A stretch of DNA of 64,000 nt from Geoalkalibacter halelectricus (GTDB lineage Bacteria; Desulfobacterota; Desulfuromonadia; Desulfuromonadales; Geoalkalibacteraceae): NCBI RefSeq assembly GCF_025263685.1, contig NZ_CP092109.1, positions 3,473,001 through 3,537,000 of the forward strand, given 5' to 3'. Within the stretch, counting starts at the first letter, position 1; the number at the start of each line of letters is the position of its first letter. Under the pieces are notes generated by a model that worked only from the letters and a program-made list of their open reading frames with translations, was not told the origin of the DNA and did not search any database. Of this stretch, positions 1 through 64,000 are shown piece by piece. Made by a program: the position numbers and the translations under genes.

Positions 1-2751
1 GATCTTGTCGATGGTCCCCGAGAAGGGCGCACGCACGGTGTTGAACATCTTCATAACTTCGATGATGTAGAGCGCCTGACCCTTCTCGAAGTGCATGCCC
101 TCATGGACGAAGTGCGGCAGGCCCGGCGCTTCCTGCCCATAGTACATGCCACCGCACATGGCCACGATCTCGTCGGCCTTGGTTGCCGGCGGCGGCACCA
201 GCACCTTCTTCATACGCGCCTGCAAGTCGGGATCGTTGAGGTAGCCGGGAATGGTCACCTCGAGGTCGTCCTCGACGCGGAAATCCCAGAAATTGGTGTT
301 GACCCCCACCAAAAACAGCATCCCGATCAGCTCCAGGCCGGCCTCGAAGCCGAAATGGGCCGAACGCACCTGCTCCCATTCCGCGGCGCTGAAACCCTTG
401 GGCGCCTTGTCCTTGCCCAGAGTCTCATTGAGTTTGAAATAATCTTCCTTGTCGAGCTTGAACTTGTCGCGCAAGGCGGCGTAGAAGCGCAGGCCCTTCT
501 GCAGCAGCTCGTTGTCGTGATCCCAGATGACCTCGGCGGCGGTGGCCTGGGGATCATAGCTCATGTTGAGGTATTCGTAGGTTTCCTCCAGGATCACCAG
601 GGGGTTGCGCAGCCACACCAACTTGCCGTCGTCGATGCGGAAATTGCGGCGATTAATGCTCAGCCAGCCCGAGAGCAGATGCGGATCCTCGAGCAGGCGC
701 TCCATGGGCCGGGTGAGCAGGGTGCCCTTGCGATCGAGCACCTCGGAGATGTTTTTGAGCTCGGCCTTGACCACCTCGGGCTCATCGGCGAAGGCCTCGC
801 CGATGAGTTTGGCGTAGTGTTTTTTCATTTCCAGGAAGGCAAACACGGGATCGAGCTTGTTGGCCTCTTCCTTGAGGGTGCCGACCAGGGTCAGGTAGGG
901 CACGACGAAGCGCGTGGTGGGCTTGGCCATGACGTTTTGGCCGAGGAACCAGTTGACCAGGCCGTAGTGGAATTCCAGGTTGGTGCCCAGGTCGGTGCCG
1001 CGGATGGACATCTTGCACAGCACCTCGGCGAGCTTTTCGTAGCTGTCGCGACGATCCGCGCCCTTGGTGAGGATCAGGGCGATGTTGGAATCGTAGGCGC
1101 CGGCCACCTTGTAGCGCATGAACATGCCGGTGTCGGGGTTGGGCAGGCAGATGCCCTGGTCGTCGCGGATCTCACCCTCCAGGGGCTTGGACCAGTAGCG
1201 GATCATGCCGCCGGCATGGGGCGAGAGCGAGGCGTCTGTGGCGTTGAGGCGTGCTTCGGCGCCGGCGCCGAAGCGCGGGATGCGCTCGGGGCGCGGCAGG
1301 CGCTTCTTGTGCCGGGCCAGCAGCGCCATGGCCTCGACCAGGGACTCGACGATGAAGAAATCGTTCTTGTCCTTGGGATTGGTGAACTTGAGGCTGTAGA
1401 CCAGTTCGGTGACGCGATGCTCCACCTGGATGCGGGTGTTGACCTCCATGAAGTAGTGACGGTCACGATCGACGATGCACTCGAAGGTCGAGGCCGAATC
1501 CAGCCCCACCGCCTTGCCGAAGCGCTCGGATTCTTCCTCCATGCGCTTGAGCACCTTGAGATCGCTCTCCAGGGCCTTGACCTGGGCGCTGAGGCCCGCG
1601 GCCTTGGCTTTTTCGATTTCCGCGGCCAGGCCTTCCTGGGTCACGGAGATTTCCAGCAGTTTCTGCTCGTGCATCTGCAGGGAGCAGTCGCGGCCGCCCA
1701 AGGCAATGCACCACTCGCCGTTGCCGAGCAGCTGGATCTCGTTGTGGCGGGTCTGCTCGATGTTGAGCTCGATGAGCACGTTCTTGTTGTCGCCGACGCC
1801 GGTGGCTTTGACCTCGTTGAGCACCTCGCGCACCATGGTCGGCGCCTCGGCGGCCGCCTCGGCGATCTGCTTGTCCGTGGGGCTCTTGGTCATGAGCAGC
1901 GAGGCGCCGAGGATGCGCTGGCCCTTGCCGCCGCCGCCGCCGATGGCCTTGAGGCGCACGCGGCTGCCGGGGTAGTTCTTGAACATATCGGCGACTTCGA
2001 GCTGCACCTGGGCGCTCATTTCCTCGATGGAATAGAGGTCGATGCCCTTGGCGTAGGAGGCGTAGAGGATGGCGTCGGCCAGTTCTTCCACGGGCAGCTT
2101 CTCATCCTTGAGAAGGGCCGGGTCGATATTCAGATCCTCGGCATCGGCCAGGGCGAGCAGCTTGGCGCGGGTGGGATGCTTCTTGAGCAGGGTGCGCGCG
2201 GTGACGTTGTTGATGCCGGGGGTGACGCTGACGTTGACTTCCAGGGCGGTGCGCTTGGCTTCGTCCTTCTTGCCCGCGTCGGCCTGGGTGCGCGAGTTGG
2301 GACCGATGAAGGTCAACCCCGCCTTTTCGATGGCGCCGACAAATTCCTCGTCCTCGGCCATGAAGCCGTAGCCGGCGAAGATCGAGTCGTAGCCGTTGTC
2401 CTTGGCGATCTGGATGATCTGATGGATGCGCTCGACGCGCTCCTCCTTGCTCGCCCCGGTGTAGTCGGGCACGCGGTGCACACGCCGCGAATCGGTGAGC
2501 TGGCGCAGTTCCGGGGCCAGGGCGTTGGGGTAGACGATGGAGTCTTTTTCCGAGAGCAGGATGCCGTAGTGGCTGATACCCATCTCTTCGTAGACGTCCA
2601 TGGCCTCCTTGCGGATGGGGCCGCGGCAGACGATGAGGGGCTTGAGATCCTCGCAGGCGAAGGAGCGCGCCCAGGCGGAGGAGGACTGGCTCAGGCGGCG
2701 GTCGCGGTGAATCAGCGGATTATTGCGGTAGTAGTCAACGGATTGTGCCAT
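1..2751 (-). CDS. Acyl-CoA carboxylase large subunit, biotin carboxylase plus biotin carrier domain (3' end cut by window)
   Basis: The minus-strand frame is open for 917 codons from an ATG to the window edge, so the C-terminus is missing. It begins MAQSVDYYRN and shows a biotin carboxylase fold: an ATP-grasp glycine loop (IGGGGGKGQ) near residue 275 and EVNTRIQVEH in the catalytic part. Near the end is the biotinylation motif EVMKMFN, with the acceptor at Lys901. Carboxylase and carrier domains are therefore on one chain. It is longer than stand-alone AccC (about 450 aa), with a long region between the two domains and a helical stretch just before the EVNTRIQVEH segment. A GGAG lies 10 nt before the ATG. 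The carboxyltransferase gene is 56 bp upstream on the same strand, so the two form an operon that would carboxylate acetyl- or propionyl-CoA. The exact substrate cannot be read from sequence. Confidence 0.9.
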   Translation of the reverse strand, partial: MAQSVDYYRNNPLIHRDRRLSQSSSAWARSFACEDLKPLIVCRGPIRKEAMDVYEEMGISHYGILLSEKDSIVYPNALAPELRQLTDSRRVHRVPDYTGASKEERVERIHQIIQIAKDNGYDSIFAGYGFMAEDEEFVGAIEKAGLTFIGPNSRTQADAGKKDEAKRTALEVNVSVTPGINNVTARTLLKKHPTRAKLLALADAEDLNIDPALLKDEKLPVEELADAILYASYAKGIDLYSIEEMSAQVQLEVADMFKNYPGSRVRLKAIGGGGGKGQRILGASLLMTKSPTDKQIAEAAAEAPTMVREVLNEVKATGVGDNKNVLIELNIEQTRHNEIQLLGNGEWCIALGGRDCSLQMHEQKLLEISVTQEGLAAEIEKAKAAGLSAQVKALESDLKVLKRMEEESERFGKAVGLDSASTFECIVDRDRHYFMEVNTRIQVEHRVTELVYSLKFTNPKDKNDFFIVESLVEAMALLARHKKRLPRPERIPRFGAGAEARLNATDASLSPHAGGMIRYWSKPLEGEIRDDQGICLPNPDTGMFMRYKVAGAYDSNIALILTKGADRRDSYEKLAEVLCKMSIRGTDLGTNLEFHYGLVNWFLGQNVMAKPTTRFVVPYLTLVGTLKEEANKLDPVFAFLEMKKHYAKLIGEAFADEPEVVKAELKNISEVLDRKGTLLTRPMERLLEDPHLLSGWLSINRRNFRIDDGKLVWLRNPLVILEETYEYLNMSYDPQATAAEVIWDHDNELLQKGLRFYAALRDKFKLDKEDYFKLNETLGKDKAPKGFSAAEWEQVRSAHFGFEAGLELIGMLFLVGVNTNFWDFRVEDDLEVTIPGYLNDPDLQARMKKVLVPPPATKADEIVAMCGGMYYGQEAPGLPHFVHEGMHFEKGQALYIIEVMKMFNTVRAPFSGTIDKI

Positions 2752-2807
2752 GAGTCTCTATCTCCAATCTGATCATCGAAGTTCAGTTCAGAATTCGCAC
2801 CGGTATC

Positions 2808-4532
2808 TCAGTGGAACTCACGCTGCACGCCGCCCATGGGCGAGGGCTTGTAATGCCGCAGGAAGAAGGCCAGGTTCTCGCCCAGCACCTTGCGCAGGTC
2901 GGTGGGCATGACGATGGAGGAGATAGAGCCCAAAGCCAGGCCTTCGCGGGGGTTCATCAGCTCTTTCTCGTAGCGCTGGTTGAGGGCGGCCTCCTGGGCC
3001 TTGAGCCACTCGGCGGCGGCCTTCTCGGCGTCTTTTTTCGCCTCATCGCCATTCATGCCGGCGGCCACGCGCTCCTGGGTGCCGGTCTTGATCATGCCGG
3101 GCACCGCGCTGCGAATCTTGCGCAATTCACCCTTGTAGACGAATTCCTTGCCCGCCGGACCCATGACCGCCAGGCGCGTGGTGGGCAGGGCCAGCACCAG
3201 GTCGGCGCCGGTCGGGTAGTTGTTGTAGGAGGCGTAGGCGCCGCCGAAGGCGTTGCGCAGGATGAGCAGGATGCGCGGGGTGCGCACGTCGACGATGGAA
3301 TCGAGCATGGAGCGGCCGGCCTGCACGATGCCGCGCGCTTCCTGCTCGCGGCCGGGGAGAAAGCCGGTGGTGTCCTCCATGAAGATCAGGGGGATGTTGT
3401 AGATGTTGCAGAAGCGCACGAAGCGCGCGATTTTCAGCGCCGAGTCGCAGTCGATCTGGCCCGAGGCCACCGCCGAGTTGTTGGCGACGAAGCCCACCAC
3501 ATGGCCGCCGAGGCGGCCGAAGGCGGTGACCACCTCGCGGGCGCGCTCGGGTTGAATTTCAAAGTAGTCGCCGTGGTCGCACACCTGCTGGATGATGATG
3601 GAGACATCAAAGGGCGTGTTGAAGCCGGTGGGCGAATTGAAGGCCTTCTTGAGCAGGGTGTTGATCTCCCAGGTCTTGCGGTCCAGGGGATCGCTGGTTT
3701 CCTGGTAGGGGGCCATGACGCTGTTGTTGTCCGGCAGATAGCTGAGCAGGCGCACCACGGTGCGCAGCGCAGCGACTTCGTCCCCGACGGTGAGATCGGC
3801 CACGCCCGACTGGCCGTGAACCTTGGGGCCACCCAACTCCTCGGGGGTGATGTCCTCGCCCAGCACCGACTTGACCACCCCGGGACCGGTGAGGCCGAAA
3901 AAGGTGTCGCTGGGCTGGATGACGAAGCTGCCCTGGCGCGGCAAGTAGCTGCCGCCGCCGGCGTTGAAGCCGAACATGCACATGATGCTCGGTATTACGC
4001 CGCTGATCTTGCGCAGGGCGGTGAAGGCCTCGGCGTAGCCGTCAAGACCACCGACCCCGGCGGGCACAAAGGCGCCGGCCGAGTCGTTCATGCCGACCAG
4101 GGGGATGCCCTTCTCGCCCGCCATGTACATGAGACGCGCGAGCTTCTGGCCGTTAGTGGCGTCGATGGAGCCGGCGCGCACCGTGAAGTCATGACCGTAG
4201 AGGGCGACATCGCGACCGTTGATGTTGAGGATGCCGGTGACCAGCGACGCCCCGTCGAGGTTCTTGCCCCAGTTCTGGAAAAGGATGTTGGGCTGCGCTT
4301 CGGTCAGCACGCGGATGCGCTCCCAAACCGTCATGCGTTTCTTGAAGTGCTGCTTTTCGATCTGTCCGATTTCCACCGATTTGGTGGGGCGCTGGATCAG
4401 GTCGTAGCCGGCCTGCATGGCCTCTTCATAAGCACCGGTTTGGCGAGAAATCTCGCCGGGAATGGTGAATTCGACCTTCTCGGGCGGATCAAACGGGTTT
4501 TGCAAGGACGGTTTGATGGCTTTTTTCGACAT
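2808..4532 (-). CDS. Acyl-CoA carboxylase, carboxyltransferase subunit
   Basis: This 574-residue protein is a fused alpha/beta carboxyltransferase of the crotonase fold. The N-terminal half carries [19 protein letters not shown] and a glycine-rich [11 protein letters not shown] segment that would form an oxyanion hole. The C-terminal half carries [11 protein letters not shown] and [15 protein letters not shown]. It would transfer the carboxyl group from biotin on the neighbouring large subunit to acyl-CoA. I chose the ATG giving [10 protein letters not shown] because AGAGGGA precedes it at good spacing; a longer in-frame version starts 28 codons earlier with no such site. The upstream region has a 23-bp palindrome next to a TTGACA. 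Whether acetyl- or propionyl-CoA is preferred is open. Confidence 0.92.
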
Positions 4533-4690
4533 TTCGGCATCCCTCTGGAAAAATGAGTTCGAACCTGGCGCTGAGTTGAAACCGCGATTCCTGGCGCCGC
4601 CGCGCGGCCGACGCAACTTACGAAAACCATTGGCGTATACTTAAAACATTGTTTCTCGGAAGCCCTAACGAAACAAAAATCTAAAGAAAT

Positions 4691-4722
4691 TGTCAAGAAG
4701 ATTTTTACCCTCAGTAAAAATC
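4691..4722 (-). promoter_or_regulatory. Palindrome beside a TTGACA box upstream of the acyl-CoA carboxylase operon
   Basis: GATTTTTAC and GTAAAAATC form perfect 9-bp arms around five bases (4700-4722). On the minus strand a TTGACA hexamer (4691-4696) follows within 4 nt. The layout suits a regulator site at the promoter of the carboxyltransferase/carboxylase operon about 160 bp downstream. No good -10 was found at 17 bp, so the promoter itself is less certain than the palindrome. Confidence 0.4.
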
Positions 4723-4829
4723 ATTCCCGCATTTTGCCTTGATTTTCCTCGCTTTTTCTCCCCTGGCTAAATTTTCTTTAGCCTTAAAAACGCACAAAGG
4801 GGCGACCCCGTCGCGGAGCCGCCCCTTGT

Positions 4830-4998
4830 CTAGGAGGCTGTCGGACTATCCATGAGCCGGCTGCAAATCCGGCTGTTTGGCCCGTATTCCGGCTCCTTTT
4901 CGATACGTAGCTACGGCTATGCACTCTCAAAGGAGCCAAAATCCGGACTCAAACATCCAAATTTTCGCTTCGGCCCGGATAGTCCGACAGCCTCCTAG
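4830..4998. repeat. 167-bp palindromic repeat, full copy A
   Basis: The element begins CTAGGAGGCTGTCGGACTAT and ends with the inverse complement, giving terminal inverted repeats of about 21 bp. Inside is a second inverted pair (GGCTCCTTT / AAAGGAGCC). Copy B at 56977-57145 is the same length, in inverse orientation, and differs at about three positions. Copy A lies 28 bp past the stop of serA and upstream of the carboxyltransferase gene. It could act as a bidirectional terminator or be a non-autonomous mobile element; it has no coding capacity. Confidence 0.85.
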
Positions 4999-5025
4999 CG
5001 TAAAGATAGGATGTGGCAATCGGTC

Positions 5026-6624
5026 TCAGGAGACCGAAGCCATGTGAACCTGCTTGAGGAAGCTGGCTTGCGTCGCCTCGGCCAGGCGCGCCACCACATC
5101 CTCGCTGGCGGGCGAGTCGATGGAAAACACCACCATGGCCTCGCCGGCCTTGGCACGGCGCCCGAGGTTCATGTTGCCGATATTGACGTTCTCCTCGCCG
5201 AGAATGGTGCCGATTTTGCCGATAAGCCCCGGGCGATCCTCGTAGCTGATGACCAGCATGTGCGGCTCGGGAGTGAAGTCGGTGTGGAAATCGCGCATCT
5301 TGACGATCTTGACCTTGCCTTCGAACAGGGTGCCGGCAATGGTGCGCTTGCCCTCCGGGGTATGGACGGCCAGGGTCACCAGGTTGGAGAAGGATTCGGT
5401 CTCGGTGGTGCGCACCTCCTCGACCACCATGCCCATGGTGCGCGCCACCAGGCGGGCGTTGACCATGTTCACCTCGACCTCGGTGTGGCGGTTGAGCAGG
5501 GCCGCCAGGCCGCACACGGTCAGGGGCGCGCAGTCGTAGCGCGCCAGCTTGCCGTTGTAGGTGAAGATGATCTTTTCCGGATTGGCCGGGGCCAGCTGGG
5601 AGAGAAAGTCGCCCATCTGGCTGACCAGGCCCATGAAGGGGCGCATGTGGTCCATGAGGTCGGGATCGAAGCGCGGGATGTTCACGGCATTCTCCATGGG
5701 CCGACCGTCGAGGTAGTTGACCAGCTCGCGGCTCACGTCCACGGCCACGTTCTTTTGCGCCTCGAAGGTGTTGGCGCCCAGGTGCGGGGTCACCACCATG
5801 CGCGGATGGGCGATGAGCTGTTTCACCAGCTCCGATGCGGGGGGCTCCTCGCTGAACACGTCGAATCCGGCGCCCAGCACTTTGCCGCTGTCCAGGGCGG
5901 CGAGCATGGCCGCCTCGTCGATGATGCCGCCACGCGCGCAGTTGATGACGATGACCCCGTTCTTCATGCCGGCGAAATGCTCGGTCCCGATCATGCCGCG
6001 GGTTTCGTCGTTGAGGGGGGTGTGCACGGAGATCACGTCGGCGTAGCGGATGATATCCTCCAAGGGCACCAGCTTGACGCCGAAGTCCTCGGCGCGCTTC
6101 TCGGCGATGTAGGGGTCGTGGACCAGCACCTCCATCTCGAAAGCCTTGGCGCGCAGGGCCACGCGACCACCCACCTTGCCCAGACCGATGATGCCCAGGG
6201 TGCGGCCCTTGAGTTCGTGGCCGGTGAAGGGCGCGCGCTTCCATTCGCCGCTTTTGAGGCTGGGGTTGGCCAGGGTGATGTTGCGGCACAGGGTGAGCAG
6301 CAGCGCCAGGGTATGCTCGGCAGCCGAATTGGTGTTGCCGAACGGGGCATTGACGACGATGATGCCTTTATTGCTGGCGTATTCCACATCGACGTTGTCG
6401 ATGCCGACCCCGGCGCGGGCAATGATCTTGAGGCGTTCGGCATGATCGATGAGCGGCGGATCGACGCGCGTGCCGCTGCGGGTGATGATGGCGTCGTAAC
6501 CGCCGATGATCTCATGCAGTTTCGCCACGGGCAAACCGAGTTGGACGTCCACGGTGATGCGCGGATCGTCGAGCAGGGGCTGCAGACCTTCCTGGGAAAT
6601 TTCGTCGGTGATCAGAACCTTCAT
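5026..6624 (-). CDS. serA: D-3-phosphoglycerate dehydrogenase
   Basis: This 532-residue enzyme oxidises 3-phosphoglycerate to 3-phosphohydroxypyruvate with NAD, the first step of serine synthesis. The N-terminal substrate domain starts MKVLITDEIS. The NAD-binding domain has the GIIGLGKVGG dinucleotide loop, the catalytic Arg at position 231 (NCARGG), a conserved GFDVFSEEPP and the catalytic His in PHLGANT. The C-terminus carries the intervening domain and a final ACT domain (HMLVISYEDRPGLIG), as in the long type of SerA, where serine can inhibit. The length fits that class. A repeat element follows the stop codon. The next upstream gene on the strand is a small Cys-rich protein, then DAHP synthase. 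Confidence 0.97.
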   Translation of the reverse strand: MKVLITDEISQEGLQPLLDDPRITVDVQLGLPVAKLHEIIGGYDAIITRSGTRVDPPLIDHAERLKIIARAGVGIDNVDVEYASNKGIIVVNAPFGNTNSAAEHTLALLLTLCRNITLANPSLKSGEWKRAPFTGHELKGRTLGIIGLGKVGGRVALRAKAFEMEVLVHDPYIAEKRAEDFGVKLVPLEDIIRYADVISVHTPLNDETRGMIGTEHFAGMKNGVIVINCARGGIIDEAAMLAALDSGKVLGAGFDVFSEEPPASELVKQLIAHPRMVVTPHLGANTFEAQKNVAVDVSRELVNYLDGRPMENAVNIPRFDPDLMDHMRPFMGLVSQMGDFLSQLAPANPEKIIFTYNGKLARYDCAPLTVCGLAALLNRHTEVEVNMVNARLVARTMGMVVEEVRTTETESFSNLVTLAVHTPEGKRTIAGTLFEGKVKIVKMRDFHTDFTPEPHMLVISYEDRPGLIGKIGTILGEENVNIGNMNLGRRAKAGEAMVVFSIDSPASEDVVARLAEATQASFLKQVHMASVS

Positions 6625-6762
6625 GGGAAACCCTCGTTTCCGGCCAGGAGGACAATGGCCCGCCCAAGCCAGGGGAATGCTTTCGTTCGCAAAGGCGGAA
6701 TTTTAGACCCTTTGCGCGGGGCTGTCAACGCCGTAGACAGGCGCGGGCCAAGGCGGGATGGG

Positions 6763-6846
6763 GTAGGGGCGCACCGATGTGCGCCCAGGGCGGACGCAGT
6801 CCGCCTCTACGACAGAAATGCGGGGCGTAGCATGCTGCGCCCCTAC
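6763..6846. repeat. Mosaic hairpin repeat bracketed by GTAGGGGC / GCCCCTAC, copy 1
   Basis: Three short hairpins sit between GTAGGGGC and GCCCCTAC: one with loop CGAT, one with GGAC/GTCC arms, one with GCATGC at its centre. Their outer bases (GGGC/GCCC) recur while inner arms differ but stay complementary. The right end supplies the TAG stop of the neighbouring 87-aa gene. Related copies are at 57215-57239 and 61469-61517. Confidence 0.65.
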
Positions 6847-7106
6847 TTGATGACCTTGAGGCCGGAGGGCTTGGCGGGCTCGGGTTTGGGGGCGGGCGGC
6901 TCCGGCGACGGCGCGGGCTCCGCGCCGAGACTGGGCAAGCTGCCGGCGGCGATCATCTGTTCCACGGCGGCGGCGATGCCCAGGCACTGCTTCATGCACA
7001 CGCGATGCGCCGGGCAGGTGGTGCAATCGGCCGCGCCACCCGCCATTTTCAGCGCATTGACCACCAACTCCACACTTTCAACCTGGTTGAGAGGAATGAA
7101 AAACAT
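6843..7106 (-). CDS. Small cysteine-rich protein of unknown function between aroF and serA
   Basis: The 87-residue product starts MFFIPLNQVE, has a four-cysteine cluster in its middle (CTTCPAHRVCMKQC, positions about 28-41) and ends in a proline/alanine/glutamate-rich tail. The cysteine spacing suggests metal or iron-sulfur binding, which is inference. AAGGA lies upstream of the ATG. It sits on the same strand between DAHP synthase and SerA and may be transcribed with them. The TAG stop is part of a palindromic repeat, so the natural C-terminus may have been trimmed or set by that insertion. I do not recognise the family. Confidence 0.6.
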   Translation of the reverse strand: MFFIPLNQVESVELVVNALKMAGGAADCTTCPAHRVCMKQCLGIAAAVEQMIAAGSLPSLGAEPAPSPEPPAPKPEPAKPSGLKVIK

Positions 7107-7109
7107 AGG

Positions 7110-7214
7110 ATTTGTCCTTTGTCATTGGTCATTTGTCCTTGGTTTGCCGATACCCGGCCATTTGCCCTTTGCCTTGGCTTTTCAACAAAGGACAAATGAC
7201 CAGTGACCAAGGAC
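7110..7214. repeat. Long inverted repeat built from TTTGTC/GGTCA words
   Basis: The arms read TTGTCCTTTGTCATTGGTCA at the left and the near-complement (GACCAGTGACCAAGGACA) at the right. They could fold into a long imperfect hairpin between the aroF stop and the next gene. It may work as a terminator or be a dispersed repeat; no second copy was seen in the window. Confidence 0.5.
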
Positions 7215-7219
7215 AGAAT

Positions 7220-8239
7220 TTATAATTTTCTTCCCGCCACGCGGGCGAATTCCGCGAGCTTTTTCATCATTTCCGCGAACTGGCCGGGGCGCAGGGATTG
7301 GGGGCCGTCGCTGGCCGCGGTTTCGGGATGGGGATGGACCTCGACGATCAGCCCGTCGGCGCCCGCCGCCACGGCCGCGTAGCACATGGACGGTACCAGG
7401 CTGGCGTGGCCGGTGGCGTGGGAGGGGTCGATGAGCACCGGCAGGTGGGTCTGCTCCTTGAGCACCGGCACCGCCGAAATATCGAGAGTGTTGCGCGTGG
7501 CGGTCTCGAAGGTACGGATGCCGCGCTCGCACAGAATCACGCGCTGATTGCCCTCGGAGAGGATGTACTCGGCGCTCATGAGGAATTCCTGGATGGTGGT
7601 GGCCATGCCGCGCTTAAGCAGCACCGGCTTGCCCAGTTGGCCGAGCATCTTGAGCAGGGCGAAATTCTGCACGTTGCGCGCCCCGACCTGCATGATGTCG
7701 GCGTAGCGCGCCACCAGTTCGACATCGCGCGGATTGACTACCTCGGTGACGATGGGCAGGCCGGTTTCGGCACGCGCCTGGGCGAGCAGCTTGAGCCCTT
7801 CCTCCTCCATGCCCTGGAAGGAATAGGGGCTGGTGCGCGGCTTGAAGGCGCCGCCGCGCAGCACCTGGGCGCCGGCGGCCTTGACCGCGCGCGCCGTTTC
7901 CAGAATCTGCTCCTCGCTCTCCACCGAGCAGGGTCCGGCCATCACCACCAGTTGCGCGCCGCCGATGACCAGGCCGGGGGCGATCTCGACGGTGCTCGGC
8001 TCGGGCCGCACCTCGCGGCTGGCGAGCTTGTAGGGCTTGAGAATCGGCACCACGCTCTCCACGCCCGGCAGCGACTCCAGAGCCTGGAGCACCGCCTTGC
8101 CGCGCTCATCGCCGACGGCGCCGACCACGTCGCGCGTCTCGCCGTGGATGACGTGGGGCTTGTAGCCCAGTTCGCGGATGCGTTTTTTAACCTCGGCCAG
8201 GGCCTCGCGCCCCGCCCCCTGCTTCATGACGATAATCAT
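7220..8239 (-). CDS. aroF: 3-deoxy-7-phosphoheptulonate (DAHP) synthase, AroF/PheA-type with N-terminal ferredoxin-like domain
   Basis: This 339-residue enzyme condenses phosphoenolpyruvate with erythrose-4-phosphate, the first step of the shikimate pathway. The first ~70 residues ([10 protein letters not shown] to GVESVVPI) form the regulatory ferredoxin-like domain of class I-beta enzymes. The catalytic barrel follows: [48 protein letters not shown] and IDPSHATGH, which hold the phosphate- and metal-binding residues. GGAGAGGATC lies in front of the chosen ATG. The 5' leader of about 280 nt contains a terminator and a competing pairing, described separately, so the gene is probably regulated by attenuation. 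Confidence 0.95.
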
Positions 8240-8271
8240 TGGCTGATCCTCTCCGGCGAATGCCTGGAAAT

Positions 8272-8308
8272 AGGACAGGCCGCCCGAAGTCTCCCGGCGG
8301 CCTGTCCT
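8272..8308 (-). promoter_or_regulatory. GC-rich hairpin just upstream of the aroF ribosome site
   Basis: AGGACAGGCCGCC pairs perfectly over 13 bp with its complement around an 11-nt centre. No U-run follows. It sits between the leader terminator and the ribosome-binding site and may stabilise the mRNA or take part in leader control. Confidence 0.5.
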
Positions 8309-8319
8309 CTGATCTGCGA

Positions 8320-8368
8320 TCCAGAAAAGAAAAACCATGGGCGACTTCGTTCACGTCTGCCCATGGTT
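8320..8368 (-). terminator. Intrinsic terminator inside the aroF leader
   Basis: AACCATGGGC and GCCCATGGTT pair perfectly over 10 bp with a 16-nt loop. In minus-strand sense the stem is followed by TTTTCTTTTC. It lies about 80 nt before the start codon, within the leader. Confidence 0.75.
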
Positions 8369-8587
8369 GATTGGTCGGTTGAAGCTTCGGCCTGGTGCCT
8401 AGGCCGATGGACCCTTCCCTTGGGCAGACGGCCTAAAAAAGCCGTACCAAAAGGAAAAGCCGAAAAAGTTGCCAAACACAGCGTGCACCGGGAAACCTCG
8501 CAGGAATAATGACGTTCAAATACTAATCCCATTCCCGCCGCCGTGGCAAGAGGGAAAATTGCGCCGCCGGATATGGGTGCGCCGGAT

Positions 8588-10003
<1,416 letters not shown>

Positions 10004-10150
10004 GGGACCACTTGCTCCTTTCCGCAGCCGCAGCGGCTGCCGGACATCACATTAAAAGTCAGCCCTATAAATCTAACAAAAACTCCCCGGCCCGCAACCC
10101 GCGCGCCACCGCGACCAAACAGACAGCCCAGGTCGCGGCAAAATTTATTG

Positions 10151-10180
10151 TTGACAGGGGCCGCTTTTTTTCGCTATATA
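10151..10180 (+). promoter_or_regulatory. Sigma-70 type promoter of tRNA-Phe
   Basis: TTGACA (10151-10156) and TATATA (10175-10180) are 18 bp apart and end 13 bp before the tRNA. Confidence 0.75.
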
Positions 10181-10193
10181 CTGACGCTCACTT

Positions 10194-10269
10194 GCCCAGA
10201 TAGCTCAGTCGGTAGAGCAGTGGACTGAAAATCCACGTGTCGCTGGTTCGATTCCGGCTCTGGGCACCA
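10194..10269 (+). tRNA. tRNA-Phe (anticodon GAA)
   Basis: The 76-nt cloverleaf has acceptor arms GCCCAGA/TCTGGGC, D stem GCTC/GAGC, anticodon stem GTGGA/TCCAC around loop CTGAAAA, and T arm GCTGG-TTCGATT-CCGGC. It ends in an encoded ACCA. The anticodon GAA reads Phe codons. It has its own promoter and is followed by an intrinsic terminator, so it is a single-gene unit. Confidence 0.98.
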
Positions 10270-10279
10270 GAAGAAACAA

Positions 10280-10310
10280 GGGGTCGGCTGTTTTCAGCCG
10301 ACCCCTTTTT
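10280..10310 (+). terminator. Intrinsic terminator of tRNA-Phe
   Basis: GGGGTCGGCTG pairs perfectly with CAGCCGACCCC around a TTTT loop and is followed by five T. Confidence 0.85.
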
Positions 10311-10333
10311 CTTTATCCGGCGCAGCCGCCGCC

Positions 10334-10900
10334 TCAGCGATCCGGCAGGGTCAAAAGCAGGCGCCGCGGCAGTTCGTGGGTGACGTACAGAACCGGGTCG
10401 CTGCTGGTGAAATCGGCCACATAAGCGCGGTTGCGCCAGATTTCAGCACGCGTGGACACGGAATAAAGCACCGCCACGGCCTCGAGTTCCAGGCGCGGGT
10501 TACGCACCGCGTCGCACAGGCCGAAGGACAGATAGTCATCGACCCAGACCCTTAGCACCGCATCGGCTCCCGCCGGTGCCTGGGCGAGAACCGCGGCCGG
10601 CTCTTCGGTCAAGGAATCGTCCGCCGCCCCCGGATAACGGGGCGCCACGCCCTCCATGCGCAAAACCTGGTAGCCCTTGGCCTCCAGGGTCCGCGTCAGG
10701 TGAAAGCGCAGGCGGTTTTCCACGTCGCGTTCGCAGAAGCTGCGTGGGGTCCAATCGCGCACCACCACCGGCTGCACGGCGATGGTTTCAATCCCCTGGG
10801 CCGCAAACGCCGCGTCTTGCACGGGCGCGGTGGTCGGCGGGGGAGCGCAGGCGGCCACCAGCGGCAGCAGCAGCACCATCCACAGCCATCGCATCCTCAT
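10334..10900 (-). CDS. Putative lipoprotein of unknown function
   Basis: The 188-residue product has a short signal peptide ending in a lipobox (LVAAC, Cys18), so it should be a membrane-anchored lipoprotein. The mature part has a mixed pattern (IETIAVQPVVVRDW, DAVLRVWVDDYLSFG, RAEIWRNRAYV) like periplasmic lipoproteins that build small alpha/beta domains. GGAGG precedes the ATG. It is convergent with the tRNA and divergent from the GH65 gene. The family was not recognised. Confidence 0.75.
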   Translation of the reverse strand: MRMRWLWMVLLLPLVAACAPPPTTAPVQDAAFAAQGIETIAVQPVVVRDWTPRSFCERDVENRLRFHLTRTLEAKGYQVLRMEGVAPRYPGAADDSLTEEPAAVLAQAPAGADAVLRVWVDDYLSFGLCDAVRNPRLELEAVAVLYSVSTRAEIWRNRAYVADFTSSDPVLYVTHELPRRLLLTLPDR

Positions 10901-11034
10901 AATGACCTCCCTTTTACAGGTATTCTCACTCCCATTATACCAGCGCCCGGCTGCTCGGGTCGGTGGGCGTGTTTAATTTCTTCCAACCATCTGGTACTCT
11001 TTTGACATCCATCCGCCAGCCGAAGAGGAGCCCC

Positions 11035-13440
11035 ATGATTCGCCACGAGACCCTCAATCCGCCGCTGCACATCTACCCGGTCAACGAGTGGAAGATCATC
11101 GAGACCGCTTTTTATCCGCGCTTTCTCGCCCAGACCGAAACCCTGTTCGCCATCGGCAACGGCTATCTGGGCATGCGCGGCAACTACGAGGAGGGGCGGC
11201 CGTGCTTTCAGAACGGCACCTTCATCAACGGCTTTCACGAAACCTGGCCCATTGTCTACGGGGAAAAAGCCTACGGTTTCGCCCGCACCGGCCAGACCAT
11301 GCTCAACGTCACCGACGCCAAGACCATTCGCCTCTATGTCGACGATGAGCCGTTTTTCCTGCCCACCGCCTCGCTGCAACTCTACGAGCGGGTTCTCGAC
11401 ATGCAAACCGGCACCCTGGATTTCGAGGTACTCTGGGAAACGCCTTCGGGCAAGCAGGTGCTGATCGAGTCGCGCCGCCTGGTATCCCTGGAGCAGCGCC
11501 ATGTGGCGGCCATCTCCTATCAGGTGACGGTGCTCAACGGCGACGTGCCCCTGGTGATCTCCTCCGAGTTGCAGGAAGCACCGCCCAATCAGGCCGGAGA
11601 GGAGGATCCGCGCCAGGCGCGCGGGTTCGCCCGCCAGGTGCTGTTGCCCGCGCATCACCAAAGCCGCGACCAGCGCATCATTCTCGGCCACCGCACGGCC
11701 GCCAGCGGCATGACCCTGGCGTGTGGGGTCGATCACCGCATCCTCACGGACAATAAATACAAGATGGAGTCGGCGTGCGACGGCCGCCAGGGGCACTTGA
11801 GCCTTTCCGTCCAGGCCCAGGCCGGCCGGCCGGTGCAGCTTTTCAAATTCATCACCTACCACAGCTCGCGCGGCGGCGCCTCGCCGGAAGAACTCTGCGC
11901 GCGCGCCGAACGCACCCTGGATCGCGTGACCGCGGCCGGCTTCGATCACCTGCTCAAGCAGCAGCGCGCCTTTCTCGATCAATTCTGGCACCGCGCCGAT
12001 GTCGAGATCGAGGGCGACGCCGAGCAGTTACGGCGCCCACCGGGAGAGATGCAGCAGGCCCTGCGCTGGAACCTGTTTCAGATCCTGCAGGCCTCGGCGC
12101 GCGCCGAAGGCACCGGCATTCCCGCCAAGGGCCTGACCGGGCAGACCTACGAAGGCCACTATTTCTGGGATACGGAAATTTATCTGCTGCCCTTCATCAC
12201 CTACACCGAGCCGCGCATCGCCCGCAACCTGCTGCGCTTTCGTCACAGCATGCTCGATCGGGCCCGGGAACGCGCGCGTGAGGTCAACCAGCGCGGAGCG
12301 CTGTTTCCCTGGCGCACCATCAACGGCGAGGAGGCCAGCGCCTACTACGCCGCCGGCACCGCCCAGTACCACATCAACGCCGACATCATCTACGCCCTGC
12401 GCAAATACGTGGAGGTCACCGACGACAAGGCTCTGCTGTACAACGAGGGCGCCGAGATGCTGGTGGAAACGGCGCGACTGTGGCTGGATCTGGGGTTTTT
12501 CTCCGAGCGCAAGGGGGGCAAGTTCTGCATCCACGGCGTCACCGGCCCCGACGAATACACCACCGTGGTCAACAACAACAGCTTCACCAACCTCATGGCG
12601 CGGGAAAACCTGTGGTTTGCCGCCGCCACCGTGGCCGCCATGCAAAAGGAGCATCCCGAGCACTACGCCACCCTGGTGCACAAGACCGCCCTGGAAGAGG
12701 GCGAGGTCGGCGACTGGCAACGGGCCGCCGACGCCATGTACATCCCCTACGACGAGGAGCTGGGCATCCATCCCCAGGACGACGAATTCCTTGATAAAGA
12801 GGTGTGGGACATCAAGAACACGCCGCGCGACAAATTCCCCCTGCTGCTCTACCATCATCCCCTGGTCATCTACCGCCACCAGGTGATCAAACAGGCCGAC
12901 GTGGTGCTTGCCATGTTCCTGCTCGGCGATGAGTTCAGCCGCGATCAGAAAAAACGCAATTTCGACTACTATGATCCCCTGACCACGGGCGACTCTTCCC
13001 TGTCGGCCTGCATCCAGGCTATCATCGCCGCCGAAATCGGCAACCTGGAAGAGGCGGTGCGCTATGCACGCTACGCGGTACTCATGGATCTGGCCGACGT
13101 CGGCGGCAACGTGCGCGACGGCTGCCACATCGCCTCCATGGGCGGCACCTGGATGGTGGCGGTTTACGGCTTTGCCGGCATGCGCGACTACGGCGGGCGG
13201 TTGAGCTTTGACCCGCGCCTGCCGAAGATGCTGTGCCGTCTGCGTTTTTGTCTGATTTTCCAGGGGCAGGATCTGGAAGTGGAAGTCACCCATGAGCGAA
13301 CCCGTTATCGGCTTCGCGAAGGGCAGGGTCTGATTTTGAGTCATCAGGGCGAACGCGTGGAACTCAAGCCGGGCGAGACGATCGAGATGCCTCTTGGGGA
13401 CGGCGCCCAAGAAAAGCGCAAGAAAAAGACCAAGGAGTGA
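11035..13440 (+). CDS. Glycoside hydrolase family 65 phosphorylase (trehalose/maltose/kojibiose phosphorylase type)
   Basis: The 801-residue protein has the GH65 layout: N-terminal beta-sandwich (FAIGNGYLGMRG), a linker, then an (alpha/alpha)6 barrel with FWDTEIYLLPF, NADIIYALRKYVE and the acid motif GVTGPDEY, where Glu507 would be the general acid. IKQADVVLAMFLL and the C-terminal TTGDSSLSACIQAI are also typical. Such enzymes split an alpha-glucosidic disaccharide with inorganic phosphate to beta-glucose-1-phosphate and glucose. Which disaccharide is used cannot be decided; trehalose is attractive given otsA nearby. Start chosen at the ATG preceded by GAAGAGGAG. It is convergent with the MFS gene, 15 bp away. 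Confidence 0.9.
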   Translation: MIRHETLNPPLHIYPVNEWKIIETAFYPRFLAQTETLFAIGNGYLGMRGNYEEGRPCFQNGTFINGFHETWPIVYGEKAYGFARTGQTMLNVTDAKTIRLYVDDEPFFLPTASLQLYERVLDMQTGTLDFEVLWETPSGKQVLIESRRLVSLEQRHVAAISYQVTVLNGDVPLVISSELQEAPPNQAGEEDPRQARGFARQVLLPAHHQSRDQRIILGHRTAASGMTLACGVDHRILTDNKYKMESACDGRQGHLSLSVQAQAGRPVQLFKFITYHSSRGGASPEELCARAERTLDRVTAAGFDHLLKQQRAFLDQFWHRADVEIEGDAEQLRRPPGEMQQALRWNLFQILQASARAEGTGIPAKGLTGQTYEGHYFWDTEIYLLPFITYTEPRIARNLLRFRHSMLDRARERAREVNQRGALFPWRTINGEEASAYYAAGTAQYHINADIIYALRKYVEVTDDKALLYNEGAEMLVETARLWLDLGFFSERKGGKFCIHGVTGPDEYTTVVNNNSFTNLMARENLWFAAATVAAMQKEHPEHYATLVHKTALEEGEVGDWQRAADAMYIPYDEELGIHPQDDEFLDKEVWDIKNTPRDKFPLLLYHHPLVIYRHQVIKQADVVLAMFLLGDEFSRDQKKRNFDYYDPLTTGDSSLSACIQAIIAAEIGNLEEAVRYARYAVLMDLADVGGNVRDGCHIASMGGTWMVAVYGFAGMRDYGGRLSFDPRLPKMLCRLRFCLIFQGQDLEVEVTHERTRYRLREGQGLILSHQGERVELKPGETIEMPLGDGAQEKRKKKTKE

Positions 13441-13455
13441 GACAGGTCCCTGGGA

Positions 13456-14676
13456 TCAGGCGGCGCGGCGCGCGCAGCGCAGATACCAGAGAGCGGCCAG
13501 GATCTGACCAAGAAGGATCATGCCGAAGCCGGCGCGATACCCCGCGGCGGCATAAGCGCCGCCCGGGGTCTGCGGCCACAAGCCGATGACCACCCCGACC
13601 GCCCATTGGGCACCAAAGGCGGCGCTAAACACCAGCAAATTGAGGCTTGAGTTGGCCCGGCCGACCAGGCGGCGGGGAAAGGTTTGGGCGAGTGCGGCAT
13701 AGGGCAGGATGCAGGCGGTGCCGCAAAAACCGAAGAGCAGCCACAGGGGCAGGGTCAGGGGCGTCCAGTGGAGCAGCAGCAGCGCCTGAACCAGCATGAA
13801 GGCACCCATGCCCCAGGCCGCAACGGTAAGGGTCGGGACGCCGCGCCGACCGAGACGCTCGGCCAGCGCGCCGAAGAAAAAATAGCCCAGGGTCATGGCC
13901 AGGGCGATGAGCAGCAGGATAAAGGCGGTTTCCTCGCGGCTGCGGCCCGCCACCTCACGCAGCCAGGGACCCGACCAGAGCCCCTGAATGGACAGGTAGG
14001 CGGCCTGCCCGGTAAAGGCCCAGGGGGCGATGCGCCAGAAGGCAAAACTGCGCACCACCTGCCCCAGCCCCCGAAACTGCTCGACGAAGCTCTCTCCGCC
14101 GTCCTCGCGACGGCCTTCGGGGACTACGAAAAACAGCAGCGCCGCGCCGGCCAGAGTCAGCCACCCCAGCAGGGTGAAAATTCCGCGCCAATCGGTGAAG
14201 TGCAGGGCGGCCTCCACGGGGGCGGTGGCCGCCAGGGCGCCGAGCCCGCCCGATACCATCTGGATGCCGTTGGCCAAGGGCAGCCGTTCCGGCGGCAACC
14301 ATTGGGAAAAGGCCTTGAAGGCCGCCATCAGGCAGGCCGACACTCCCAACCCGATCAGAGCGCGCCCCAGCAACAGCCCGTTGAGACTCTCGGCACGCGC
14401 AAAGAGCAAGGCCCCTGCGGCCGCGACCAGTAACAGGGCGGCCTCGACGCGACGCGGCCCGAAGCGGTCGAGCAGCAGCCCCAGGGGCAGCTGAAAGGCG
14501 GCAAAGGCGAGAAAATAGGCGGCGGTCAGCAGCCCGAGTCCGGCCGGCTCCAGGGCGAGGTCGGCGACCAAATCGGGAGCGATGACGGCATTGACGGTGC
14601 GAAACAGGTAGGAGAGAAAATAGGCGAAACAAAACGGCAGAAAAACCCGCATCAGCAAGGCGGCAGAGACTCGCAT
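13456..14676 (-). CDS. MFS transporter
   Basis: About 12 hydrophobic helices spread over 406 residues mark a major facilitator. The MFS loop 2-3 motif appears as GLLLDRFGPRRVEA, and the second half repeats it as GALAERLGRRGVP. I chose the ATG preceded by CTGGAG at 8 nt; a longer reading would add 12 residues without a ribosome site. It lies tail-to-tail with the GH65 gene and head-to-head with the mla operon. The substrate is unknown; a sugar or organic anion is possible. Confidence 0.85.
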   Translation of the reverse strand: MRVSAALLMRVFLPFCFAYFLSYLFRTVNAVIAPDLVADLALEPAGLGLLTAAYFLAFAAFQLPLGLLLDRFGPRRVEAALLLVAAAGALLFARAESLNGLLLGRALIGLGVSACLMAAFKAFSQWLPPERLPLANGIQMVSGGLGALAATAPVEAALHFTDWRGIFTLLGWLTLAGAALLFFVVPEGRREDGGESFVEQFRGLGQVVRSFAFWRIAPWAFTGQAAYLSIQGLWSGPWLREVAGRSREETAFILLLIALAMTLGYFFFGALAERLGRRGVPTLTVAAWGMGAFMLVQALLLLHWTPLTLPLWLLFGFCGTACILPYAALAQTFPRRLVGRANSSLNLLVFSAAFGAQWAVGVVIGLWPQTPGGAYAAAGYRAGFGMILLGQILAALWYLRCARRAA

Positions 14677-14849
14677 ACAAACAGCTCCAGGCGCTGGGAT
14701 CGCCCCATTCATAGCCCATCACACCGCCGGCGCCAAGGGAAAATCACCGCCGCCACGGCGCGCGCCTTGTGTCCTGCCGCCGGTGTGTTAATTTTTTTAG
14801 AGCAATGACAGCGCCTTGCCGCCTCAGGCGCTCTGCACGGAGGCTTTCC

Positions 14850-15995
14850 TTGCCGGACTCAACGCACCCGCGCCTCGATCCCGCGCAAATTTCCTGGCAC
14901 ACCGAAGCGGACGGCGCCCTGCGCATCCGTTTTGCCGGGCCTTGGGACGGCAACCGGCCCCTGCCGGATCTTGGTGCCCTGCTGAGCGTCCTCGACGCGG
15001 GTCCGCGCGAGGTGGTGCTGTGCGCCGACGCCCTCGGCCCCTGGGACAGCCGCTTTCTGGCCTTCGTCCTGCGCCTGCTTGAGGCCTGCCGGCAGCGCCG
15101 CATTCCCTGCCGCCGCGAAGGCCTTCCGGAGGGCGCGCAGCGCCTGCTGGTGCTGGCCGAAGCCGTTCCCGAGCAGGGCGCCGGCAGCCACGTGGAACCA
15201 CCCTCGCTGCTGCACCGCTTCGGCCTCGGCGCCCTGGAGTGGCGCCGCAAGAGCGTTGAAAATCTGGCCTTTTTCGGGGAGGCGTCGTTCAGCTTCCTGC
15301 GCCTGTTCAGCGGCCGCGCGCGCTTCCGCCGCGCGGATCTGCTGCTCTATCTGCACGAAGCCGGCGCCCAGGCGCTGCCCATCGTCACCCTCATCAGCCT
15401 GCTAGTCGGCCTGATCCTGGCGTTTGTCGGCGCGGTGCAATTGCGCATGTTCGGCGCCGAGATCTACATCGCCGATGCGGTGGGTCTGGGCATGGCGCGG
15501 GAGATGGGCGCCATGATGACCGGCATCATCATGGCCGGGCGCACCGGCGCGGCTTACGCCGCGCAGCTCGGCACCATGCAGGTCAACGAGGAGATCGACG
15601 CGCTACGCACCTTCGGCGTGGCGCCCATGGATTTTCTAGTGCTGCCGCGCATGCTGGCGCTGATGCTGATGCTGCCGTTGCTGACCATCTACGCCATCCT
15701 CATGGGCATTCTCGGCGGCGCGGTGGTGGGCATCGGCCTGTTCGACATTCCCGCGACCCAGTATTATCAGCAGACCATCAACGGCGTGCCGCTGATCCAC
15801 TTCATCGCCGGGCTGATCAAGGCGTGCGCCTACGGGCTGATCGTGGCGACCGCCGGATGCCTGCGCGGCATGCACAGCGGACGCAGCGCCGCGGCGGTCG
15901 GCGAGGCCACCACCTCGGCGGTGGTCACGGCGATCGTCTGGATCATTCTCGCCAACGCCCTGCTCACGGTGATCTATCATGTCCTCGGCATTTGA
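14850..15995 (+). CDS. mlaE: MlaE-type lipid ABC permease with N-terminal STAS-like domain
   Basis: This is the inner-membrane permease of a phospholipid transport (Mla/MCE) system. Residues 1 to about 110 look like a STAS-type domain (EVVLCADALGPWDSRFL). The rest is the permease: ALPIVTLISLLVGLILAF, MAREMGAMMTGIIMAGRTGAAYAAQLGTM and VNEEIDALRTFGVAPMDFLVLPR. I start at a TTG because GGAGG lies exactly 6 nt upstream; the earlier ATG and codons have no ribosome site and encode an arginine-rich stretch. Length is then 381 aa. The 3' end overlaps mlaF by 17 bp. Confidence 0.9.
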   Translation: MPDSTHPRLDPAQISWHTEADGALRIRFAGPWDGNRPLPDLGALLSVLDAGPREVVLCADALGPWDSRFLAFVLRLLEACRQRRIPCRREGLPEGAQRLLVLAEAVPEQGAGSHVEPPSLLHRFGLGALEWRRKSVENLAFFGEASFSFLRLFSGRARFRRADLLLYLHEAGAQALPIVTLISLLVGLILAFVGAVQLRMFGAEIYIADAVGLGMAREMGAMMTGIIMAGRTGAAYAAQLGTMQVNEEIDALRTFGVAPMDFLVLPRMLALMLMLPLLTIYAILMGILGGAVVGIGLFDIPATQYYQQTINGVPLIHFIAGLIKACAYGLIVATAGCLRGMHSGRSAAAVGEATTSAVVTAIVWIILANALLTVIYHVLGI

Positions 15996-16776
15996 CGCCC
16001 GCGCGCCGGAGAGCGCTGCTGCCGAGCCCCGACCCGCCATCCGGGTGCGGGGTTTGACCCTGGCGTACGGTGAGCGGGTCATCCAGCGCGATCTTAATTT
16101 CGATGTTTCTCCGGGCGCCATTTTCATCATCATGGGCGGATCGGGCTGCGGCAAGAGCACTCTGCTGCGCCATCTGGTCGGGCTGCAAAGGCCGGCGGCC
16201 GGAGAGGTCTTCTTTCGCGACCTCAATTTCTGGGAGGCTCCGGAGGAACAACGTAAGCGTTTTTTGCGCCACTGCGGTATCCTTTACCAAAGCGGCGCCC
16301 TGTGGAGTTCGCTGACCCTGGCGGAAAACGTCGAGCTGCCCCTGCGCGAATACACCCGCCTGAGTCGTGGTGAAATCCGCGACCTGGCGCAATTCAAACT
16401 GGCCCTGGTGGGCCTGGCGGGCTTCGGCACTCATTATCCGGCGGAGATCAGCGGTGGCATGCGCAAGCGCGCCGGTCTGGCCCGGGCCCTGGCGCTGGAT
16501 CCCGAATTTCTGTTTTTCGACGAGCCCTCCGCCGGTCTCGACCCGCTGAGCGCCCGGCGCCTCGATGATCTGATCCTGGAGCTGCGCGCGAGCCTCGGGG
16601 CCACGGTGGTGGTCGTTACTCACGAACTGGCGAGCATCTTCGCCATCGGCACCGACTCGGTGTTCCTGGATGCCGAATCACGCACGCAAATCGCCCGCGG
16701 CCATCCCGCCGAGTTGCGCGACGCGAGCCCAGACCCGCGCGTGCGCCGTTTTCTGACCCGCGGCGCGGAGGATTAA
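15979..16776 (+). CDS. mlaF: MlaF-type ABC transporter ATPase
   Basis: The 265-residue ATPase energises lipid movement by the MlaE permease. It shows Walker A GGSGCGKST near residue 53, the Q-loop region ILYQSGALWSSLT typical of MlaF, the signature ISGGMRKR, Walker B FLFFDEPSAGLDP and the switch His in VVTHELASIF. It overlaps mlaE and is 3 bp from mlaD, so the genes are co-translated. Confidence 0.95.
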   Translation: MSSAFDARAPESAAAEPRPAIRVRGLTLAYGERVIQRDLNFDVSPGAIFIIMGGSGCGKSTLLRHLVGLQRPAAGEVFFRDLNFWEAPEEQRKRFLRHCGILYQSGALWSSLTLAENVELPLREYTRLSRGEIRDLAQFKLALVGLAGFGTHYPAEISGGMRKRAGLARALALDPEFLFFDEPSAGLDPLSARRLDDLILELRASLGATVVVVTHELASIFAIGTDSVFLDAESRTQIARGHPAELRDASPDPRVRRFLTRGAED

Positions 16777-16779
16777 GTC

Positions 16780-17781
16780 ATGAGCAAGAAAGTCAACCCC
16801 GCCCTGGTCGGCGGCTTCGTCCTGGGGGCGCTGGCCCTGGCCCTGGCCGCCGTCATCATCTTCGGCGGCGGGCACCTGTTTCGCGCCACCGAGCGCTATG
16901 TTCTCTACTTCGACGGCTCGGTCAAGGGCCTCAACGTCGGCGCCCCGGTGGTGTTTCGCGGCGTGCAGGTGGGCAGCGTGGTGCAGATCCGCATCGAGTT
17001 CGACGAGCGCGATCTCAACTTTCGCATCCCGGTGGTGATCGAGGTGCTGCCCGATCGTTTCACCCAGGTGTGCTGCGAGGAAAACGGCGTAAGCCGCGAG
17101 TTGCAGGTCGGCACCCAGGAATTCATCGATCTGATGGTCGAGGCCGGATTGCGCGCCCAATTGCAGATGCAGAGCCTGGTCACCGGCCAGTTGCTGGTCA
17201 ACATCGACCTGCTGCCCGAGCGGTCGCCGCGCCTGGTCGATGTGCCCACGCCCTACCCGCAGTTGCCGACCATCCCCTCGCACCTCGAGCAATTCACCCG
17301 CACCCTCGAAGAGCTGCCCCTGGATGAAATCGTCCACAAATTCATCGGCGTGCTCGATGGCCTCGAACAGTTGGTGCGCTCCCCCGAACTCGGCGAGGCC
17401 CTGGGCGATTTGCGCACCACCCTGGCGGACGTGCAAAGCCTGGTGCGCGGCATGGAGCAGCGGCTCGCCGGCACCGATGAACAGCTCCGTGCCACCCTGG
17501 AAAGCGCGCGCCTGATGCTGACCAACCTCGATGGACAACTCACGCCCCTGGCGGAGATTCTGGTCGAAGCGGCTCAGGCGGGGCAGGGCGCCTTGGAAGA
17601 AACCCGCCAGGCCATGAGCGCGCTCAAGGAAACGGTGGGGCAGGATTCAAGCCTGAGCATGCAACTGGAATCCACCCTGGCCGAGGTGGCCGCCGCGGCG
17701 CGCTCCCTGCGCATCCTGAGCGATTTTCTCGAGCGCCATCCCGACGCGCTGCTGCGCGGCAAAGGAGGACCTTCGCGATGA
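16780..17781 (+). CDS. mlaD: MlaD-type MCE domain protein
   Basis: The 333-residue protein has one N-terminal transmembrane anchor (residues about 8-30) and one MCE domain (VLYFDGSVKGLNVGAPVVFRG). A long helical C-terminal part follows (residues about 170-320) with coiled-coil character (EQLVRSPELGEALGDL, LAGTDEQLRATLESARLM). MCE proteins form hexameric rings or tubes that carry lipids across the periplasm, so this is the substrate-binding part of the system. GGAGG precedes the ATG. Its stop overlaps the next start by 4 bp. Confidence 0.93.
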   Translation: MSKKVNPALVGGFVLGALALALAAVIIFGGGHLFRATERYVLYFDGSVKGLNVGAPVVFRGVQVGSVVQIRIEFDERDLNFRIPVVIEVLPDRFTQVCCEENGVSRELQVGTQEFIDLMVEAGLRAQLQMQSLVTGQLLVNIDLLPERSPRLVDVPTPYPQLPTIPSHLEQFTRTLEELPLDEIVHKFIGVLDGLEQLVRSPELGEALGDLRTTLADVQSLVRGMEQRLAGTDEQLRATLESARLMLTNLDGQLTPLAEILVEAAQAGQGALEETRQAMSALKETVGQDSSLSMQLESTLAEVAAAARSLRILSDFLERHPDALLRGKGGPSR

Positions 17782-18416
17782 CCACCCCGATTCCCATTCC
17801 CGGCCGCCGCGCGCTGCTGCTGCTCGGCGCGCTCGTTCTCGGCGGCTGCCTGGTTATGGGCGAGGGGCGGGTGGAGCAGACCCGCTACTTCACCCTCGCC
17901 CCGACCCAGGACGAAAACCTTGTGCCCCTGGCCGAACACCAACCGGATTGGCTGCCGGGTGTCGGTCCGGTGCGCCTGGCCGCCTACCTGGATCGCCCCC
18001 AACTGCTCACCCGCCGCGACGCTTTTGAACTGGAGGTGATCGAGGCGGCCCTCTGGGCCGAGCCCTTGCAGGAAAACCTCGCCCGGACCCTGGCCGCCAA
18101 CCTTGCCGCGCTCACCGCCAGCCCGCGAGTGCCGGTGTTTCCCTGGCGCGCCACGGCGCAACCCACCCACCAGATCAGCGTCACGATCCTGCGCTTCGAC
18201 AGCGGCCCCGAACCGCTGGCACGTCTGCAAGCCCAGTGGGCCATTCAAACGCAAAAAGGCGGCCCACCTCTGGTGAGCCGCCAATCGCATCTCAGCGCGC
18301 CGATGCTCGGCGAAGACGCCGCCGCGGCCGTCGCCGCCTTGAGCGCAACCCTTGGCGCCCTGAGCCTGGAGATCGCCGAGGCCCTGGGGGCCCTGGCCGC
18401 CGAAAACAAAAGGTAA
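17778..18416 (+). CDS. PqiC-like auxiliary lipoprotein of the MCE transporter
   Basis: The 212-residue product has a signal peptide with lipobox LGGC and the pattern RYFTLAPTQ ... RVPVFPWRATAQPTHQISVTILRFDS, which matches the PqiC/DUF330 (ABC-type auxiliary) family. Members sit on the outer membrane or periplasmic face and dock MCE assemblies. Translational coupling with mlaD (ATGA overlap) supports this. The operon has no MlaB, MlaC or MlaA here; the STAS-like part of the permease may stand in for MlaB. Confidence 0.8.
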   Translation: MTTPIPIPGRRALLLLGALVLGGCLVMGEGRVEQTRYFTLAPTQDENLVPLAEHQPDWLPGVGPVRLAAYLDRPQLLTRRDAFELEVIEAALWAEPLQENLARTLAANLAALTASPRVPVFPWRATAQPTHQISVTILRFDSGPEPLARLQAQWAIQTQKGGPPLVSRQSHLSAPMLGEDAAAAVAALSATLGALSLEIAEALGALAAENKR

Positions 18417-18467
18417 GTGTTCAGTATGGGGCTACAAACCCCATGACCAGGGGCACATAGAACTCAA

Positions 18468-19082
18468 CTAAAGTTGCTCGAAAAACGAGGGCCGCAGAAA
18501 CTCAAAACTCTCCACGAAACGATCGAAATCCTGCTCATCGCGCAGGTCGTAGTCGGCATCGGCCGCGCGCCACTGGGTGAAATAAAAGGCGACCACCCGC
18601 TCGCCGCGGCGCGCGAAAACCACCTTGGCGTGGACCTTGTGACCCAGCACCGGCTCGATGCCTTCGGTCACGGCGATCAGGCCCTCCTTGCCGAACACCT
18701 CGGTCGGTTGCAGTTTGGGCTCGGCGAAGTTGACCCGGCTGGCCCAGAGAAAGCGTCTGAAGAATTCCTCCTGGCGGGTTTCAAAGTCCAGGGAGTAGCC
18801 GAAGGGCTCCTCGGCGTAGGCCAGGGTGCTCTGACAGGGATAGCCCTCGTCGCACAGCATCATATAGCCCACCGAATAGTCGTCCTCGTCCAGATCGATG
18901 AGCTGCCAGGGCCGCGGCGGCGGCACGAAGCGGTATTCGTCCTGCCAGACCAGGGCCTCGCCGTCGCGTACCAGCGTGGCGCGCCCGTCATCGGCGGCAG
19001 GCGGCTGAATCAGGGCGCAGCCGCCCAAAAAGAGGAGGACGGCGGCAAGCGCCGCGGACAATCGCACAGACAAGCCGTTCAT
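18468..19082 (-). CDS. Putative lipoprotein coupled to the selenocysteine peroxiredoxin
   Basis: The 204-residue product starts with a signal peptide and lipobox (FLGGC, about residue 22). The mature part is acidic and aromatic (PWQLIDLDEDDYSVGYMMLC, HAKVVFARRGERVVAFYFTQW) with no recognised domain. Its ATG overlaps the stop of the peroxiredoxin gene by 4 bp (ATGA), so translation is probably coupled. A periplasmic or envelope role alongside the peroxiredoxin is inference. Confidence 0.75.
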   Translation of the reverse strand: MNGLSVRLSAALAAVLLFLGGCALIQPPAADDGRATLVRDGEALVWQDEYRFVPPPRPWQLIDLDEDDYSVGYMMLCDEGYPCQSTLAYAEEPFGYSLDFETRQEEFFRRFLWASRVNFAEPKLQPTEVFGKEGLIAVTEGIEPVLGHKVHAKVVFARRGERVVAFYFTQWRAADADYDLRDEQDFDRFVESFEFLRPSFFEQL

Positions 19083-19660
19083 CGCCGTCCCTCCTCTTCA
19101 TGCAGTTGCTTGAGCACGGTGAGAATCTCACGATAGTTGGGATTTCCGGGCTGCATGTAGCGAATCACTCCCCACTTGTCGATGATCACCGTGGTGCGGT
19201 TGAACATGGGATAGCCGGCCTGCAGGGCGCCGAACCAAATGCCTAGGTGCCCGATGGGGTTGGAAAAAATCGGAAACTCCAGGCCCAAATCCTTGGCCCA
19301 GTGCTCCAGGGTCGCGACCTGATCTCGACTGACACCCGCCACGCGGGCGTTGAAGCGGTCATAGAGATAGAGATTTCTCTGATGACCCTCCATTTCCCCC
19401 GTTCAGACAGGGGTGAAGGCCGCCGGGACGAAAGTCATCACCAGATGATGGCGCCCGTAGTAGTCCTTGTCGTAGTCCATCAGCCGACGCTCGGACGTCA
19501 CCACCTGAAAGATGGGCGCCCGGTCGCCGACCCGCTTGGCCATGTCGGCGCGCTGCTGGGCCGCGCCGGCGGGCGGGGCGAGCAACAGACAGGCGAAAAG
19601 AGCCGTCAGGAGCGCCCAGGCCCATGCCGCCTCCCGTGGCCTTTGGATGATGTTCTCCAT
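19079..19660 (-). CDS. Secreted peroxiredoxin-like selenoprotein (Sec86 encoded by UGA)
   Basis: Read through one in-frame TGA, this is a single 193-codon gene. The N-terminus is a signal peptide (AWALLTALFACLLL...GAA), so the protein acts outside the cytoplasm. The redoxin fold follows: VGDRAPIFQV, MTFVPAAFTPV, then the UGA exactly where peroxiredoxins carry the peroxidatic Cys (PxxxTPxC), then TGEMEGHQRN. Downstream, VAGVSRDQ, FPIFSNPIGHLG and TTVIIDKWGVIRY match AhpC/TSA proteins. A stem-loop 15 nt after the UGA fits a bacterial SECIS. GGGAGG precedes the ATG. Without recoding it would be wrongly read as two short genes, 19403-19660 and 19079-19393. Expected role: reducing peroxides in the periplasm. 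Confidence 0.88.
19357..19402 (-). promoter_or_regulatory. Candidate bacterial SECIS hairpin
   Basis: In mRNA sense, 15 nt after the UGA, GGTCAT pairs with ATGACC. An upper stem AGAGA/TCTCT is separated by one bulged base, with an 8-nt loop. Position and size fit bacterial SECIS elements recognised by SelB. Confidence 0.65.
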
Positions 19661-19700
19661 GGAAACCTCCCTTGATGTGGATAACTGATCCCCTTTGTGG

Positions 19701-19744
19701 AAAATCATTATCCGATATATTATCGCAAATGGCGCGGACCGCAA
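19701..19744 (-). promoter_or_regulatory. Promoter of the peroxiredoxin gene with Fur-family-like hexamers
   Basis: On the minus strand TTGCGG, 16 bp, TAATAT forms a promoter about 60 nt before the ATG. The -10 is covered by two GATAAT hexamers 6 bp apart followed by GATTTT, the hexamer pattern of Fur-type sites. Control by Fur or PerR is a guess from this pattern. Confidence 0.4.
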
Positions 19745-19759
19745 CCATCCCCTCGCGCT

Positions 19760-20791
19760 TTAGCCGCCGGCGCGCAGCAGGAACAGCACCTCCTGGGGGC
19801 TGACCTGGCCCTGCCAATTGCCTGTCAGGCGGCCCCAAACCGATACGCCGACAAAAAGCCCCACCAGCAGGACCGCGAACACCGCAGCGGGCAGGCGCAG
19901 GCGCGCGGCCAAAGTCATTTCCACCGCGCCGGGGACCGGGCAGCCGTGCACGCAGCGATAGCAGGCATAGCACTCCGCCGAGCGCACCCGGCGCTTGTGC
20001 ATCACCGGCAGCCAGGCCGGACAGCGGGAGCTGCAGGCGCCGCAGCGAATGCACAGGCGTTCGTCGCGGGTCATCTTGCCCAGGGACAACAACGACACCA
20101 GGCCGAGCAGCGCTCCATAGGGGCACAGATAGCGGCACCAGGCCATCTGCACGAAAAAACAGCCAAGGGCGAGCAGGCCAATGACGGCCAGGGTCGTCGC
20201 GGAGGGCTGCTGGAAAAATTCCAGCATGCGGATATCGGCGACCTTATGATAGGGCGAGGCGAGAAAGGCGCGCAATCCCGGCAGAGGCATGACCCAGAGG
20301 ATCTGATAGGCGAAAAAACCCAGCAGCAAATACTTCAGGCCGCGCAGCACCAGATCGATCCAGAAGGGTGGGGCGAAGGTGCGTCCGCACAGCTTCTCCC
20401 CCAAGCGCCACAACCCCTCGGAGAGGGGAAACACCGGGCAGATCCAGGCGCAGAAACCGCGCTTGAACAACAGGGCGGTGAGCAGGGCGGCGAACAGAAT
20501 CAGCGCCGCGGCGGGGTGCACGGGAAACAGGGTGCCGGTTTCGAACCAGTGGCGCAGGCCCATCAGGCCGCTGATGGGCAAAAAGCCGTCGACCGCCGCC
20601 GGACGCGCGAAGTCGGGCAGCTCGCCCGCCTTGAGCAGCCCTGTCCACCGCGCAAAGCGCACCGCGAGCCAGAGGTAGAACAGCAGAAATGCGGCCTGCA
20701 CGAGATAGCGCGGCAGCATGGGCGGTATGCGGCGCGTGGTCTGGACTTTGTTCACTCCTTGCGGTTTGCTGATTTGCTCGTCCGATTTCAC
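19760..20791 (-). CDS. NapH/CcoG-like polyferredoxin membrane protein
   Basis: The 343-residue protein has about five to six membrane helices. Two Cys motifs sit at membrane ends (FCAWICPVFPL and WCRYLCPYGAL), followed by two 4Fe-4S ferredoxin clusters (CIRCGACSSRCP and CYACYRCVHGCP). This is the NapH/CcoG/RdxA layout of membrane electron carriers feeding periplasmic reductases or copper/heme maturation. Start is a GTG with AGGGAG upstream. It lies just upstream of the selenocysteine peroxiredoxin, but a promoter lies between them, so a shared function is only possible, not shown. Confidence 0.85.
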   Translation of the reverse strand: MKSDEQISKPQGVNKVQTTRRIPPMLPRYLVQAAFLLFYLWLAVRFARWTGLLKAGELPDFARPAAVDGFLPISGLMGLRHWFETGTLFPVHPAAALILFAALLTALLFKRGFCAWICPVFPLSEGLWRLGEKLCGRTFAPPFWIDLVLRGLKYLLLGFFAYQILWVMPLPGLRAFLASPYHKVADIRMLEFFQQPSATTLAVIGLLALGCFFVQMAWCRYLCPYGALLGLVSLLSLGKMTRDERLCIRCGACSSRCPAWLPVMHKRRVRSAECYACYRCVHGCPVPGAVEMTLAARLRLPAAVFAVLLVGLFVGVSVWGRLTGNWQGQVSPQEVLFLLRAGG

Positions 20792-20914
20792 CAGGGACTC
20801 CCTGTAAGAGCATTTTAAGCAGGAGGGTACGCCCGCGTGCCGTTCCCTGTCAATCGGTCCGCCGCCGCGCGTCCCCGACCCTGCAAGCTCCGCGATGCAG
20901 GCGCTCCTTCTTCA

Positions 20915-20943
20915 TTGACAGAGAAACGGTTGGCCGGTACCTT
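20915..20943 (+). promoter_or_regulatory. Promoter of the oligoendopeptidase gene
   Basis: TTGACA and TACCTT are separated by 17 bp and end 38 bp before the ATG. Confidence 0.5.
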
Positions 20944-20981
20944 TTGAGGCCGACCAACGCCTAACCCCAAGGAGTTTCGCC

Positions 20982-22787
20982 ATGGCCGACCCCGCAGATC
21001 TCACCTGGAACCTTGCACCGCTCTACGCGGGCGCCGACGATCCCGCACTGGATGCCGACCTCCGGCAGCTCAGCGATGCGGCGCGCAACCTGCGCCGCGA
21101 TTTTCGCGGACGCATCGCCTCCGACAATCTCAGCGCCGACGTCTTTGCCGCGGCGCTGCGCAACTACGAACAATTGCAGCGCATCGGGCTCAAGCCCTAT
21201 CTCTACGCCCAGCTGCTGTTCTCCACCGACAGCCGCCCCGACGCCCACAAGGCGCTTCTCGCCCGGGTACGTGAGCTGTGGAGCAGCGTCAGCGAGGAGG
21301 TGTTGTTTTTCGAGCTCGAGGTGCTGAATATCGACGAGGAGCGCTTCGTCGCCCTGCTCAAGGACCCCGGCGTGGCCGCCTACGGCCATTACCTGCACCA
21401 GTTGCGCGCCCATGCGCCCTATACGCTGAGAGAGGAGGTCGAACAGGTTCTCAAGCGCAAGGATCTCACCGGCAAGGAGGCATTCGTCCAGCTCTTCGAG
21501 GAGTTGACCTCCGCGCTGACCTACGAATTCATCCCGCCCGGGGAGCAAGAGCCGCGCGAGGTCACCGGCGAGGAGCTGTTGGCGCTGCTCCATCACCCAG
21601 ACGGCGAGATGCGCGAGCAGGCCTTCAGCGTCTTTCTCGACAAGCATGCCGAAAACCGCCTGGTGCTCACCAGCTGCTTCAACAATTTGTTCCTCGATCA
21701 CGCCAAGGAGGTCGAGCTGCGCAAATATCCCGACATCCTGACCCCGACCCACCTGAGCAGCGAAACCGAGCCAGCCATGGTCGAGCGCATGATGGAGGTG
21801 ACGGAGGCCAACTACGGGCTGGCCCAGGACTATTTCCGCCTCAAGCAGCAACTGCTCGGCCTGGACGAAATGAAAAACACCGACATCTACGCGCCCCTGG
21901 ACAAGGACAGCCGCGCCATCGCCTTTGACGAGGCGCGCACCCTGGTCCTTGAAGCCTTTGGCGGCTTTGCCCCGGAACTGGCCCAGGCCGCAACGGCGTT
22001 CTTCGACGAAGGGCGCATCGACGTGGCGCCGCGCCCCGGCAAGACCGGCGGCGCCTACTGCATGGGCATGATGCCGGGCCTTTCTCCCTACGTGTTACTC
22101 AACTACACGGGCAACCTGCGCGATGTGGCGACCCTCGCCCATGAACTCGGCCACGGTGTGCACTTCGCCCTGTCGCAGAAGCAGAACCTGTTTCACTATC
22201 AGGCCTCGCTGCCCTTCGCCGAAACCGCCAGCGTGTTCGGCGAGATGCTGCTGACCCGCCATCTTCTCGATCGCGAAAGCGATCCACAGGTCAAGATCGC
22301 GCTGTTGTGCGCCAAGCTCGAGGACATCATCGCCACCACCTTCCGCCAGACGGTTTTGACCCGTTTCGAGATCGCCGCCCACCGGCGCCGCGCCGCGGGA
22401 CTGCTCTCGCCCGAGGATTACTGCGCGCTCTGGTGGGAGGAAAACGCCAAGCTCTTCGGCGACGCGGTGCGCATGATCGAGCCCTACCGCTGGGGCTGGA
22501 GCTACATCAGCCACTTCATCCACGCGCGCTTTTACTGCTTCAGCTACGTGTTCGGCGAACTGCTGGTGCTCGCCCTCTACCAGAAATACCGCGAGGAGGG
22601 CGCCGCCTTCGTGCCCAAATACCTCGATCTGCTGCGCGCCGGCGGCAGCCGCAAGCCCCAGGAGCTGCTCGCCCCCCTGGGCATCGATCTGGCCGATCCC
22701 GATTTCTGGCAGAAGGGCTACGACTTCGTCGCCGGCCTGCTGGCGGAGCTAAAAGCTCTGGTGGAAAAACAGCAGGGCAGGGGATAA
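20982..22787 (+). CDS. pepF: Oligoendopeptidase F family (M3B) metallopeptidase
   Basis: The 601-residue cytosolic peptidase cleaves short peptides. The zinc site HELGH (His387, Glu388, His391) lies in VATLAHELGHGVHFAL, and the third ligand Glu is in PFAETASVFGEM, as in M3 enzymes. The N-terminal helical half (residues 1-190) is typical of PepF. AAGGAG precedes the ATG. It has its own promoter and ends in a strong bidirectional terminator shared with the betaine cluster. Confidence 0.95.
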   Translation: MADPADLTWNLAPLYAGADDPALDADLRQLSDAARNLRRDFRGRIASDNLSADVFAAALRNYEQLQRIGLKPYLYAQLLFSTDSRPDAHKALLARVRELWSSVSEEVLFFELEVLNIDEERFVALLKDPGVAAYGHYLHQLRAHAPYTLREEVEQVLKRKDLTGKEAFVQLFEELTSALTYEFIPPGEQEPREVTGEELLALLHHPDGEMREQAFSVFLDKHAENRLVLTSCFNNLFLDHAKEVELRKYPDILTPTHLSSETEPAMVERMMEVTEANYGLAQDYFRLKQQLLGLDEMKNTDIYAPLDKDSRAIAFDEARTLVLEAFGGFAPELAQAATAFFDEGRIDVAPRPGKTGGAYCMGMMPGLSPYVLLNYTGNLRDVATLAHELGHGVHFALSQKQNLFHYQASLPFAETASVFGEMLLTRHLLDRESDPQVKIALLCAKLEDIIATTFRQTVLTRFEIAAHRRRAAGLLSPEDYCALWWEENAKLFGDAVRMIEPYRWGWSYISHFIHARFYCFSYVFGELLVLALYQKYREEGAAFVPKYLDLLRAGGSRKPQELLAPLGIDLADPDFWQKGYDFVAGLLAELKALVEKQQGRG

Positions 22788-22795
22788 ATTCACCC

Positions 22796-22845
22796 GTAAA
22801 TGTAAAAAAAGCCGCTCTTTCAAGAGCGGCTTTTTTTACATTTAC
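22796..22845. terminator. Bidirectional terminator between pepF and proX
   Basis: Perfect 24-bp arms around a 2-nt centre contain GCCGCTCTT/AAGAGCGGC flanked by seven A and seven T, so it works for both converging genes. Confidence 0.9.
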
Positions 22846-22861
22846 AGCAGTCCTCCGGCGC

Positions 22862-23731
22862 TCAACGCAGCCAGGCCTGAACCCTGGCGGGGTTTTCCGC
22901 GACCCAGCGCTTGGCGGTCTCGTAAGGGGTGGCGCCTTCCTCACGGTTCCACACCATGACCTGCTGCATGTCGTCGGTCGTCCAGGAAAAGTTCTGCAGG
23001 AAGCGGAAGACTTCCGGCATGTCCTGCTCAAGTCCCTGGCGCACGATGGTGTGAATCTGCTCGTCGCCGCCGTAAACATTCTGCGGATCTTCGAGGTATT
23101 TAAGATCCCATTGGGCGAATTTCCAGTGGGGCGTCCAACCAGTCACCACCACCCACTGCTCACGATTGATGGCATCGGCCAGAGCGGCGGTCATGGTCGC
23201 GCCGCTGCCTTCCATCAGGCGCAGATTGTCGAGGCCGTAGGCCTCCATCACCTCTTCGGTCTTCGACATCAGCCCGGCACCGGGATCAATGCCGATGATA
23301 CGCCCGTCAAAGCGCTCGGCGTTCTCGTTGAGCTCATCAATGGAGGAAATCTCCACATAGGTCGGAACCACCAGGCCGATGCGGGTGCCGTCGAGGTTGG
23401 GGCCGAGATCGACGACCTGCTCCCGGAGGCGCTCCAGGTAATGCCCATGAGTGGTCGGCAGCCAGGCGGCAACCATGGCGTCGGCATCACCGCCGGCAAT
23501 GCCCTGCCACATGGCGGCGGCGCTCACCGGGGTCAACCGCACTTCGTAGCCCAGCTCCTCCTGCAGCACCGCGGCCACCACGTTGGTGCTGGCCACCTCC
23601 GATGACCATTCGACATAAATCAGGTCAACCCGCTGGGGTGCCTGTGCCTCTTCCTGCCTCTGGCAACCGACCACCAGCAGGGCGAACATCACCAACAGCG
23701 CCACAGCACATGTCTTCAGAGATCCTTTCAT
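22862..23731 (-). CDS. proX: Glycine betaine/proline-type ABC substrate-binding lipoprotein
   Basis: The 289-residue protein has a lipobox signal (VVGC) and the OpuAC fold: YVEWSSEVASTNVVAAVLQE, MWQGIAGGDADAMVAAWLP, IIGIDPGAGLM and VVTGWTPHWKFAQWDL. The Trp-rich segments supply the aromatic box for quaternary amines. It is the last gene of the proV-proW-proX cluster, 39 bp after proW. Ligand is probably glycine betaine or a related osmolyte; choline or ectoine cannot be excluded. Confidence 0.92.
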   Translation of the reverse strand: MKGSLKTCAVALLVMFALLVVGCQRQEEAQAPQRVDLIYVEWSSEVASTNVVAAVLQEELGYEVRLTPVSAAAMWQGIAGGDADAMVAAWLPTTHGHYLERLREQVVDLGPNLDGTRIGLVVPTYVEISSIDELNENAERFDGRIIGIDPGAGLMSKTEEVMEAYGLDNLRLMEGSGATMTAALADAINREQWVVVTGWTPHWKFAQWDLKYLEDPQNVYGGDEQIHTIVRQGLEQDMPEVFRFLQNFSWTTDDMQQVMVWNREEGATPYETAKRWVAENPARVQAWLR

Positions 23732-23770
23732 CTGTTGCTCCTTTCCAGGGTGTTTTGTGCGTGCTTAAAA

Positions 23771-24610
23771 TCACACTTTCTTGCGACCACCAACCTTTTG
23801 CGTTATGCGGTCCAGAGCCATGGCCAGGATGACCACCCCCAGGCCAGCTTCAAAGCCGTTGCCCGGCTCAAAACGCTGAATAGCGCGCCACACATCGCTG
23901 CCCAGTCCGCGGGCGCCGATCATGGCGGCGATCACCACCATGGACAGCGAGAGCATGATGGTCTGGTTGATCCCCGCCATGATGGTCGGCTTGGCCAGGG
24001 GGATCTGCAGCTTCACCAGCTTCTGCATGCGATTGGCGCCAAAGGCATCCGCCGCCTCCACCAGATCACGCGGCACCTGCTGAATGCCCAGGCAGGTCAG
24101 GCGAATGGCGGGCGGCATGGCGAAAATAACGGTGGAGAAAATCGCCGACACCGGACCCAGACCGAAAAAGGGAATGGCCGGGATCAGATAGACAAAGGCC
24201 GGCATGGTCTGCATGAAATCGAGCACCGGCATGGTCGCGCGGTGCATGGGCGCAAACAGGGCGGCGAGAATGCCCAGGGGCAAGCCGATGGTGACGGCAA
24301 TGGCCGTGGCGATCAGCACCAGCGCCAGGGTCGAGATCATGGACGCCCACAGGGCCATATTCCAGATCAGCGCGAAGCCGACCAGGGTCAATATCCCGGC
24401 GCGACGTCCGGCCAGCCACCAGGCCAGTGCAGTGAACGCCAGGATCAGCACCCAGGGCGGAAAAAACATCAGTCCGGCCACCAGCAAGTCAATGCCTGTC
24501 TCCATGGTGCGTGAGATGGCCCGGGTGATGAACGCGAAATTGAGGGTCAGGAAATCGATGATGGTTTCCAGAAAATCACCGATGGGAATGCGCGGCAGCG
24601 GCATAGTCAT
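23771..24610 (-). CDS. proW: Glycine betaine ABC permease
   Basis: This 279-residue inner-membrane permease has six to seven helices and the EAA loop (LVEAADAFGANRMQKLVKLQIPLAKPTI). The stretch DFMQTMPAFVYLIPAIPFFGLG is characteristic of ProW/OpuAB. Its ATG overlaps the proV stop by 4 bp. It couples to ProV for ATP-driven uptake. Confidence 0.95.
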   Translation of the reverse strand: MTMPLPRIPIGDFLETIIDFLTLNFAFITRAISRTMETGIDLLVAGLMFFPPWVLILAFTALAWWLAGRRAGILTLVGFALIWNMALWASMISTLALVLIATAIAVTIGLPLGILAALFAPMHRATMPVLDFMQTMPAFVYLIPAIPFFGLGPVSAIFSTVIFAMPPAIRLTCLGIQQVPRDLVEAADAFGANRMQKLVKLQIPLAKPTIMAGINQTIMLSLSMVVIAAMIGARGLGSDVWRAIQRFEPGNGFEAGLGVVILAMALDRITQKVGGRKKV

Positions 24611-25806
24611 GACTCGTTGCTCCTTTCCGCCATGGCGGCGAGCAGCGCACCGCGAATGATGATGCCCTCCAGGCGCCCGTCCTCATCCACCACGGCCACC
24701 GGGAAATTTTCAATGGCGAAGATTTCGCTGAGCGGCGCATCGGGCAGCACCTGTGCCACGTCGCGCTGAACGATATCGGCGAGCTCCTTGCCGCCTTCAC
24801 CGGCCAGCCGCGATGCATCGTCGGCCGTCACCCGTCCCACCAGGCGCCGCTCGCGGTCGACAACCAGCAGGCCGGAGATGCCGACTTCCTTCATTTTGCG
24901 CAGGGCCGTCTTAGGGCCGTCCTTGCCCAGGGTTACGGTGGAGGCCTTGTGCATGACCGAGCGGGCGGTGAGCACCTTGGCCAGGTTGACGTCTTCGACG
25001 AACTTTTCCACGTAATCGGTGGCCGGATTGGTGAGGATGTCCTCAGGGGTGCCGATCTGCACGATGCGCCCGTCTTTCATGATGACGATGCGATCACCCA
25101 GCTTGAGGGCCTCATCGAGATCATGGGTGATGAACAAAATGGTTTTCTTCATGCGGCTCTGCAGGGAGAGCAGCTCATCCTGCATCTCGCGCCGAATCAG
25201 GGGGTCCAAGGCGCTGAAGGCTTCGTCCATGAGCAGAATATCCGGATCGACCGCCAGGGCGCGGGCCAGGCCGACGCGCTGCTGCATGCCGCCGGAGAGC
25301 TCATCGGGCAGTGATTCCTCCCAGCCGGCCAGGCCCACCAGCTTGAGCGCTTCACGCGCCTTGTCCTCACGTACAGCCGGTTCGATATTCTGGATTTCCA
25401 GGCCGAACTCGGTATTTTGCAGCACGCTACGGTGCGGCAGCAGGGCAAAGCGCTGAAACACCATGCCGAATTTTTTCATGCGCAAACGACGCAATTGCTC
25501 GTCGTCCAGGGTGGTGATATCGACGCCGTCGATGAGAACCCGCCCTGCGGTGGGCTCGATGAGACGGTTGATGCAGCGCAGCAGAGTGGATTTGCCGCTG
25601 CCGGAGAGCCCCATGACCACCAGCAGCTCGCCCTCGGCCACATCGAAAGAGGCATCGTCGACTCCCACGGTGAGGCGTGCCTTCTCAAGGATGGCTTCTT
25701 TGCCGAGCCCCTCGGCGAGCATCTTGACGCCGCGCTTGGGATCGCGCCCGAAAATTTTGAAAACCTTATCGACGGTGATTTTCGCGGGATTGCCGCTCGC
25801 TTCCAT
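24607..25806 (-). CDS. proV: Glycine betaine ABC ATPase with tandem CBS domains
   Basis: The roughly 399-residue ATPase has Walker A MGLSGSGKST, signature LSGGMQQRVG, Walker B ILLMDEAFSALDP and the switch His in FITHDLDEAL. Two C-terminal CBS domains (about residues 270-390; VGISGLLVVDRERRLVG, NFPVAVVDEDGRLEG) are the ionic-strength sensors of this family. No good ribosome site is seen; MEASGNPAKI is chosen by family alignment, and an ATG 14 codons earlier or a TTG 18 codons earlier remain possible. A hairpin separates it from the upstream porin gene. Confidence 0.93.
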   Translation of the reverse strand: MEASGNPAKITVDKVFKIFGRDPKRGVKMLAEGLGKEAILEKARLTVGVDDASFDVAEGELLVVMGLSGSGKSTLLRCINRLIEPTAGRVLIDGVDITTLDDEQLRRLRMKKFGMVFQRFALLPHRSVLQNTEFGLEIQNIEPAVREDKAREALKLVGLAGWEESLPDELSGGMQQRVGLARALAVDPDILLMDEAFSALDPLIRREMQDELLSLQSRMKKTILFITHDLDEALKLGDRIVIMKDGRIVQIGTPEDILTNPATDYVEKFVEDVNLAKVLTARSVMHKASTVTLGKDGPKTALRKMKEVGISGLLVVDRERRLVGRVTADDASRLAGEGGKELADIVQRDVAQVLPDAPLSEIFAIENFPVAVVDEDGRLEGIIIRGALLAAMAERSNES

Positions 25807-25877
25807 AGGCGGGGTCTGCTTTCTGTCGGAGCCGTCGTGCCGTGGCATACAAGTGAACAAGATAGATGGGAACAGAG

Positions 25878-25911
25878 AGCGCTCGGCGGTGGCTTAACAC
25901 CGCCGAGCGCT
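25878..25911. terminator. Intercistronic hairpin between porin and proV
   Basis: AGCGCTCGGCGGTG pairs perfectly over 14 bp around GCTTAA. No T-run follows on the minus strand, so it may only attenuate or stabilise the transcript running from the porin into proVWX. Confidence 0.6.
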
Positions 25912-25923
25912 GTAGGTGAAAAG

Positions 25924-27153
25924 CTAGAAATAATAACCGAAATTGACGTTGACGCGCGTGGTGCGCCCCTCATTACCGGCGCCGCCAACCATGTCGCCGC
26001 CGCTGAAGATCATGTTCTTGCCGGAGATGACATCCACATAGGTGAACACCGGACCGGCAGCGATCATGCAGCCCAACACGTTTTGCCAGATGCTGTTGAA
26101 GCGATCCTTGTCGGGCTCGATGAGGGTGTTGTCCGAGTAGAAGGTCAGGCTGCTGATGGGACCCCAGTTGACGGGCTGAGTGTAGGCCAGGTTGGCGATG
26201 GCGATGTCGGCTTTGGCCGGGACGCCCCAGGAGAAGCTGTAGGCGCCCATGGTGATAATGTCGTTGTCGAAGCCTTCCGGGTTTTTGGGGCTATTGTCAT
26301 AGCGCGCCCACTGCAATTGCAGGTTCCAGCGCCCGTAGTTGCCGTTGAGGTGCAGGGCGCCGGCCCAATGGTCGCCGGTCTTGCCGGTGCCGCTGTTGTA
26401 GAGCTGACCCCACTGGCCGCTGCCGCCCAATTCGGTGGTACCCAAGGCGCCGTGGTCGAGAGTGTGGGCGAGGCGCAGGTTGAACTGGTTGGTCTCGCGA
26501 TTGCCGGCGGGCTGTGCTCCGGCAAAGCCGCCGTCGGCGTTGCTGATCACGTCCACCGAGTAGCGTCCGGCGTTGCCGGCATTGCCGAGTTCTTCGTTTT
26601 TGTAGAAGGCCAGGGCCAGATCCCAGGGGCCCTGATTGTAGAGGAACTTGATCCCCATGTCGTAGTCGTCTTCGAGTCCGACATAATAGGCGCCGCTGAA
26701 CCAGAAATTGTGGCTGGCATAGGGCAGCAGGCCGAAGGGCACCTGATGCACGCCGATCTGGCCTTGCAGGTCGTCGGTGAAGTTATAACCGATCCAGGCG
26801 TGCTTGGGCGCGTGCCAGTCGTCGGAAGGGTAAAAACGGTATTCGGCGGAGAGGATCATGTCCTTGATTTCGCCGTCGAGGTTGAGGCGGAACGTGTCGA
26901 AATTGAAATCGCCGCCGCGCTCGCGGCTGCCGGCGTCCCAGTCGGTGTAGCTGTACTGTACGCGCACGGCACCGCCGATGCGGATGCCGCTGCTCTCTTC
27001 TTTCTCAGCCTGAGCCAGTCCAAGGGCTTCTTCAAGTTCGGCGAGGCGTTGTTCGAGGCGGTGGGCGGGATCGCCGTCCGCGGCCGGTGCCGCCACGGGC
27101 GCCGCCAGGGCAGCGGTCAGAATCAGGGCGAACAGACTTTTCGCGTGTTTCAT
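25924..27153 (-). CDS. Outer-membrane porin with N-terminal coiled coil
   Basis: The 409-residue protein has a signal peptide (MKHAKSLFALILTAALAAP), a short coiled coil (HRLEQRLAELEEALGLAQ) and many alternating beta strands. It ends in GYYF with a terminal aromatic, the usual BAM signal. The layout resembles phosphate-selective or short-chain porins of the OprP/OprO type that begin with a coiled coil. AAAGGAGG precedes the ATG. It lies directly ahead of proVWX on the same strand, suggesting a pore that lets osmolytes through the outer membrane; that link is inference. Confidence 0.85.
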   Translation of the reverse strand: MKHAKSLFALILTAALAAPVAAPAADGDPAHRLEQRLAELEEALGLAQAEKEESSGIRIGGAVRVQYSYTDWDAGSRERGGDFNFDTFRLNLDGEIKDMILSAEYRFYPSDDWHAPKHAWIGYNFTDDLQGQIGVHQVPFGLLPYASHNFWFSGAYYVGLEDDYDMGIKFLYNQGPWDLALAFYKNEELGNAGNAGRYSVDVISNADGGFAGAQPAGNRETNQFNLRLAHTLDHGALGTTELGGSGQWGQLYNSGTGKTGDHWAGALHLNGNYGRWNLQLQWARYDNSPKNPEGFDNDIITMGAYSFSWGVPAKADIAIANLAYTQPVNWGPISSLTFYSDNTLIEPDKDRFNSIWQNVLGCMIAAGPVFTYVDVISGKNMIFSGGDMVGGAGNEGRTTRVNVNFGYYF

Positions 27154-27229
27154 GCTGTGAACCTCCTTTAAAAAAATAGGCTCTTCGCTATTCCGTGTGG
27201 GTAATGGTATGAAGGTGTGAATCATCCCA

Positions 27230-27290
27230 TGCCCCGGAGGTTTTGATTTTCAATGAATCCTGAAACGCTTTTTGCTGTTGCCCTTGGAAC
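27230..27290 (+). pseudogene. 5' scar of an ISL3-family transposase gene
   Basis: GGAGGTTTT is followed by an ATG at 27253 and [12 protein letters not shown], nearly the same as the start of the transposase at 28431-29651 (MNPESLFAVALG, also preceded by GGAGGTTTT). After about 12 codons the similarity ends. It marks an earlier insertion or a deleted copy. Confidence 0.7.
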
Positions 27291-27599
27291 AAAAACCCCG
27301 GCCCGGCTACGCCGGTCCGGCACTCCGGCTGGCGGCATAACCATGAAGGCTTTCCACCTTATTTCCGCCGCCCCCCTGTCCGAACATCGGTGCCAGCTCT
27401 GAGATCGACGGAGCGGGAGGCAGGGCCGGCGGCGAGGGCGCCGCCCGCGTGGGCTAAAAAGCAAAGCGCCAGCAGAATCAAAATGCCGGGTCTCAGGACC
27501 CTGGCGGCGATTCCCCGGCGCAGGAAAAGGTTTGCGGACATGGGTGGTTGCTCTACTGGGCCTGAATGCGATGCGCCTTGCGGCAACGAACATGAATCA
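27291..27599. other. Gene-poor stretch with debris
   Basis: No convincing gene was found. On the minus strand a 60-codon frame from 27541 could encode a signal-like peptide (LRPGILILLALCFLAHAGGALAA), but it lacks a ribosome site and may be debris from the neighbouring broken toxin or transposase. Confidence 0.4.
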
Positions 27600-27801
27600 T
27601 CATACTCCCGCGCCCCAGAAAAAGTCCATGGCCATCATGCTTTCGGAATACTCCGTTGCCGAGTGCCAGTTCGCAGGCAGCGGCTTAAATATCGGCGATG
27701 CATGATCGACATTGAGCATGCCCCCAGTGTTCTACGGTGAAACGGACAATATTGCGCAAATCGGCAGCGGCACTGCGGGTCAGGACATACGGGCGGGTCA
27801 T
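27600..27801 (-). pseudogene. Broken ParE/RelE-type toxin gene
   Basis: The ATG overlaps the antitoxin stop by 4 bp, as in intact parDE pairs. The frame starts MTRPYVLTRSAAADL and continues NIVRFTVEHWG, the ParE N-terminal pattern. After 39 codons a TAA interrupts it; the reading continues as ACELALGNGVFR and then loses similarity, so the gene carries a nonsense change and likely frameshifts. It should not make active toxin. Confidence 0.65.
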
Positions 27802-28052
27802 TTGGTTCGATTGCGCTTCAGCAGATCATCGGCGATATCGCTGATGCTCCCTTCAGCCAATTCATCACGACGAGCTTCCGCCAACCGTTGGGAAAGCAGG
27901 CTTTTTAGTTCGTAAGCAGCCTGCTCTTCCCCAATATGCGGTGGGAACAGGCGTTCGAGGGCGTACTGCTTGATGGTTTTTCCTTCCAGTGCGGCCAGGG
28001 CTTTAAGGGTCTGGTGCTGCTGTTCGGTGACATCGATGGATAAGCGGCTCAT
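27798..28052 (-). CDS. ParD-like antitoxin
   Basis: The 84-residue product opens with a ribbon-helix-helix type DNA-binding region (MSRLSIDVTEQQHQTLKALA, TIKQYALERLF). A helical tail rich in charged residues follows (LAEARRDELAEGSISD), which would wrap the toxin. AGGGAG precedes the ATG. Because the overlapping toxin gene is broken, it is now an orphan antitoxin. It may autoregulate through the palindrome upstream. Confidence 0.75.
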   Translation of the reverse strand: MSRLSIDVTEQQHQTLKALAALEGKTIKQYALERLFPPHIGEEQAAYELKSLLSQRLAEARRDELAEGSISDIADDLLKRNRTK

Positions 28053-28089
28053 CTTTCGCTCCCTGGTGATGGTTTAAGTTCCAGCATCA

Positions 28090-28107
28090 CACAAATGTGG
28101 GTTTGTG
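28090..28107 (-). promoter_or_regulatory. Small palindrome upstream of parD, possible operator
   Basis: CACAAA and TTTGTG form an 18-bp dyad 38 bp before the antitoxin ATG, where ParD-type repressors usually bind. Only position and symmetry support it. Confidence 0.3.
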
Positions 28108-28201
28108 GAAAGCGTGGATGGCGGTGTAATGAGATGGTTTGCCATTTCTTATACACCCATTTTCGGTGAAAAAAACACGCCTCTCAGATATAAAAAAGCC
28201 G

Positions 28202-28257
28202 AAAAGCAAAAGAGCCACCGAACCGTTCTGCAACGGTTCGGTGGCTCTTTTGCTTTT
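28202..28257. terminator. Very strong hairpin, likely bidirectional terminator
   Basis: Perfect 26-bp arms (AAAAGCAAAAGAGCCACCGA...) surround CTGC, with A-rich and T-rich bases at the outside. It lies in a 330-bp non-coding stretch between parD and the ISL3-family element. It could stop transcription from either side. Confidence 0.65.
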
Positions 28258-28384
28258 GATATCTTTAACTCTATCCGGTGAAAAGCATCCCCCCTGCCTT
28301 TCCCATCAAATCTAATGAGATTCAAAATATGCGATTCTAATCCGAGGGATCAATGTAAAAGGGGCGCTCAGGGGCCAAAGAATC

Positions 28385-29685
28385 GGTACTATCCTCCCCC
28401 AACCTACGCTCTTTTCGGCTCCTCGCTGTTTCAAGTGGGTAGCCTGAAATCAAGCTTTCCGGCAATGAGGTAAGCCATGTTGATCAGGTTCTTGGTGGTG
28501 CGATACCCCCGGGCTCTCCGTTTGGCAGCCTGAATGAGCCCGTTGACGGCTTCGAGAAACCCGTTGGAAAGCTTGCTGTCGAACCAGGTCAGGATCCCGT
28601 TCCAGTGGTTTTTAATCGTCCTGGCGACTGTCTTGATTTGGTCAATCTGGCTTCGGATCGCCCAGCTATACCAGGCCTTAAGCCGTCCTTGGGCATCCTC
28701 GCGGGTGGTGGCGAAGTAGACATCCTGTAGGGCCAGTTTGATGAGATAGGCCCTAGCCGTCTTGAGCCGGTAGTTGCAGAGCCGGGTCAAGGTTTCATCC
28801 TGTTTCTCGGTCAAGTTTTCCGGGTTCTTCAGAAAGGCATAACGGCTGCCTTTCATCATCTCCGGATAGAGCCGGGCCTCTTCCGCTCGTACTTGGCTCA
28901 GAGCGTCGTTCATGTGCTTAATCAGGTGGAACGGATCAAAGGTGATCTCGGCGTTGGGAAGGGCTGCGTTCACCCCCTTGATGAAGGCCTTGGACATATC
29001 GATACAGGCTGCGGTGACGTTCGCGGGATCTCCCTTGTGGGCCTTGAGATCCTCCGCGAAGGCCTTGACGGTCTCATGACCCTTGCCCTCGGTCCCGAAC
29101 AGAAGTCGCCGCAGATCCAGATCAAAGAAGAGGGAGATGTAGTCCTGGCCTCGTCTGGCGGAGGTTTCGTCAATGCCGACGCGCTTAACCTCCGAATGAT
29201 CCTCTTGCGCGCGGGCGCTTTGGACGTAATGATCGAGAACCCGCCAGATGCGTGTGTCGTGCTCGCCTAGCAGAGCCGCTGCCGCCTTGACCGGCATCTC
29301 TCGAACCAGAGCCATGACCAGTGCCTCGAAAAGAAGCGTAAACCCGGCGCCGGGCCGTGCCCAAGGAACCTGAACCTGCTTCACTCCACAACCGGCATTG
29401 GGGCACTTCACCCGAGGCACACGGGCGGTCAGGTAGGCCTCATACTGAAAGAAGTTCAGATGTCGCCAGGTCTTCTCGTTAGTGTCGTAGGCTGGAGCGT
29501 CCGCACCACAGACAGGGCAGGCGAAGGTCGCGCCCCGACGAAAGCCAATCTTGATATCAAGACGCTTGGATTCCTTAGAAAATTCGATACCCTCCACCTC
29601 CCAGGGGGGAGTGATGCCAAGGGCCACAGCGAACAACGATTCAGGATTCATAATGCAGTAAAACCTCCAGAGTGGGATAGACCCC
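28385..29685 (-). mobile_element. ISL3-family insertion sequence, copy 1
   Basis: One transposase gene is flanked by candidate imperfect ends: GGTACTATCC at the left and GGTCTATCCC (minus strand) at the right. No clear 8-bp target duplication was seen, so the ends are approximate. A fragment of a close relative is at 27253. Confidence 0.55.
28431..29651 (-). CDS. ISL3-family transposase (DDE)
   Basis: The 406-residue product has the ISL3 layout: an N-terminal zinc-binding region (CPVCGADAPAYDT and CPNAGCGVKQ), then a DDE nuclease domain with the first Asp in VGIDETSARRG, the second in ACIDMSKAFIKG followed by FDPFHLIKHMNDAL, and the third acidic residue in LSNGFLEAVNGLIQ. The C-terminus (RRARGYRTTKNLINMAYL) is typical. 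It appears intact. GGAGGTTTT lies upstream of the ATG. Confidence 0.93.
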   Translation of the reverse strand: MNPESLFAVALGITPPWEVEGIEFSKESKRLDIKIGFRRGATFACPVCGADAPAYDTNEKTWRHLNFFQYEAYLTARVPRVKCPNAGCGVKQVQVPWARPGAGFTLLFEALVMALVREMPVKAAAALLGEHDTRIWRVLDHYVQSARAQEDHSEVKRVGIDETSARRGQDYISLFFDLDLRRLLFGTEGKGHETVKAFAEDLKAHKGDPANVTAACIDMSKAFIKGVNAALPNAEITFDPFHLIKHMNDALSQVRAEEARLYPEMMKGSRYAFLKNPENLTEKQDETLTRLCNYRLKTARAYLIKLALQDVYFATTREDAQGRLKAWYSWAIRSQIDQIKTVARTIKNHWNGILTWFDSKLSNGFLEAVNGLIQAAKRRARGYRTTKNLINMAYLIAGKLDFRLPT

Positions 29686-29695
29686 CTTCATACCA

Positions 29696-30661
29696 TTACC
29701 CACTCGGAATAGCGAGGAGCCCTCTTTTCCGATGCCGATCATCATGACAGATGTTGCATAGGGTAATGAGATTCTCCTTCTTTGTTGCGCCCCCCTCTGC
29801 ATGCGGCTTCTCATGGTGAGCTTCCAAGTTTCGCGGATCGCTGCGATTCCACTGATGCGGTGTCCATTTGCAATCGCGGCACTCGTATCCATCCCTAACA
29901 AAGACCTCGCGCCGAAGGGCATCCTTCACCGCCCGGTCCTCCTTCGGCGATTGTCGGTCACTTACGAGCACATAGATACCGATCGGCAGTTCCGGCATCC
30001 CGGTCGTTTTTGTCAATACCGGCCAGCCTTCTTCCGTTCTCAATTCCCGGACCCTTCTCGCCCACTCGGATTTGTTTTTGGCGACATACCGGAGTTCCTC
30101 CCCGGAAATCTCATTGCCGATGTTCTCTTTCAGAAAAAGGAGAATTTTATCCTGAACGTTCAGAGAAAGTTTTCGGATTCTGTTAGCTGATTTCCACCTA
30201 TGAGCGGCCTCACGGTCCTGCCTCTCATCTAAGAGAATGTAGTCATCCGGCTTCATTTTCGGAAGTCCGGCGCCGTTCGGGAGAGAATCAACTTCCTCGG
30301 CATCCCGCACGATCTCCTTAGCCGTTACCCCCGTAAGTATCTTCCATCCATGCTCTACCCTGAGTTCTCGTACCCGCCTCGCCCAGTCATCAATTCCTGA
30401 AACGACCATTAACTCCTGCCCGTTGAGGTGCACATACGGGTATTTGCGCAGATACAGAAGGATACGATCCCGCCCCGATTCGCCGTCCGGTAAAATGGAA
30501 CTCCCGAGATCCCGCAAGGTGTTGAACACCGGGATGAGCCCTCTGACCTGCTGTCGTAGATCGTCATGCTTCAGCTTATTTTCGAAATTCGACAACAACT
30601 CGACCAAGTTTTGCCGAAGTTCTTCCGGCTTGTCTCGCCTGGATCGACGTCCCAAGGTCAC
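29696..30661 (-). CDS. HNH endonuclease with duplicated N-terminal module, likely restriction enzyme
   Basis: The 321-residue protein ends in an HNH nuclease (FVRDGYECRDC, AHHEKPHAEGG, NLITLCNICHDDRH), with paired Cys for structural zinc and a His-His catalytic pair. Before it are two copies of a 60-70 residue module: GQELMVVSGIDDWARRVREL and GEELRYVAKNKSEWARRVREL, each followed by a GW..LT segment. These may be winged-helix DNA readers. It starts at a GTG 7 bp after vsr and follows dcm on the same strand, so it is the probable restriction partner of the methylase. Confidence 0.85.
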   Translation of the reverse strand: MTLGRRSRRDKPEELRQNLVELLSNFENKLKHDDLRQQVRGLIPVFNTLRDLGSSILPDGESGRDRILLYLRKYPYVHLNGQELMVVSGIDDWARRVRELRVEHGWKILTGVTAKEIVRDAEEVDSLPNGAGLPKMKPDDYILLDERQDREAAHRWKSANRIRKLSLNVQDKILLFLKENIGNEISGEELRYVAKNKSEWARRVRELRTEEGWPVLTKTTGMPELPIGIYVLVSDRQSPKEDRAVKDALRREVFVRDGYECRDCKWTPHQWNRSDPRNLEAHHEKPHAEGGATKKENLITLCNICHDDRHRKRGLLAIPSG

Positions 30662-30668
30662 CTCGCTA

Positions 30669-31091
30669 TCAATTATTTTCCTTATCCCTCATGAACTCGG
30701 ATAGTTTTTCAATCAATTGGTCCTGCATTCTCGTCTCACATTCCCAAATAACGAGAACCCTCCAGCCGTCGCCTACAAGCCCACGAACAGCCCTCTCGTC
30801 GCGAGCCATATTGGCATCGATCTTTGCATTCCAGAAGCCGACATTCGTGGAGGGACGCTTCGATCGGGGACATCCAGCATGGCCGTGCCAAAAACATCCA
30901 TGTACGAAAACAACCTTACGATGCCGAGGCAGGACGATATCGGGATTTCCCGGAATCTGCCGTACGTGCAATCGGAAGCGGTATCCCATAGCGTGAAGAA
31001 TTCTGCGAACGGCTATTTCAGGCTTCGTATCCCGTCCTGAAATTCGCGACATGAGCCAACTTCTTTTCTCCTTGCTGAAGACATCAGACAT
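30669..31091 (-). CDS. vsr: Very short patch repair (Vsr) mismatch endonuclease
   Basis: The 140-residue enzyme nicks next to T:G mismatches that arise by deamination of 5-methylcytosine. Family landmarks are SRISGRDTKPEIAVRRILH, RIPGNPDIVLPRHRKVVF with the catalytic Asp, and VHGCFWHGHAGC with zinc ligands, then WRVLVIWECE. It overlaps the dcm-type methylase gene by 79 bp in another frame, the common arrangement. Confidence 0.95.
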   Translation of the reverse strand: MSDVFSKEKRSWLMSRISGRDTKPEIAVRRILHAMGYRFRLHVRQIPGNPDIVLPRHRKVVFVHGCFWHGHAGCPRSKRPSTNVGFWNAKIDANMARDERAVRGLVGDGWRVLVIWECETRMQDQLIEKLSEFMRDKENN

Positions 31092-32308
31092 TCCAGCATG
31101 CCTTTTGAAAGGATGAGAGCATAAACACAGTCCGCAATGCGTGCTGCCAAAGCGGGCGGAACTGCGTTTCCGATCTGTTTCGCTATCTCTATCTTGGAGC
31201 CGACGAATTTGAAATCATCGGGAAAGGACTGAAGACGTGCCGCCTCCCGGTGCGTTATCGGGCGGTTTTGCACAGGATGCAGGTACCGGCCCTTTTCAGG
31301 CTTGAAGAATTCCGTTCGAATAGTGACGGACGACCGGTCCCACCAAAGACGCCCGAAGAGATCGGTCCCTCCCGAGGTTTTCCGAATCCAGCAATCGGGA
31401 GTCAGATGCGGTGCCCTCCTTTGCAGGTCGAAACGGTTCATTCCCTCCTCGGGAATTGCCTTATAGCGCTCAAGACTTTTAGCGGTCGGTTTTCGGCCGA
31501 AATGTAGATCCAAAGGCGGCGGCATGGTCCTGATTTCCGTGCCTACCGGCTTCGGCAAATCCTCAATTGCATCACGGACTGTCCGCCAGGGGGCAGGATC
31601 GGAGATATAAACATCGAACTCCTCTGAAAAGGCCTTCCTATATCCGTTCTTCGGACTGAAGTTCGTCTTCTTCGGGGGAAAAACGCGGCCAGGATCTGCG
31701 AACCTACACCCGATGATAAATGCGCGCCAGCGCGTTTGCGGTACACCATAATCAGCAGCGCACAATTTTGCCGAACGAAGGGTAAAACCCATCGTTCGCG
31801 CGACCTCAACAATCTCCCCGTGCTCGAATGAACCTAAAAGCTGAGGTACATTTTCCATGACAAAGACTGATGCACCCGAGCGCTTAACCACTTCCATAAA
31901 AGGGCGCCAAAGTTGCTTTCGCGGATCACCGTCCCGAAACTTGTTAAGGAGGCTGAATCCCTGACAGGGGGGGCCGCCGATAACAACATCAGCCTGAGGG
32001 ATAACAGTGGCGGGATCTTCAAGAATATCTACGATATCTCCGACTATGCAGTGATTACCGAAATTTTCATTGTAGGTCTTTCCTGCATGGTCGTTGAAAT
32101 CATTAGCCCACACGGGCTCGAAATTGTGGCCCGTTAACTTTGTGAACCCGAGGGTCATGCCGCCGGCACCGCAAAACAGATCGATCAAACGAGGCCGAAC
32201 CCGCTTCTCGGTGATTGTCCCATGGACGCGAGCGACGTAAATCTCGTCCTCCTCTGCGACAAGCGGAAAATCCAAAGGAATTACATTGTTCTTTCCCTTA
32301 AAAAGCAC
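31013..32308 (-). CDS. DNA (cytosine-5) methyltransferase
   Basis: The 431-residue methylase has the ordered C5 motifs: I LIDLFCGAGGMTLGF, IV GGPPCQGFS with catalytic Cys115, VI FVMENVPQ, VIII-like QTRWRAFIIG, and IX/X REAARLQSFPDDF with QIGNAVPP. The variable region between VIII and IX (about residues 195-340) would set the target. Start is a GTG with AGGAG 9 nt upstream. Its end overlaps vsr. The cluster methylase-Vsr-HNH forms a type II restriction-modification unit; the recognised sequence is unknown. Confidence 0.95.
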   Translation of the reverse strand: MLFKGKNNVIPLDFPLVAEEDEIYVARVHGTITEKRVRPRLIDLFCGAGGMTLGFTKLTGHNFEPVWANDFNDHAGKTYNENFGNHCIVGDIVDILEDPATVIPQADVVIGGPPCQGFSLLNKFRDGDPRKQLWRPFMEVVKRSGASVFVMENVPQLLGSFEHGEIVEVARTMGFTLRSAKLCAADYGVPQTRWRAFIIGCRFADPGRVFPPKKTNFSPKNGYRKAFSEEFDVYISDPAPWRTVRDAIEDLPKPVGTEIRTMPPPLDLHFGRKPTAKSLERYKAIPEEGMNRFDLQRRAPHLTPDCWIRKTSGGTDLFGRLWWDRSSVTIRTEFFKPEKGRYLHPVQNRPITHREAARLQSFPDDFKFVGSKIEIAKQIGNAVPPALAARIADCVYALILSKGMLECLMSSARRKEVGSCREFQDGIRSLK

Positions 32309-32568
32309 AGTATTGATTCTCCTGAAAAAATCCTGCCGATTCCCCGAAGCTCTTGACGCCGGAAAAGTCGAGAAGCCTACAGGGCGTCCCTTTCCCTCCC
32401 CCCCCAGAGCCCGTCGAACTCATCTCCCCCTGAGTGACGAAACCAGCTTCAAAATACTCGGTCGGATGGACAAGGTCAAACAATTCTACGCTTTTCCGGG
32501 AAGATGACTAGACCCCCTCGGGCCAAAGGGAAAAACGTTGACAGAGAGGGTGCTTGCCCCCTGCGACA

Positions 32569-32829
32569 ATGCCCACGGTGAGCCCTGCACGCAAACCCAA
32601 ACTGCTCAAATCCAAAACGGCCTTTGAGCGGGCCGTCGACAGACTCCTTTCGATGGCCGGCAACTTTGAAGACAACACGGAATGTCTGATTATTGGAGTT
32701 GATCTGGAAACGGATCAGTGGGAAAATGGCCGAATTCAGTTTCCGCCCCCCGGATACCACCGCTTCCGCAAGGGGCATTCGCCAACAGGGCTCTCCCCGA
32801 CAACCCATAGCAAGTATACGTCCCCTTGA
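32569..32829 (+). CDS. Short hypothetical protein coupled to the SNF2 helicase
   Basis: An 86-residue frame (MPTVSPARKPKLLKSKTAFE...) ends in TGA overlapping the TTG start of the helicase by 4 bases, as in coupled genes. The middle part (VDRLLSMAGNFEDNTECLIIGVDLETDQ) reads like protein, the end is low-complexity. No ribosome site or family was recognised, so it may be a chance frame or a truncated gene. Confidence 0.3.
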   Translation: MPTVSPARKPKLLKSKTAFERAVDRLLSMAGNFEDNTECLIIGVDLETDQWENGRIQFPPPGYHRFRKGHSPTGLSPTTHSKYTSP

Positions 32830-35507
32830 ATCTCTCCCTCACCCCCACCGGCCATCTGATCGCGCTTGAAAGTTCCGACGGCGCCGAAACTCACTTCGGC
32901 GCCGATCGATTCGCCCGGGCTTTTTCGCAGTCGCAATCCGCCGGAATCATCGCTTTGGCCGGTGGCAGGGCTTCGTCCGACTGGCCCCTTTCCTGGGCCT
33001 ATTGGCGCGACTTCGGTAGCCGATACCTCCTTTCGCTTTGCCGTCTTCAACCCTCCTCCGCAAAGCTGGAGCCAATCCCGCCCCCCGATCCCGCCGCCCT
33101 CGCCTCCCTGACCTTAGGCATCCCGCCGATGCCGGGGGCCGAGTACTGCACCCCCGAAGCCCTGGCTTCCATCTGGGTCGACCTCGACGCCTGGGCACGA
33201 GACGCCGTCGCCCGCAACCCCGAGGGGTTCGCCGGATTTCTGCATGAACATGCCCCTCTGTGGCGGCAGGTGGGGCGGGTATGCTTTCACCTGGCGGAGA
33301 ACAAGAACGACTCCGAATTCCCCTTCGCCTTCATGGCGACCTACATTCCGCGCCTCGGCAAGAACGCCCGCGCCCAGCACCTCCCCTTGAGTCAGGCGCT
33401 TCGCGAGTATGCCGGCACCGACAACCGCGAGGCGCTCTTGCGCCTTCTGGAACCGGTTCACGAGGCGGGCACCCGCTGCGCGTGGGTGCAGGAACTCCTG
33501 GAAAGCAGCGACATCTACCACCCCCTGGCCTGGACACCCGAGGAGGCGTACTCGATGTTGAAGGACGTTCCCGCCCTGGAGGAGAGCGGCCTCGTGGTGC
33601 GTCTTCCGGACTGGTGGGCAAAGCGCCCCCGTCCCCGCGTGCAGGTCTCCATCGGATCGAAGGTCGGCGAAACCCTTTCGGCCAAGGCCCTCCTCGATTT
33701 CAAGATGCAGCTCACCCTCGACGGCGCCGACCTCACTCCGGAGGAGATCGCGGCGCTGACGCAGGCGGGCGAGGGGCTGGCGTTTCTGCGGGGAAAGTGG
33801 GTCGAAGTCGACGGCGAAAAACTGCGTCAAGCCCTCGACCAGTGGCGGCGCGTCGAAGCCGAGGCGGGGGACGACGGGCTCTCCTTCGTGGAGGGGATGC
33901 GGCTTCTGGCCGGCGCCCGGCGGGACCTTTCGGGGAGCGACCCGACGCTCGATGAGACGGGGTGGGCCTTCGTGGAGGCCGGAGAGCGGCTGCGCGAGAT
34001 CCTCGCAGGGATACGCGACCCCTCTCGGCTCGCCGCCGTTCAGACGAGGGAGCGGCTGCACGCGACGCTGCGCCCCTATCAGCAGACGGGCGTCAACTGG
34101 CTGTGGTTCCTCTCGGAGCTCGGACTGGGGGCATGCCTGGCCGACGACATGGGGCTGGGTAAAACGATCCAGGTCATCTCCCTTTTGCTGGCGCAAAAAG
34201 ACAGAAAGGCGGAGGCGACGCCAAGCCTCCTGGTGCTGCCGGCCTCGCTTTTGTCCAACTGGAAGAGCGAGATCGAGCGCTTCGCGCCCTCCCTCAAGGT
34301 CGTCTGCGCTCACCCCTCGGAGGCAGAGCGATCGGAGCTGGAGCGCATCGCCGCCGACCCCGCCGCCGCGCTGTCCTCCGTCGATGCGGTGCTGGCCACC
34401 TACGGCATGCTCCAGCGCATGGAGTGGATCGGCAGGCAGCGCTGGAACCTGATCGTGCTCGACGAGGCCCAGGCGATCAAAAACCCCGTTACGAAGCAGG
34501 CAAGGGCCGTCAAGTCGCTCCGCGGCAGGGCGCGCATCGCCCTGACCGGCACCCCGGTCGAGAACCGCCTCTCCGATCTCTGGTCGCTCTTCGACTTCAC
34601 CTGCCCTGGCCTTCTCGGCACGGCGCCCCGCTTCAAGCAGTTCGTCTCCTCCCTGGAGAAGGACGAACCGCCGTCGTACGCGCCGCTGCGCACACTGGTG
34701 CAGCCCTACATCCTGCGTCGCCTCAAGACCGACCGTAGCGTCATCAACGATCTCCCCGAAAAAGTCGAGACCACGGCCTGGTGCGGCCTCTCCAAGGTGC
34801 AGGCTCGCCTTTACGGCCAAGCGGTGAAGGAGCTGGCGCAGGCACTTGAAGAGCAGGGCGAGGGGATCAAACGTCGCGGACTGATCCTCTCGACGCTGAT
34901 GCGGTTCAAGCAGATCTGCAACCACCCCGGCCAGGCGCTGGGGGACGGCGACTACACGCCGGAGCGCAGCGGCAAGTTCGAGCGCCTGCGGGATCTGGCC
35001 GAAGAGATCGCCTCACGCCAGGAAAAGGTCCTGGTCTTTACCCAGTTCAGGGAGATGACCGCTCCGATCGCCGCCTTCCTCGCCGGGGTGTTCGGCCGCC
35101 CCGGCCTGGTGCTGCACGGCGGCACCCCAGTGGCCGAGCGCAAGAAGCTGGTCGACCGCTTCCAGCACGAGGATGGACCGCCCTTCTTCGTCCTCTCCCT
35201 CAAGGCCGGCGGTTCGGGGCTGAATCTGACCGCCGCCGCCCACGTCGTCCATTTCGACCGCTGGTGGAATCCGGCGGTGGAGAATCAGGCGACCGACCGC
35301 GCCTTCCGCATCGGCCAGAAAAGAAATGTGATGGTGCACAAGTTCGTCTGCAAGGGGACGGTAGAAGAGAAAATCGACGCCCTGATCCGCTCCAAGGCGG
35401 GATTGGCGCAGGAGCTGCTGGAAGGGGCCGAGACTCTGCTGACCGAGATGGATGACGAGGCGTTGTTGAAGATGGTGGCGCTCGACCTGGAGAAGGTGCG
35501 GATATGA
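32826..35507 (+). CDS. SNF2-family helicase with SNF2-associated N-terminal region
   Basis: The 893-residue ATPase has a ~400-residue N-terminal SNF2-associated region (SLTPTGHLIALES; DWWAKRPRPRVQVSIGSKVG) and a two-lobe motor: motif I DMGLGKT (Lys446), II DEAQ (Asp546), III ALTGTPVENRL, then C-lobe motifs LVFTQFREMT, LSLKAGGSGLNLT and VENQATDRAFRIGQ. It translocates on double-stranded DNA and may remodel protein-DNA complexes. The TTG start is chosen because LNLSLTPTGHL matches the family beginning. The next gene, a SWIM zinc-finger protein, overlaps by 4 bp; the same gene pair occurs in other bacteria (YwqA/YwqB type). Confidence 0.93.
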   Translation: MNLSLTPTGHLIALESSDGAETHFGADRFARAFSQSQSAGIIALAGGRASSDWPLSWAYWRDFGSRYLLSLCRLQPSSAKLEPIPPPDPAALASLTLGIPPMPGAEYCTPEALASIWVDLDAWARDAVARNPEGFAGFLHEHAPLWRQVGRVCFHLAENKNDSEFPFAFMATYIPRLGKNARAQHLPLSQALREYAGTDNREALLRLLEPVHEAGTRCAWVQELLESSDIYHPLAWTPEEAYSMLKDVPALEESGLVVRLPDWWAKRPRPRVQVSIGSKVGETLSAKALLDFKMQLTLDGADLTPEEIAALTQAGEGLAFLRGKWVEVDGEKLRQALDQWRRVEAEAGDDGLSFVEGMRLLAGARRDLSGSDPTLDETGWAFVEAGERLREILAGIRDPSRLAAVQTRERLHATLRPYQQTGVNWLWFLSELGLGACLADDMGLGKTIQVISLLLAQKDRKAEATPSLLVLPASLLSNWKSEIERFAPSLKVVCAHPSEAERSELERIAADPAAALSSVDAVLATYGMLQRMEWIGRQRWNLIVLDEAQAIKNPVTKQARAVKSLRGRARIALTGTPVENRLSDLWSLFDFTCPGLLGTAPRFKQFVSSLEKDEPPSYAPLRTLVQPYILRRLKTDRSVINDLPEKVETTAWCGLSKVQARLYGQAVKELAQALEEQGEGIKRRGLILSTLMRFKQICNHPGQALGDGDYTPERSGKFERLRDLAEEIASRQEKVLVFTQFREMTAPIAAFLAGVFGRPGLVLHGGTPVAERKKLVDRFQHEDGPPFFVLSLKAGGSGLNLTAAAHVVHFDRWWNPAVENQATDRAFRIGQKRNVMVHKFVCKGTVEEKIDALIRSKAGLAQELLEGAETLLTEMDDEALLKMVALDLEKVRI

Positions 35508-36598
35508 GAAGAGGCAGAAGAGAATATTCCCGATGGCCCGAGTACGTCACGGTGGCGGAGCGGCGGGCGGACGCGCAAAAGCATCTCGACAAGCTGAGAA
35601 AGAAGGGCGTCAAGGTGCAACCGGTTGAGCTGAGCGGCCGCAAGATCGCCGACTCCTTCTGGGGGAAGGGGTGGTGCGACCACATGGAGTCGTTCAGCGA
35701 TTTCGCCAACCGCCTCCCCCGGGGCCGGACCTACATCAGAAACGGCTCGGTCTGCCATCTCGACATCCGCGGCGGCCGCATCGAGGCGATGGTCAGCGGA
35801 ACGACCCTGTACAACGTCTCCATCGCCATCAAACCTCTCCCCAAAACAAAGTGGAGCGCGTTGAAGCGCGCCTGCTCCGGACGGATCGGTTCGCTCATCG
35901 ATCTGCTGCGGGGAAAGCTCGACCGCGGCGTCATGGAGGTCGTTTCGGATCGCCGACAAGGGCTCTTCCCGCTGCCCGGCGAGATGAAATTCGACTGCGA
36001 CTGCCCCGACTGGGCCGACATGTGCAAGCATGTGGCGGCGGTCCTCTACGGCGTCGGCTCGCGCCTCGACCACTCCCCCGAGATGCTGTTTCTCCTTCGC
36101 GGCGTCGATCACGAAGAACTGGTCGATGTTTCCGCCGCGCTCACCGATGCGACCCGATCCGGGACTTCCCGACGCAGAATCGCCGCGGCCGGGATCGCCG
36201 ACGTCTTCGGGATCGACATGGCTGAAACGGGGGAGCCCCCGTCCGAAACGGATGCCGCCTCTGCGGCAGGAAGACCGAAGCCGAAAACGAAGACCTCGAA
36301 ACCCGGCAATGAATCCGAAGCGCCATCCCGCGCACGAGGGGGGCGGAAAAAAAATGCTCCTGTGCAATCGAAAGAACGTAAGGAAGCGCCCGCGGCCCCC
36401 TTCCCCGAGCCGCTCACGGGGGAAGCCATCCGCGCCTGGCGCTCGTCACTCGGCGAGACGCAGGCCGCATTCGCCTCCCGCATCGGGATCACCGCCGCCA
36501 GCATTTCGCAATGGGAGAAAAAGGGGAAAGGAACACTCGGGATGCAGCCCCGGACCCTGACGGCGCTGCGCAAGGCCTGGAGACTGACAAATAGATAA
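35504..36598 (+). CDS. SWIM zinc-finger protein with C-terminal HTH (Xre-like) domain
   Basis: The 364-residue product has a central SWIM finger CxCx6CxH (Cys165, Cys167, Cys174, His176), preceded by the family region (FWGKGWCDHMESFSDFANRLPRGRTYIRNG). A basic low-complexity linker (about residues 245-300, RPKPKTKTSKPG) leads to a helix-turn-helix at 304-364 (TQAAFASRIGITAASISQWE). SWIM partners of SNF2 helicases usually lack such an HTH, so the fusion is unusual. It may let the pair sense or bind a DNA site, or autoregulate. ATGA overlap with the helicase shows coupling. Confidence 0.9.
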   Translation: MRRGRREYSRWPEYVTVAERRADAQKHLDKLRKKGVKVQPVELSGRKIADSFWGKGWCDHMESFSDFANRLPRGRTYIRNGSVCHLDIRGGRIEAMVSGTTLYNVSIAIKPLPKTKWSALKRACSGRIGSLIDLLRGKLDRGVMEVVSDRRQGLFPLPGEMKFDCDCPDWADMCKHVAAVLYGVGSRLDHSPEMLFLLRGVDHEELVDVSAALTDATRSGTSRRRIAAAGIADVFGIDMAETGEPPSETDAASAAGRPKPKTKTSKPGNESEAPSRARGGRKKNAPVQSKERKEAPAAPFPEPLTGEAIRAWRSSLGETQAAFASRIGITAASISQWEKKGKGTLGMQPRTLTALRKAWRLTNR

Positions 36599-36633
36599 TT
36601 CCGTCGATATCTGACCCCTTTGCTTTGATTCTT

Positions 36634-38008
36634 GCCTCTTCCGCAGAATCTGTGGGTAGGGGCCGGTAAAAAATAAGAGCACTGCCTCTTCTTGGTGGTT
36701 AAGATGGTTTTTTCCCGAAACGATCAAAACCAGCACAGAGAAGAGGCAATGCTGATTAAGACTCTACTGAACAAGGTCGAACGGTTCAAGTCGTTCGTGT
36801 ACGGCGCCACCCAGATAATGCTCGTCGATGGGGTGGAAGCCTTGGTCATTGACATCGAGGCGCGGCGCAACAGCCGCCCGGCGTGCCCCGAATGCCATAA
36901 GCGTGCACCGGCCCATGATCGTCAGCCACCGCGGCTCTTTGAATATCTGCCGATCTGGTCGTTCAAATCCTATTTGCGCTACGCCCCGCGCCGGGTCAAA
37001 TGCCCTGAGCACGGCGTCAGAGTCGAAGCGATGCCTTGGGCGTATGGCAAAGAGCGCATGACCATTTCGTATCAAGTGTTTCTGGCCCGCTGGGCCAAGC
37101 GGCTCTCCTGGAAAGAGACCGCCGCGATCTTTGAAACCAGTTGGGACAGCGTGTTTCGTGCCGTGCAGTTTGTCGTCAGCTACGGGCTGGCTCACCGCAC
37201 CCTTGAAGGCGTCACCGAGATCGGCGTGGACGAAATCGCCGTCTTTAAGGGCCACAAGTACTTGACCCTGGTCTATCAGCTCAATGCCGGCGCCAGGCGG
37301 CTTTTATGGTGTGGTCCCGAGCGCCGGGTGAAAACCCTGCTGCGCTTTTTTCATCAGTTCGGCAAAGAGCGCAGCGCGCAGCTTAAATTCGTGTGCAGCG
37401 ACATGTGGGCGCCTTATCTCAAAGTCATCGCCAAGAAGGCCCCGCAGGCGCTCAACATCCTGGATCGCTTCCACGTGATGCGCAAATTCAACGAGGCCAT
37501 TGATGAGATTCGCCGCAACGAAGTCCGAGAATTCAAGGCCAACAAGCAGGACAATGTGCTCGAGCGTGGCCGCTGGCTGCTGCTCAAGCGGCCGGAAAAT
37601 CTCACCGAGAAGCAAACGGCGCGCCTCGACGAGCTGCTCAAGCTCAACCTGCCCTCGATCAAGGCATACCTGTTGCGCGAGGATTTCCAGCGGTTTTGGG
37701 ATTATCAGCGCTACGACTTCGCCGGAAAGTTTCTCGACAACTGGGTGACCCGCACCCTGCAGACAGATCTGGAGCCGATGAAGAAGGTGGCCAAGATGCT
37801 GCGCAAGCACAAGCCGATGATTCTCAACTGGTTCAAAGCCAAGGGGCGGCTTTCCAGCGGCGCCGTGGAGGGCATGAACCTCAAGGCAAAACTCACTATG
37901 AGAAAAGCCTATGGTTTCAAGACCCTCAAATGTCTGGAAATCGCCCTATATCATGAACTTGGCAAGTTGCCCGAACCTGAATATCACCACAGATTTTGCT
38001 GACGAGCC
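36634..38008 (+). mobile_element. ISL3-family insertion sequence, copy 2
   Basis: Terminal inverted repeats are GCCTCTTCCGCAGAATCTG at the left and GGCTCGTCAGCAAAATCTG (minus strand) at the right, matching at most positions. One intact transposase lies inside. The right end sits inside an integron cassette and truncates its gene. A clear target duplication was not found. It is clearly different from copy 1. Confidence 0.8.
36749..38002 (+). CDS. ISL3-family transposase (DDE)
   Basis: The 417-residue protein has N-terminal zinc ligands (CPECHKRAPAHD, CPEHG), the catalytic Asp in IGVDEIAVFKGHKYLT, the second in VCSDMWAPYLKVI with LDRFHVMRKFNEAI, and the acidic residue in LSSGAVEGMNLKAKL. The last residues (TLKCLEIALYHELGKLPEPE) are typical. 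An ATG with AGAGG upstream was preferred over a start 19 codons earlier. It seems complete and could be active. Confidence 0.93.
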   Translation: MLIKTLLNKVERFKSFVYGATQIMLVDGVEALVIDIEARRNSRPACPECHKRAPAHDRQPPRLFEYLPIWSFKSYLRYAPRRVKCPEHGVRVEAMPWAYGKERMTISYQVFLARWAKRLSWKETAAIFETSWDSVFRAVQFVVSYGLAHRTLEGVTEIGVDEIAVFKGHKYLTLVYQLNAGARRLLWCGPERRVKTLLRFFHQFGKERSAQLKFVCSDMWAPYLKVIAKKAPQALNILDRFHVMRKFNEAIDEIRRNEVREFKANKQDNVLERGRWLLLKRPENLTEKQTARLDELLKLNLPSIKAYLLREDFQRFWDYQRYDFAGKFLDNWVTRTLQTDLEPMKKVAKMLRKHKPMILNWFKAKGRLSSGAVEGMNLKAKLTMRKAYGFKTLKCLEIALYHELGKLPEPEYHHRFC

Positions 38009-38085
38009 AAAATTCTAATCTTTCCTCGAAAATCCTCGACCTCGTCTCGCAATGGAAAGTCATTGCGCCAACTGCGATTCCTCAT
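37984..38085 (-). pseudogene. Integron cassette gene truncated by the ISL3-family element
   Basis: Behind the core site at 38122-38129 a gene starts with GAGGGAACTT-ATG and reads MRNRSWRNDFPLRDEVED. About 26 codons later it enters the terminal repeat of the insertion sequence and stops after 33 codons. The original product is unknown. Confidence 0.55.
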
Positions 38086-38121
38086 AAGTTCCCTCTATTT
38101 GGTTCGCTTGCCGAACTCTAC

Positions 38122-38229
38122 AGCCGAACGAAATTAGCTGAGCTGCGGGCCACCGAAACTTTGAGCGGCTGCGTACTTTTTGAGAAGCAAGACCGTATAT
38201 CCCGTCAGCTCTTGCGGCTTGTTCGATGC
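38122..38229 (-). repeat. attC recombination site of cassette 2
   Basis: On the minus strand it opens with GCATCGAAC and has inner arms GAGCTGACGGG / CCCGCAGCTC. It ends at a core GTTCGGCT that starts the next cassette. GCATCGAAC is the exact complement of GTTCGATGC at the other end of the same cassette, the hallmark of integron cassettes. Confidence 0.75.
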
Positions 38230-38235
38230 TGTTTT

Positions 38236-39315
38236 CTATTCGTCTATTCCAAAATGCTGGGAAAGCTTTTCGATTGTAAAACTACTGGTTAAGCGACATG
38301 CGGTGTGTTGAATAGCAAAAAAACCTTTTTCCCAGTGTGCTTCATTCTTCGGTACGGCCTTTAACCATTCAACCCTGACTAAGTACTCTGACAGTACAGG
38401 ATCATCAGCGTTTTTCGCCATATTCTTGGCCTGCATGGGCATTTGCAAAATTGGCACTTCATTTCCGCCTTCAACTACCTTGAATTCATTTACTGGCACA
38501 GCGGAATCTTTAACAATCCCAACGCCAACATAGCCAGTTGCAGGAATGTTTACGAATACGCGCGACCCAGGAAAAAGTAATTTCAGTGTTTGGCTATACC
38601 ATTTCCCTTGTCCACCAGAGACAAAACCATATTTTCGGCAATCTTCCCAATTCCTGGTCTCACCCTCGCCTAGACTTATGTAAAAGTCACGGCCATTCCA
38701 TGGCTCGCTGCCTTTTTTGGCTTTCGATTGTGACACCTTGCGCTCTGCGTCTTTAGGGTCAATTAACCATGTGCGTGCGAGATAGTCCCTGCCCTCGTCT
38801 CGGTAAAACCTGAAAAAAACGGCATTAACAGGAACACCATAATTATCTGATAAATAGTTTATGATTCTCTCTGTACTTGGGTCTAACTCAGAAGCTACGA
38901 TTATCATTTCATGACTCTGGTTAACTTGCTCAGGCAAGCTGGTTCCAAATGCATCATCAAAAGCTTCTTCTAGCTTTTTGCCAGAATTCTTTTGTGAGTA
39001 AATACTTGCAATCTCATCATAAGATAGAGACTCAACCCAAGATGCGTAATCCAGCACTTGTGCAACAACTTCACGGGCAGTGCGAGCCTTTTTATTTTCG
39101 ATGACTACAAGATCACCGGCAGCTGTCATGGCCAACATGTCAATCAATTTGCCATATGAGGTTGGCACTTGACGCCCGATAAGCATCAGCCCTCCATCTA
39201 CGATTGACAAATCCTGCTCTAATGCGTTTTCAAGTACGGACTCCGCATCTGGCGACGATACTGTAAGTTTTTCGGGACGCGCCCCAAGACGCCAAAGACC
39301 GATTTCTACGGGCAT
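38236..39315 (-). CDS. Predicted PD-(D/E)XK nuclease (DUF91/NucS-like), integron cassette gene
   Basis: The 359-residue product contains LMLIGRQVPTSYGKLIDMLAM then DLVVIENKKARTAREVVAQVLDYASWV, the E-x-K nuclease core with a preceding Asp as in NucS/DUF91 proteins. The C-terminal half (residues about 190-359, WNGRDFYISLGEGETRNWEDCRKYGFVSGG) looks like an added substrate-sensing domain. AAAGGAA precedes the ATG. It fills a cassette bounded by matching core sites, with the attC beginning 7 nt after its stop codon. A role in nucleic-acid defence is likely but inferred. GC content is clearly lower than in the flanking genes. Confidence 0.8.
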   Translation of the reverse strand: MPVEIGLWRLGARPEKLTVSSPDAESVLENALEQDLSIVDGGLMLIGRQVPTSYGKLIDMLAMTAAGDLVVIENKKARTAREVVAQVLDYASWVESLSYDEIASIYSQKNSGKKLEEAFDDAFGTSLPEQVNQSHEMIIVASELDPSTERIINYLSDNYGVPVNAVFFRFYRDEGRDYLARTWLIDPKDAERKVSQSKAKKGSEPWNGRDFYISLGEGETRNWEDCRKYGFVSGGQGKWYSQTLKLLFPGSRVFVNIPATGYVGVGIVKDSAVPVNEFKVVEGGNEVPILQMPMQAKNMAKNADDPVLSEYLVRVEWLKAVPKNEAHWEKGFFAIQHTACRLTSSFTIEKLSQHFGIDE

Positions 39316-39335
39316 ACTATTTCCTTTCTAAATTG

Positions 39336-39456
39336 GCATCGAACGGTTCGCGATAAGCGGTGGCGACGCGAAGAAACGGCCTACTACCTCAATTTGATTT
39401 TGATTTTCGGGAAGCACCCAGCCCCATTCCATCCGCTTGATTTGCTTGTTAGGGCT
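39336..39456 (-). repeat. attC recombination site of cassette 1
   Basis: In minus-strand sense it starts AGCCCTAAC directly after the gene's TAA and holds paired arms AAGCGG / CCGCTT. It ends at core GTTCGATGC of the next cassette. Its first core is the exact complement of GTTAGGGCT at the start of this cassette (39810-39818). Confidence 0.8.
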
Positions 39457-39795
39457 TTATACTTCGACGCTTTGATGCCAGCCACAATGAGGGCATGTGA
39501 TTGAAGCGATAGTGACTCTATCATCGCCGAATGCTTTTTCTCTAAATTCGCTTATTGGTGATTTGCAGTCTGGGCAGGCAACAATTCCTAGCACAGGATG
39601 GATCTGAACTTCACCATCAGTAAGAGCATCTTGGAAAAGTTCAAGTAATTTTTGTTTTGTAGGTGGGACTTCTGGAAGCCTCCCGATTATTTCTTCAGCC
39701 CAAGGCGGGACTTTTATCGATGATTTTTTATAGTACTGGTGGGAGATTATCCAAGAAATAAGCCCACCGGCTACAATGCCAATAATTAATTGCAT
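39457..39795 (-). CDS. Membrane-anchored zinc-ribbon protein, integron cassette gene
   Basis: The 112-residue product has one N-terminal membrane helix (IIGIVAGGLISWIISH) and two CxxC pairs (CPDCKSPISEF ... CPHCGWH) that would form a zinc ribbon. It has its own ribosome site (AGAGGGAAA). It is the only gene of a cassette of about 370 bp, the one nearest the integrase remnant. Function unknown. Confidence 0.75.
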   Translation of the reverse strand: MQLIIGIVAGGLISWIISHQYYKKSSIKVPPWAEEIIGRLPEVPPTKQKLLELFQDALTDGEVQIHPVLGIVACPDCKSPISEFREKAFGDDRVTIASITCPHCGWHQSVEV

Positions 39796-39818
39796 TTTCC
39801 CTCTTCTTGAGCCCTAAC

Positions 39819-39982
39819 AATAAATGGACAGTTTCTGTATAAAACTGCAAACACAGAAAGTCCGAGCTGTATATAATTCCCCACTAAAATGCTGACAACC
39901 CTGTCTTTACCATATACTTCAGCATGTTACAATCGCCATGCCTATCACCCTCCCCGGTATAGGCAGATCTGCCTATACCCGT
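39819..39982. other. Candidate attI region next to the integrase remnant
   Basis: The stretch lies between the integrase stop and the first cassette core (GTTAGGGCT). It has no gene and no cassette-like paired core, which fits an attI site. It also holds the palindrome at 39956-39979. Confidence 0.45.
39956..39979. repeat. Perfect 24-bp palindrome at the integrase 3' end
   Basis: GGTATAGGCAGA and its complement meet with no loop. It sits 3 bp beyond the integrase stop codon. It could be a regulator or recombinase site, or a small terminator. Confidence 0.6.
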
Positions 39983-40216
39983 TCAAAATCCATCCAAAGG
40001 GCTGCTTACACCCTTGCCACCTTTATTCAAAACATGAGTATAAATCATGGTCGTACTCACATCCTTGTGCCCCATCAACTCCTGAATTGTCCGGATATCA
40101 TAGCCACTCTCCAGCAGATGCGTGGCAAAAGAATGACGGAAAGTGTGACAACTGATCCGCTTGGTCAAAAAACTTTTGGTTGTCAGATCTACACACTGAC
40201 ACTTCCCAGCCGACAT
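39983..40216 (-). pseudogene. Integron integrase (IntI-like), C-terminal remnant
   Basis: The 77-codon frame ends with the catalytic part of integron-type tyrosine recombinases: [39 protein letters not shown] with the active Tyr, and [14 protein letters not shown], the typical IntI tail. About 240 N-terminal residues, including the first catalytic Arg, are missing, and the first ~20 codons look degraded. It is transcribed in the same direction as the cassettes lying beyond its 3' end, as in the inverted integrons known from Treponema denticola and some Planctomycetes. Confidence 0.8.
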
Positions 40217-40462
40217 CGACCATCTCCGACCTGCCAGAGCAATCTCTCATCCTCTGCCATACGTGATTCGCAGCGGCCTGCCCATACCCCTATCTATCTT
40301 CAAAATCTGCCAATATGTAGACCTTTATCCGTTTTCGCATAATCAGGCGAATACGTGATGCGATACCAAAGCCAGCCAGCTTGCCGATACCTTTGCTGGC
40401 AACCACCAATCGTCCGAGTTCCGTCTTGTCCCCCTCGGACCTGCGGGCAGCTCCCAGATCTT
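40217..40462. other. Non-coding junction between the 170-aa gene and the integrase remnant
   Basis: No gene or attC was recognised. Short frames here do not match the missing integrase part, so the stretch marks a deletion or rearrangement. Confidence 0.4.
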
Positions 40463-40975
40463 TTACCGAGAACGCTCACAGTCACATAAGTTGTCTAATA
40501 TGCCGGACCTAATCATAAATGAGATAAGAACAGTAACTGGGACTCCACCAAAAATCATGGAATCAAACACGGTATCAATTATAATTTCCTTTATGTCATC
40601 AATAGTGAGCATAACGGTTATTCCATCTGCTCCGAGTGACATTTTCTCTTTGTATTCACAGTATTTTCTGCATAGCTCTTCAATTCCACTACTTCCATAT
40701 TTTTTCAAAATTAACAAAGTTTTTTCTATTTTGTCCCGAAAATTGAATTTCGCATGGGGTATGTTTCCCTTGATCCATCCCCTTACCTCATCAACTGGCA
40801 ACTCTTCATCAAGCAATTCTGAAGGAAGTTCATCTATAGACCGCAACCACTCCTTCAACTCTACATAAGCCTGATATTCCAGCCAACGCTGCAATGGACC
40901 AGCAACTTCTTCAGAATCAATTATTCCAGCAGTGACTGCAATACTTTCGATTACAGACATTGAGATTGTTTCCAT
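40463..40975 (-). CDS. Hypothetical protein, probable integron cassette gene
   Basis: The 170-residue acidic, helical protein (METISMSVIESIAVTAGIID...) has a hydrophobic C-terminal segment (IFGGVPVTVLISFMIRSG). AGAGGATG precedes the ATG. A canonical core site GTTAGGTC lies 49 bp upstream, as at the head of a cassette, but no matching attC is found downstream, so the cassette end seems lost. GC content is low compared with the core genome. Family not recognised. Confidence 0.6.
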   Translation of the reverse strand: METISMSVIESIAVTAGIIDSEEVAGPLQRWLEYQAYVELKEWLRSIDELPSELLDEELPVDEVRGWIKGNIPHAKFNFRDKIEKTLLILKKYGSSGIEELCRKYCEYKEKMSLGADGITVMLTIDDIKEIIIDTVFDSMIFGGVPVTVLISFMIRSGILDNLCDCERSR

Positions 40976-41601
40976 TTCATCATCCTCTAAATAGTATCTG
41001 GGAGTTTCATCCCGCCCTTTGACGACCTAACATGGAGCAGATTTGCTAAAAGTTGCATCACAACACGGTCTGCTTCACGCCATCAGACAAATTATCATGC
41101 CTTTTCAAATACTTCCAGCCACATTGCCAAATTAACCCCTCCTTTTCACACAGCTCAAATTTACGCACGGAAGGGTTAAATGCCCTCTGGTCTCCCATGC
41201 ATGCAGTTTCATGCCATCCCGGAAGAGAATCATGAGTCAGCCTCGCCCATTGGATCGCACCTGACGCAGCATCTGCACGTCTAAAACGACAAAAGCCGCC
41301 CAGGGGCTTTCCAGCCCGCGGCGGCTTATTCAATTTCTTCGACGGCCATGACCCTGCAACATCATGCCTGCCCCCTACTCACCCACAGCACAACTGCAAA
41401 AAAAATCCAACTCCCGCGACCTTAGCGCAAAGCGCCACGACAGGCAAGCGCAAATGGACGCAATCCGCGCGCTTGCGTCGGACTCCGACCAGGGCGCCGC
41501 ATCGATGACGTTCTTTCGCTGCGCGCTACGCTGATAGCGCGGTAGAATTGGAGTAGATAGGTTCAAAAACCACGAATTTTCCACCATCCCCGGAGGTTGC
41601 C
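40976..41601. other. 626-bp gap with a cassette core and a terminator but no clear gene
   Basis: GTTAGGTC on the minus strand (41024-41031) is preceded by AGCAGA/TCTGCT arms, which may be part of another attC. A minus-strand frame at 41058-41333 exists but has no ribosome site and unlikely composition. The rest (41340-41600) holds no gene that I can support. Confidence 0.4.
41281..41327 (-). terminator. Intrinsic terminator (minus strand)
   Basis: AAGCCGCC and GGCGGCTT pair, with an inner GGGCT/AGCCC stem. On the minus strand TTTTGTCGTTTT follows. It would stop leftward transcription before the cassette region. Confidence 0.55.
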
Positions 41602-42166
41602 ATGCAACTCGAATCCTACTTGTTCTTCGAAGGCTGCTGCGACGAGGCGCTGGCCTTTTATCGCGAAGCCCTGGGGGCCGAGGTGACGTTTCTCATGCGC
41701 TATCGCGAAAGCCCCGAACCGAAAGACATCCCGCCGGACGCCGAGGACAAGGTGATGCATGCCAATGTGCGCATCGGCGAGAGCACCCTGATGGTGTCCG
41801 ACGGACTGTGCCAGGGAGATCCCAACTTTCAGGGCTTTTCCCTGTGCCTGGACGTGGCGGACGAAGCCACGGCCCAACGCCTGTTTTCAGCCCTGGCCAC
41901 GGGTGGCGAGGTGCAGATGCCCCAAGTGCCCCGTGCGGCCAGTCCTGTCTTCTAATTCCGGCCATTTTTGGCGCTGCCTGCGTTGCGCCAACTTGACTTA
42001 GCGCACGGCTAGGCCTGCGTTGGCGACGCCTTGGCAACACCAAAAATATCTCAAAATTATTCGACATGACTAACCGCACGGGACACTGGGCAAGACGTTC
42101 TGGTCGCCGTGCTTCGGCATGGTCAGGGATCGCTTCGGCATCTCGTGGATGATCATGACCGCTTGA
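41602..42166 (+). pseudogene. PhnB-like glyoxalase/VOC gene interrupted by a MITE-like element
   Basis: The 5' part (MQLESYLFFEGCCDEALAFYREALGAE ... LMVSDG) is a PhnB-like vicinal oxygen chelate protein with a good ribosome site. After VQMPQV it runs into a 153-bp insertion with a TAA. Beyond it the expected C-terminus resumes: TLGKTFWSPCFGMV and RDRFGISWMIMTA, then TGA. Removing the insertion would restore one protein of about 137 residues. The gene is probably inactive. Confidence 0.85.
41930..42082. mobile_element. 153-bp MITE-like insertion
   Basis: The ends CCCGTGCGGCCAGTCCTGTC and (inverse) CCCGTGCGGTTAGTCATGTC agree at 17 of 20 positions. The interior is an imperfect palindrome (ATTTTTGG ... 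CCAAAAAT). It has no gene and interrupts a PhnB-like frame. No clear target duplication was identified. Confidence 0.75.
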
Positions 42167-42185
42167 GAGCAAGGAGAATAAACCC

Positions 42186-42641
42186 ATGATCAGACTGAAT
42201 TTTTCCATAACCATCCAAGCGCCGCGCGAGAAGGTCTGGACGACCATGCTCGCCGATGAAGGCTACCGGCAATGGACCGCTGTCTTTTCGCCCGGCTCGC
42301 ACTATGTCGGCTCCTGGGTCGAGGGCGGCAAGCTGCTCTTTCTCGGCCTCGACGATAAGAGCGAGGAGGGCGGCATGCTGAGCCGCGTGAAGGAATACCG
42401 GCCCCATGAGTTTGTCTCCATCGAGCACCTCGGCCTGGTGACCAAGGGCGCGGAGGACACCAGCAGCGAGGCCGCGCGGCAATGGGCGGGCGCTCAGGAG
42501 AATTACACCTTCAAGGATCTGGGCGGCCAAACCGAGGTGCGCGTTGAAATGGATGCCGTCGACGAATACCGCGACTGGTTCGAGGATCTTTGGCCGAAGG
42601 CCCTGCAAAAGCTTAAACGATTGGCCGAAGGGGCAAAGTAG
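42186..42641 (+). CDS. SRPBCC (AHSA1-like) domain protein
   Basis: The 151-residue protein begins LNFSITIQAPREKVWTTML, the usual start of a START/Bet v1 (AHSA1) fold. It continues with the hydrophobic-pocket strands and ends in a long helix (EYRDWFEDLWPKALQKLKRL). Such proteins bind small hydrophobic ligands. AAGGAG precedes the ATG. The broken PhnB-like gene just upstream is a frequent neighbour, so they may once have formed an operon. Confidence 0.85.
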   Translation: MIRLNFSITIQAPREKVWTTMLADEGYRQWTAVFSPGSHYVGSWVEGGKLLFLGLDDKSEEGGMLSRVKEYRPHEFVSIEHLGLVTKGAEDTSSEAARQWAGAQENYTFKDLGGQTEVRVEMDAVDEYRDWFEDLWPKALQKLKRLAEGAK

Positions 42642-42645
42642 GCCG

Positions 42646-43017
42646 ATGGATTTTCTGGTGATGATCGCGGAGCGCAAGATTCTCGAGGCCATGGCGCGGG
42701 GCGAGTTCGACAACCTGCCCGGCGCGGGCCGGCCCCTGCCGCGCGAGGAGGGATTGGACGGCGTGCCGGCGGAACTGCGCATGGCTTACAAGGTCTTGAA
42801 GAATGCGGGGTTTGTGCCGCCGGAGGTGGAGCTGCGCAAGGAGATTCTGACCTTGCAGGGGCTGGTGGAGGTCGTGGAGGACGATGCGGAGCGGCGGAAA
42901 ATGCGCCGCGAGTTGCAGGCCAAGCAGATCAAGCTCTCGCTGCTGATGAAACGGCCCCTGCACCTCGAAAACGCCCTGGAATACCGCGACCGGGTGTACG
43001 AAAAATTCCGTGGCTAG
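42646..43017 (+). CDS. DUF1992 (DnaJ C28-like) family protein
   Basis: The 123-residue product starts MDFLVMIAERKILEAMARGEFDNLPGAGRPLP, the signature of the DUF1992 domain also found in DNAJC28. A charged helical tail follows. It is 4 bp after the SRPBCC gene. The TAG stop is the first three bases of a repeat element, so the end of the protein may have been set by that insertion. Confidence 0.85.
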   Translation: MDFLVMIAERKILEAMARGEFDNLPGAGRPLPREEGLDGVPAELRMAYKVLKNAGFVPPEVELRKEILTLQGLVEVVEDDAERRKMRRELQAKQIKLSLLMKRPLHLENALEYRDRVYEKFRG

Positions 43018-43076
43018 GAGGCTGTCGGACTATCCATGAGCCGGCTGCAAATCCGGCAGTTTGGTCCGGATACTAG
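43014..43076. repeat. 167-bp palindromic repeat, internally deleted copy C
   Basis: The first ~47 bases match copy A, then it jumps to TCCGGATACTAG. Both ends are CTAG. The left CTAG gives the stop of the DUF1992 gene and the right one gives the stop of the convergent 80-aa gene. Confidence 0.7.
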
Positions 43077-43315
43077 CCCTCGAAAAGAATCAGCTCCCAG
43101 TCCTGGGATTCGACATCCTGGCGCAGAATGTAGGTTGCGCCCTGCGCGTCGCGCACCTTGAAGTAGCGATGATCGGGCGCCAGCCAGCGATCGAAAACCT
43201 CCTCCACGGCGATGGATCGTTCACCGAGATGAAAACGCCGTGGCGTTTCCTCGCCGCGATAGCCCGCGTAACACTCCACCCGCACCGGAAATGGCCGATC
43301 CCGCCGCTCCGTCAT
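43073..43315 (-). CDS. Small conserved-type hypothetical protein
   Basis: The 80-residue product (FPVRVECYAGYRGEETPRRFHLGERSI, EEVFDRWLAPDHRYFKVRDAQG, YILRQDVESQDWELILF) has a compact beta-rich pattern like the DUF6504-type small proteins. No signal or metal motif. It lies 28 bp after the CvfB-like gene on the same strand and may be co-transcribed with it. Confidence 0.7.
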   Translation of the reverse strand: MTERRDRPFPVRVECYAGYRGEETPRRFHLGERSIAVEEVFDRWLAPDHRYFKVRDAQGATYILRQDVESQDWELILFEG

Positions 43316-43343
43316 GACGACGACCCTCCCCCGCGCCTCCCCA

Positions 43344-44210
43344 TCATTTCCCGCCCGGTTTCTTGGCCCCGCGCCCGCGCGGCGGCTTGCCGGCGAGGCG
43401 GATGCCGTCCGTCTCCAGGGTGACCAGGCCCTCCTTGTACAACCCGCCCACGGCCTTCTTGAAGGCTTTCTTGCTCAATCCCAGCGCCAGACGAATGTCC
43501 TCGGGGGAACTCTGATCGTGCAAGGGCAGATGGCCGTTTTTTTCCAGGGCCTGGAGCAGCACCTCGCGGTCGTCCCTGGCGCCGGCCGCGCCGCCGCGCC
43601 GCAAGGTGACATCGATCTTGCCGTCGTCGCGGATGTGGCGCACATAGGCCTTAAACCGCTGCCCGCGTTTGACCCCGCTGCGGATTTCGTCCTGATAGAG
43701 CAGCCCGGGGTAGAGATCGTTGATGATGACCTTGGCGCCCAGATCGGTGAAATCCCACAAAATGACGTCGACTTCGTCGCCGATTTGCAGACCGCCGGGC
43801 CCCTCTTCCAGGCAGCGCTCGATGCGCGCGGTGGCCACCAGCCGCCCGCGGTCATCCATGCACACCTTGACCAGGTAGCGGCGCCCGGCGCGCATGCGCT
43901 CGGGCTGCTCGCTGAAGGGCACCAGCAACTGCTTATCGAGCCCCCAGTCGAGAAAGGCGCCATGCTTGGTGACCTGGCCGACCTGCAGCAGGGCGAATTC
44001 GCCGACCTGGGCCTTGGGATGCTTGAGGGTCGCCAGGGGCAGGCCTTCGGCGTTGAGATAGACGAACACCGCGAGCTTCTGCCCCCGCGCGGCATCGGCC
44101 GGGACTTCGTTCGCCGGCAGCAGAATGCGGATCTGGTCGCCCTCGAACCAGGCGCCCTGGGCGTCCCGAGCGCGGAGGGTCAGGGTGTTGATGCGACCGA
44201 ATTCAATCAT
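43344..44210 (-). CDS. S1 RNA-binding protein of the CvfB/YitL family
   Basis: The 288-residue protein has three S1-like barrels followed by a winged helix: N-terminal FGRINTLTLRARDAQGAW, a central GQVTKHGAFLDWGLDKQLLVPF, then KRGQRFKAYVRHIRDDGKIDVTLR. The C-terminal winged helix ends in GLSKKAFKKAVGGLYKEGLVTL and a basic tail. CvfB-like proteins bind RNA; the precise role here is not known. GGAG precedes the ATG. Confidence 0.9.
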   Translation of the reverse strand: MIEFGRINTLTLRARDAQGAWFEGDQIRILLPANEVPADAARGQKLAVFVYLNAEGLPLATLKHPKAQVGEFALLQVGQVTKHGAFLDWGLDKQLLVPFSEQPERMRAGRRYLVKVCMDDRGRLVATARIERCLEEGPGGLQIGDEVDVILWDFTDLGAKVIINDLYPGLLYQDEIRSGVKRGQRFKAYVRHIRDDGKIDVTLRRGGAAGARDDREVLLQALEKNGHLPLHDQSSPEDIRLALGLSKKAFKKAVGGLYKEGLVTLETDGIRLAGKPPRGRGAKKPGGK

Positions 44211-44310
44211 GAAAGGTCTCCAGAAGATAAAAGTGGGCGTTGTTTGCGCCTGGGGCGCGCGCCTGATCGCTCAGTTTAGCTGAAATCCGTCCGTCGCGCC
44301 TATCCTTGAA

Positions 44311-44338
44311 TTGTGCGCGCGCAAGCCGCTGCTATACT
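44311..44338 (+). promoter_or_regulatory. Promoter of the VWA/OmpA gene
   Basis: TTGTGC and TATACT are separated by 16 bp and lie 45 bp before the start codon. Confidence 0.45.
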
Positions 44339-44382
44339 TTTTCCGCAATCATGCCGCAATTTCACCCCAGGGAGGATGAAAA

Positions 44383-46437
44383 ATGACATACCGTCACGCT
44401 TTGCTTTTATTTCTTGCGCTGGTTTTGCTCCCCAGCCTGCCGGCTCTGGCTTTGAGCCCCGAGGATCTGCGCGTCGAATCGCACCATCCGCAGGCCGTCG
44501 TGTCCCTGGACCGCATCATCGAGGACGGCAAGGTGCTGGTGCGCGTGGCCGATGCCGACAACAATCCCATCCTCGGTCTTACCGCCGAGGATTTCGCCAT
44601 CACCAAGCTCGGCAGACAGGCGCGCATCACCCAGGTGGAATCCTTCGCGGAAAACATCGACGTGCCGCGCCACATCGTGCTGGTTCTCGACAATTCCGAT
44701 TCCATGCGGCAGCGCAACGCGGTGCGGCCCCTGCTGGACGCCATGGATGAGGTGCTCAAGATCGTGCGCCCCATCGACCAGGTGCATCTGGTGGTGTTCG
44801 CCGACCGCGATCCGCAGCGCATGGGCGGCCGCGACCTGCATGTGCGCACTTTCAGCTCCAGCGACCGCGCCATGCTCAAGAATTTTGTCGATCAGGCCTT
44901 TCTCGGCCGCCTGACGGTCAACACCTTTCTGTACGAGGCGATGCTTGCCGGCCTGGACATCATCGCGCGCCTGCCCGCCGAGGAACCTAAGTTCATGGTG
45001 GTGTTTTCCGACGGCGAGGACTTGAACAGCCGCTATTCCCGCAATGACGTCACCCGGGCCATGGAGGATTTCGAGCGCTTCGAGTCCTACGCCATCGATT
45101 TCATGCCCGGCCCCCGGGTCGATCCCTTTTTGCAATCCTTCGCCGCGCGCGGCGGCGGCAAGATCTGGAAGGCCGAGGAAGGCGCGGCGCTCGTCCCCAT
45201 CTTTCAGGAGGTCGCCTCGAAGCTGCAATACAACTACGTCATCAGCTACCTGATGCCTCTTGAAGGGCGCCTGGCGGTTTCACCATCGAACCTGACCATC
45301 GAGGAGGTTCGCACCATCGACGCCTCGCCCCTGCTCGGCCACATTTACTTCGCGGAAGGTTCGAGCCAGATCCCCGCGCGCTACCATCGCTTCAGCCGGC
45401 AGGCCGACACGGCGCGCTTCGATGAGCAGGATCTGCGCGGCACCCTGGAGAAATACGAATACGTCCTCGACATCATCGGCAAGCGCCTGCGCGACAACCC
45501 CGATGCCAAAATCCGGCTGGTGGGCACCAACGCCGATTTCGGCCCGGAGCGCGGCCGGCAGGATCTCTCCATGATGCGAGCCGTCGAGGTCAGAAACTAC
45601 TTGCAATACATCTGGAACATCGCCCCCGAGCGCATCCGCGTCGAGGCGCGCAACCTGCCGGAAAAACCCAGTTCGAGCCGCATCGAGGAGGGCCGCGCCG
45701 ACAACCGGCGGGTGGAGATCCACTCCGAGCATTCGGCCATCCTTGATCTGATCCGCAGCACTTACACCAGCCATCGCCTCGACACCACCGCCCTTATCGT
45801 GCGACCGCTGGTGGACAGCTTCTACGACCTCGACGAGTGGCGCATCACGGTAGGCGCCGGCGAACACAGCCTGGCGGAGCTCAGGGGCGCGGGCACGCCC
45901 GATGAATTCTACCGCGTGCCCCTGGCCATGGAGCGCCCCCACGAGGTGGGCGAGGCGGGGCGCATCGACGTGAATCTTGCGGCGCGCGACGCCAGGGGCC
46001 AGGAATTGCTGGTGGCAGCGGAACCGGTGGCGGTGCGATTCATCCAGACCAGCCAACTGCTGGCGCAGCGGCTTGATTTCCGCGTGCAGGAAAGGTACGC
46101 CCTGATCCTGTTTGATTTCGACCACCACAGCATCGATGCACGCAACCGGCACATCGTCGAGCAGATCGGCGCGCGCATCCGCGATCTTCCCCAAGCCGGC
46201 GTCGAGATCGTCGGCCATACGGACAACATCGGTTCGGAAGCTTACAACCAGCAACTCTCCGAGCGCCGCGCCAGGGCGGTTTACGACCTGCTGCGCAACG
46301 CCGCGCCCGGCGCCGCGGAGCGCATCGAGTATCGCGGCGCCGGCATGATCGATCCGCCCTACGACAATCTGTCCTCGGAAACCCGGGCCTTCAACCGCAC
46401 GGTGACCATCACCCTGGAATACCTGGCGCGGGAGTGA
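44383..46437 (+). CDS. Exported protein with von Willebrand A and OmpA-like domains
   Basis: The 684-residue protein has a signal peptide (residues 1-23), a VWA domain from about 100 with the metal site DNSDSM (MIDAS) and FSDGEDLNSR, and a degenerate OmpA-like module around 335-450 (KIRLVGTNADFGPERGRQDLS, RAVEVRNYLQY, EEGRADNRRVEI). A bona fide OmpA C domain follows at 570-680 (DFDHHSIDARNR, VEIVGHTDNIGSEAYNQQLSERRA). OmpA domains bind peptidoglycan, so it likely tethers a metal-dependent adhesion domain to the cell wall. The double OmpA-like arrangement is unusual. Confidence 0.88.
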   Translation: MTYRHALLLFLALVLLPSLPALALSPEDLRVESHHPQAVVSLDRIIEDGKVLVRVADADNNPILGLTAEDFAITKLGRQARITQVESFAENIDVPRHIVLVLDNSDSMRQRNAVRPLLDAMDEVLKIVRPIDQVHLVVFADRDPQRMGGRDLHVRTFSSSDRAMLKNFVDQAFLGRLTVNTFLYEAMLAGLDIIARLPAEEPKFMVVFSDGEDLNSRYSRNDVTRAMEDFERFESYAIDFMPGPRVDPFLQSFAARGGGKIWKAEEGAALVPIFQEVASKLQYNYVISYLMPLEGRLAVSPSNLTIEEVRTIDASPLLGHIYFAEGSSQIPARYHRFSRQADTARFDEQDLRGTLEKYEYVLDIIGKRLRDNPDAKIRLVGTNADFGPERGRQDLSMMRAVEVRNYLQYIWNIAPERIRVEARNLPEKPSSSRIEEGRADNRRVEIHSEHSAILDLIRSTYTSHRLDTTALIVRPLVDSFYDLDEWRITVGAGEHSLAELRGAGTPDEFYRVPLAMERPHEVGEAGRIDVNLAARDARGQELLVAAEPVAVRFIQTSQLLAQRLDFRVQERYALILFDFDHHSIDARNRHIVEQIGARIRDLPQAGVEIVGHTDNIGSEAYNQQLSERRARAVYDLLRNAAPGAAERIEYRGAGMIDPPYDNLSSETRAFNRTVTITLEYLARE

Positions 46438-46499
46438 GATTTGCCGGCGGCGGCATTTGCGCAGGGGCGACCTAATTATCCGCAAACGGAGGGCCGAGA

Positions 46500-47429
46500 A
46501 TGAAAACTCCCTGGGGAGGCGATCCGGGCCTGGAGCGAATTCTGGATGAATTTTCCGCCGAGCTCGCCGCCTTGGAGCGCGGCGGCACGACCGACCGGGA
46601 TGCGGAGTGCACCGCCTGGTTGCGGGAGGCGAGAGAGACCATCCATGGGCGGATCCTTGGTTTTCTGCCCTACAACAGCTATGACCGGGCCTGGGGGCTG
46701 ATTCACCAGATTCGCCACCGGCTCTGCCGCATCCTCAACGCCGAGCAGTTGCTCATGGTGGAGCTTCAGATTCACGCCAACCTCGATTATATTGCCGATG
46801 CCGCCCGCCGGGAAGAACTGCACCAAGAGCTTGTGAGCCTGGAGCGGGCACTGGCGGCGCGCGAGCAGTCCCCTGAAACGCAAAACCTCAGCGAACAGAG
46901 GCGGCGGCTGGAGCAGATCTCGCGCATCACGGCCGAAGCGCGGCAGAGTCACTGGCGCAAGGTCAATCTGCTGCGCATGCGCCTGATGGTGACCACCCTC
47001 TTTCTGGCCGGTTTTCTTTTTTTGAGCCTTTTCCTGGTGCCCAGGGTACTCGGCGAGGCAGGCATCGGCGCGGGCCAGGTTCTGGCCATGATCGTGTTCG
47101 GCGCCCTGGGCGGCCTGGTCAGCGCCCTGCGCAGCACCGAACCCCTCAACGCCCGCACCTCCAACTATTATCTGCAACGCACCCTCCTGGGCTTGCGCCC
47201 CGTGGTGGGGGCGGCGGCCGGGCTGCTGATCTACCTGATTCAGCTCTCCGGCATCCTCACCCTGCTGCCCGACGCCACGCACCCGGGCGCGGTCCATCTG
47301 GCCCTGGCCTTCACCGCCGGCTTCAGCGAGCGCTTCTTCATTGCCCAGATCGAGCATCTGGCCAAGCGGGGTTCGGGGAAGACGGGGGATGAGGAAGCGG
47401 AATCGGCGAAGGAAGGAACGGGGCACTAA
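46500..47429 (+). CDS. Membrane protein of unknown function with long helical N-terminus
   Basis: The 309-residue product has about 160 soluble helical residues (ETIHGRILGFLPYNSYDRAWGLIHQIRHRL, coiled-coil LVSLERALAAREQ). About three membrane helices follow (LMVTTLFLAGFLFLSLFLV, IGAGQVLAMIVFGALGGLVSAL, VVGAAAGLLIYLIQL). A further conserved-looking GFSERFFIAQIEHLA comes near the end. GGAGG lies upstream. No family was assigned; the layout hints at a sensory or scaffold protein. It follows the VWA/OmpA gene on the same strand. Confidence 0.75.
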   Translation: MKTPWGGDPGLERILDEFSAELAALERGGTTDRDAECTAWLREARETIHGRILGFLPYNSYDRAWGLIHQIRHRLCRILNAEQLLMVELQIHANLDYIADAARREELHQELVSLERALAAREQSPETQNLSEQRRRLEQISRITAEARQSHWRKVNLLRMRLMVTTLFLAGFLFLSLFLVPRVLGEAGIGAGQVLAMIVFGALGGLVSALRSTEPLNARTSNYYLQRTLLGLRPVVGAAAGLLIYLIQLSGILTLLPDATHPGAVHLALAFTAGFSERFFIAQIEHLAKRGSGKTGDEEAESAKEGTGH

Positions 47430-47459
47430 GGGGACTGCGAAGCCCAACGACCGCACTTT

Positions 47460-48098
47460 TCACGCGGCACTCTCCCCAGCTTTTGCACCCACTTTAAGGG
47501 GCGCGAAAAAATGGCGGATGAGTGCTTCGCCGTCTTCGGGAATCCGATACAGATCCGGGTAACGCAGGTAGTCGCTGTAGAGGCCGAGCATGAAGGCATA
47601 AAGGCCGAGGGCAAGAACGCGCGGTTGCGCGGCGCTGCCGATGCGTCCGGCTTTTTGCAGGCGCTGGAAAAAGTCTTCCAATTCCACCGTGACGCGTTCC
47701 TTCGACACCCGCAACCGTTCGATCAACCCACTCATTTCCTCCGAGTATTCGCATTTGAGCAGCAAAATGCCGTACACGCGCCGACTGCGTTCATCGCTGT
47801 GAAGTTGCGCGAATGAGGCCGCGCAGTGATCTTCGAGGCGCCGCAGGGCATCGGCGTCCTCGGCGTCGAGAATGCGGAAGAACACCTCCTCCATGGGCAG
47901 GTGCACTTCGGCGTGAACGGCGTTGATCAAGTCGACTTTGTTCTGAAAATGCCAGTAGATGGCGCCACGGGTCAGGCCCGCGGCGCGGGCGATCTGCTCC
48001 AGGGTGGTGCGGGCGATGCCCTGAGCGAAAAAAACCCGCTCGGCGGCTTCCAGAATCGCCTTGCGGGTTTTTTGGGTTTCTTCCTTGGTGCGTCTCAC
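47460..48098 (-). CDS. TetR/AcrR-type repressor of the adjacent efflux pump
   Basis: The 212-residue protein has the TetR helix-turn-helix (ILEAAERVFFAQGIARTTLEQIARAAGLTRGAIYWHF) close to AcrR. A helical ligand domain follows. Start is a GTG with GGAGG 6 nt upstream. It is divergent from the pump operon, and an AACATAC/GTATGTT dyad lies between. The likely role is repression of the RND operon until a drug or bile-like compound binds. Confidence 0.92.
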   Translation of the reverse strand: MRRTKEETQKTRKAILEAAERVFFAQGIARTTLEQIARAAGLTRGAIYWHFQNKVDLINAVHAEVHLPMEEVFFRILDAEDADALRRLEDHCAASFAQLHSDERSRRVYGILLLKCEYSEEMSGLIERLRVSKERVTVELEDFFQRLQKAGRIGSAAQPRVLALGLYAFMLGLYSDYLRYPDLYRIPEDGEALIRHFFAPLKVGAKAGESAA

Positions 48099-48147
48099 AG
48101 CATGCCTCCATTGGCGGCTTGGTGGAAAAATATTTCCCCCTTTACAA

Positions 48148-48167
48148 ACATACGTGCATGTATGTTA
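48148..48167. promoter_or_regulatory. AcrR-like operator
   Basis: AACATAC-GTGCAT-GTATGTT is a 20-bp dyad with perfect 7-bp arms, similar to AcrR-family sites. It lies between the divergent repressor and pump genes, right after a TTTACA (-35-like). Confidence 0.65.
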
Positions 48168-48272
48168 ACATCCTTGCCGGTTGCGGGCAATGATATCTTT
48201 TCCCGACCATCTCTTTCCGACCACGGAGCGCCCCTTTTGAGAAGGCGCTGCGCTAATTTCCGGAGCATTCCC

Positions 48273-49427
48273 ATGCCGATGTCGCACTCCCGGCGCCCCC
48301 TGCGGCGCCTCATCCTGATCCTTGCCGCCTCCTACCTCCTGGCCGGTTGCGGAGGCGATTCCGAACAACAGGCCGGGCAGGATTGGGCACCGCCGGTCAC
48401 CGTCATGAGCGCGGAAAAAACTTCGGTGCAGGTTGAGCAGACCTATGCCGGGCGCCTGCGCGGCGCGCGGGAAGTGGAGGTGCGCACCCGTGTTCAGGGC
48501 ATCCTGGAGGAGCGCCTTTATCAGGAAGGCGGCTATGTAGCTCAGGGAGAGGCTCTCTTTCGCATCGATCCGGAGCCTTTCGCCGTCGCCTTGCAGGCTG
48601 CACGTGCCGAGGAGCAAAGCGCCCAAGCCGATTTGCAGCAGGCCGAACGTGAATGGGAGCGCATTTCACGCCTCTACGAGCAGGACGCCGTCAGCCGGCG
48701 CGAGCGCGACCAGGCTCTCTCCGCTCTGGAGTTGGCCCAGGCGCGCAGGGCGCTGACGCGGGCGCGCACGGCGCAGGCGCAACTGGAAATGGGCTACACC
48801 CGGGTGGAGGCCCCCCTGAGCGGAGTCACCAGCCTGGAGGTTCTGCCCGAAGGCAGCCTGGTCGAGCGCGGCACTCTGCTCACCACCATCGTTGAGCAAG
48901 ACCCCATCCATGTGCGTTTTTCCCTCCCGGAGGACGACGCCGCCATACAGCGCAGCGCACGTGCGGCCCTGGCGGGGGCGGGCGCTGCCGCGCACAGCCG
49001 CAAGGCCCAGCTGGTGTTGCCCGACGGCAGCCTCTATGAGCGCAGTGGCGAGATCGACTTCACCGCCGCCACCATTGATCCGCGCACCGGCACGGTATCA
49101 GCCCGCGCGGTCTTCAGCAATCCCGACCGGCTTCTGGTACCCGGCCAGTTCTTGCGGGTGCGCGTGCTTCTGCAAACGCTCGACGACGTCGCCCTGGTTC
49201 CTGAATCCGCAGTGGTTTCCGGTCCCGAAGGGCCGAGCCTCTACCTGCTGGACGAGGATGACAAGGTGCATCTGCGTCCCATCTCCCTGGGTCCGGTGGT
49301 TGACGGTGGCCAGGTGGTTCTGGAGGGTCTGGAAGAAGGCGGGCGCCTGGTGGTCAACGGCCAGGCGGGCCTGCGCCCCGGCATGGCCGTCAATCCCCAG
49401 GATGCCGAGTCGCAGGAGAGCCGCTGA
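48273..49427 (+). CDS. RND efflux membrane fusion lipoprotein (AcrA/MexA type)
   Basis: The 384-residue adaptor has a lipobox (LLAGC), a lipoyl-like half ([34 protein letters not shown]), an alpha-hairpin ([30 protein letters not shown]) and a beta-barrel plus membrane-proximal domain. It links the inner-membrane pump with the outer-membrane channel. The ATG has CGGAG in front; a second ATG two codons later is possible. Its stop overlaps the RND start by 1 bp. Confidence 0.95.
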
Positions 49428-52400
49428 TGCTTAGCTTTTTCATCGACCGGCCGATCTTCAGTTCGGTCATCTCCATCATCATCGTCATCTTCGGCATCGC
49501 CGCCCTGCGCATTCTGCCCGTCGAGCAATACCCCGACGTGGTGCCGCCGCAGATCGTGGTGAGCGCCTTCTATCCCGGCGCCAGCGCCGAGGTTTTGGCC
49601 GAATCGGTGGCCGCGCCACTGGAACAGGAGATCAACGGCGTCGACGACATGATCTACCTGGAGTCGACCGCCACCGATGCCGGCAGCCTCCAGATCACGG
49701 TCTCTTTTGAGCTGGGCACCGATCCCGACCAGGCCGCCATCAACGTCAACAACCGCGTGCAGGCCGCCATGCCGCGTCTGCCCCAGCAGGTGCGCGACCA
49801 GGGGGTGCGCGTCGAATCGCGCTCCACCAATCTGCTGATGGTGCCGGTGCTCAATTCCCCTGACGGACGCTTCGACACCCTGTTTATCAGCAACTACGCC
49901 CTGCTCAACGTGCTCGATGAACTAGTGCGCATTCCTGGCGTGGGTAATGCCTCGCTGTTCGGCGCTCAGGATTATTCCATGCGCATCTGGCTGCGCCCGG
50001 ACAAGCTCGCGCAATATGATCTGACCCCCTCCCAGGTGGCGGCGTCTATCCGTGAGCAGAACGCCCAATTCGCCGCCGGGCGCCTCGGCACCGACCCGGC
50101 GCCCGCCGATCAGGCCTTTACCTTCACCGTCACCACACGCGGACAGCTCACCGAACCCGAGGAATTCGAACGCATCATCCTGCGCGCCAACGAGGATGGC
50201 AGCACCCTGCGCCTCGGCGACGTCGCCCGCGCGGAACTCGGAGCGCAGAGTTACGGCTTTCACGCCATGTACAACGGCCGGCCGACGGTGCCCATGGGCG
50301 TCTATCTGCAGCCCGGCGCCAACGCACTGGAAACGGCTCAACAGGTGCGCGCGGCCCTGGATGATCTGGCCGAGCGCTTTCCCGCCGGCCTGGAATACGC
50401 TGTCCCCTACGACACCACCGAGTTCGTCGAGATTTCCATCCGCGAGGTTTTCATCACCCTGCTCATCGCGGTGGGCCTGGTGGTGCTGGTGACCTTCCTC
50501 TTCCTGCAGCACTTGCGCGCCTCGCTGATTCCCGTGGCGGCCATTCCGGTATCGCTCATCGGCACCTTCGCCGGCATGCAGGCCCTGGGCTTTTCGGTGA
50601 ACCTGCTCACGCTGTTCGGGCTGGTGCTGGCCATCGGCATCGTCGTCGACAACGCCATCATCGTCATGGAAAACGTCGAGCGGCTCATGCACGAGAAAAA
50701 CCTCAAGGCCCGCGACGCGGCCGTCGAGACCATGCAGCAGGTGGCTGGAGCGGTGATTTCCTCCACCCTGGTGCTGGTGGCGGTCTTTGCCCCCGTGGCC
50801 TTTCTCGGCGGGCTCAGCGGCGAACTCTACCGGCAGTTCGCCGTCACCATCGCCGTGTCGGTGGTCATTTCCGGGGTGGTGGCCCTGACCCTCACCCCCG
50901 CCATGTGCGCCCTGCTGCTGGATCGCCAGCCACGCAAACTGGCCGCCCCGTTTCGGTTGTTCAATCGCGGCTTTGACTTCGTGACCAAAGCATTCGTCGG
51001 CGGCGTCGGTTTTCTTTTGCGCCGTGCCGTTCTCGGAGTGCTGCTGTTCGCCCTGGTGATCGGTGGTTCAGTGTTTCTGCTCTCGCGCCTGCCCACCGGC
51101 CTGGTACCGCAGGAAGACCAGGGCGTCGCCCTCATCGTCGCCCAACTGCCGCCGACTTCGGCCCTGGGCCGCACCGCCGAGACGCTCAGCACCCTCTCCG
51201 AGCATGTCGTGGCCATGGAAGAGGTGGGGGAATTCACCGCCTTTGCCGGGTTCGACATCTTCTCGGCGTCGCTGAAGACCAACAGCGCCATCGGCTTCGC
51301 CAATCTCACCGATTGGGATCTGCGGCGCGGCCCCGGCCAGGATGCCGCCGCGGTCGCCGGGCGCGTCATGGGCATCGGCGCCGGCATCCAGGAAGCCAAT
51401 GTCTTTGCCTTCATTCCTCCGCCCATCATGGGCATGTCCCTCACCGGGGGCGTGGAGGGCTATCTGCAAGTACGTGGAGATGCCGACCCCAAGCGCATCG
51501 AGGCCCTCGCCAACCGCCTGACGGCCGAGGCCAACCAGCGTCCCGAGCTTATGAACGTGCGCTCCCTGCTCGATACCGGCGTGCCCCGCTTCAACGCCGT
51601 GGTCGATCGCGAAAAGGCGCGCGCCGCCGGGGTGGCCATCAACCAGATCTTTGAAACCATGCAGAGCACCTTCGGATCGCTCTACGTCAACGACTTCACT
51701 CTGTTCGGCCGCCTGTGGCAGGTCAACCTGCAATCCGAGGGCGATTTCCGCAGCAAGCCGGACGATCTGCGCCAGGTGTTCGTGCGCTCCGAGCAGGGCG
51801 AGATGCTGCCCCTGAGCTCCCTGATCAAACTCGAGCGCATCAGCGGCGCCGACATCATCAACCGCTACAATCTCTATCCGTCCGCCAAATTGATGGCCGA
51901 TCCCGCCCCCGGATTTACCAGCGGCCAGGCCAAGGCCGCCATGGAAGAGGTGACTGCCAAAGTTCTCGCCGGTGATGCGCAGCTCGGCTGGATCGGCGAG
52001 GCCTACCAGCTCGAAGCCACCGCCGGCGCGGGCGCCGCCGCCTTCGGTCTGGGGCTGCTGATGGTGTTCTTGATTCTCGCCGCCCAATACGAGCGCTGGA
52101 CGCTGCCCATGGCGGTGGCCTCGGCCATCCCCTTCGCCGTGCTCGGAGCAGCGGCGGCCGCCTTGTTGCGCGGCTTTCCCAACGATATTTATTTTCAGGT
52201 GGGCTTGCTGGTGCTCATCGGCCTGGCAGCCAAAAACGCCATTCTCATCGTCGAGTTCGCCGCGCAGAACCGACGCGACGGCATGAGCTCCTTCGACGCC
52301 GCCCGGGCGGCGGCTCAGCAGCGCTTTCGCGCCATCATGATGACCGCCCTGACCTTCATCATCGGCACCCTGCCCCTGGTCTTCGCGACCGGCGCCGGGG

Positions 52401-52561
52401 CGGCGAGCCGCCAGGAAATCGGCACCGTGGTGGTGGGCGGCATGATCGCCGCCAGCAGCCTGGCGCTGCTGTTCGTGCCGCTGTTCTACAAGCTGCTGGA
52501 GGATCTCGCCACCCGACGGCGCGAGCGCCTTCAGAAACGGGGGATCGTGCGTGATGCGTAA
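49427..52561 (+). CDS. RND multidrug efflux transporter (AcrB/HAE1 type)
   Basis: The 1044-residue inner-membrane pump has 12 helices in two halves, the start [23 protein letters not shown] and the two large periplasmic loops. The relay residues of TM4 are in [19 protein letters not shown]. The second half shows [21 protein letters not shown]. Length matches HAE1 pumps. It uses the proton gradient to expel drugs, detergents or solvents. TGATG overlap with the adaptor gene and an 8-bp overlap with the channel gene show one operon. Confidence 0.97.
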
Positions 52562-53960
52562 ACTGATTTTGTCCCTGTGTGCGACCCTCATTCTCGCCGG
52601 CTGCGCCGTCGGCCCCGAATTTCGCACCCCCGAAATTCCCCTGCCCGACCAGTGGTCCGATGACATGCACGACGCCTCGACCCTAGAGGCCGAGCGTCTT
52701 AACTGGTGGACGGGATTTGAGGATCCGATGCTGGAAGACTTGATCGAGCGCGCCCTGGACGACAATCTGGACTTGCGCCTGCAAGTGGAGCGCGTCCGGG
52801 AAGCACGGGCCCGCCTGGGACTGGCCGGCGCCCAACGCTGGCCGACCCTGGACGGTCAGGCCGAGGCCATTCGGCAGCGACAGCCGGCGGCCGCATCGCC
52901 GGTGCCCATTCCCGGCGGCGGCGGCACATTCAGCACCTTCTCGCTTCTCGGTCTGCTGGGATACGAAGTCGACCTCTGGGGACGGCTGGAGCGGGGTCGG
53001 GAAGCGGCCGCAGCCGTGCTGGAGCAATCCCTGTTCAGCCACGAGGCGGTGCGCCTCAACCTGGTCACGGATCTGGTCAGCACCTACGTCAATCTGCGCG
53101 CCGCACAGCAGCAGCTGGCCATCACCGAGCGCACCTTGGAAAGTCGGCAGGAAACCTTGAGATTGCAGCAGATTCGCTATGAGGGGGGCTTGGTTGATCG
53201 CCTGGCCCTGCAACAGGCGCAGTCGGAATGGGAGGCGACCCGCGCGGCCCTGCCGGTCCGGCGCGAACAGGTGCGCCTGCTGGAGAGTTCCCTGGCGGTC
53301 CTGGTGGGGATGAATCCCGTGGAACTGAGCAATGGCTTGGATTTCGGCACCCAGGCGGTGGCTGATTTGCGCCTGCCCCCGAAGGTGCCGCAAGTTCTGC
53401 CCTCGGAGCTGCTGCAACGGCGCCCGGACATCCGCGCCGCCGAAGCCGCTCTGGTCGCCGCCACCGCGCAAGTCGGCGTCGCCATGGCCGATCGCCTGCC
53501 GCGCCTGAATCTGGCCCTGTTCTACGGCAGCACCGCGGCGGATTTCGACAATCTGCTCAGCGGCCCGGCGGAAACCTGGGGCATGGGGGCGTCGGTACTG
53601 GGGCCGGTGGTCGATTTCGGGCGCAATCGTGCGCGCGTTGAAACCGCCGAAGCCTTGCGTGATCAAGCGGAAACCCGCTATCGCATTACCGTGCAGATGG
53701 CATTTCGCGAGGTGCGCGACGCGCTGATCCTCACCAACACCAGCGCCGAGCGCGAAACGGCGGTGCGGCGCCAGGTGGATTCATTGCGGGACACCCTGCG
53801 CCTGGCCGAGGTGCGCTACGAGGAAGGTTACAGCGGATTTATCGAGGTGCTCGACGCGCAACGACGCCTTCTCGACGCGGAACTAAGCCTTGCCGAGGCC
53901 GCGCGCGATCGGTTGAATGCCGCCTCCGCCCTGTACAAGGCACTGGGCGGAGGCTGGTGA
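52554..53960 (+). CDS. Outer-membrane efflux channel (TolC/NodT type)
   Basis: The 468-residue lipoprotein has LILAGC, the conserved [19 protein letters not shown], two repeats of outer-membrane efflux helices and the turn [25 protein letters not shown]. The C-terminus ([19 protein letters not shown]) is typical of NodT proteins. An ATG one codon after a GTG is the better start. It completes the tripartite pump. Confidence 0.95.
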
Positions 53961-53976
53961 GGGACGAGACGAGGGG

Positions 53977-54204
53977 TTACTCCGTCCACTCCCGCTCAGT
54001 CAGGCTTTTCGGGTTGTGGCTCTGCAGAACCTCTTTGATCTCGCCCGCGATGGCGCCCGCGGCGATGACCTTGATCTCTTTCTTTTCCTTATCGACATAG
54101 ATTTTTTCCCGCGGATACCCGGCCACATCGAGGTTGATGATCTCGTCCTCGGCGCTTTTCAGGGCCTCGTCGCTGTCAAATGCCGCCGTCAACGTCTTGT
54201 TCAT
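53977..54204 (-). CDS. Small soluble hypothetical protein
   Basis: The 75-residue acidic product (MNKTLTAAFDSDEALKSAEDEIIN, GYPREKIYVDKEKKEIKVIAAG) looks like the small general-stress-type proteins with a beta-alpha-beta start (compare YflT/heat-induced modules), but this link is weak. GAGGAGG precedes the ATG. It stands alone, convergent with the pump operon. Confidence 0.65.
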   Translation of the reverse strand: MNKTLTAAFDSDEALKSAEDEIINLDVAGYPREKIYVDKEKKEIKVIAAGAIAGEIKEVLQSHNPKSLTEREWTE

Positions 54205-54344
54205 GTGATTTCCTCCTCAATCGGGTAAAAAAGGTCACGGAAAACAAACACTTAACCGGCACCTTCATTTTACCAGACAAATTGCGTTGTCAAGAAGAAA
54301 TCTGTTCTGCGGGTCATGGACGGTTTTTTAAGGGCAGAAATGGG

Positions 54345-54371
54345 AAGGGCCCTCCTGGGTGGAGGGCCCTT
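54345..54371. terminator. GC-rich hairpin downstream of the beta-barrel gene
   Basis: AAGGGCCCTCC pairs perfectly over 11 bp around TGGGT. It lies 30 bp past the stop of the minus-strand gene. No T-run follows closely on that side. Confidence 0.5.
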
Positions 54372-54400
54372 AGGACTGGTGCCGTATTGCGAATTGGTCC

Positions 54401-55054
54401 CTAGAAACCGATACGCAATCCTAGCATGAGGTTGTGACTCTTGTATTCGGACTCGAACTTGTCCCCATCCACATCGCGGAACTCGGGATCGGCGGTGGCG
54501 AAATAGCGGTAGCCGAGGTCAAGGGTCAGATTGGGCATGAATTCCCAGCCCACCCCGGCGCCCAATTGGTAAGCGAACACCGTATCGCTGTCGTCAACGA
54601 TTTTCTCTCCTTCAGCCTTCCAATCATTCGCGGAAACCCGTGCCAACCCGATACCTGCTCCCAAGTACGGGGTAAAGGCGCTTTGGTTGTGGATGTCGAA
54701 ATACCCGTTGACCATGAAGCTCAGAGCCGATGTATCGCCCCCGCCGTTAAAGGTTTCACCGGGAATCTTGATCTTATCGACATCGTTCTGGCGGTAAGCA
54801 ATTTCAAATTCGGCCCGCCACATATTGAAGTCATAACCAGCAGCGGCGCCGACAGTATATCCCGTGTCGTATTCGGACTTAAAAGTCAGAGGGAAGCCCT
54901 TGAAGTCATTATCCGCATCATCAAGCCAGGTGGCTCCTACATGTACGCTCAAATAGGGACTGCCCCCATAGAGCCCCTGGGCATGCACACTCGTCGCCAT
55001 AAACCCAAAGATCAAACAGATGCTGCACCCCACCAGCCAGTTCCGTAGTTTCAT
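54401..55054 (-). CDS. Outer-membrane beta-barrel protein (OmpX/Opa-like)
   Basis: The 217-residue protein has a signal peptide (to ATSVHAQ) and eight or so amphipathic strands (SPYLSVHVGATWLDDAD, YTVGAAAGYDFNMWRAEFEIAYRQ, TPYLGAGIGLARVS, LTLDLGYRYFATADP). It ends in MLGLRIGF with a terminal Phe. It resembles small 8-strand porin-like barrels. AAGGAGG precedes the ATG. The function is likely structural or adhesive. Confidence 0.88.
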   Translation of the reverse strand: MKLRNWLVGCSICLIFGFMATSVHAQGLYGGSPYLSVHVGATWLDDADNDFKGFPLTFKSEYDTGYTVGAAAGYDFNMWRAEFEIAYRQNDVDKIKIPGETFNGGGDTSALSFMVNGYFDIHNQSAFTPYLGAGIGLARVSANDWKAEGEKIVDDSDTVFAYQLGAGVGWEFMPNLTLDLGYRYFATADPEFRDVDGDKFESEYKSHNLMLGLRIGF

Positions 55055-55236
55055 CTCAATCCTCCTTCCCTTGTTGGAAAATACTCTCCTTCAGCACCAG
55101 CACCCCAACGCCTTGTTCCTGCCCGCATTTCGGAAAACCACATCACAGTTGATATAAAACTACCTTGTTGTTGAATTTAACGATCTATTTATAGATCGGG
55201 AAATTGCGTTGTCAAGGCCGCCTAAAATCTCCACCC
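55055..55236. other. Intergenic stretch
   Basis: A low-GC stretch (GATATAAAACTACC and TATTTATAGATC) probably carries the promoter of the barrel gene. No gene or repeat was recognised. Confidence 0.35.
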
Positions 55237-56949
55237 TCAATCCACCTTGAGCAGCGCCACCTCATGGGGGCCGAGATCGACCCGCACGCAGGCCCGCCCG
55301 CCGGAGGCAACCACCGCGAAGGTGCGGTCGGGACGCAGCAGATCGCGCATGCGAGTGCCCGGCGCGCTCAGGTGGCGGTCGACGGTGATGAAATCCTGGC
55401 GCTCGCGGTCGTCGAGATTGAGGCACACCAGTATCTCGTCGCTGTCGAGAATACGTGAGTAGGCCAGGGTACAGCGGCCGTCGAGAGGGTGGCCGAAGTC
55501 GTGGCCGTTGCCCGAGATTTCGCGGAAATACTGGCGCCCGTAGCGCAGCGCCGGCTGCGCGGCGCGCACCGCGGCCAGGGCGCGGATGCCGCGGTAGGTG
55601 GGGTGGCCGGGATTGAAAAAGTGCGCGCCGGTGGTGTCGAAGGCGCCCCATTGCCCGCCGAACATGCATTCGCGCAGATAGCGATCATCGGGTCCGGCGC
55701 CGTCGAAGCCCTGCTCGGTGCCGTAGTAGAGGCAGGGCACGCCCTGGGCGGTGAGCAGATAAGCGCAGGCCAGCACCGTCTGTTGCGGATAGGGGCTGCC
55801 GGCGATGAAGCGCTTGTGGTCCCGGCCGACCTGGTCGTGATTGTCGACAAAGGTGACGAAATAGCGCCCGGCCTCGCCGTGATCGGTGTAGACCTCGCGA
55901 AAGGCCTGGTAGCGGCGGCGCAGGGCGGCGGGATCGGCCAGCCCCTTGATGACGTTCTCGAGAACGAAATAGAGGGGAAAATCAAGCGCCGCGTGCAGGG
56001 ACGGGAAGCGCTCGTGGGTGCCCTCGATGCGCGCGTTACGGCCGATGTATTCCTGGATGACTGCATCCTCACCGACGATCTCGCCGAACAAGAAGAAGTT
56101 GTGCTTGCCCACGCGCTTGGCGTACTCGCGCATGGCGTTGCAGAAGATGGCCGTGGCCGAGCTTTCCATGTGCTTGACGGTGTCGATGCGAAAGCCGTCG
56201 ACATCGCCGTTGACGATCCAGTACTTGTAGGCCTTGATCAGGGTATCGAGAACCCGCGGATTGGGTAGATCGAGTTCCTTGAGGCTGAAAAAATCGCCGT
56301 CGCGAGCCTGCGCCAGGTCGTGCCAGTCGACGATTTCGCCCTGGCGCTTGAACAAATCTGGATCCTGGAGTTCCACCGGCCAGATGGCGTCGTCGCGTTG
56401 AAATCCCGGCGTCGTGTCTGGCTCGCGCCAGAAGCCGAAGGGAAACCTCTGACCGCCGCTGTAGAAATAAGGATGGCCGCCGGGGTAGCCCCAGACATCG
56501 CCACTGTGGTTGAGGACGATATCGAGAATCACGTACATGCCGCGCTTGTGAGCCGCGGCGGTGAGATTGCGCAGATCTTCCAGGGTGCCGAAGCGCGGAT
56601 CGACTTGCAGAAAATCCTGAATGCCGTAGCCGTGATAGGAATCGAGGGCGGCGATGCGGTTCTTGAAGATGGGGCTCAGCCAGATGGCGGTGAAGCCGAG
56701 ATCGCGGATGTAATCAAGGCGCCGCGTCACCCCGCGCAGGTTGCCGCCCTGAAACCGCTTGCCCTGCTCGGGATCGCGCCCGACTGCGGTGGTGCCGGGC
56801 GCGTAGGCCGGCACCCCGGGGCGGTCATCGTCGAAGCGGTCGACCATGAGGAAGTAAATGGGATGATCGCGCCAGTCGCGTGGCGAGGGGTACAGGGGGC
56901 GGTTGGGATGAAAATCGAGATTGCTGACGGAAAAAGGCGCGGCGCTCAT
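55237..56949 (-). CDS. GH13 alpha-amylase family enzyme
   Basis: The 570-residue glucan hydrolase/transferase has the four GH13 regions: DIVLNHSGDVWG, GFRIDTVKHM with nucleophile Asp256, FLFGEIVGED with acid Glu290, and TFVDNHDQVGRDH. A C-terminal beta domain follows. No signal peptide is seen, so it acts in the cytosol. GGAGG lies 6 nt before the ATG; a TTG two codons earlier is too close to that site. It could trim alpha-glucan made by the GlgE route located 2.5 kb away. Exact specificity is not known. Confidence 0.9.
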   Translation of the reverse strand: MSAAPFSVSNLDFHPNRPLYPSPRDWRDHPIYFLMVDRFDDDRPGVPAYAPGTTAVGRDPEQGKRFQGGNLRGVTRRLDYIRDLGFTAIWLSPIFKNRIAALDSYHGYGIQDFLQVDPRFGTLEDLRNLTAAAHKRGMYVILDIVLNHSGDVWGYPGGHPYFYSGGQRFPFGFWREPDTTPGFQRDDAIWPVELQDPDLFKRQGEIVDWHDLAQARDGDFFSLKELDLPNPRVLDTLIKAYKYWIVNGDVDGFRIDTVKHMESSATAIFCNAMREYAKRVGKHNFFLFGEIVGEDAVIQEYIGRNARIEGTHERFPSLHAALDFPLYFVLENVIKGLADPAALRRRYQAFREVYTDHGEAGRYFVTFVDNHDQVGRDHKRFIAGSPYPQQTVLACAYLLTAQGVPCLYYGTEQGFDGAGPDDRYLRECMFGGQWGAFDTTGAHFFNPGHPTYRGIRALAAVRAAQPALRYGRQYFREISGNGHDFGHPLDGRCTLAYSRILDSDEILVCLNLDDRERQDFITVDRHLSAPGTRMRDLLRPDRTFAVVASGGRACVRVDLGPHEVALLKVD

Positions 56950-56976
56950 GAACAACCTCCACGGAAATGGCCGCGG

Positions 56977-57145
56977 CTAGGAGGCTGTCGGACTATCCGG
57001 GCCGCAGCGAAAATTTGGATGTTTGAGTCCGGATTTTGGCTCCTTTGAGAGTGCATAGCCGTAGCTACGTACCGAAAAGGAGCCGGAATCCGGGCCAAAC
57101 AGCCGGATTTGCAGCCGGCTCATGGATAGTCCGACAGCCTCCTAG
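56977..57145. repeat. 167-bp palindromic repeat, full copy B
   Basis: Same length as copy A, inverted, about three mismatches. It begins CTAGGAGGCTGTCGGACTAT and ends in the complement. It starts 28 bp upstream of the amylase ATG, so it may insulate that gene from the next one. Confidence 0.85.
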
Positions 57146-57214
57146 GCGGACTCGCGAGGAAGGGAAGAAAGCGGGAAGATGGGATAAGCGTAATGCGCCG
57201 GCCGCCGCTGTCAA

Positions 57215-57239
57215 GTAGGGGCGAGGCACCGCCTCGCCC
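57215..57239. repeat. Mosaic hairpin repeat, half copy 2
   Basis: GTAGGGGCGAGGC and GCCTCGCCC form a single hairpin unit of the family seen at 6763-6846 and 61469-61517. The closing GCCCCTAC is absent. Confidence 0.55.
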
Positions 57240-57280
57240 GAAACGCTTCTTGCCTTAAACCTGAACCCGTGAGATCCGGG

Positions 57281-57730
57281 TTAATCCCTGCGGCACAAGG
57301 CATCCTGGGGCGTTTCCAGGCAGTCGACAAATTTGACCTCGCCGACAAAAGGCCGCATGAAGGCGTAGCGCCAGGGGTCGATATCGGGGTTGTCGTAGAG
57401 CAGATCGAGGGCGCGCATGATGGTGAAGCCACGCCGCAGCACCTCATGGGAGATGCTGCGCGCACCTTGCTCAAAAAAATATGCGCCCATGAGTCGATCC
57501 TCGGTGTGGCGCAGGCTTTCAGCATGGGCGCGGATCTCCTCGACGGAGGTTTGCGGCGCGAATTCAAAGGCGACCAGGCGATTGCGCTGATGGTCCTCGA
57601 AGAGGGCCACCTGCTTGATGTTTTCCGTCTCCTCGGGTTCCGGGGCGGACTCCTGCCGCCCAGTGCAGCCGAGAACCAGCCCCGCAAGGATCACCATAAG
57701 AAAATAAGACAAAAAAGACCTAATTTTCAT
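57281..57730 (-). CDS. Putative lipoprotein of unknown function
   Basis: The 149-residue product starts MKIRSFLSYFLMVILAGLVLGC, a lipoprotein signal. The mature part has a charged region (EPEETENIKQVALFEDHQRNR) and ends with two Cys (VDCLETPQDALC) that may form a disulfide. The ATG was chosen for the shortest signal; an ATG three codons earlier is possible. It stands between the amylase and the hydrolase genes on the same strand. Not recognised. Confidence 0.7.
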   Translation of the reverse strand: MKIRSFLSYFLMVILAGLVLGCTGRQESAPEPEETENIKQVALFEDHQRNRLVAFEFAPQTSVEEIRAHAESLRHTEDRLMGAYFFEQGARSISHEVLRRGFTIMRALDLLYDNPDIDPWRYAFMRPFVGEVKFVDCLETPQDALCRRD

Positions 57731-57816
57731 CGACAACATCCCAAACGATTCTTGCACCAAATGGATTTCGGCGCCTCCCACCCCACGCGGAGGCGCCGAC
57801 CTACCCTAGCAGATTT

Positions 57817-59163
57817 TTAAGCGGATTTGAAACGGAACACCTCATCCTGCTGATAGCGTCGCAGGCACAACTCGATGAGCAGGGTGCGGTGCGGCTGGAA
57901 AATCTCGCGTACCTGCGCGGGACTCAGGGACAGCGAGCCGATGTCCTGGTCGGTATAGGTGCGGTAGCCGACCTTGCCCTTGGCCAGATCAGGATAGGCG
58001 GTGATGCTGATGTTGAGGCGGTCGCGTTCCTCGGACAGCAGACTGTGCAGTTCGGTGCAGTTGATGAGCAGGCTGCGGTAGGCCTTGTCGTCAGAATGAG
58101 CGTGAACATTGACGATGACCTGCTCCTGTATGCGCTGGGTGAGGCGCTTGTCGCGCACCGTTTTATCCTCGTTCACGTAAAATTCCAGCAGATAGTCGCG
58201 AATCCCGGCGCCGTGGTTGTCCCGCACCCGCACTACCGTGTTCTGGTAGCTCTGGGAGTGGTTGCCGCGGCGTCTCTCGGCCGTCTCGGTCACGGCGGCG
58301 CTATGCTGGTCGAGGCGCTCCTTCCAGGCGGGGAAGTCACCGTCGTCCACGGACAAAGCGCCGAGGATGAGATCCCAGGTCGCCGCCTTGCGCGGGCCGC
58401 GGTCTTTGGCGGCGATGGTGCTGTGATCCTCTTCGTCGGCAATGGCGAAGGCCAATCCGGACGCATCGACGTGACGCCGGCTCACTTCGGGCGGCTGCTC
58501 GGGGGTGAGGCTAAAATCGAGGTTCATGCGCGCAGCGATGAGGTTGGCGGAGGAAACCCGCACGGTGCCGTCGGTGCCGGGGCGGTTGGCGACGGCGGAA
58601 ATCCCCCGGTAGCCGGTGTTGCCGGTCAACACCGTGCACAAAATGCGACCCGGTCCGTAAAAATGCCGATCGCCGAACAGGTCGCGTTCGGCCAATTGCC
58701 AGGAATAAGGACTGGCCAATTCAAGCCCCTTGAGAATCTGCACGCCGGTTTCGAACAACCGGGTGCCCTTCCAGCCCTTGACGGCGCGCCCGATCATGCT
58801 GTGTCCGGTGTGCGCCAGGGGCGAGCCGAAATTGGCCGGCGCCAGCATGAGCAACCGATGGATGGGCGCGGTTTCGGGCTGATAGAAACGCGTCAGCCAA
58901 TCTCGAATGACCAGCCCGCCGGTGCTGTGCACCACCGCATCGACGCTGCGTGGGGCGCTGGGCAGCTCGCGGTCGTGCCAGGCTTTCTGCATGGCCTCGA
59001 CCAGATCGTCGTAGCGCACCTGATCGTCCAGCGAAATGTAGTCGCCGAGGTGAATCTCGGCGACCTGCGCCCCCAGGCCCGCGGGAGCGGCCTGCGCCAA
59101 GCGCCTGGCCAGGGGTTTGAAAGATCCGTATTCGTCGCTCCAGCCGTGAATGATAACCAGCAT
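57817..59163 (-). CDS. Alpha/beta hydrolase, lipase-like, with extra C-terminal domain
   Basis: The 448-residue protein starts MLVIIHGWSDEYGSF, an oxyanion-hole HGW motif. The nucleophile elbow is HSTGG in VDAVVHSTGGLVIRDWL, and further on GPGRILCTVLTGNTGYRG. Residues 1-240 form the hydrolase; the last ~180 residues (TVVRVRDNHGAGIRDYLLEFYVNED ...) are beta-rich and unrecognised. There is no signal peptide. GGAGGAG precedes the ATG; a longer start was rejected for lack of a ribosome site. It may cleave esters or lipids. Confidence 0.85.
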   Translation of the reverse strand: MLVIIHGWSDEYGSFKPLARRLAQAAPAGLGAQVAEIHLGDYISLDDQVRYDDLVEAMQKAWHDRELPSAPRSVDAVVHSTGGLVIRDWLTRFYQPETAPIHRLLMLAPANFGSPLAHTGHSMIGRAVKGWKGTRLFETGVQILKGLELASPYSWQLAERDLFGDRHFYGPGRILCTVLTGNTGYRGISAVANRPGTDGTVRVSSANLIAARMNLDFSLTPEQPPEVSRRHVDASGLAFAIADEEDHSTIAAKDRGPRKAATWDLILGALSVDDGDFPAWKERLDQHSAAVTETAERRRGNHSQSYQNTVVRVRDNHGAGIRDYLLEFYVNEDKTVRDKRLTQRIQEQVIVNVHAHSDDKAYRSLLINCTELHSLLSEERDRLNISITAYPDLAKGKVGYRTYTDQDIGSLSLSPAQVREIFQPHRTLLIELCLRRYQQDEVFRFKSA

Positions 59164-59315
59164 CTCTGCTCTCCTCCCCTTCCCCTGGGCTAATCCGGCA
59201 ATCAAGACCAGCGCCGGTGCAAAACAAGGTTCTTACCGAAAACTTTACCAGAAAATTGCCAAAAAAAAGCTGCGCCGGGACCTCTCCGTGATCCTCCCTG
59301 GTCGCGGACGCTGAT

Positions 59316-59345
59316 GCGGGGCGGCGGGGCGACCCGCCGCCCCGC
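59316..59345. repeat. GC-rich perfect hairpin between divergent genes
   Basis: GCGGGGCGGCGGG pairs with its complement over 13 bp around GCGA. It lies in the 265-bp gap between the hydrolase and glgE. No T-run follows. Possible mRNA element or repeat. Confidence 0.5.
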
Positions 59346-59428
59346 GCGTCTTGCCAGCGCGCCAATCCTTGTTAAAGTCTTAAACGGACATTCTTATCGT
59401 TCATGAACAAATTTTCCAAGGAGGAACC

Positions 59429-61450
59429 ATGACGTTGCGCACAGGGGGCGGAGGCGACATTTCGGCATCCGCTCCGGGCCGTTGCCGGGTTGTCATCGAA
59501 AACATCACGCCGCGGGTTGACGCGGGACGCTTCGCAGTCAAGCGCGCCCTGGGCGAACAGGTGGTGGTCGGGGCGGATGTCTTCTGCGACGGCCACGATG
59601 AACTGTCGGCCCTGCTGCTTCATCGCCACGCAGACGAAGACCAGTGGCATAAGGTGCCCATGAAGCACCTGGGCAACGATCGCTGGGAAGCGCGCTTTAC
59701 CGTCACCGCCCTGGGCAGCAGCTATTACACCGTCGAGGCGCGGGTCGATCACTTTCTCACCTGGCGCAAGGATTTGGCCAAGCGCTTTGCCGCCGGGCAG
59801 GATCTGGACGTGGACCGCGAGATCGGCGCGCGGCTGTGCGAGGCGGCGGCCCTGCGCGCCGGCTCCGACGCGGCGCGGGATTTGCGCTCCTGGGCGACGC
59901 GACTACGAGAGGCGCCCGATGACGCCGCGGCCCTGCGCCTGGCCGAGGACGAAGCCCTGGCTGCGCTCATGGCCTGGCATTACGATCCCCAGTTGGTGAC
60001 TCTCGCCGAGAACGAGCTGCGCGTGGACGTCGAGCGCGAGCGCGCCCTGTTCAGCGCCTGGTACGAACTCTTTCCCCGCTCGTGCTGCACGGAAAAAGAT
60101 GCTCACGGCACCTTTGCCGATTGCGAACGGCTGCTGCCGGAAATCGCCCGCATGGGTTTTGACGTGGTGTACTTTCCGCCCATTCACCCCATCGGTCGCA
60201 CCAATCGCAAGGGCAAGAACAACAGCACCGTCGCCGAGGCCGACGACCCAGGCTCGCCCTGGGCCATCGGCGCCGCCGAGGGCGGGCACACCGACATCCA
60301 CCCCGAACTCGGCACCCTGGAGGATTTTCGCCGCTTCATCGCCCGCGCCGCCGAATACGGCATCGAAGTCGCCATGGACATCGCCTTCCAGTGCGCCCCC
60401 GACCATCCCTACGTGCGCCGCCACCCGGCCTGGTTCCGCTGGCGTCCCGACGGCAGCGTGCAGTACGCGGAAAACCCGCCGAAAAAATATCAGGACATCA
60501 TCCCCTTTGATTTCGAGACCAGCGAATGGCGGGATCTGTGGCAGGAACTCACCGAGGTGTTCCGCTACTGGATCGCCCAGGGCGTGAAGATCTTTCGCGT
60601 CGACAATCCCCACACCAAGCCCTTCGGCTTCTGGGAGCACCTCATCGGCGCGATCAAGAGCGAACACCCCGAGACGATCTTTCTCTCCGAGGCCTTCACC
60701 CGCCCCAAGGTCATGTACCGGCTGGCCAAGCTGGGCTTTTCCCAGTCCTACACCTATTTTTCCTGGCGCAACACCAAGTGGGAACTCGAGCAGTACATGC
60801 GCGATCTGGCCGCGCCGCCGGTGCGCGACTTTTTCCGCCCCAACTTCTGGCCCAACACTCCGGACATCCTGCCCGAAGTTTTGCAATACGGCGGCCGGCC
60901 GGCCTTCGTCATACGCTTCATCCTCGCGGCGACCCTCTCGTCCAATTACGGCATTTACGGCCCGCCCTTCGAGTTGTTCGTCGGCGAGGCGCTGCCCGGC
61001 AAGGAAGAGTACAAGGATTCGGAGAAATACGAGATCCGCTGCTGGGATTGGGACAATGCCGAGCACATGCGCGAGTTGATCGCCCGCATCAACCACATCC
61101 GCCGCGACAACCCGGCGCTGCAGACCACCTGGAACGTGCATTTCTGCGAAACGGACAACGACAACCTGCTCTGCTACGTCAAGGCCACGGAAGAGCGCGA
61201 CAACCTGCTGCTGATCGCCGTCAACCTCGATCCCTTCCACACGCAGAAAGGCAAGATTCGCCTGCCCATGGAGAGCCTGGGCCTTTCACCCGGACATCCG
61301 TTTCTGGCGCATGATCTGCTCGGCGAGGGGCGCAACATCTGGCACAGCGAGTGGAACGCCGTCGAGCTCGACCCGCGCCAACTGCCGGCGGCGGTGTTTC
61401 GCCTCTACCCGCGCCTGCGGCGCGAACAGGATTTTGATTATTTCATGTGA
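59429..61450 (+). CDS. glgE: Alpha-1,4-glucan:maltose-1-phosphate maltosyltransferase
   Basis: The 673-residue enzyme adds maltosyl units from maltose-1-phosphate to alpha-1,4-glucan. It has the N-terminal domain (GRCRVVIENITPRVDAGRFAVKR) typical of GlgE. Catalytic parts are VYFPPIHPIG, FRVDNPHTKPF with nucleophile Asp392, and IFLSEAFTRPKVM with acid Glu421; these numbers nearly equal those of Streptomyces GlgE. The middle segment GGHTDIHPELG and ILAATLSSNYGIYGP also fit. AAGGAGG lies before the ATG. treS-maltokinase follows 100 bp later and supplies its substrate. Confidence 0.97.
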   Translation: MTLRTGGGGDISASAPGRCRVVIENITPRVDAGRFAVKRALGEQVVVGADVFCDGHDELSALLLHRHADEDQWHKVPMKHLGNDRWEARFTVTALGSSYYTVEARVDHFLTWRKDLAKRFAAGQDLDVDREIGARLCEAAALRAGSDAARDLRSWATRLREAPDDAAALRLAEDEALAALMAWHYDPQLVTLAENELRVDVERERALFSAWYELFPRSCCTEKDAHGTFADCERLLPEIARMGFDVVYFPPIHPIGRTNRKGKNNSTVAEADDPGSPWAIGAAEGGHTDIHPELGTLEDFRRFIARAAEYGIEVAMDIAFQCAPDHPYVRRHPAWFRWRPDGSVQYAENPPKKYQDIIPFDFETSEWRDLWQELTEVFRYWIAQGVKIFRVDNPHTKPFGFWEHLIGAIKSEHPETIFLSEAFTRPKVMYRLAKLGFSQSYTYFSWRNTKWELEQYMRDLAAPPVRDFFRPNFWPNTPDILPEVLQYGGRPAFVIRFILAATLSSNYGIYGPPFELFVGEALPGKEEYKDSEKYEIRCWDWDNAEHMRELIARINHIRRDNPALQTTWNVHFCETDNDNLLCYVKATEERDNLLLIAVNLDPFHTQKGKIRLPMESLGLSPGHPFLAHDLLGEGRNIWHSEWNAVELDPRQLPAAVFRLYPRLRREQDFDYFM

Positions 61451-61468
61451 CGACGTGATGCAATGCGC

Positions 61469-61517
61469 GTAGGGGCGAGGCATGCGTCGCCCAGGGCAAG
61501 GCATGCCTTGCCCCTAC
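61469..61517. repeat. Mosaic hairpin repeat, copy 3
   Basis: GTAGGGGC and GCCCCTAC bracket two hairpins, GGGCGAGGCATGCGTCGCCC and GGGCAAGGCATGCCTTGCCC. The second is a perfect 20-bp palindrome. It sits between glgE and treS and may shape their mRNA. Confidence 0.65.
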
Positions 61518-61550
61518 AACCACGGAAAATCATATATTCAGGATTTCACC

Positions 61551-64000
61551 ATGCCCGATAAAGAGACGCCCATTGAAGACAATCCCCTGTGGTATCAGGA
61601 CGCCATCATCTACCAGGTCCACATCAAGGCCTACAGCGACGCCGACGGCAACGGCATCGGCGATTTCCGCGGTCTGATCAGCAAGCTCGATTATCTGCAA
61701 AGCCTGGGCGTCACCGCCATCTGGCTGCTGCCCTTCTACCCCTCGCCCCTGCGCGACGACGGCTACGACATCGCCGATTACAAAAGCGTCAACCCCGACT
61801 ACAACACGCTCAAGGATTTCAAGGAATTTCTCAAGCAGGCCCACTCCCGGGGATTGCGCGTCATCACCGAGCTGGTGCTCAACCACACCTCCGACCAGCA
61901 CCCCTGGTTTCAGCGGGCGCGGCGCGCCAAGCCCGGCTCCAAGTACCGCGACTGGTACGTGTGGAACGACTCGCCGGAAAAATACCAGGATGCGCGCATC
62001 ATCTTTCAGGATTTCGAGACCAGCAACTGGAGCTGGGATCCCATTGCCCGCGCCTACTACTGGCACCGCTTCTACGCCCACCAGCCCGACCTCAATTTCG
62101 AAAACCCCCAGGTGCGCAAGGAGATGTTCAAGGTTCTCGATTTCTGGTTCGCCATGGGGGTCGACGGCCTGCGGTTGGATGCCGTGCCGTACCTGTTCGA
62201 GCGGGAAAACACCAACTGCGAGAACCTGCCCGAGACCCATGACTATCTCAAGGAGCTGCGCGCCCATATCGACCGCAAGTTCAACAACCGCATGCTCCTG
62301 GCCGAAGCCAACCAGTGGCCCGAGGATTCCGTCGCCTACTTCGGCGGCGGCGACGAGTGCCACATGGCCTTTCACTTTCCTATCATGCCGCGCATGTACA
62401 TGGCGCTGATGATGGAGGATCGCTTTCCCCTGGTGGACATCCTCGACCAGACCCCCAATATCCCCGACGGCTGCCAATGGGCGATCTTCTTGCGCAATCA
62501 CGACGAATTGACCCTGGAGATGGTCACCGACGAAGAGCGCGATTATATGTACCGCACCTACGCCACCGATCCGCGCGCACGCATCAACCTGGGCATCCGC
62601 CGGCGCCTGGCGCCGCTTTTGCGCAACAACCGGCGCAAGATCGAGCTGATGAACATTCTGCTCTTTTCCCTGCCGGGCACGCCCATCATCTATTACGGCG
62701 ATGAGATCGGCATGGGCGACAACTACTATCTTGGGGACCGCGACGGGGTGCGCACCCCCATGCAATGGAGCCCGGATCGCAACGGCGGCTTCTCCGCCGC
62801 CAATCCGCAAAAGCTCTACCTGCCGGTGATCAGCGACCCCGAGTACCACTACGAATCGGTCAACGTGGAGAATCAGGAACGCAACCCCTCGTCGCTGCTC
62901 TGGTGGATGCGCCGCGTCATCGCCATGCGCAAGCAGTTCAAGGCCTTTGGGCGCGGTTCCCTGGAGATGCTGCTGCCGGACAACCCCAAGGTGCTGGCAT
63001 TTCTGCGCCGCCACGAAGACGAAATCATCCTGGTGGTCGCCAATCTCTCGCGCTTCTCCCAGGCGGTGCACCTCGACCTCGGGCGCTTCGCCGGCATGGT
63101 GCCCGAGGAGGTGTTCAGCCACAACCGCTTCCCGGAGATCCGCGAAACGCCCTATTTCCTGACCCTGGGCATTCATGATTACTACTGGTTTCGCCTGCTG
63201 CCCGAACGCCCCGGGCGGGTGCTTTCCGAGCAGGCGCCCAAGCTGCGTCTGCGCGCCAACCAGTCCTGGGAGCAGGTGCTGCAGGGTAAAACCGCCGAGC
63301 GGCTGTGCGCGGAGGTTCTGCCCGATTACCTGGCGCGAGTCCGCTGGTTCCGCGCCAAGGCGCGCGGGATGCGCAAGGTCGACATGCTCGAAATCCTGCC
63401 CGCGCACAACGAGGGCCGTTCTTTCCAACTGCTGATGTTCCGCGTGCTGTTCACCGAGGGCGATTCGGAAACCTACCTGCTGCCCCTGGCCGCCCTGCCC
63501 CTGGCCGCCGCGCAGCACCTCAGGGACAATCACCCCCGTTCGGTCATCGCCCAACTGCGCATCGGCGATGAAGACTGGCTGCTTTACGACGCGGTGGTCG
63601 ACCCGCTGCTGCATGAAGTATTCTACGGCCTCATCTCCGGCCGCCGGCGGCTCAAGGGCGGCCAGGGCGAATTATCCGGACAGCCCAGCGCCGCCTTGCG
63701 CAAGCTGGTCAAGCGCGGCGACAATCTCGCCTCGCAGGTGCTCAAGGCCGAGCAGAGCAACAGCGCCCTGATTTTCGGCGATCGCTTGTTCTTCAAGCTT
63801 TATCGCATGCTCGAGGACGGCATCAATCCCGATCAGGAAATCAGCCGCTACCTCACGGAAAAGGTCAAATTCCCCCACACCCCGACCTATGCCGGCGCGA
63901 TCGAATACCGGCGCCCCGGCGCGGATCCCATGGCGGTGGGCCTGCTGACCAGCCTGGTGCCCAACCAGGGCGACGCCTGGAGTTTCACCCTCGATGTGCT
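61551..64000 (+). CDS. treS: Trehalose synthase-maltokinase fusion (3' end cut by window)
   Basis: The protein has 816 residues within the window and continues past it. Residues 1 to ~545 are TreS of GH13: VHIKAYSDADGNGIGDF, VTELVLNHTSDQHPWFQ-type segment, GLRLDAVPY with nucleophile Asp210, LLAEANQWPED with acid Glu252, and FLRNHDELTLEM. From ~570 on it is the N-terminal part of a maltokinase (Pep2-like: RVRWFRAKARGMRKVDMLEI, ALIFGDRLFFKLYRMLEDGINPDQEISRYL). TreS interconverts trehalose and maltose, and the kinase makes maltose-1-phosphate for GlgE. The ribosome site is weak (CAGGA), so translation may depend on glgE. Confidence 0.96.
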   Translation, partial: MPDKETPIEDNPLWYQDAIIYQVHIKAYSDADGNGIGDFRGLISKLDYLQSLGVTAIWLLPFYPSPLRDDGYDIADYKSVNPDYNTLKDFKEFLKQAHSRGLRVITELVLNHTSDQHPWFQRARRAKPGSKYRDWYVWNDSPEKYQDARIIFQDFETSNWSWDPIARAYYWHRFYAHQPDLNFENPQVRKEMFKVLDFWFAMGVDGLRLDAVPYLFERENTNCENLPETHDYLKELRAHIDRKFNNRMLLAEANQWPEDSVAYFGGGDECHMAFHFPIMPRMYMALMMEDRFPLVDILDQTPNIPDGCQWAIFLRNHDELTLEMVTDEERDYMYRTYATDPRARINLGIRRRLAPLLRNNRRKIELMNILLFSLPGTPIIYYGDEIGMGDNYYLGDRDGVRTPMQWSPDRNGGFSAANPQKLYLPVISDPEYHYESVNVENQERNPSSLLWWMRRVIAMRKQFKAFGRGSLEMLLPDNPKVLAFLRRHEDEIILVVANLSRFSQAVHLDLGRFAGMVPEEVFSHNRFPEIRETPYFLTLGIHDYYWFRLLPERPGRVLSEQAPKLRLRANQSWEQVLQGKTAERLCAEVLPDYLARVRWFRAKARGMRKVDMLEILPAHNEGRSFQLLMFRVLFTEGDSETYLLPLAALPLAAAQHLRDNHPRSVIAQLRIGDEDWLLYDAVVDPLLHEVFYGLISGRRRLKGGQGELSGQPSAALRKLVKRGDNLASQVLKAEQSNSALIFGDRLFFKLYRMLEDGINPDQEISRYLTEKVKFPHTPTYAGAIEYRRPGADPMAVGLLTSLVPNQGDAWSFTLDV

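Follow-up and report, generated by a model that had tools for sequence, protein, structure and literature searches.

A selenocysteine (Sec)-containing peroxiredoxin, PrxU, was reportedly described from Eubacterium acidaminophilum by Sohling et al. in 2001, and Sec-peroxiredoxins are usually regarded as soluble enzymes. The TxxU-type Sec-peroxiredoxins are established in the accessible parts of the literature (PMC13188914, PMC9312934, PMC1794560, PMC1914089), in agreement with what an initial sequence-only reading of the DNA studied here had said of bacterial selenoprotein peroxiredoxins. 'Peroxiredoxin' selenoproteins of Geobacter metallireducens, Syntrophus aciditrophicus, Syntrophobacter fumaroxidans, and Anaeromyxobacter dehalogenans appear in the available portions of three of these sources (PMC13188914, PMC1794560, PMC1914089). 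As far as the same portions describe it, the PrxU/TxxU family combines an AhpC/TSA domain, the motif PxxxTxxU, a peroxidatic Sec, and UGA recoding (PMC13188914, PMC1794560, PMC1914089), all of which are shared by the protein reported here. Unlike that family, our protein is probably exported and is linked to a PsbP-like lipoprotein, and it scores only 30.4 bits against the NCBIfam PrxU equivalog NF040737, whose cut-off is 270. Its subfamily could include the peroxiredoxins that were listed in 2006 for Geobacter metallireducens or Syntrophus. The Prx-like UxxC thiol:disulfide oxidoreductase selenoproteins belong to the same Pfam family, PF00578 (available part of PMC13188914), but carry Sec elsewhere, in a UxxC motif (available part of PMC1914089), whereas our protein is of the TxxU type and has no partner Cys. 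In solved fold and in sequence, the nearest proteins are Mycobacterium tuberculosis AhpE and the archaeal Bcp1 and Bcp4; among the highest-ranking Bcp and AhpE matches, identity was 24–31% and the TM score by target 0.84–0.89. The PDB title of AhpE calls it a 1-Cys peroxiredoxin, and our protein likewise lacks a resolving Cys; it differs from AhpE and Bcp in having Sec for Cys, a probable signal peptide, and a lipoprotein partner.

The window, that is, the whole stretch of DNA analysed, comprises 64,000 nucleotides of Geoalkalibacter halelectricus (NZ_CP092109.1, 3,473,001–3,537,000). Translation with table 11 gives two short open reading frames on the minus strand (19403-19744:- and 19079-19393:-). 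With the intervening TGA taken as Sec, they become a single 193-residue protein with U86 within AAFTPV-U-TGE. The gene for this AhpC/TSA protein occupies 19079–19660 on the minus strand, with the start codon ATG at 19660–19658 and 193 codons followed by a TGA stop (19079–19081). The in-frame UGA (19403–19405, minus strand) falls at the peroxidatic residue of AhpC/TSA peroxiredoxins (PxxxTxxU; here PAAFTPVU), and the Pfam AhpC-TSA match covers residues 44–169 (E 1.1e-20), spanning the TGA on both sides. The sequence-only reading had seen one frame broken only by a TGA, with a single AhpC/TSA redoxin on its two sides; both points were borne out, and the strand, which it had not given, is minus. 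The plus-strand reading of 19079–19660 was ruled out, as it contains a stop and no recognisable protein. The Shine-Dalgarno sequence of the full-length gene, GGGAGG, lies at 19666–19671 (minus strand), and similar sites were seen by eye ahead of the chosen starts of most homologues. The earlier statement that a ribosome site exists solely for the full gene holds for GGGAGG but was slightly too strong as to exclusivity, because a second G-run directly precedes the internal ATG at 19393.

To assess conservation of the TGA, genome contigs were scanned with peptide patterns from which the U position had been left out. Of 42 matching stretches, 26 were confirmed as homologous loci, and all 26 have TGA at the position of residue 86. 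Since the scan was blind to that codon, a chance TGA is excluded, and since the same TGA recurs in all 26 independent loci, a sequencing error is very unlikely. Among 136 genomes of the order, 22 had a peroxiredoxin match at E≤1e-20, and 21 of these have the TGA form, including G126, where the gene is split across contigs; G003 has the Cys form only. Among 395 genomes drawn from the phylum, two of which are also in the order set, 19 matched at E≤1e-30 with 20 copies, each with the TGA; an extra TAA in one copy is the gene's own stop. A Cys codon (TGT or TGC) stands exactly at this position in four paralogues from three genomes (G003, G123, and G124), and G123 and G124 carry Sec and Cys forms together. 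The proposal that the TGA occupies the catalytic position of AAFTPVxTGE, and the suggested comparison of homologues at residue 86, thus found their answer in Sec at 26 of 26 loci and Cys in four paralogues.

The source genome was assembled into one contig of 4.126 Mb, with completeness rated at 100%. The selenium genes that the sequence-only reading had recommended looking for (selA, selB, selD, and tRNA-Sec) were all present above their cut-offs. The tRNA-Sec scored 75.6 bits (gathering 47), a test also passed by 5 of 14 control genomes; selB, selA, and selD scored 390.8, 609.5, and 370.1 bits, respectively, with two, one, and two of the 14 controls above the cut-off. The genes selD, selB, and selA lie side by side at 692433–696734 of the genome, and selD (C1:692433-693356, minus strand; L018) has its own in-frame TGA in the motif SAG-U-AAKIGPE, as judged by eye. 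In the order, selA was found in 19 of the 21 TGA-bearing genomes and not in G045 (81% complete) or G106 (78% complete); it occurs in 114 of the 136 genomes and is thus weak as a discriminating test.

A SECIS-type hairpin (GGUCAU-C-AGAGA / loop / UCUCU-AUGACC; 19357–19387, minus strand) starts 15 nt after the UGA. In a 53-nt fold (19402–19350) its stem extends outwards to 19392/19351, with a free energy of -19.2 kcal/mol and a z score of -3.1; 3 of 200 shuffled controls folded as well. The GGTCAT/ATGACC hairpin that had been pointed out from the letters alone is therefore real as a predicted fold. We then aligned this region from the window and loci L021–L046, L048–L067, and L079–L098, leaving out L047, which is the window's own copy. 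Rows were picked by a motif containing the TGA, hence the alignment is no test of the TGA itself; 66 of 67 passed, giving 43 distinct sequences, and L098, which failed, was read separately. One scan pattern, EMEGHQRN, falls in the hairpin region, which biases the loci towards that peptide. Covariation was computed on 39 distinct rows, with the T of the UGA numbered as position 0. In the hairpin G18..R29 / Y38..C48, 87.6% of cells were paired. Compensatory changes were found in 13 cells, compared with 5.2 on average in shuffles, and none of 500 shuffles reached as many, a measure that relatedness can inflate according to the tool's warning; the number of pairs with two-sided changes was two, which is not above shuffles (451 of 500 reach 2). 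Pair 29/38, which joins two third codon positions, is G-C in 27 of 43 sequences, A-U in 10 of 43, G-U in three, and unpaired in three (Fisher p 8e-6 for the switch, ignoring relatedness). The majority-codon fraction was 0.79 for 14 conserved codons of residues 87–103 versus 0.56 for 43 elsewhere (one-sided p 6.5e-4).

The details of the structure are less uniform. In the lower stem, 15 of the 43 sequences cannot form pair 19-47 and 20 cannot form pair 20-46, and an RNAalifold stem at columns 13–19/39–45, with 96.7% of cells paired and no covariation, is kept as an alternative. As a rule, at least one of the first two apical-loop bases of a bacterial SECIS element is a G; the predicted 8-nt loop of the window (AAUCUCUA) departs from this. 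The hairpin was not kept in single folds of the four Cys paralogues, one of which folds at -13.0 kcal/mol into a different shape. On the strand of the gene, Rfam detected no RNA family at the hairpin; a match to SECIS_1 at 19642–19701, on the opposite strand and at 20.3 against a gathering score of 35, was treated as chance. Taken together, the compensatory changes and the synonymous constraint support the earlier suggestion of a bacterial SECIS downstream of the UGA, with its fine structure uncertain.

In the peroxiredoxin itself, P79, T83, residue 86, and R155 are invariant among 26 aligned sequences. Arg155 aligns with an Arg of Bcp and AhpE, and we take it to be the catalytic Arg of peroxiredoxins; the window protein thus has the AhpC/TSA domain, the PxxxTxxU motif, and the Arg by which TxxU Sec-peroxiredoxins are recognised. 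The AlphaFold model, with Cys substituted for Sec, had a pLDDT of 90.4, and its best Foldseek matches were archaeal Bcp4/Bcp1 and M. tuberculosis AhpE, with which the sequences agree. No Cys was found past the N-terminal signal region in 27 sequences (one of which, L046, ends 21 residues after the Sec), so the protein is of the one-selenocysteine type. Residues 1–33 (19562–19660, minus strand) form a probable signal peptide, with a cleavage site placed by eye between LAPPAGA and AQQ. The N-termini of the 26 listed homologues likewise looked hydrophobic on visual inspection, and four of these proteins (L021, L025, L026, and L046) have a lipobox-like Cys there. Judging from these N-termini, the peroxiredoxin is probably exported.

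For phylogeny, L046 was excluded from the tree and from both alignments (A1 and A2). The source genome has five other AhpC-TSA genes, of which the motif filter took three into the tree and dropped L075 and L077; the outgroup rows were very long. The Cys paralogues cluster with Sec sequences L093–L097 (support 99/99) on a long branch, and a change from Sec to Cys is possible, though we are unsure of it. At two loci (L036 and L037), the Sec-peroxiredoxin has a further AhpC/TSA gene, this one with Cys (FVPAAWTPVC), no more than about 4 kb away.

The gene downstream (18468–19082, minus strand) encodes a 204-residue lipoprotein with the lipobox LGGC (Cys22) and a predicted PsbP-like fold. Its start overlaps the peroxiredoxin stop in an ATGA (19079–19082, minus strand), and its own Shine-Dalgarno sequence, AGGAGGG, lies inside the end of the peroxiredoxin gene (19089–19095, minus strand). 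The stop was visible in 42 distinct Sec copies, and 36 of them show the ATGA overlap. Of the 26 loci, 25 have the lipoprotein gene, 24 of these with the ATGA overlap; the exception, L046, ends inside the peroxiredoxin. A lipoprotein profile and the peroxiredoxin matched exactly the same 22 of the order's 136 genomes; all 25 lipoprotein copies adjoin a peroxiredoxin of the Sec or Cys form, as read from coordinates and taking the divided G126 gene as one copy. In the phylum draw, the lipoprotein occurred in 20 of 395 genomes, namely the 19 peroxiredoxin genomes and G284, and 20 of 22 matches were adjacent to the peroxiredoxin. The match in G284 is partial and begins at base 171 of its contig, with no peroxiredoxin detected, and G369 has one extra lipoprotein fragment. 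The coupled lipoprotein gene that had been noticed at the outset is therefore confirmed, and its conservation goes far beyond what could be known from the window.

The lipobox column holds Cys in all 26 aligned lipoproteins, although the box of L033 is weak, and C22 is conserved at ≥90%. It is the only nearly invariant Cys of the family, and the lipoprotein can therefore not serve generally as a thiol donor. The Cys pair of CDEGYPC was considered as a source of resolving thiols and rejected as a general mechanism, because two Cys occur there in only 9 of 26 members (the window, L021–L026, L028, and L035). Neither Pfam nor NCBIfam gave a match to the window lipoprotein at E≤1. Across the 26 members, Pfam searches at E≤1 returned six isolated weak families with one member each, none of them a PsbP family, and the lipoprotein profile had no match at E≤1 among PDB sequences. 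The AlphaFold model (pLDDT 86.5) had its best Foldseek matches in plant PsbP (1v2b; E 2.9e-6) and cyanobacterial PsbP (2xb3; E 5.3e-6), with 10–17% identity to the PsbP rows and TM scores of 0.43–0.50 by query and 0.54–0.63 by target; LpqN, DcrB, and SciW/EagT6 ranked lower than PsbP. These models suggest that the lipoprotein has a PsbP-like fold.

A second subfamily of the module has FANAFG-x-x-U/C and lacks the peroxiredoxin-motif Pro and Thr, and is still found beside the lipoprotein. Sec occurs in one copy (L098 in G502, whose TGA stands in the FANAFG-x-x-U context, as in the Cys copies) and Cys in four (L068–L070 and L072); the accompanying lipoproteins are L142 and L120–L123, respectively.

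Wider gene neighbourhoods were compared as well. A NapH/MauN-like membrane ferredoxin gene (19760–20791, minus strand) lies 99 bases upstream of the peroxiredoxin start, with a TIGR02163 score of 73.6 bits, below the cut-off of 213. As a candidate third member of a conserved module it was rejected, because it had no BLAST match (E≤1e-8) in the 26 homologous loci, 25 of which hold at least 1.7 kb upstream (L041 holds 71 bases). A macro-domain-like gene, recognised by eye, lies downstream of the lipoprotein in 11 loci among L030–L045, all 11 within a single tree clade. Other recurrent neighbours occur in 4–9 loci, mainly in one related locus group, with flank lengths that vary between loci. Ten neighbour families are present in at least four loci, and by eye they include no cytochrome; no conserved donor gene was found near the peroxiredoxin homologues. 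In the window, an MCE/Mla-type lipid ABC transport set (by eye; 14769–18416, plus strand), whose last gene encodes an ABC_trans_aux lipoprotein (Pfam E 1.1e-36), is convergent with the module, and glycine-betaine-type ABC transporter genes for an ATPase, a permease, and a binding protein (by eye) occupy 22862–25860 on the minus strand.

We conclude, with a probability of about 0.93, that the locus encodes a recoded Sec-peroxiredoxin with a conserved lipoprotein partner. The two-gene module may serve peroxide reduction outside the cytoplasm, as we infer from sequence. SelB and tRNA-Sec would recode the UGA at codon 86, aided by the hairpin just downstream, and the first gene would yield an exported one-selenocysteine peroxiredoxin. 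The selenol of Sec86, held by Pro79, Thr83, and Arg155, would attack peroxide and become a selenenic acid, which would be reduced by an outside donor in a 1-Cys, AhpE-like cycle. An outside donor would be needed because the mature protein has no resolving Cys or Sec. The PsbP-fold lipoprotein would most likely tether or dock the peroxidase at the membrane and/or present it to its reductant, a docking role to which we assign roughly even odds.

Several other explanations were weighed against this one. Under the standard code the locus is two open reading frames, which could be the halves of a broken peroxiredoxin gene divided by a true stop or a sequencing error. This is refuted in practice by conservation: the TGA recurs in the 26 loci and in every phylum match, the protein is conserved on both sides of it, synonymous sites 3' of it appear constrained, and the genome has the complete Sec machinery. 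The lipoprotein might instead be a bystander that operon inertia has kept in place and that works separately from a real Sec-peroxiredoxin. Its own Shine-Dalgarno sequence would allow this, as would the one lipoprotein-bearing phylum genome of 20 without a detected peroxiredoxin (G284) and the extra fragment in G369, but the identical spread through 22 of 136 genomes and the adjacency of all 25 copies, diverged Cys paralogues included, make it improbable. We hold it equally improbable that the protein is not a peroxidase and uses the same Sec chemistry as a redox sensor or as a reductase of another oxidant, such as peroxynitrite or sulfur species. The FANAFG-x-x-U/C lineage, beside the same lipoprotein without Pro and Thr, speaks for that idea, and peroxiredoxins seldom have a near-obligate partner that lacks a conserved thiol pair; however, the main subfamily, the window protein included, keeps P79, T83, Sec86, and R155, and the modelled fold resembles AhpE and Bcp.

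As to the donor, electrons might come from periplasmic c-type cytochromes or from the upstream NapH-like ferredoxin (19760–20791) rather than from thiols. The peroxiredoxin has no resolving Cys, the NapH-like gene is just upstream, and the available part of one source reports evidence that, in Geobacter sulfurreducens, the diheme peroxidase MacA forms a complex with a periplasmic triheme cytochrome (PMC10582990). Against this stand the lack of a NapH-like match in the 26 homologous loci and of a cytochrome among the ten recurrent neighbour families (at least four loci), and we regard such a donor as unlikely, though a little less so than the two readings just called improbable. A bolder proposal is that the one-Sec peroxiredoxin works only with the PsbP-fold lipoprotein as an anchor that hands over non-thiol electrons, for example from periplasmic cytochromes; it is doubtful, though we doubt it somewhat less than any of these rivals. 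If it were true, selenium shortage, with ribosomes stopping at the UGA, would lower production of the lipoprotein too, because its start overlaps the peroxiredoxin stop, and the lipoprotein's own Shine-Dalgarno sequence would weaken the effect.

Returning to the Sec-peroxiredoxin with its lipoprotein partner, our literature search, which mostly did not extend to subscription journals, found no description of a peroxiredoxin and PsbP-like lipoprotein module, and the words 'periplasm' and 'lipoprotein' occur 0 times in the available part of PMC13188914. Within the literature searched, a probably exported Sec-peroxiredoxin subfamily and its near-obligate lipoprotein are new. The window peroxiredoxin falls below every NCBIfam cut-off, and routine annotation may therefore cut such genes into two false ones. 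Judged by their N-termini, members of the Desulfuromonadales, Geobacteraceae, Syntrophaceae, and other groups appear to export a Sec-peroxiredoxin. One specific lipoprotein has been retained with it across the exchange of Sec and Cys, and a lipoprotein family without a Pfam model thereby gains its first functional context. The module raises the testable question of how a one-selenocysteine peroxidase would be reduced outside the cytoplasm.
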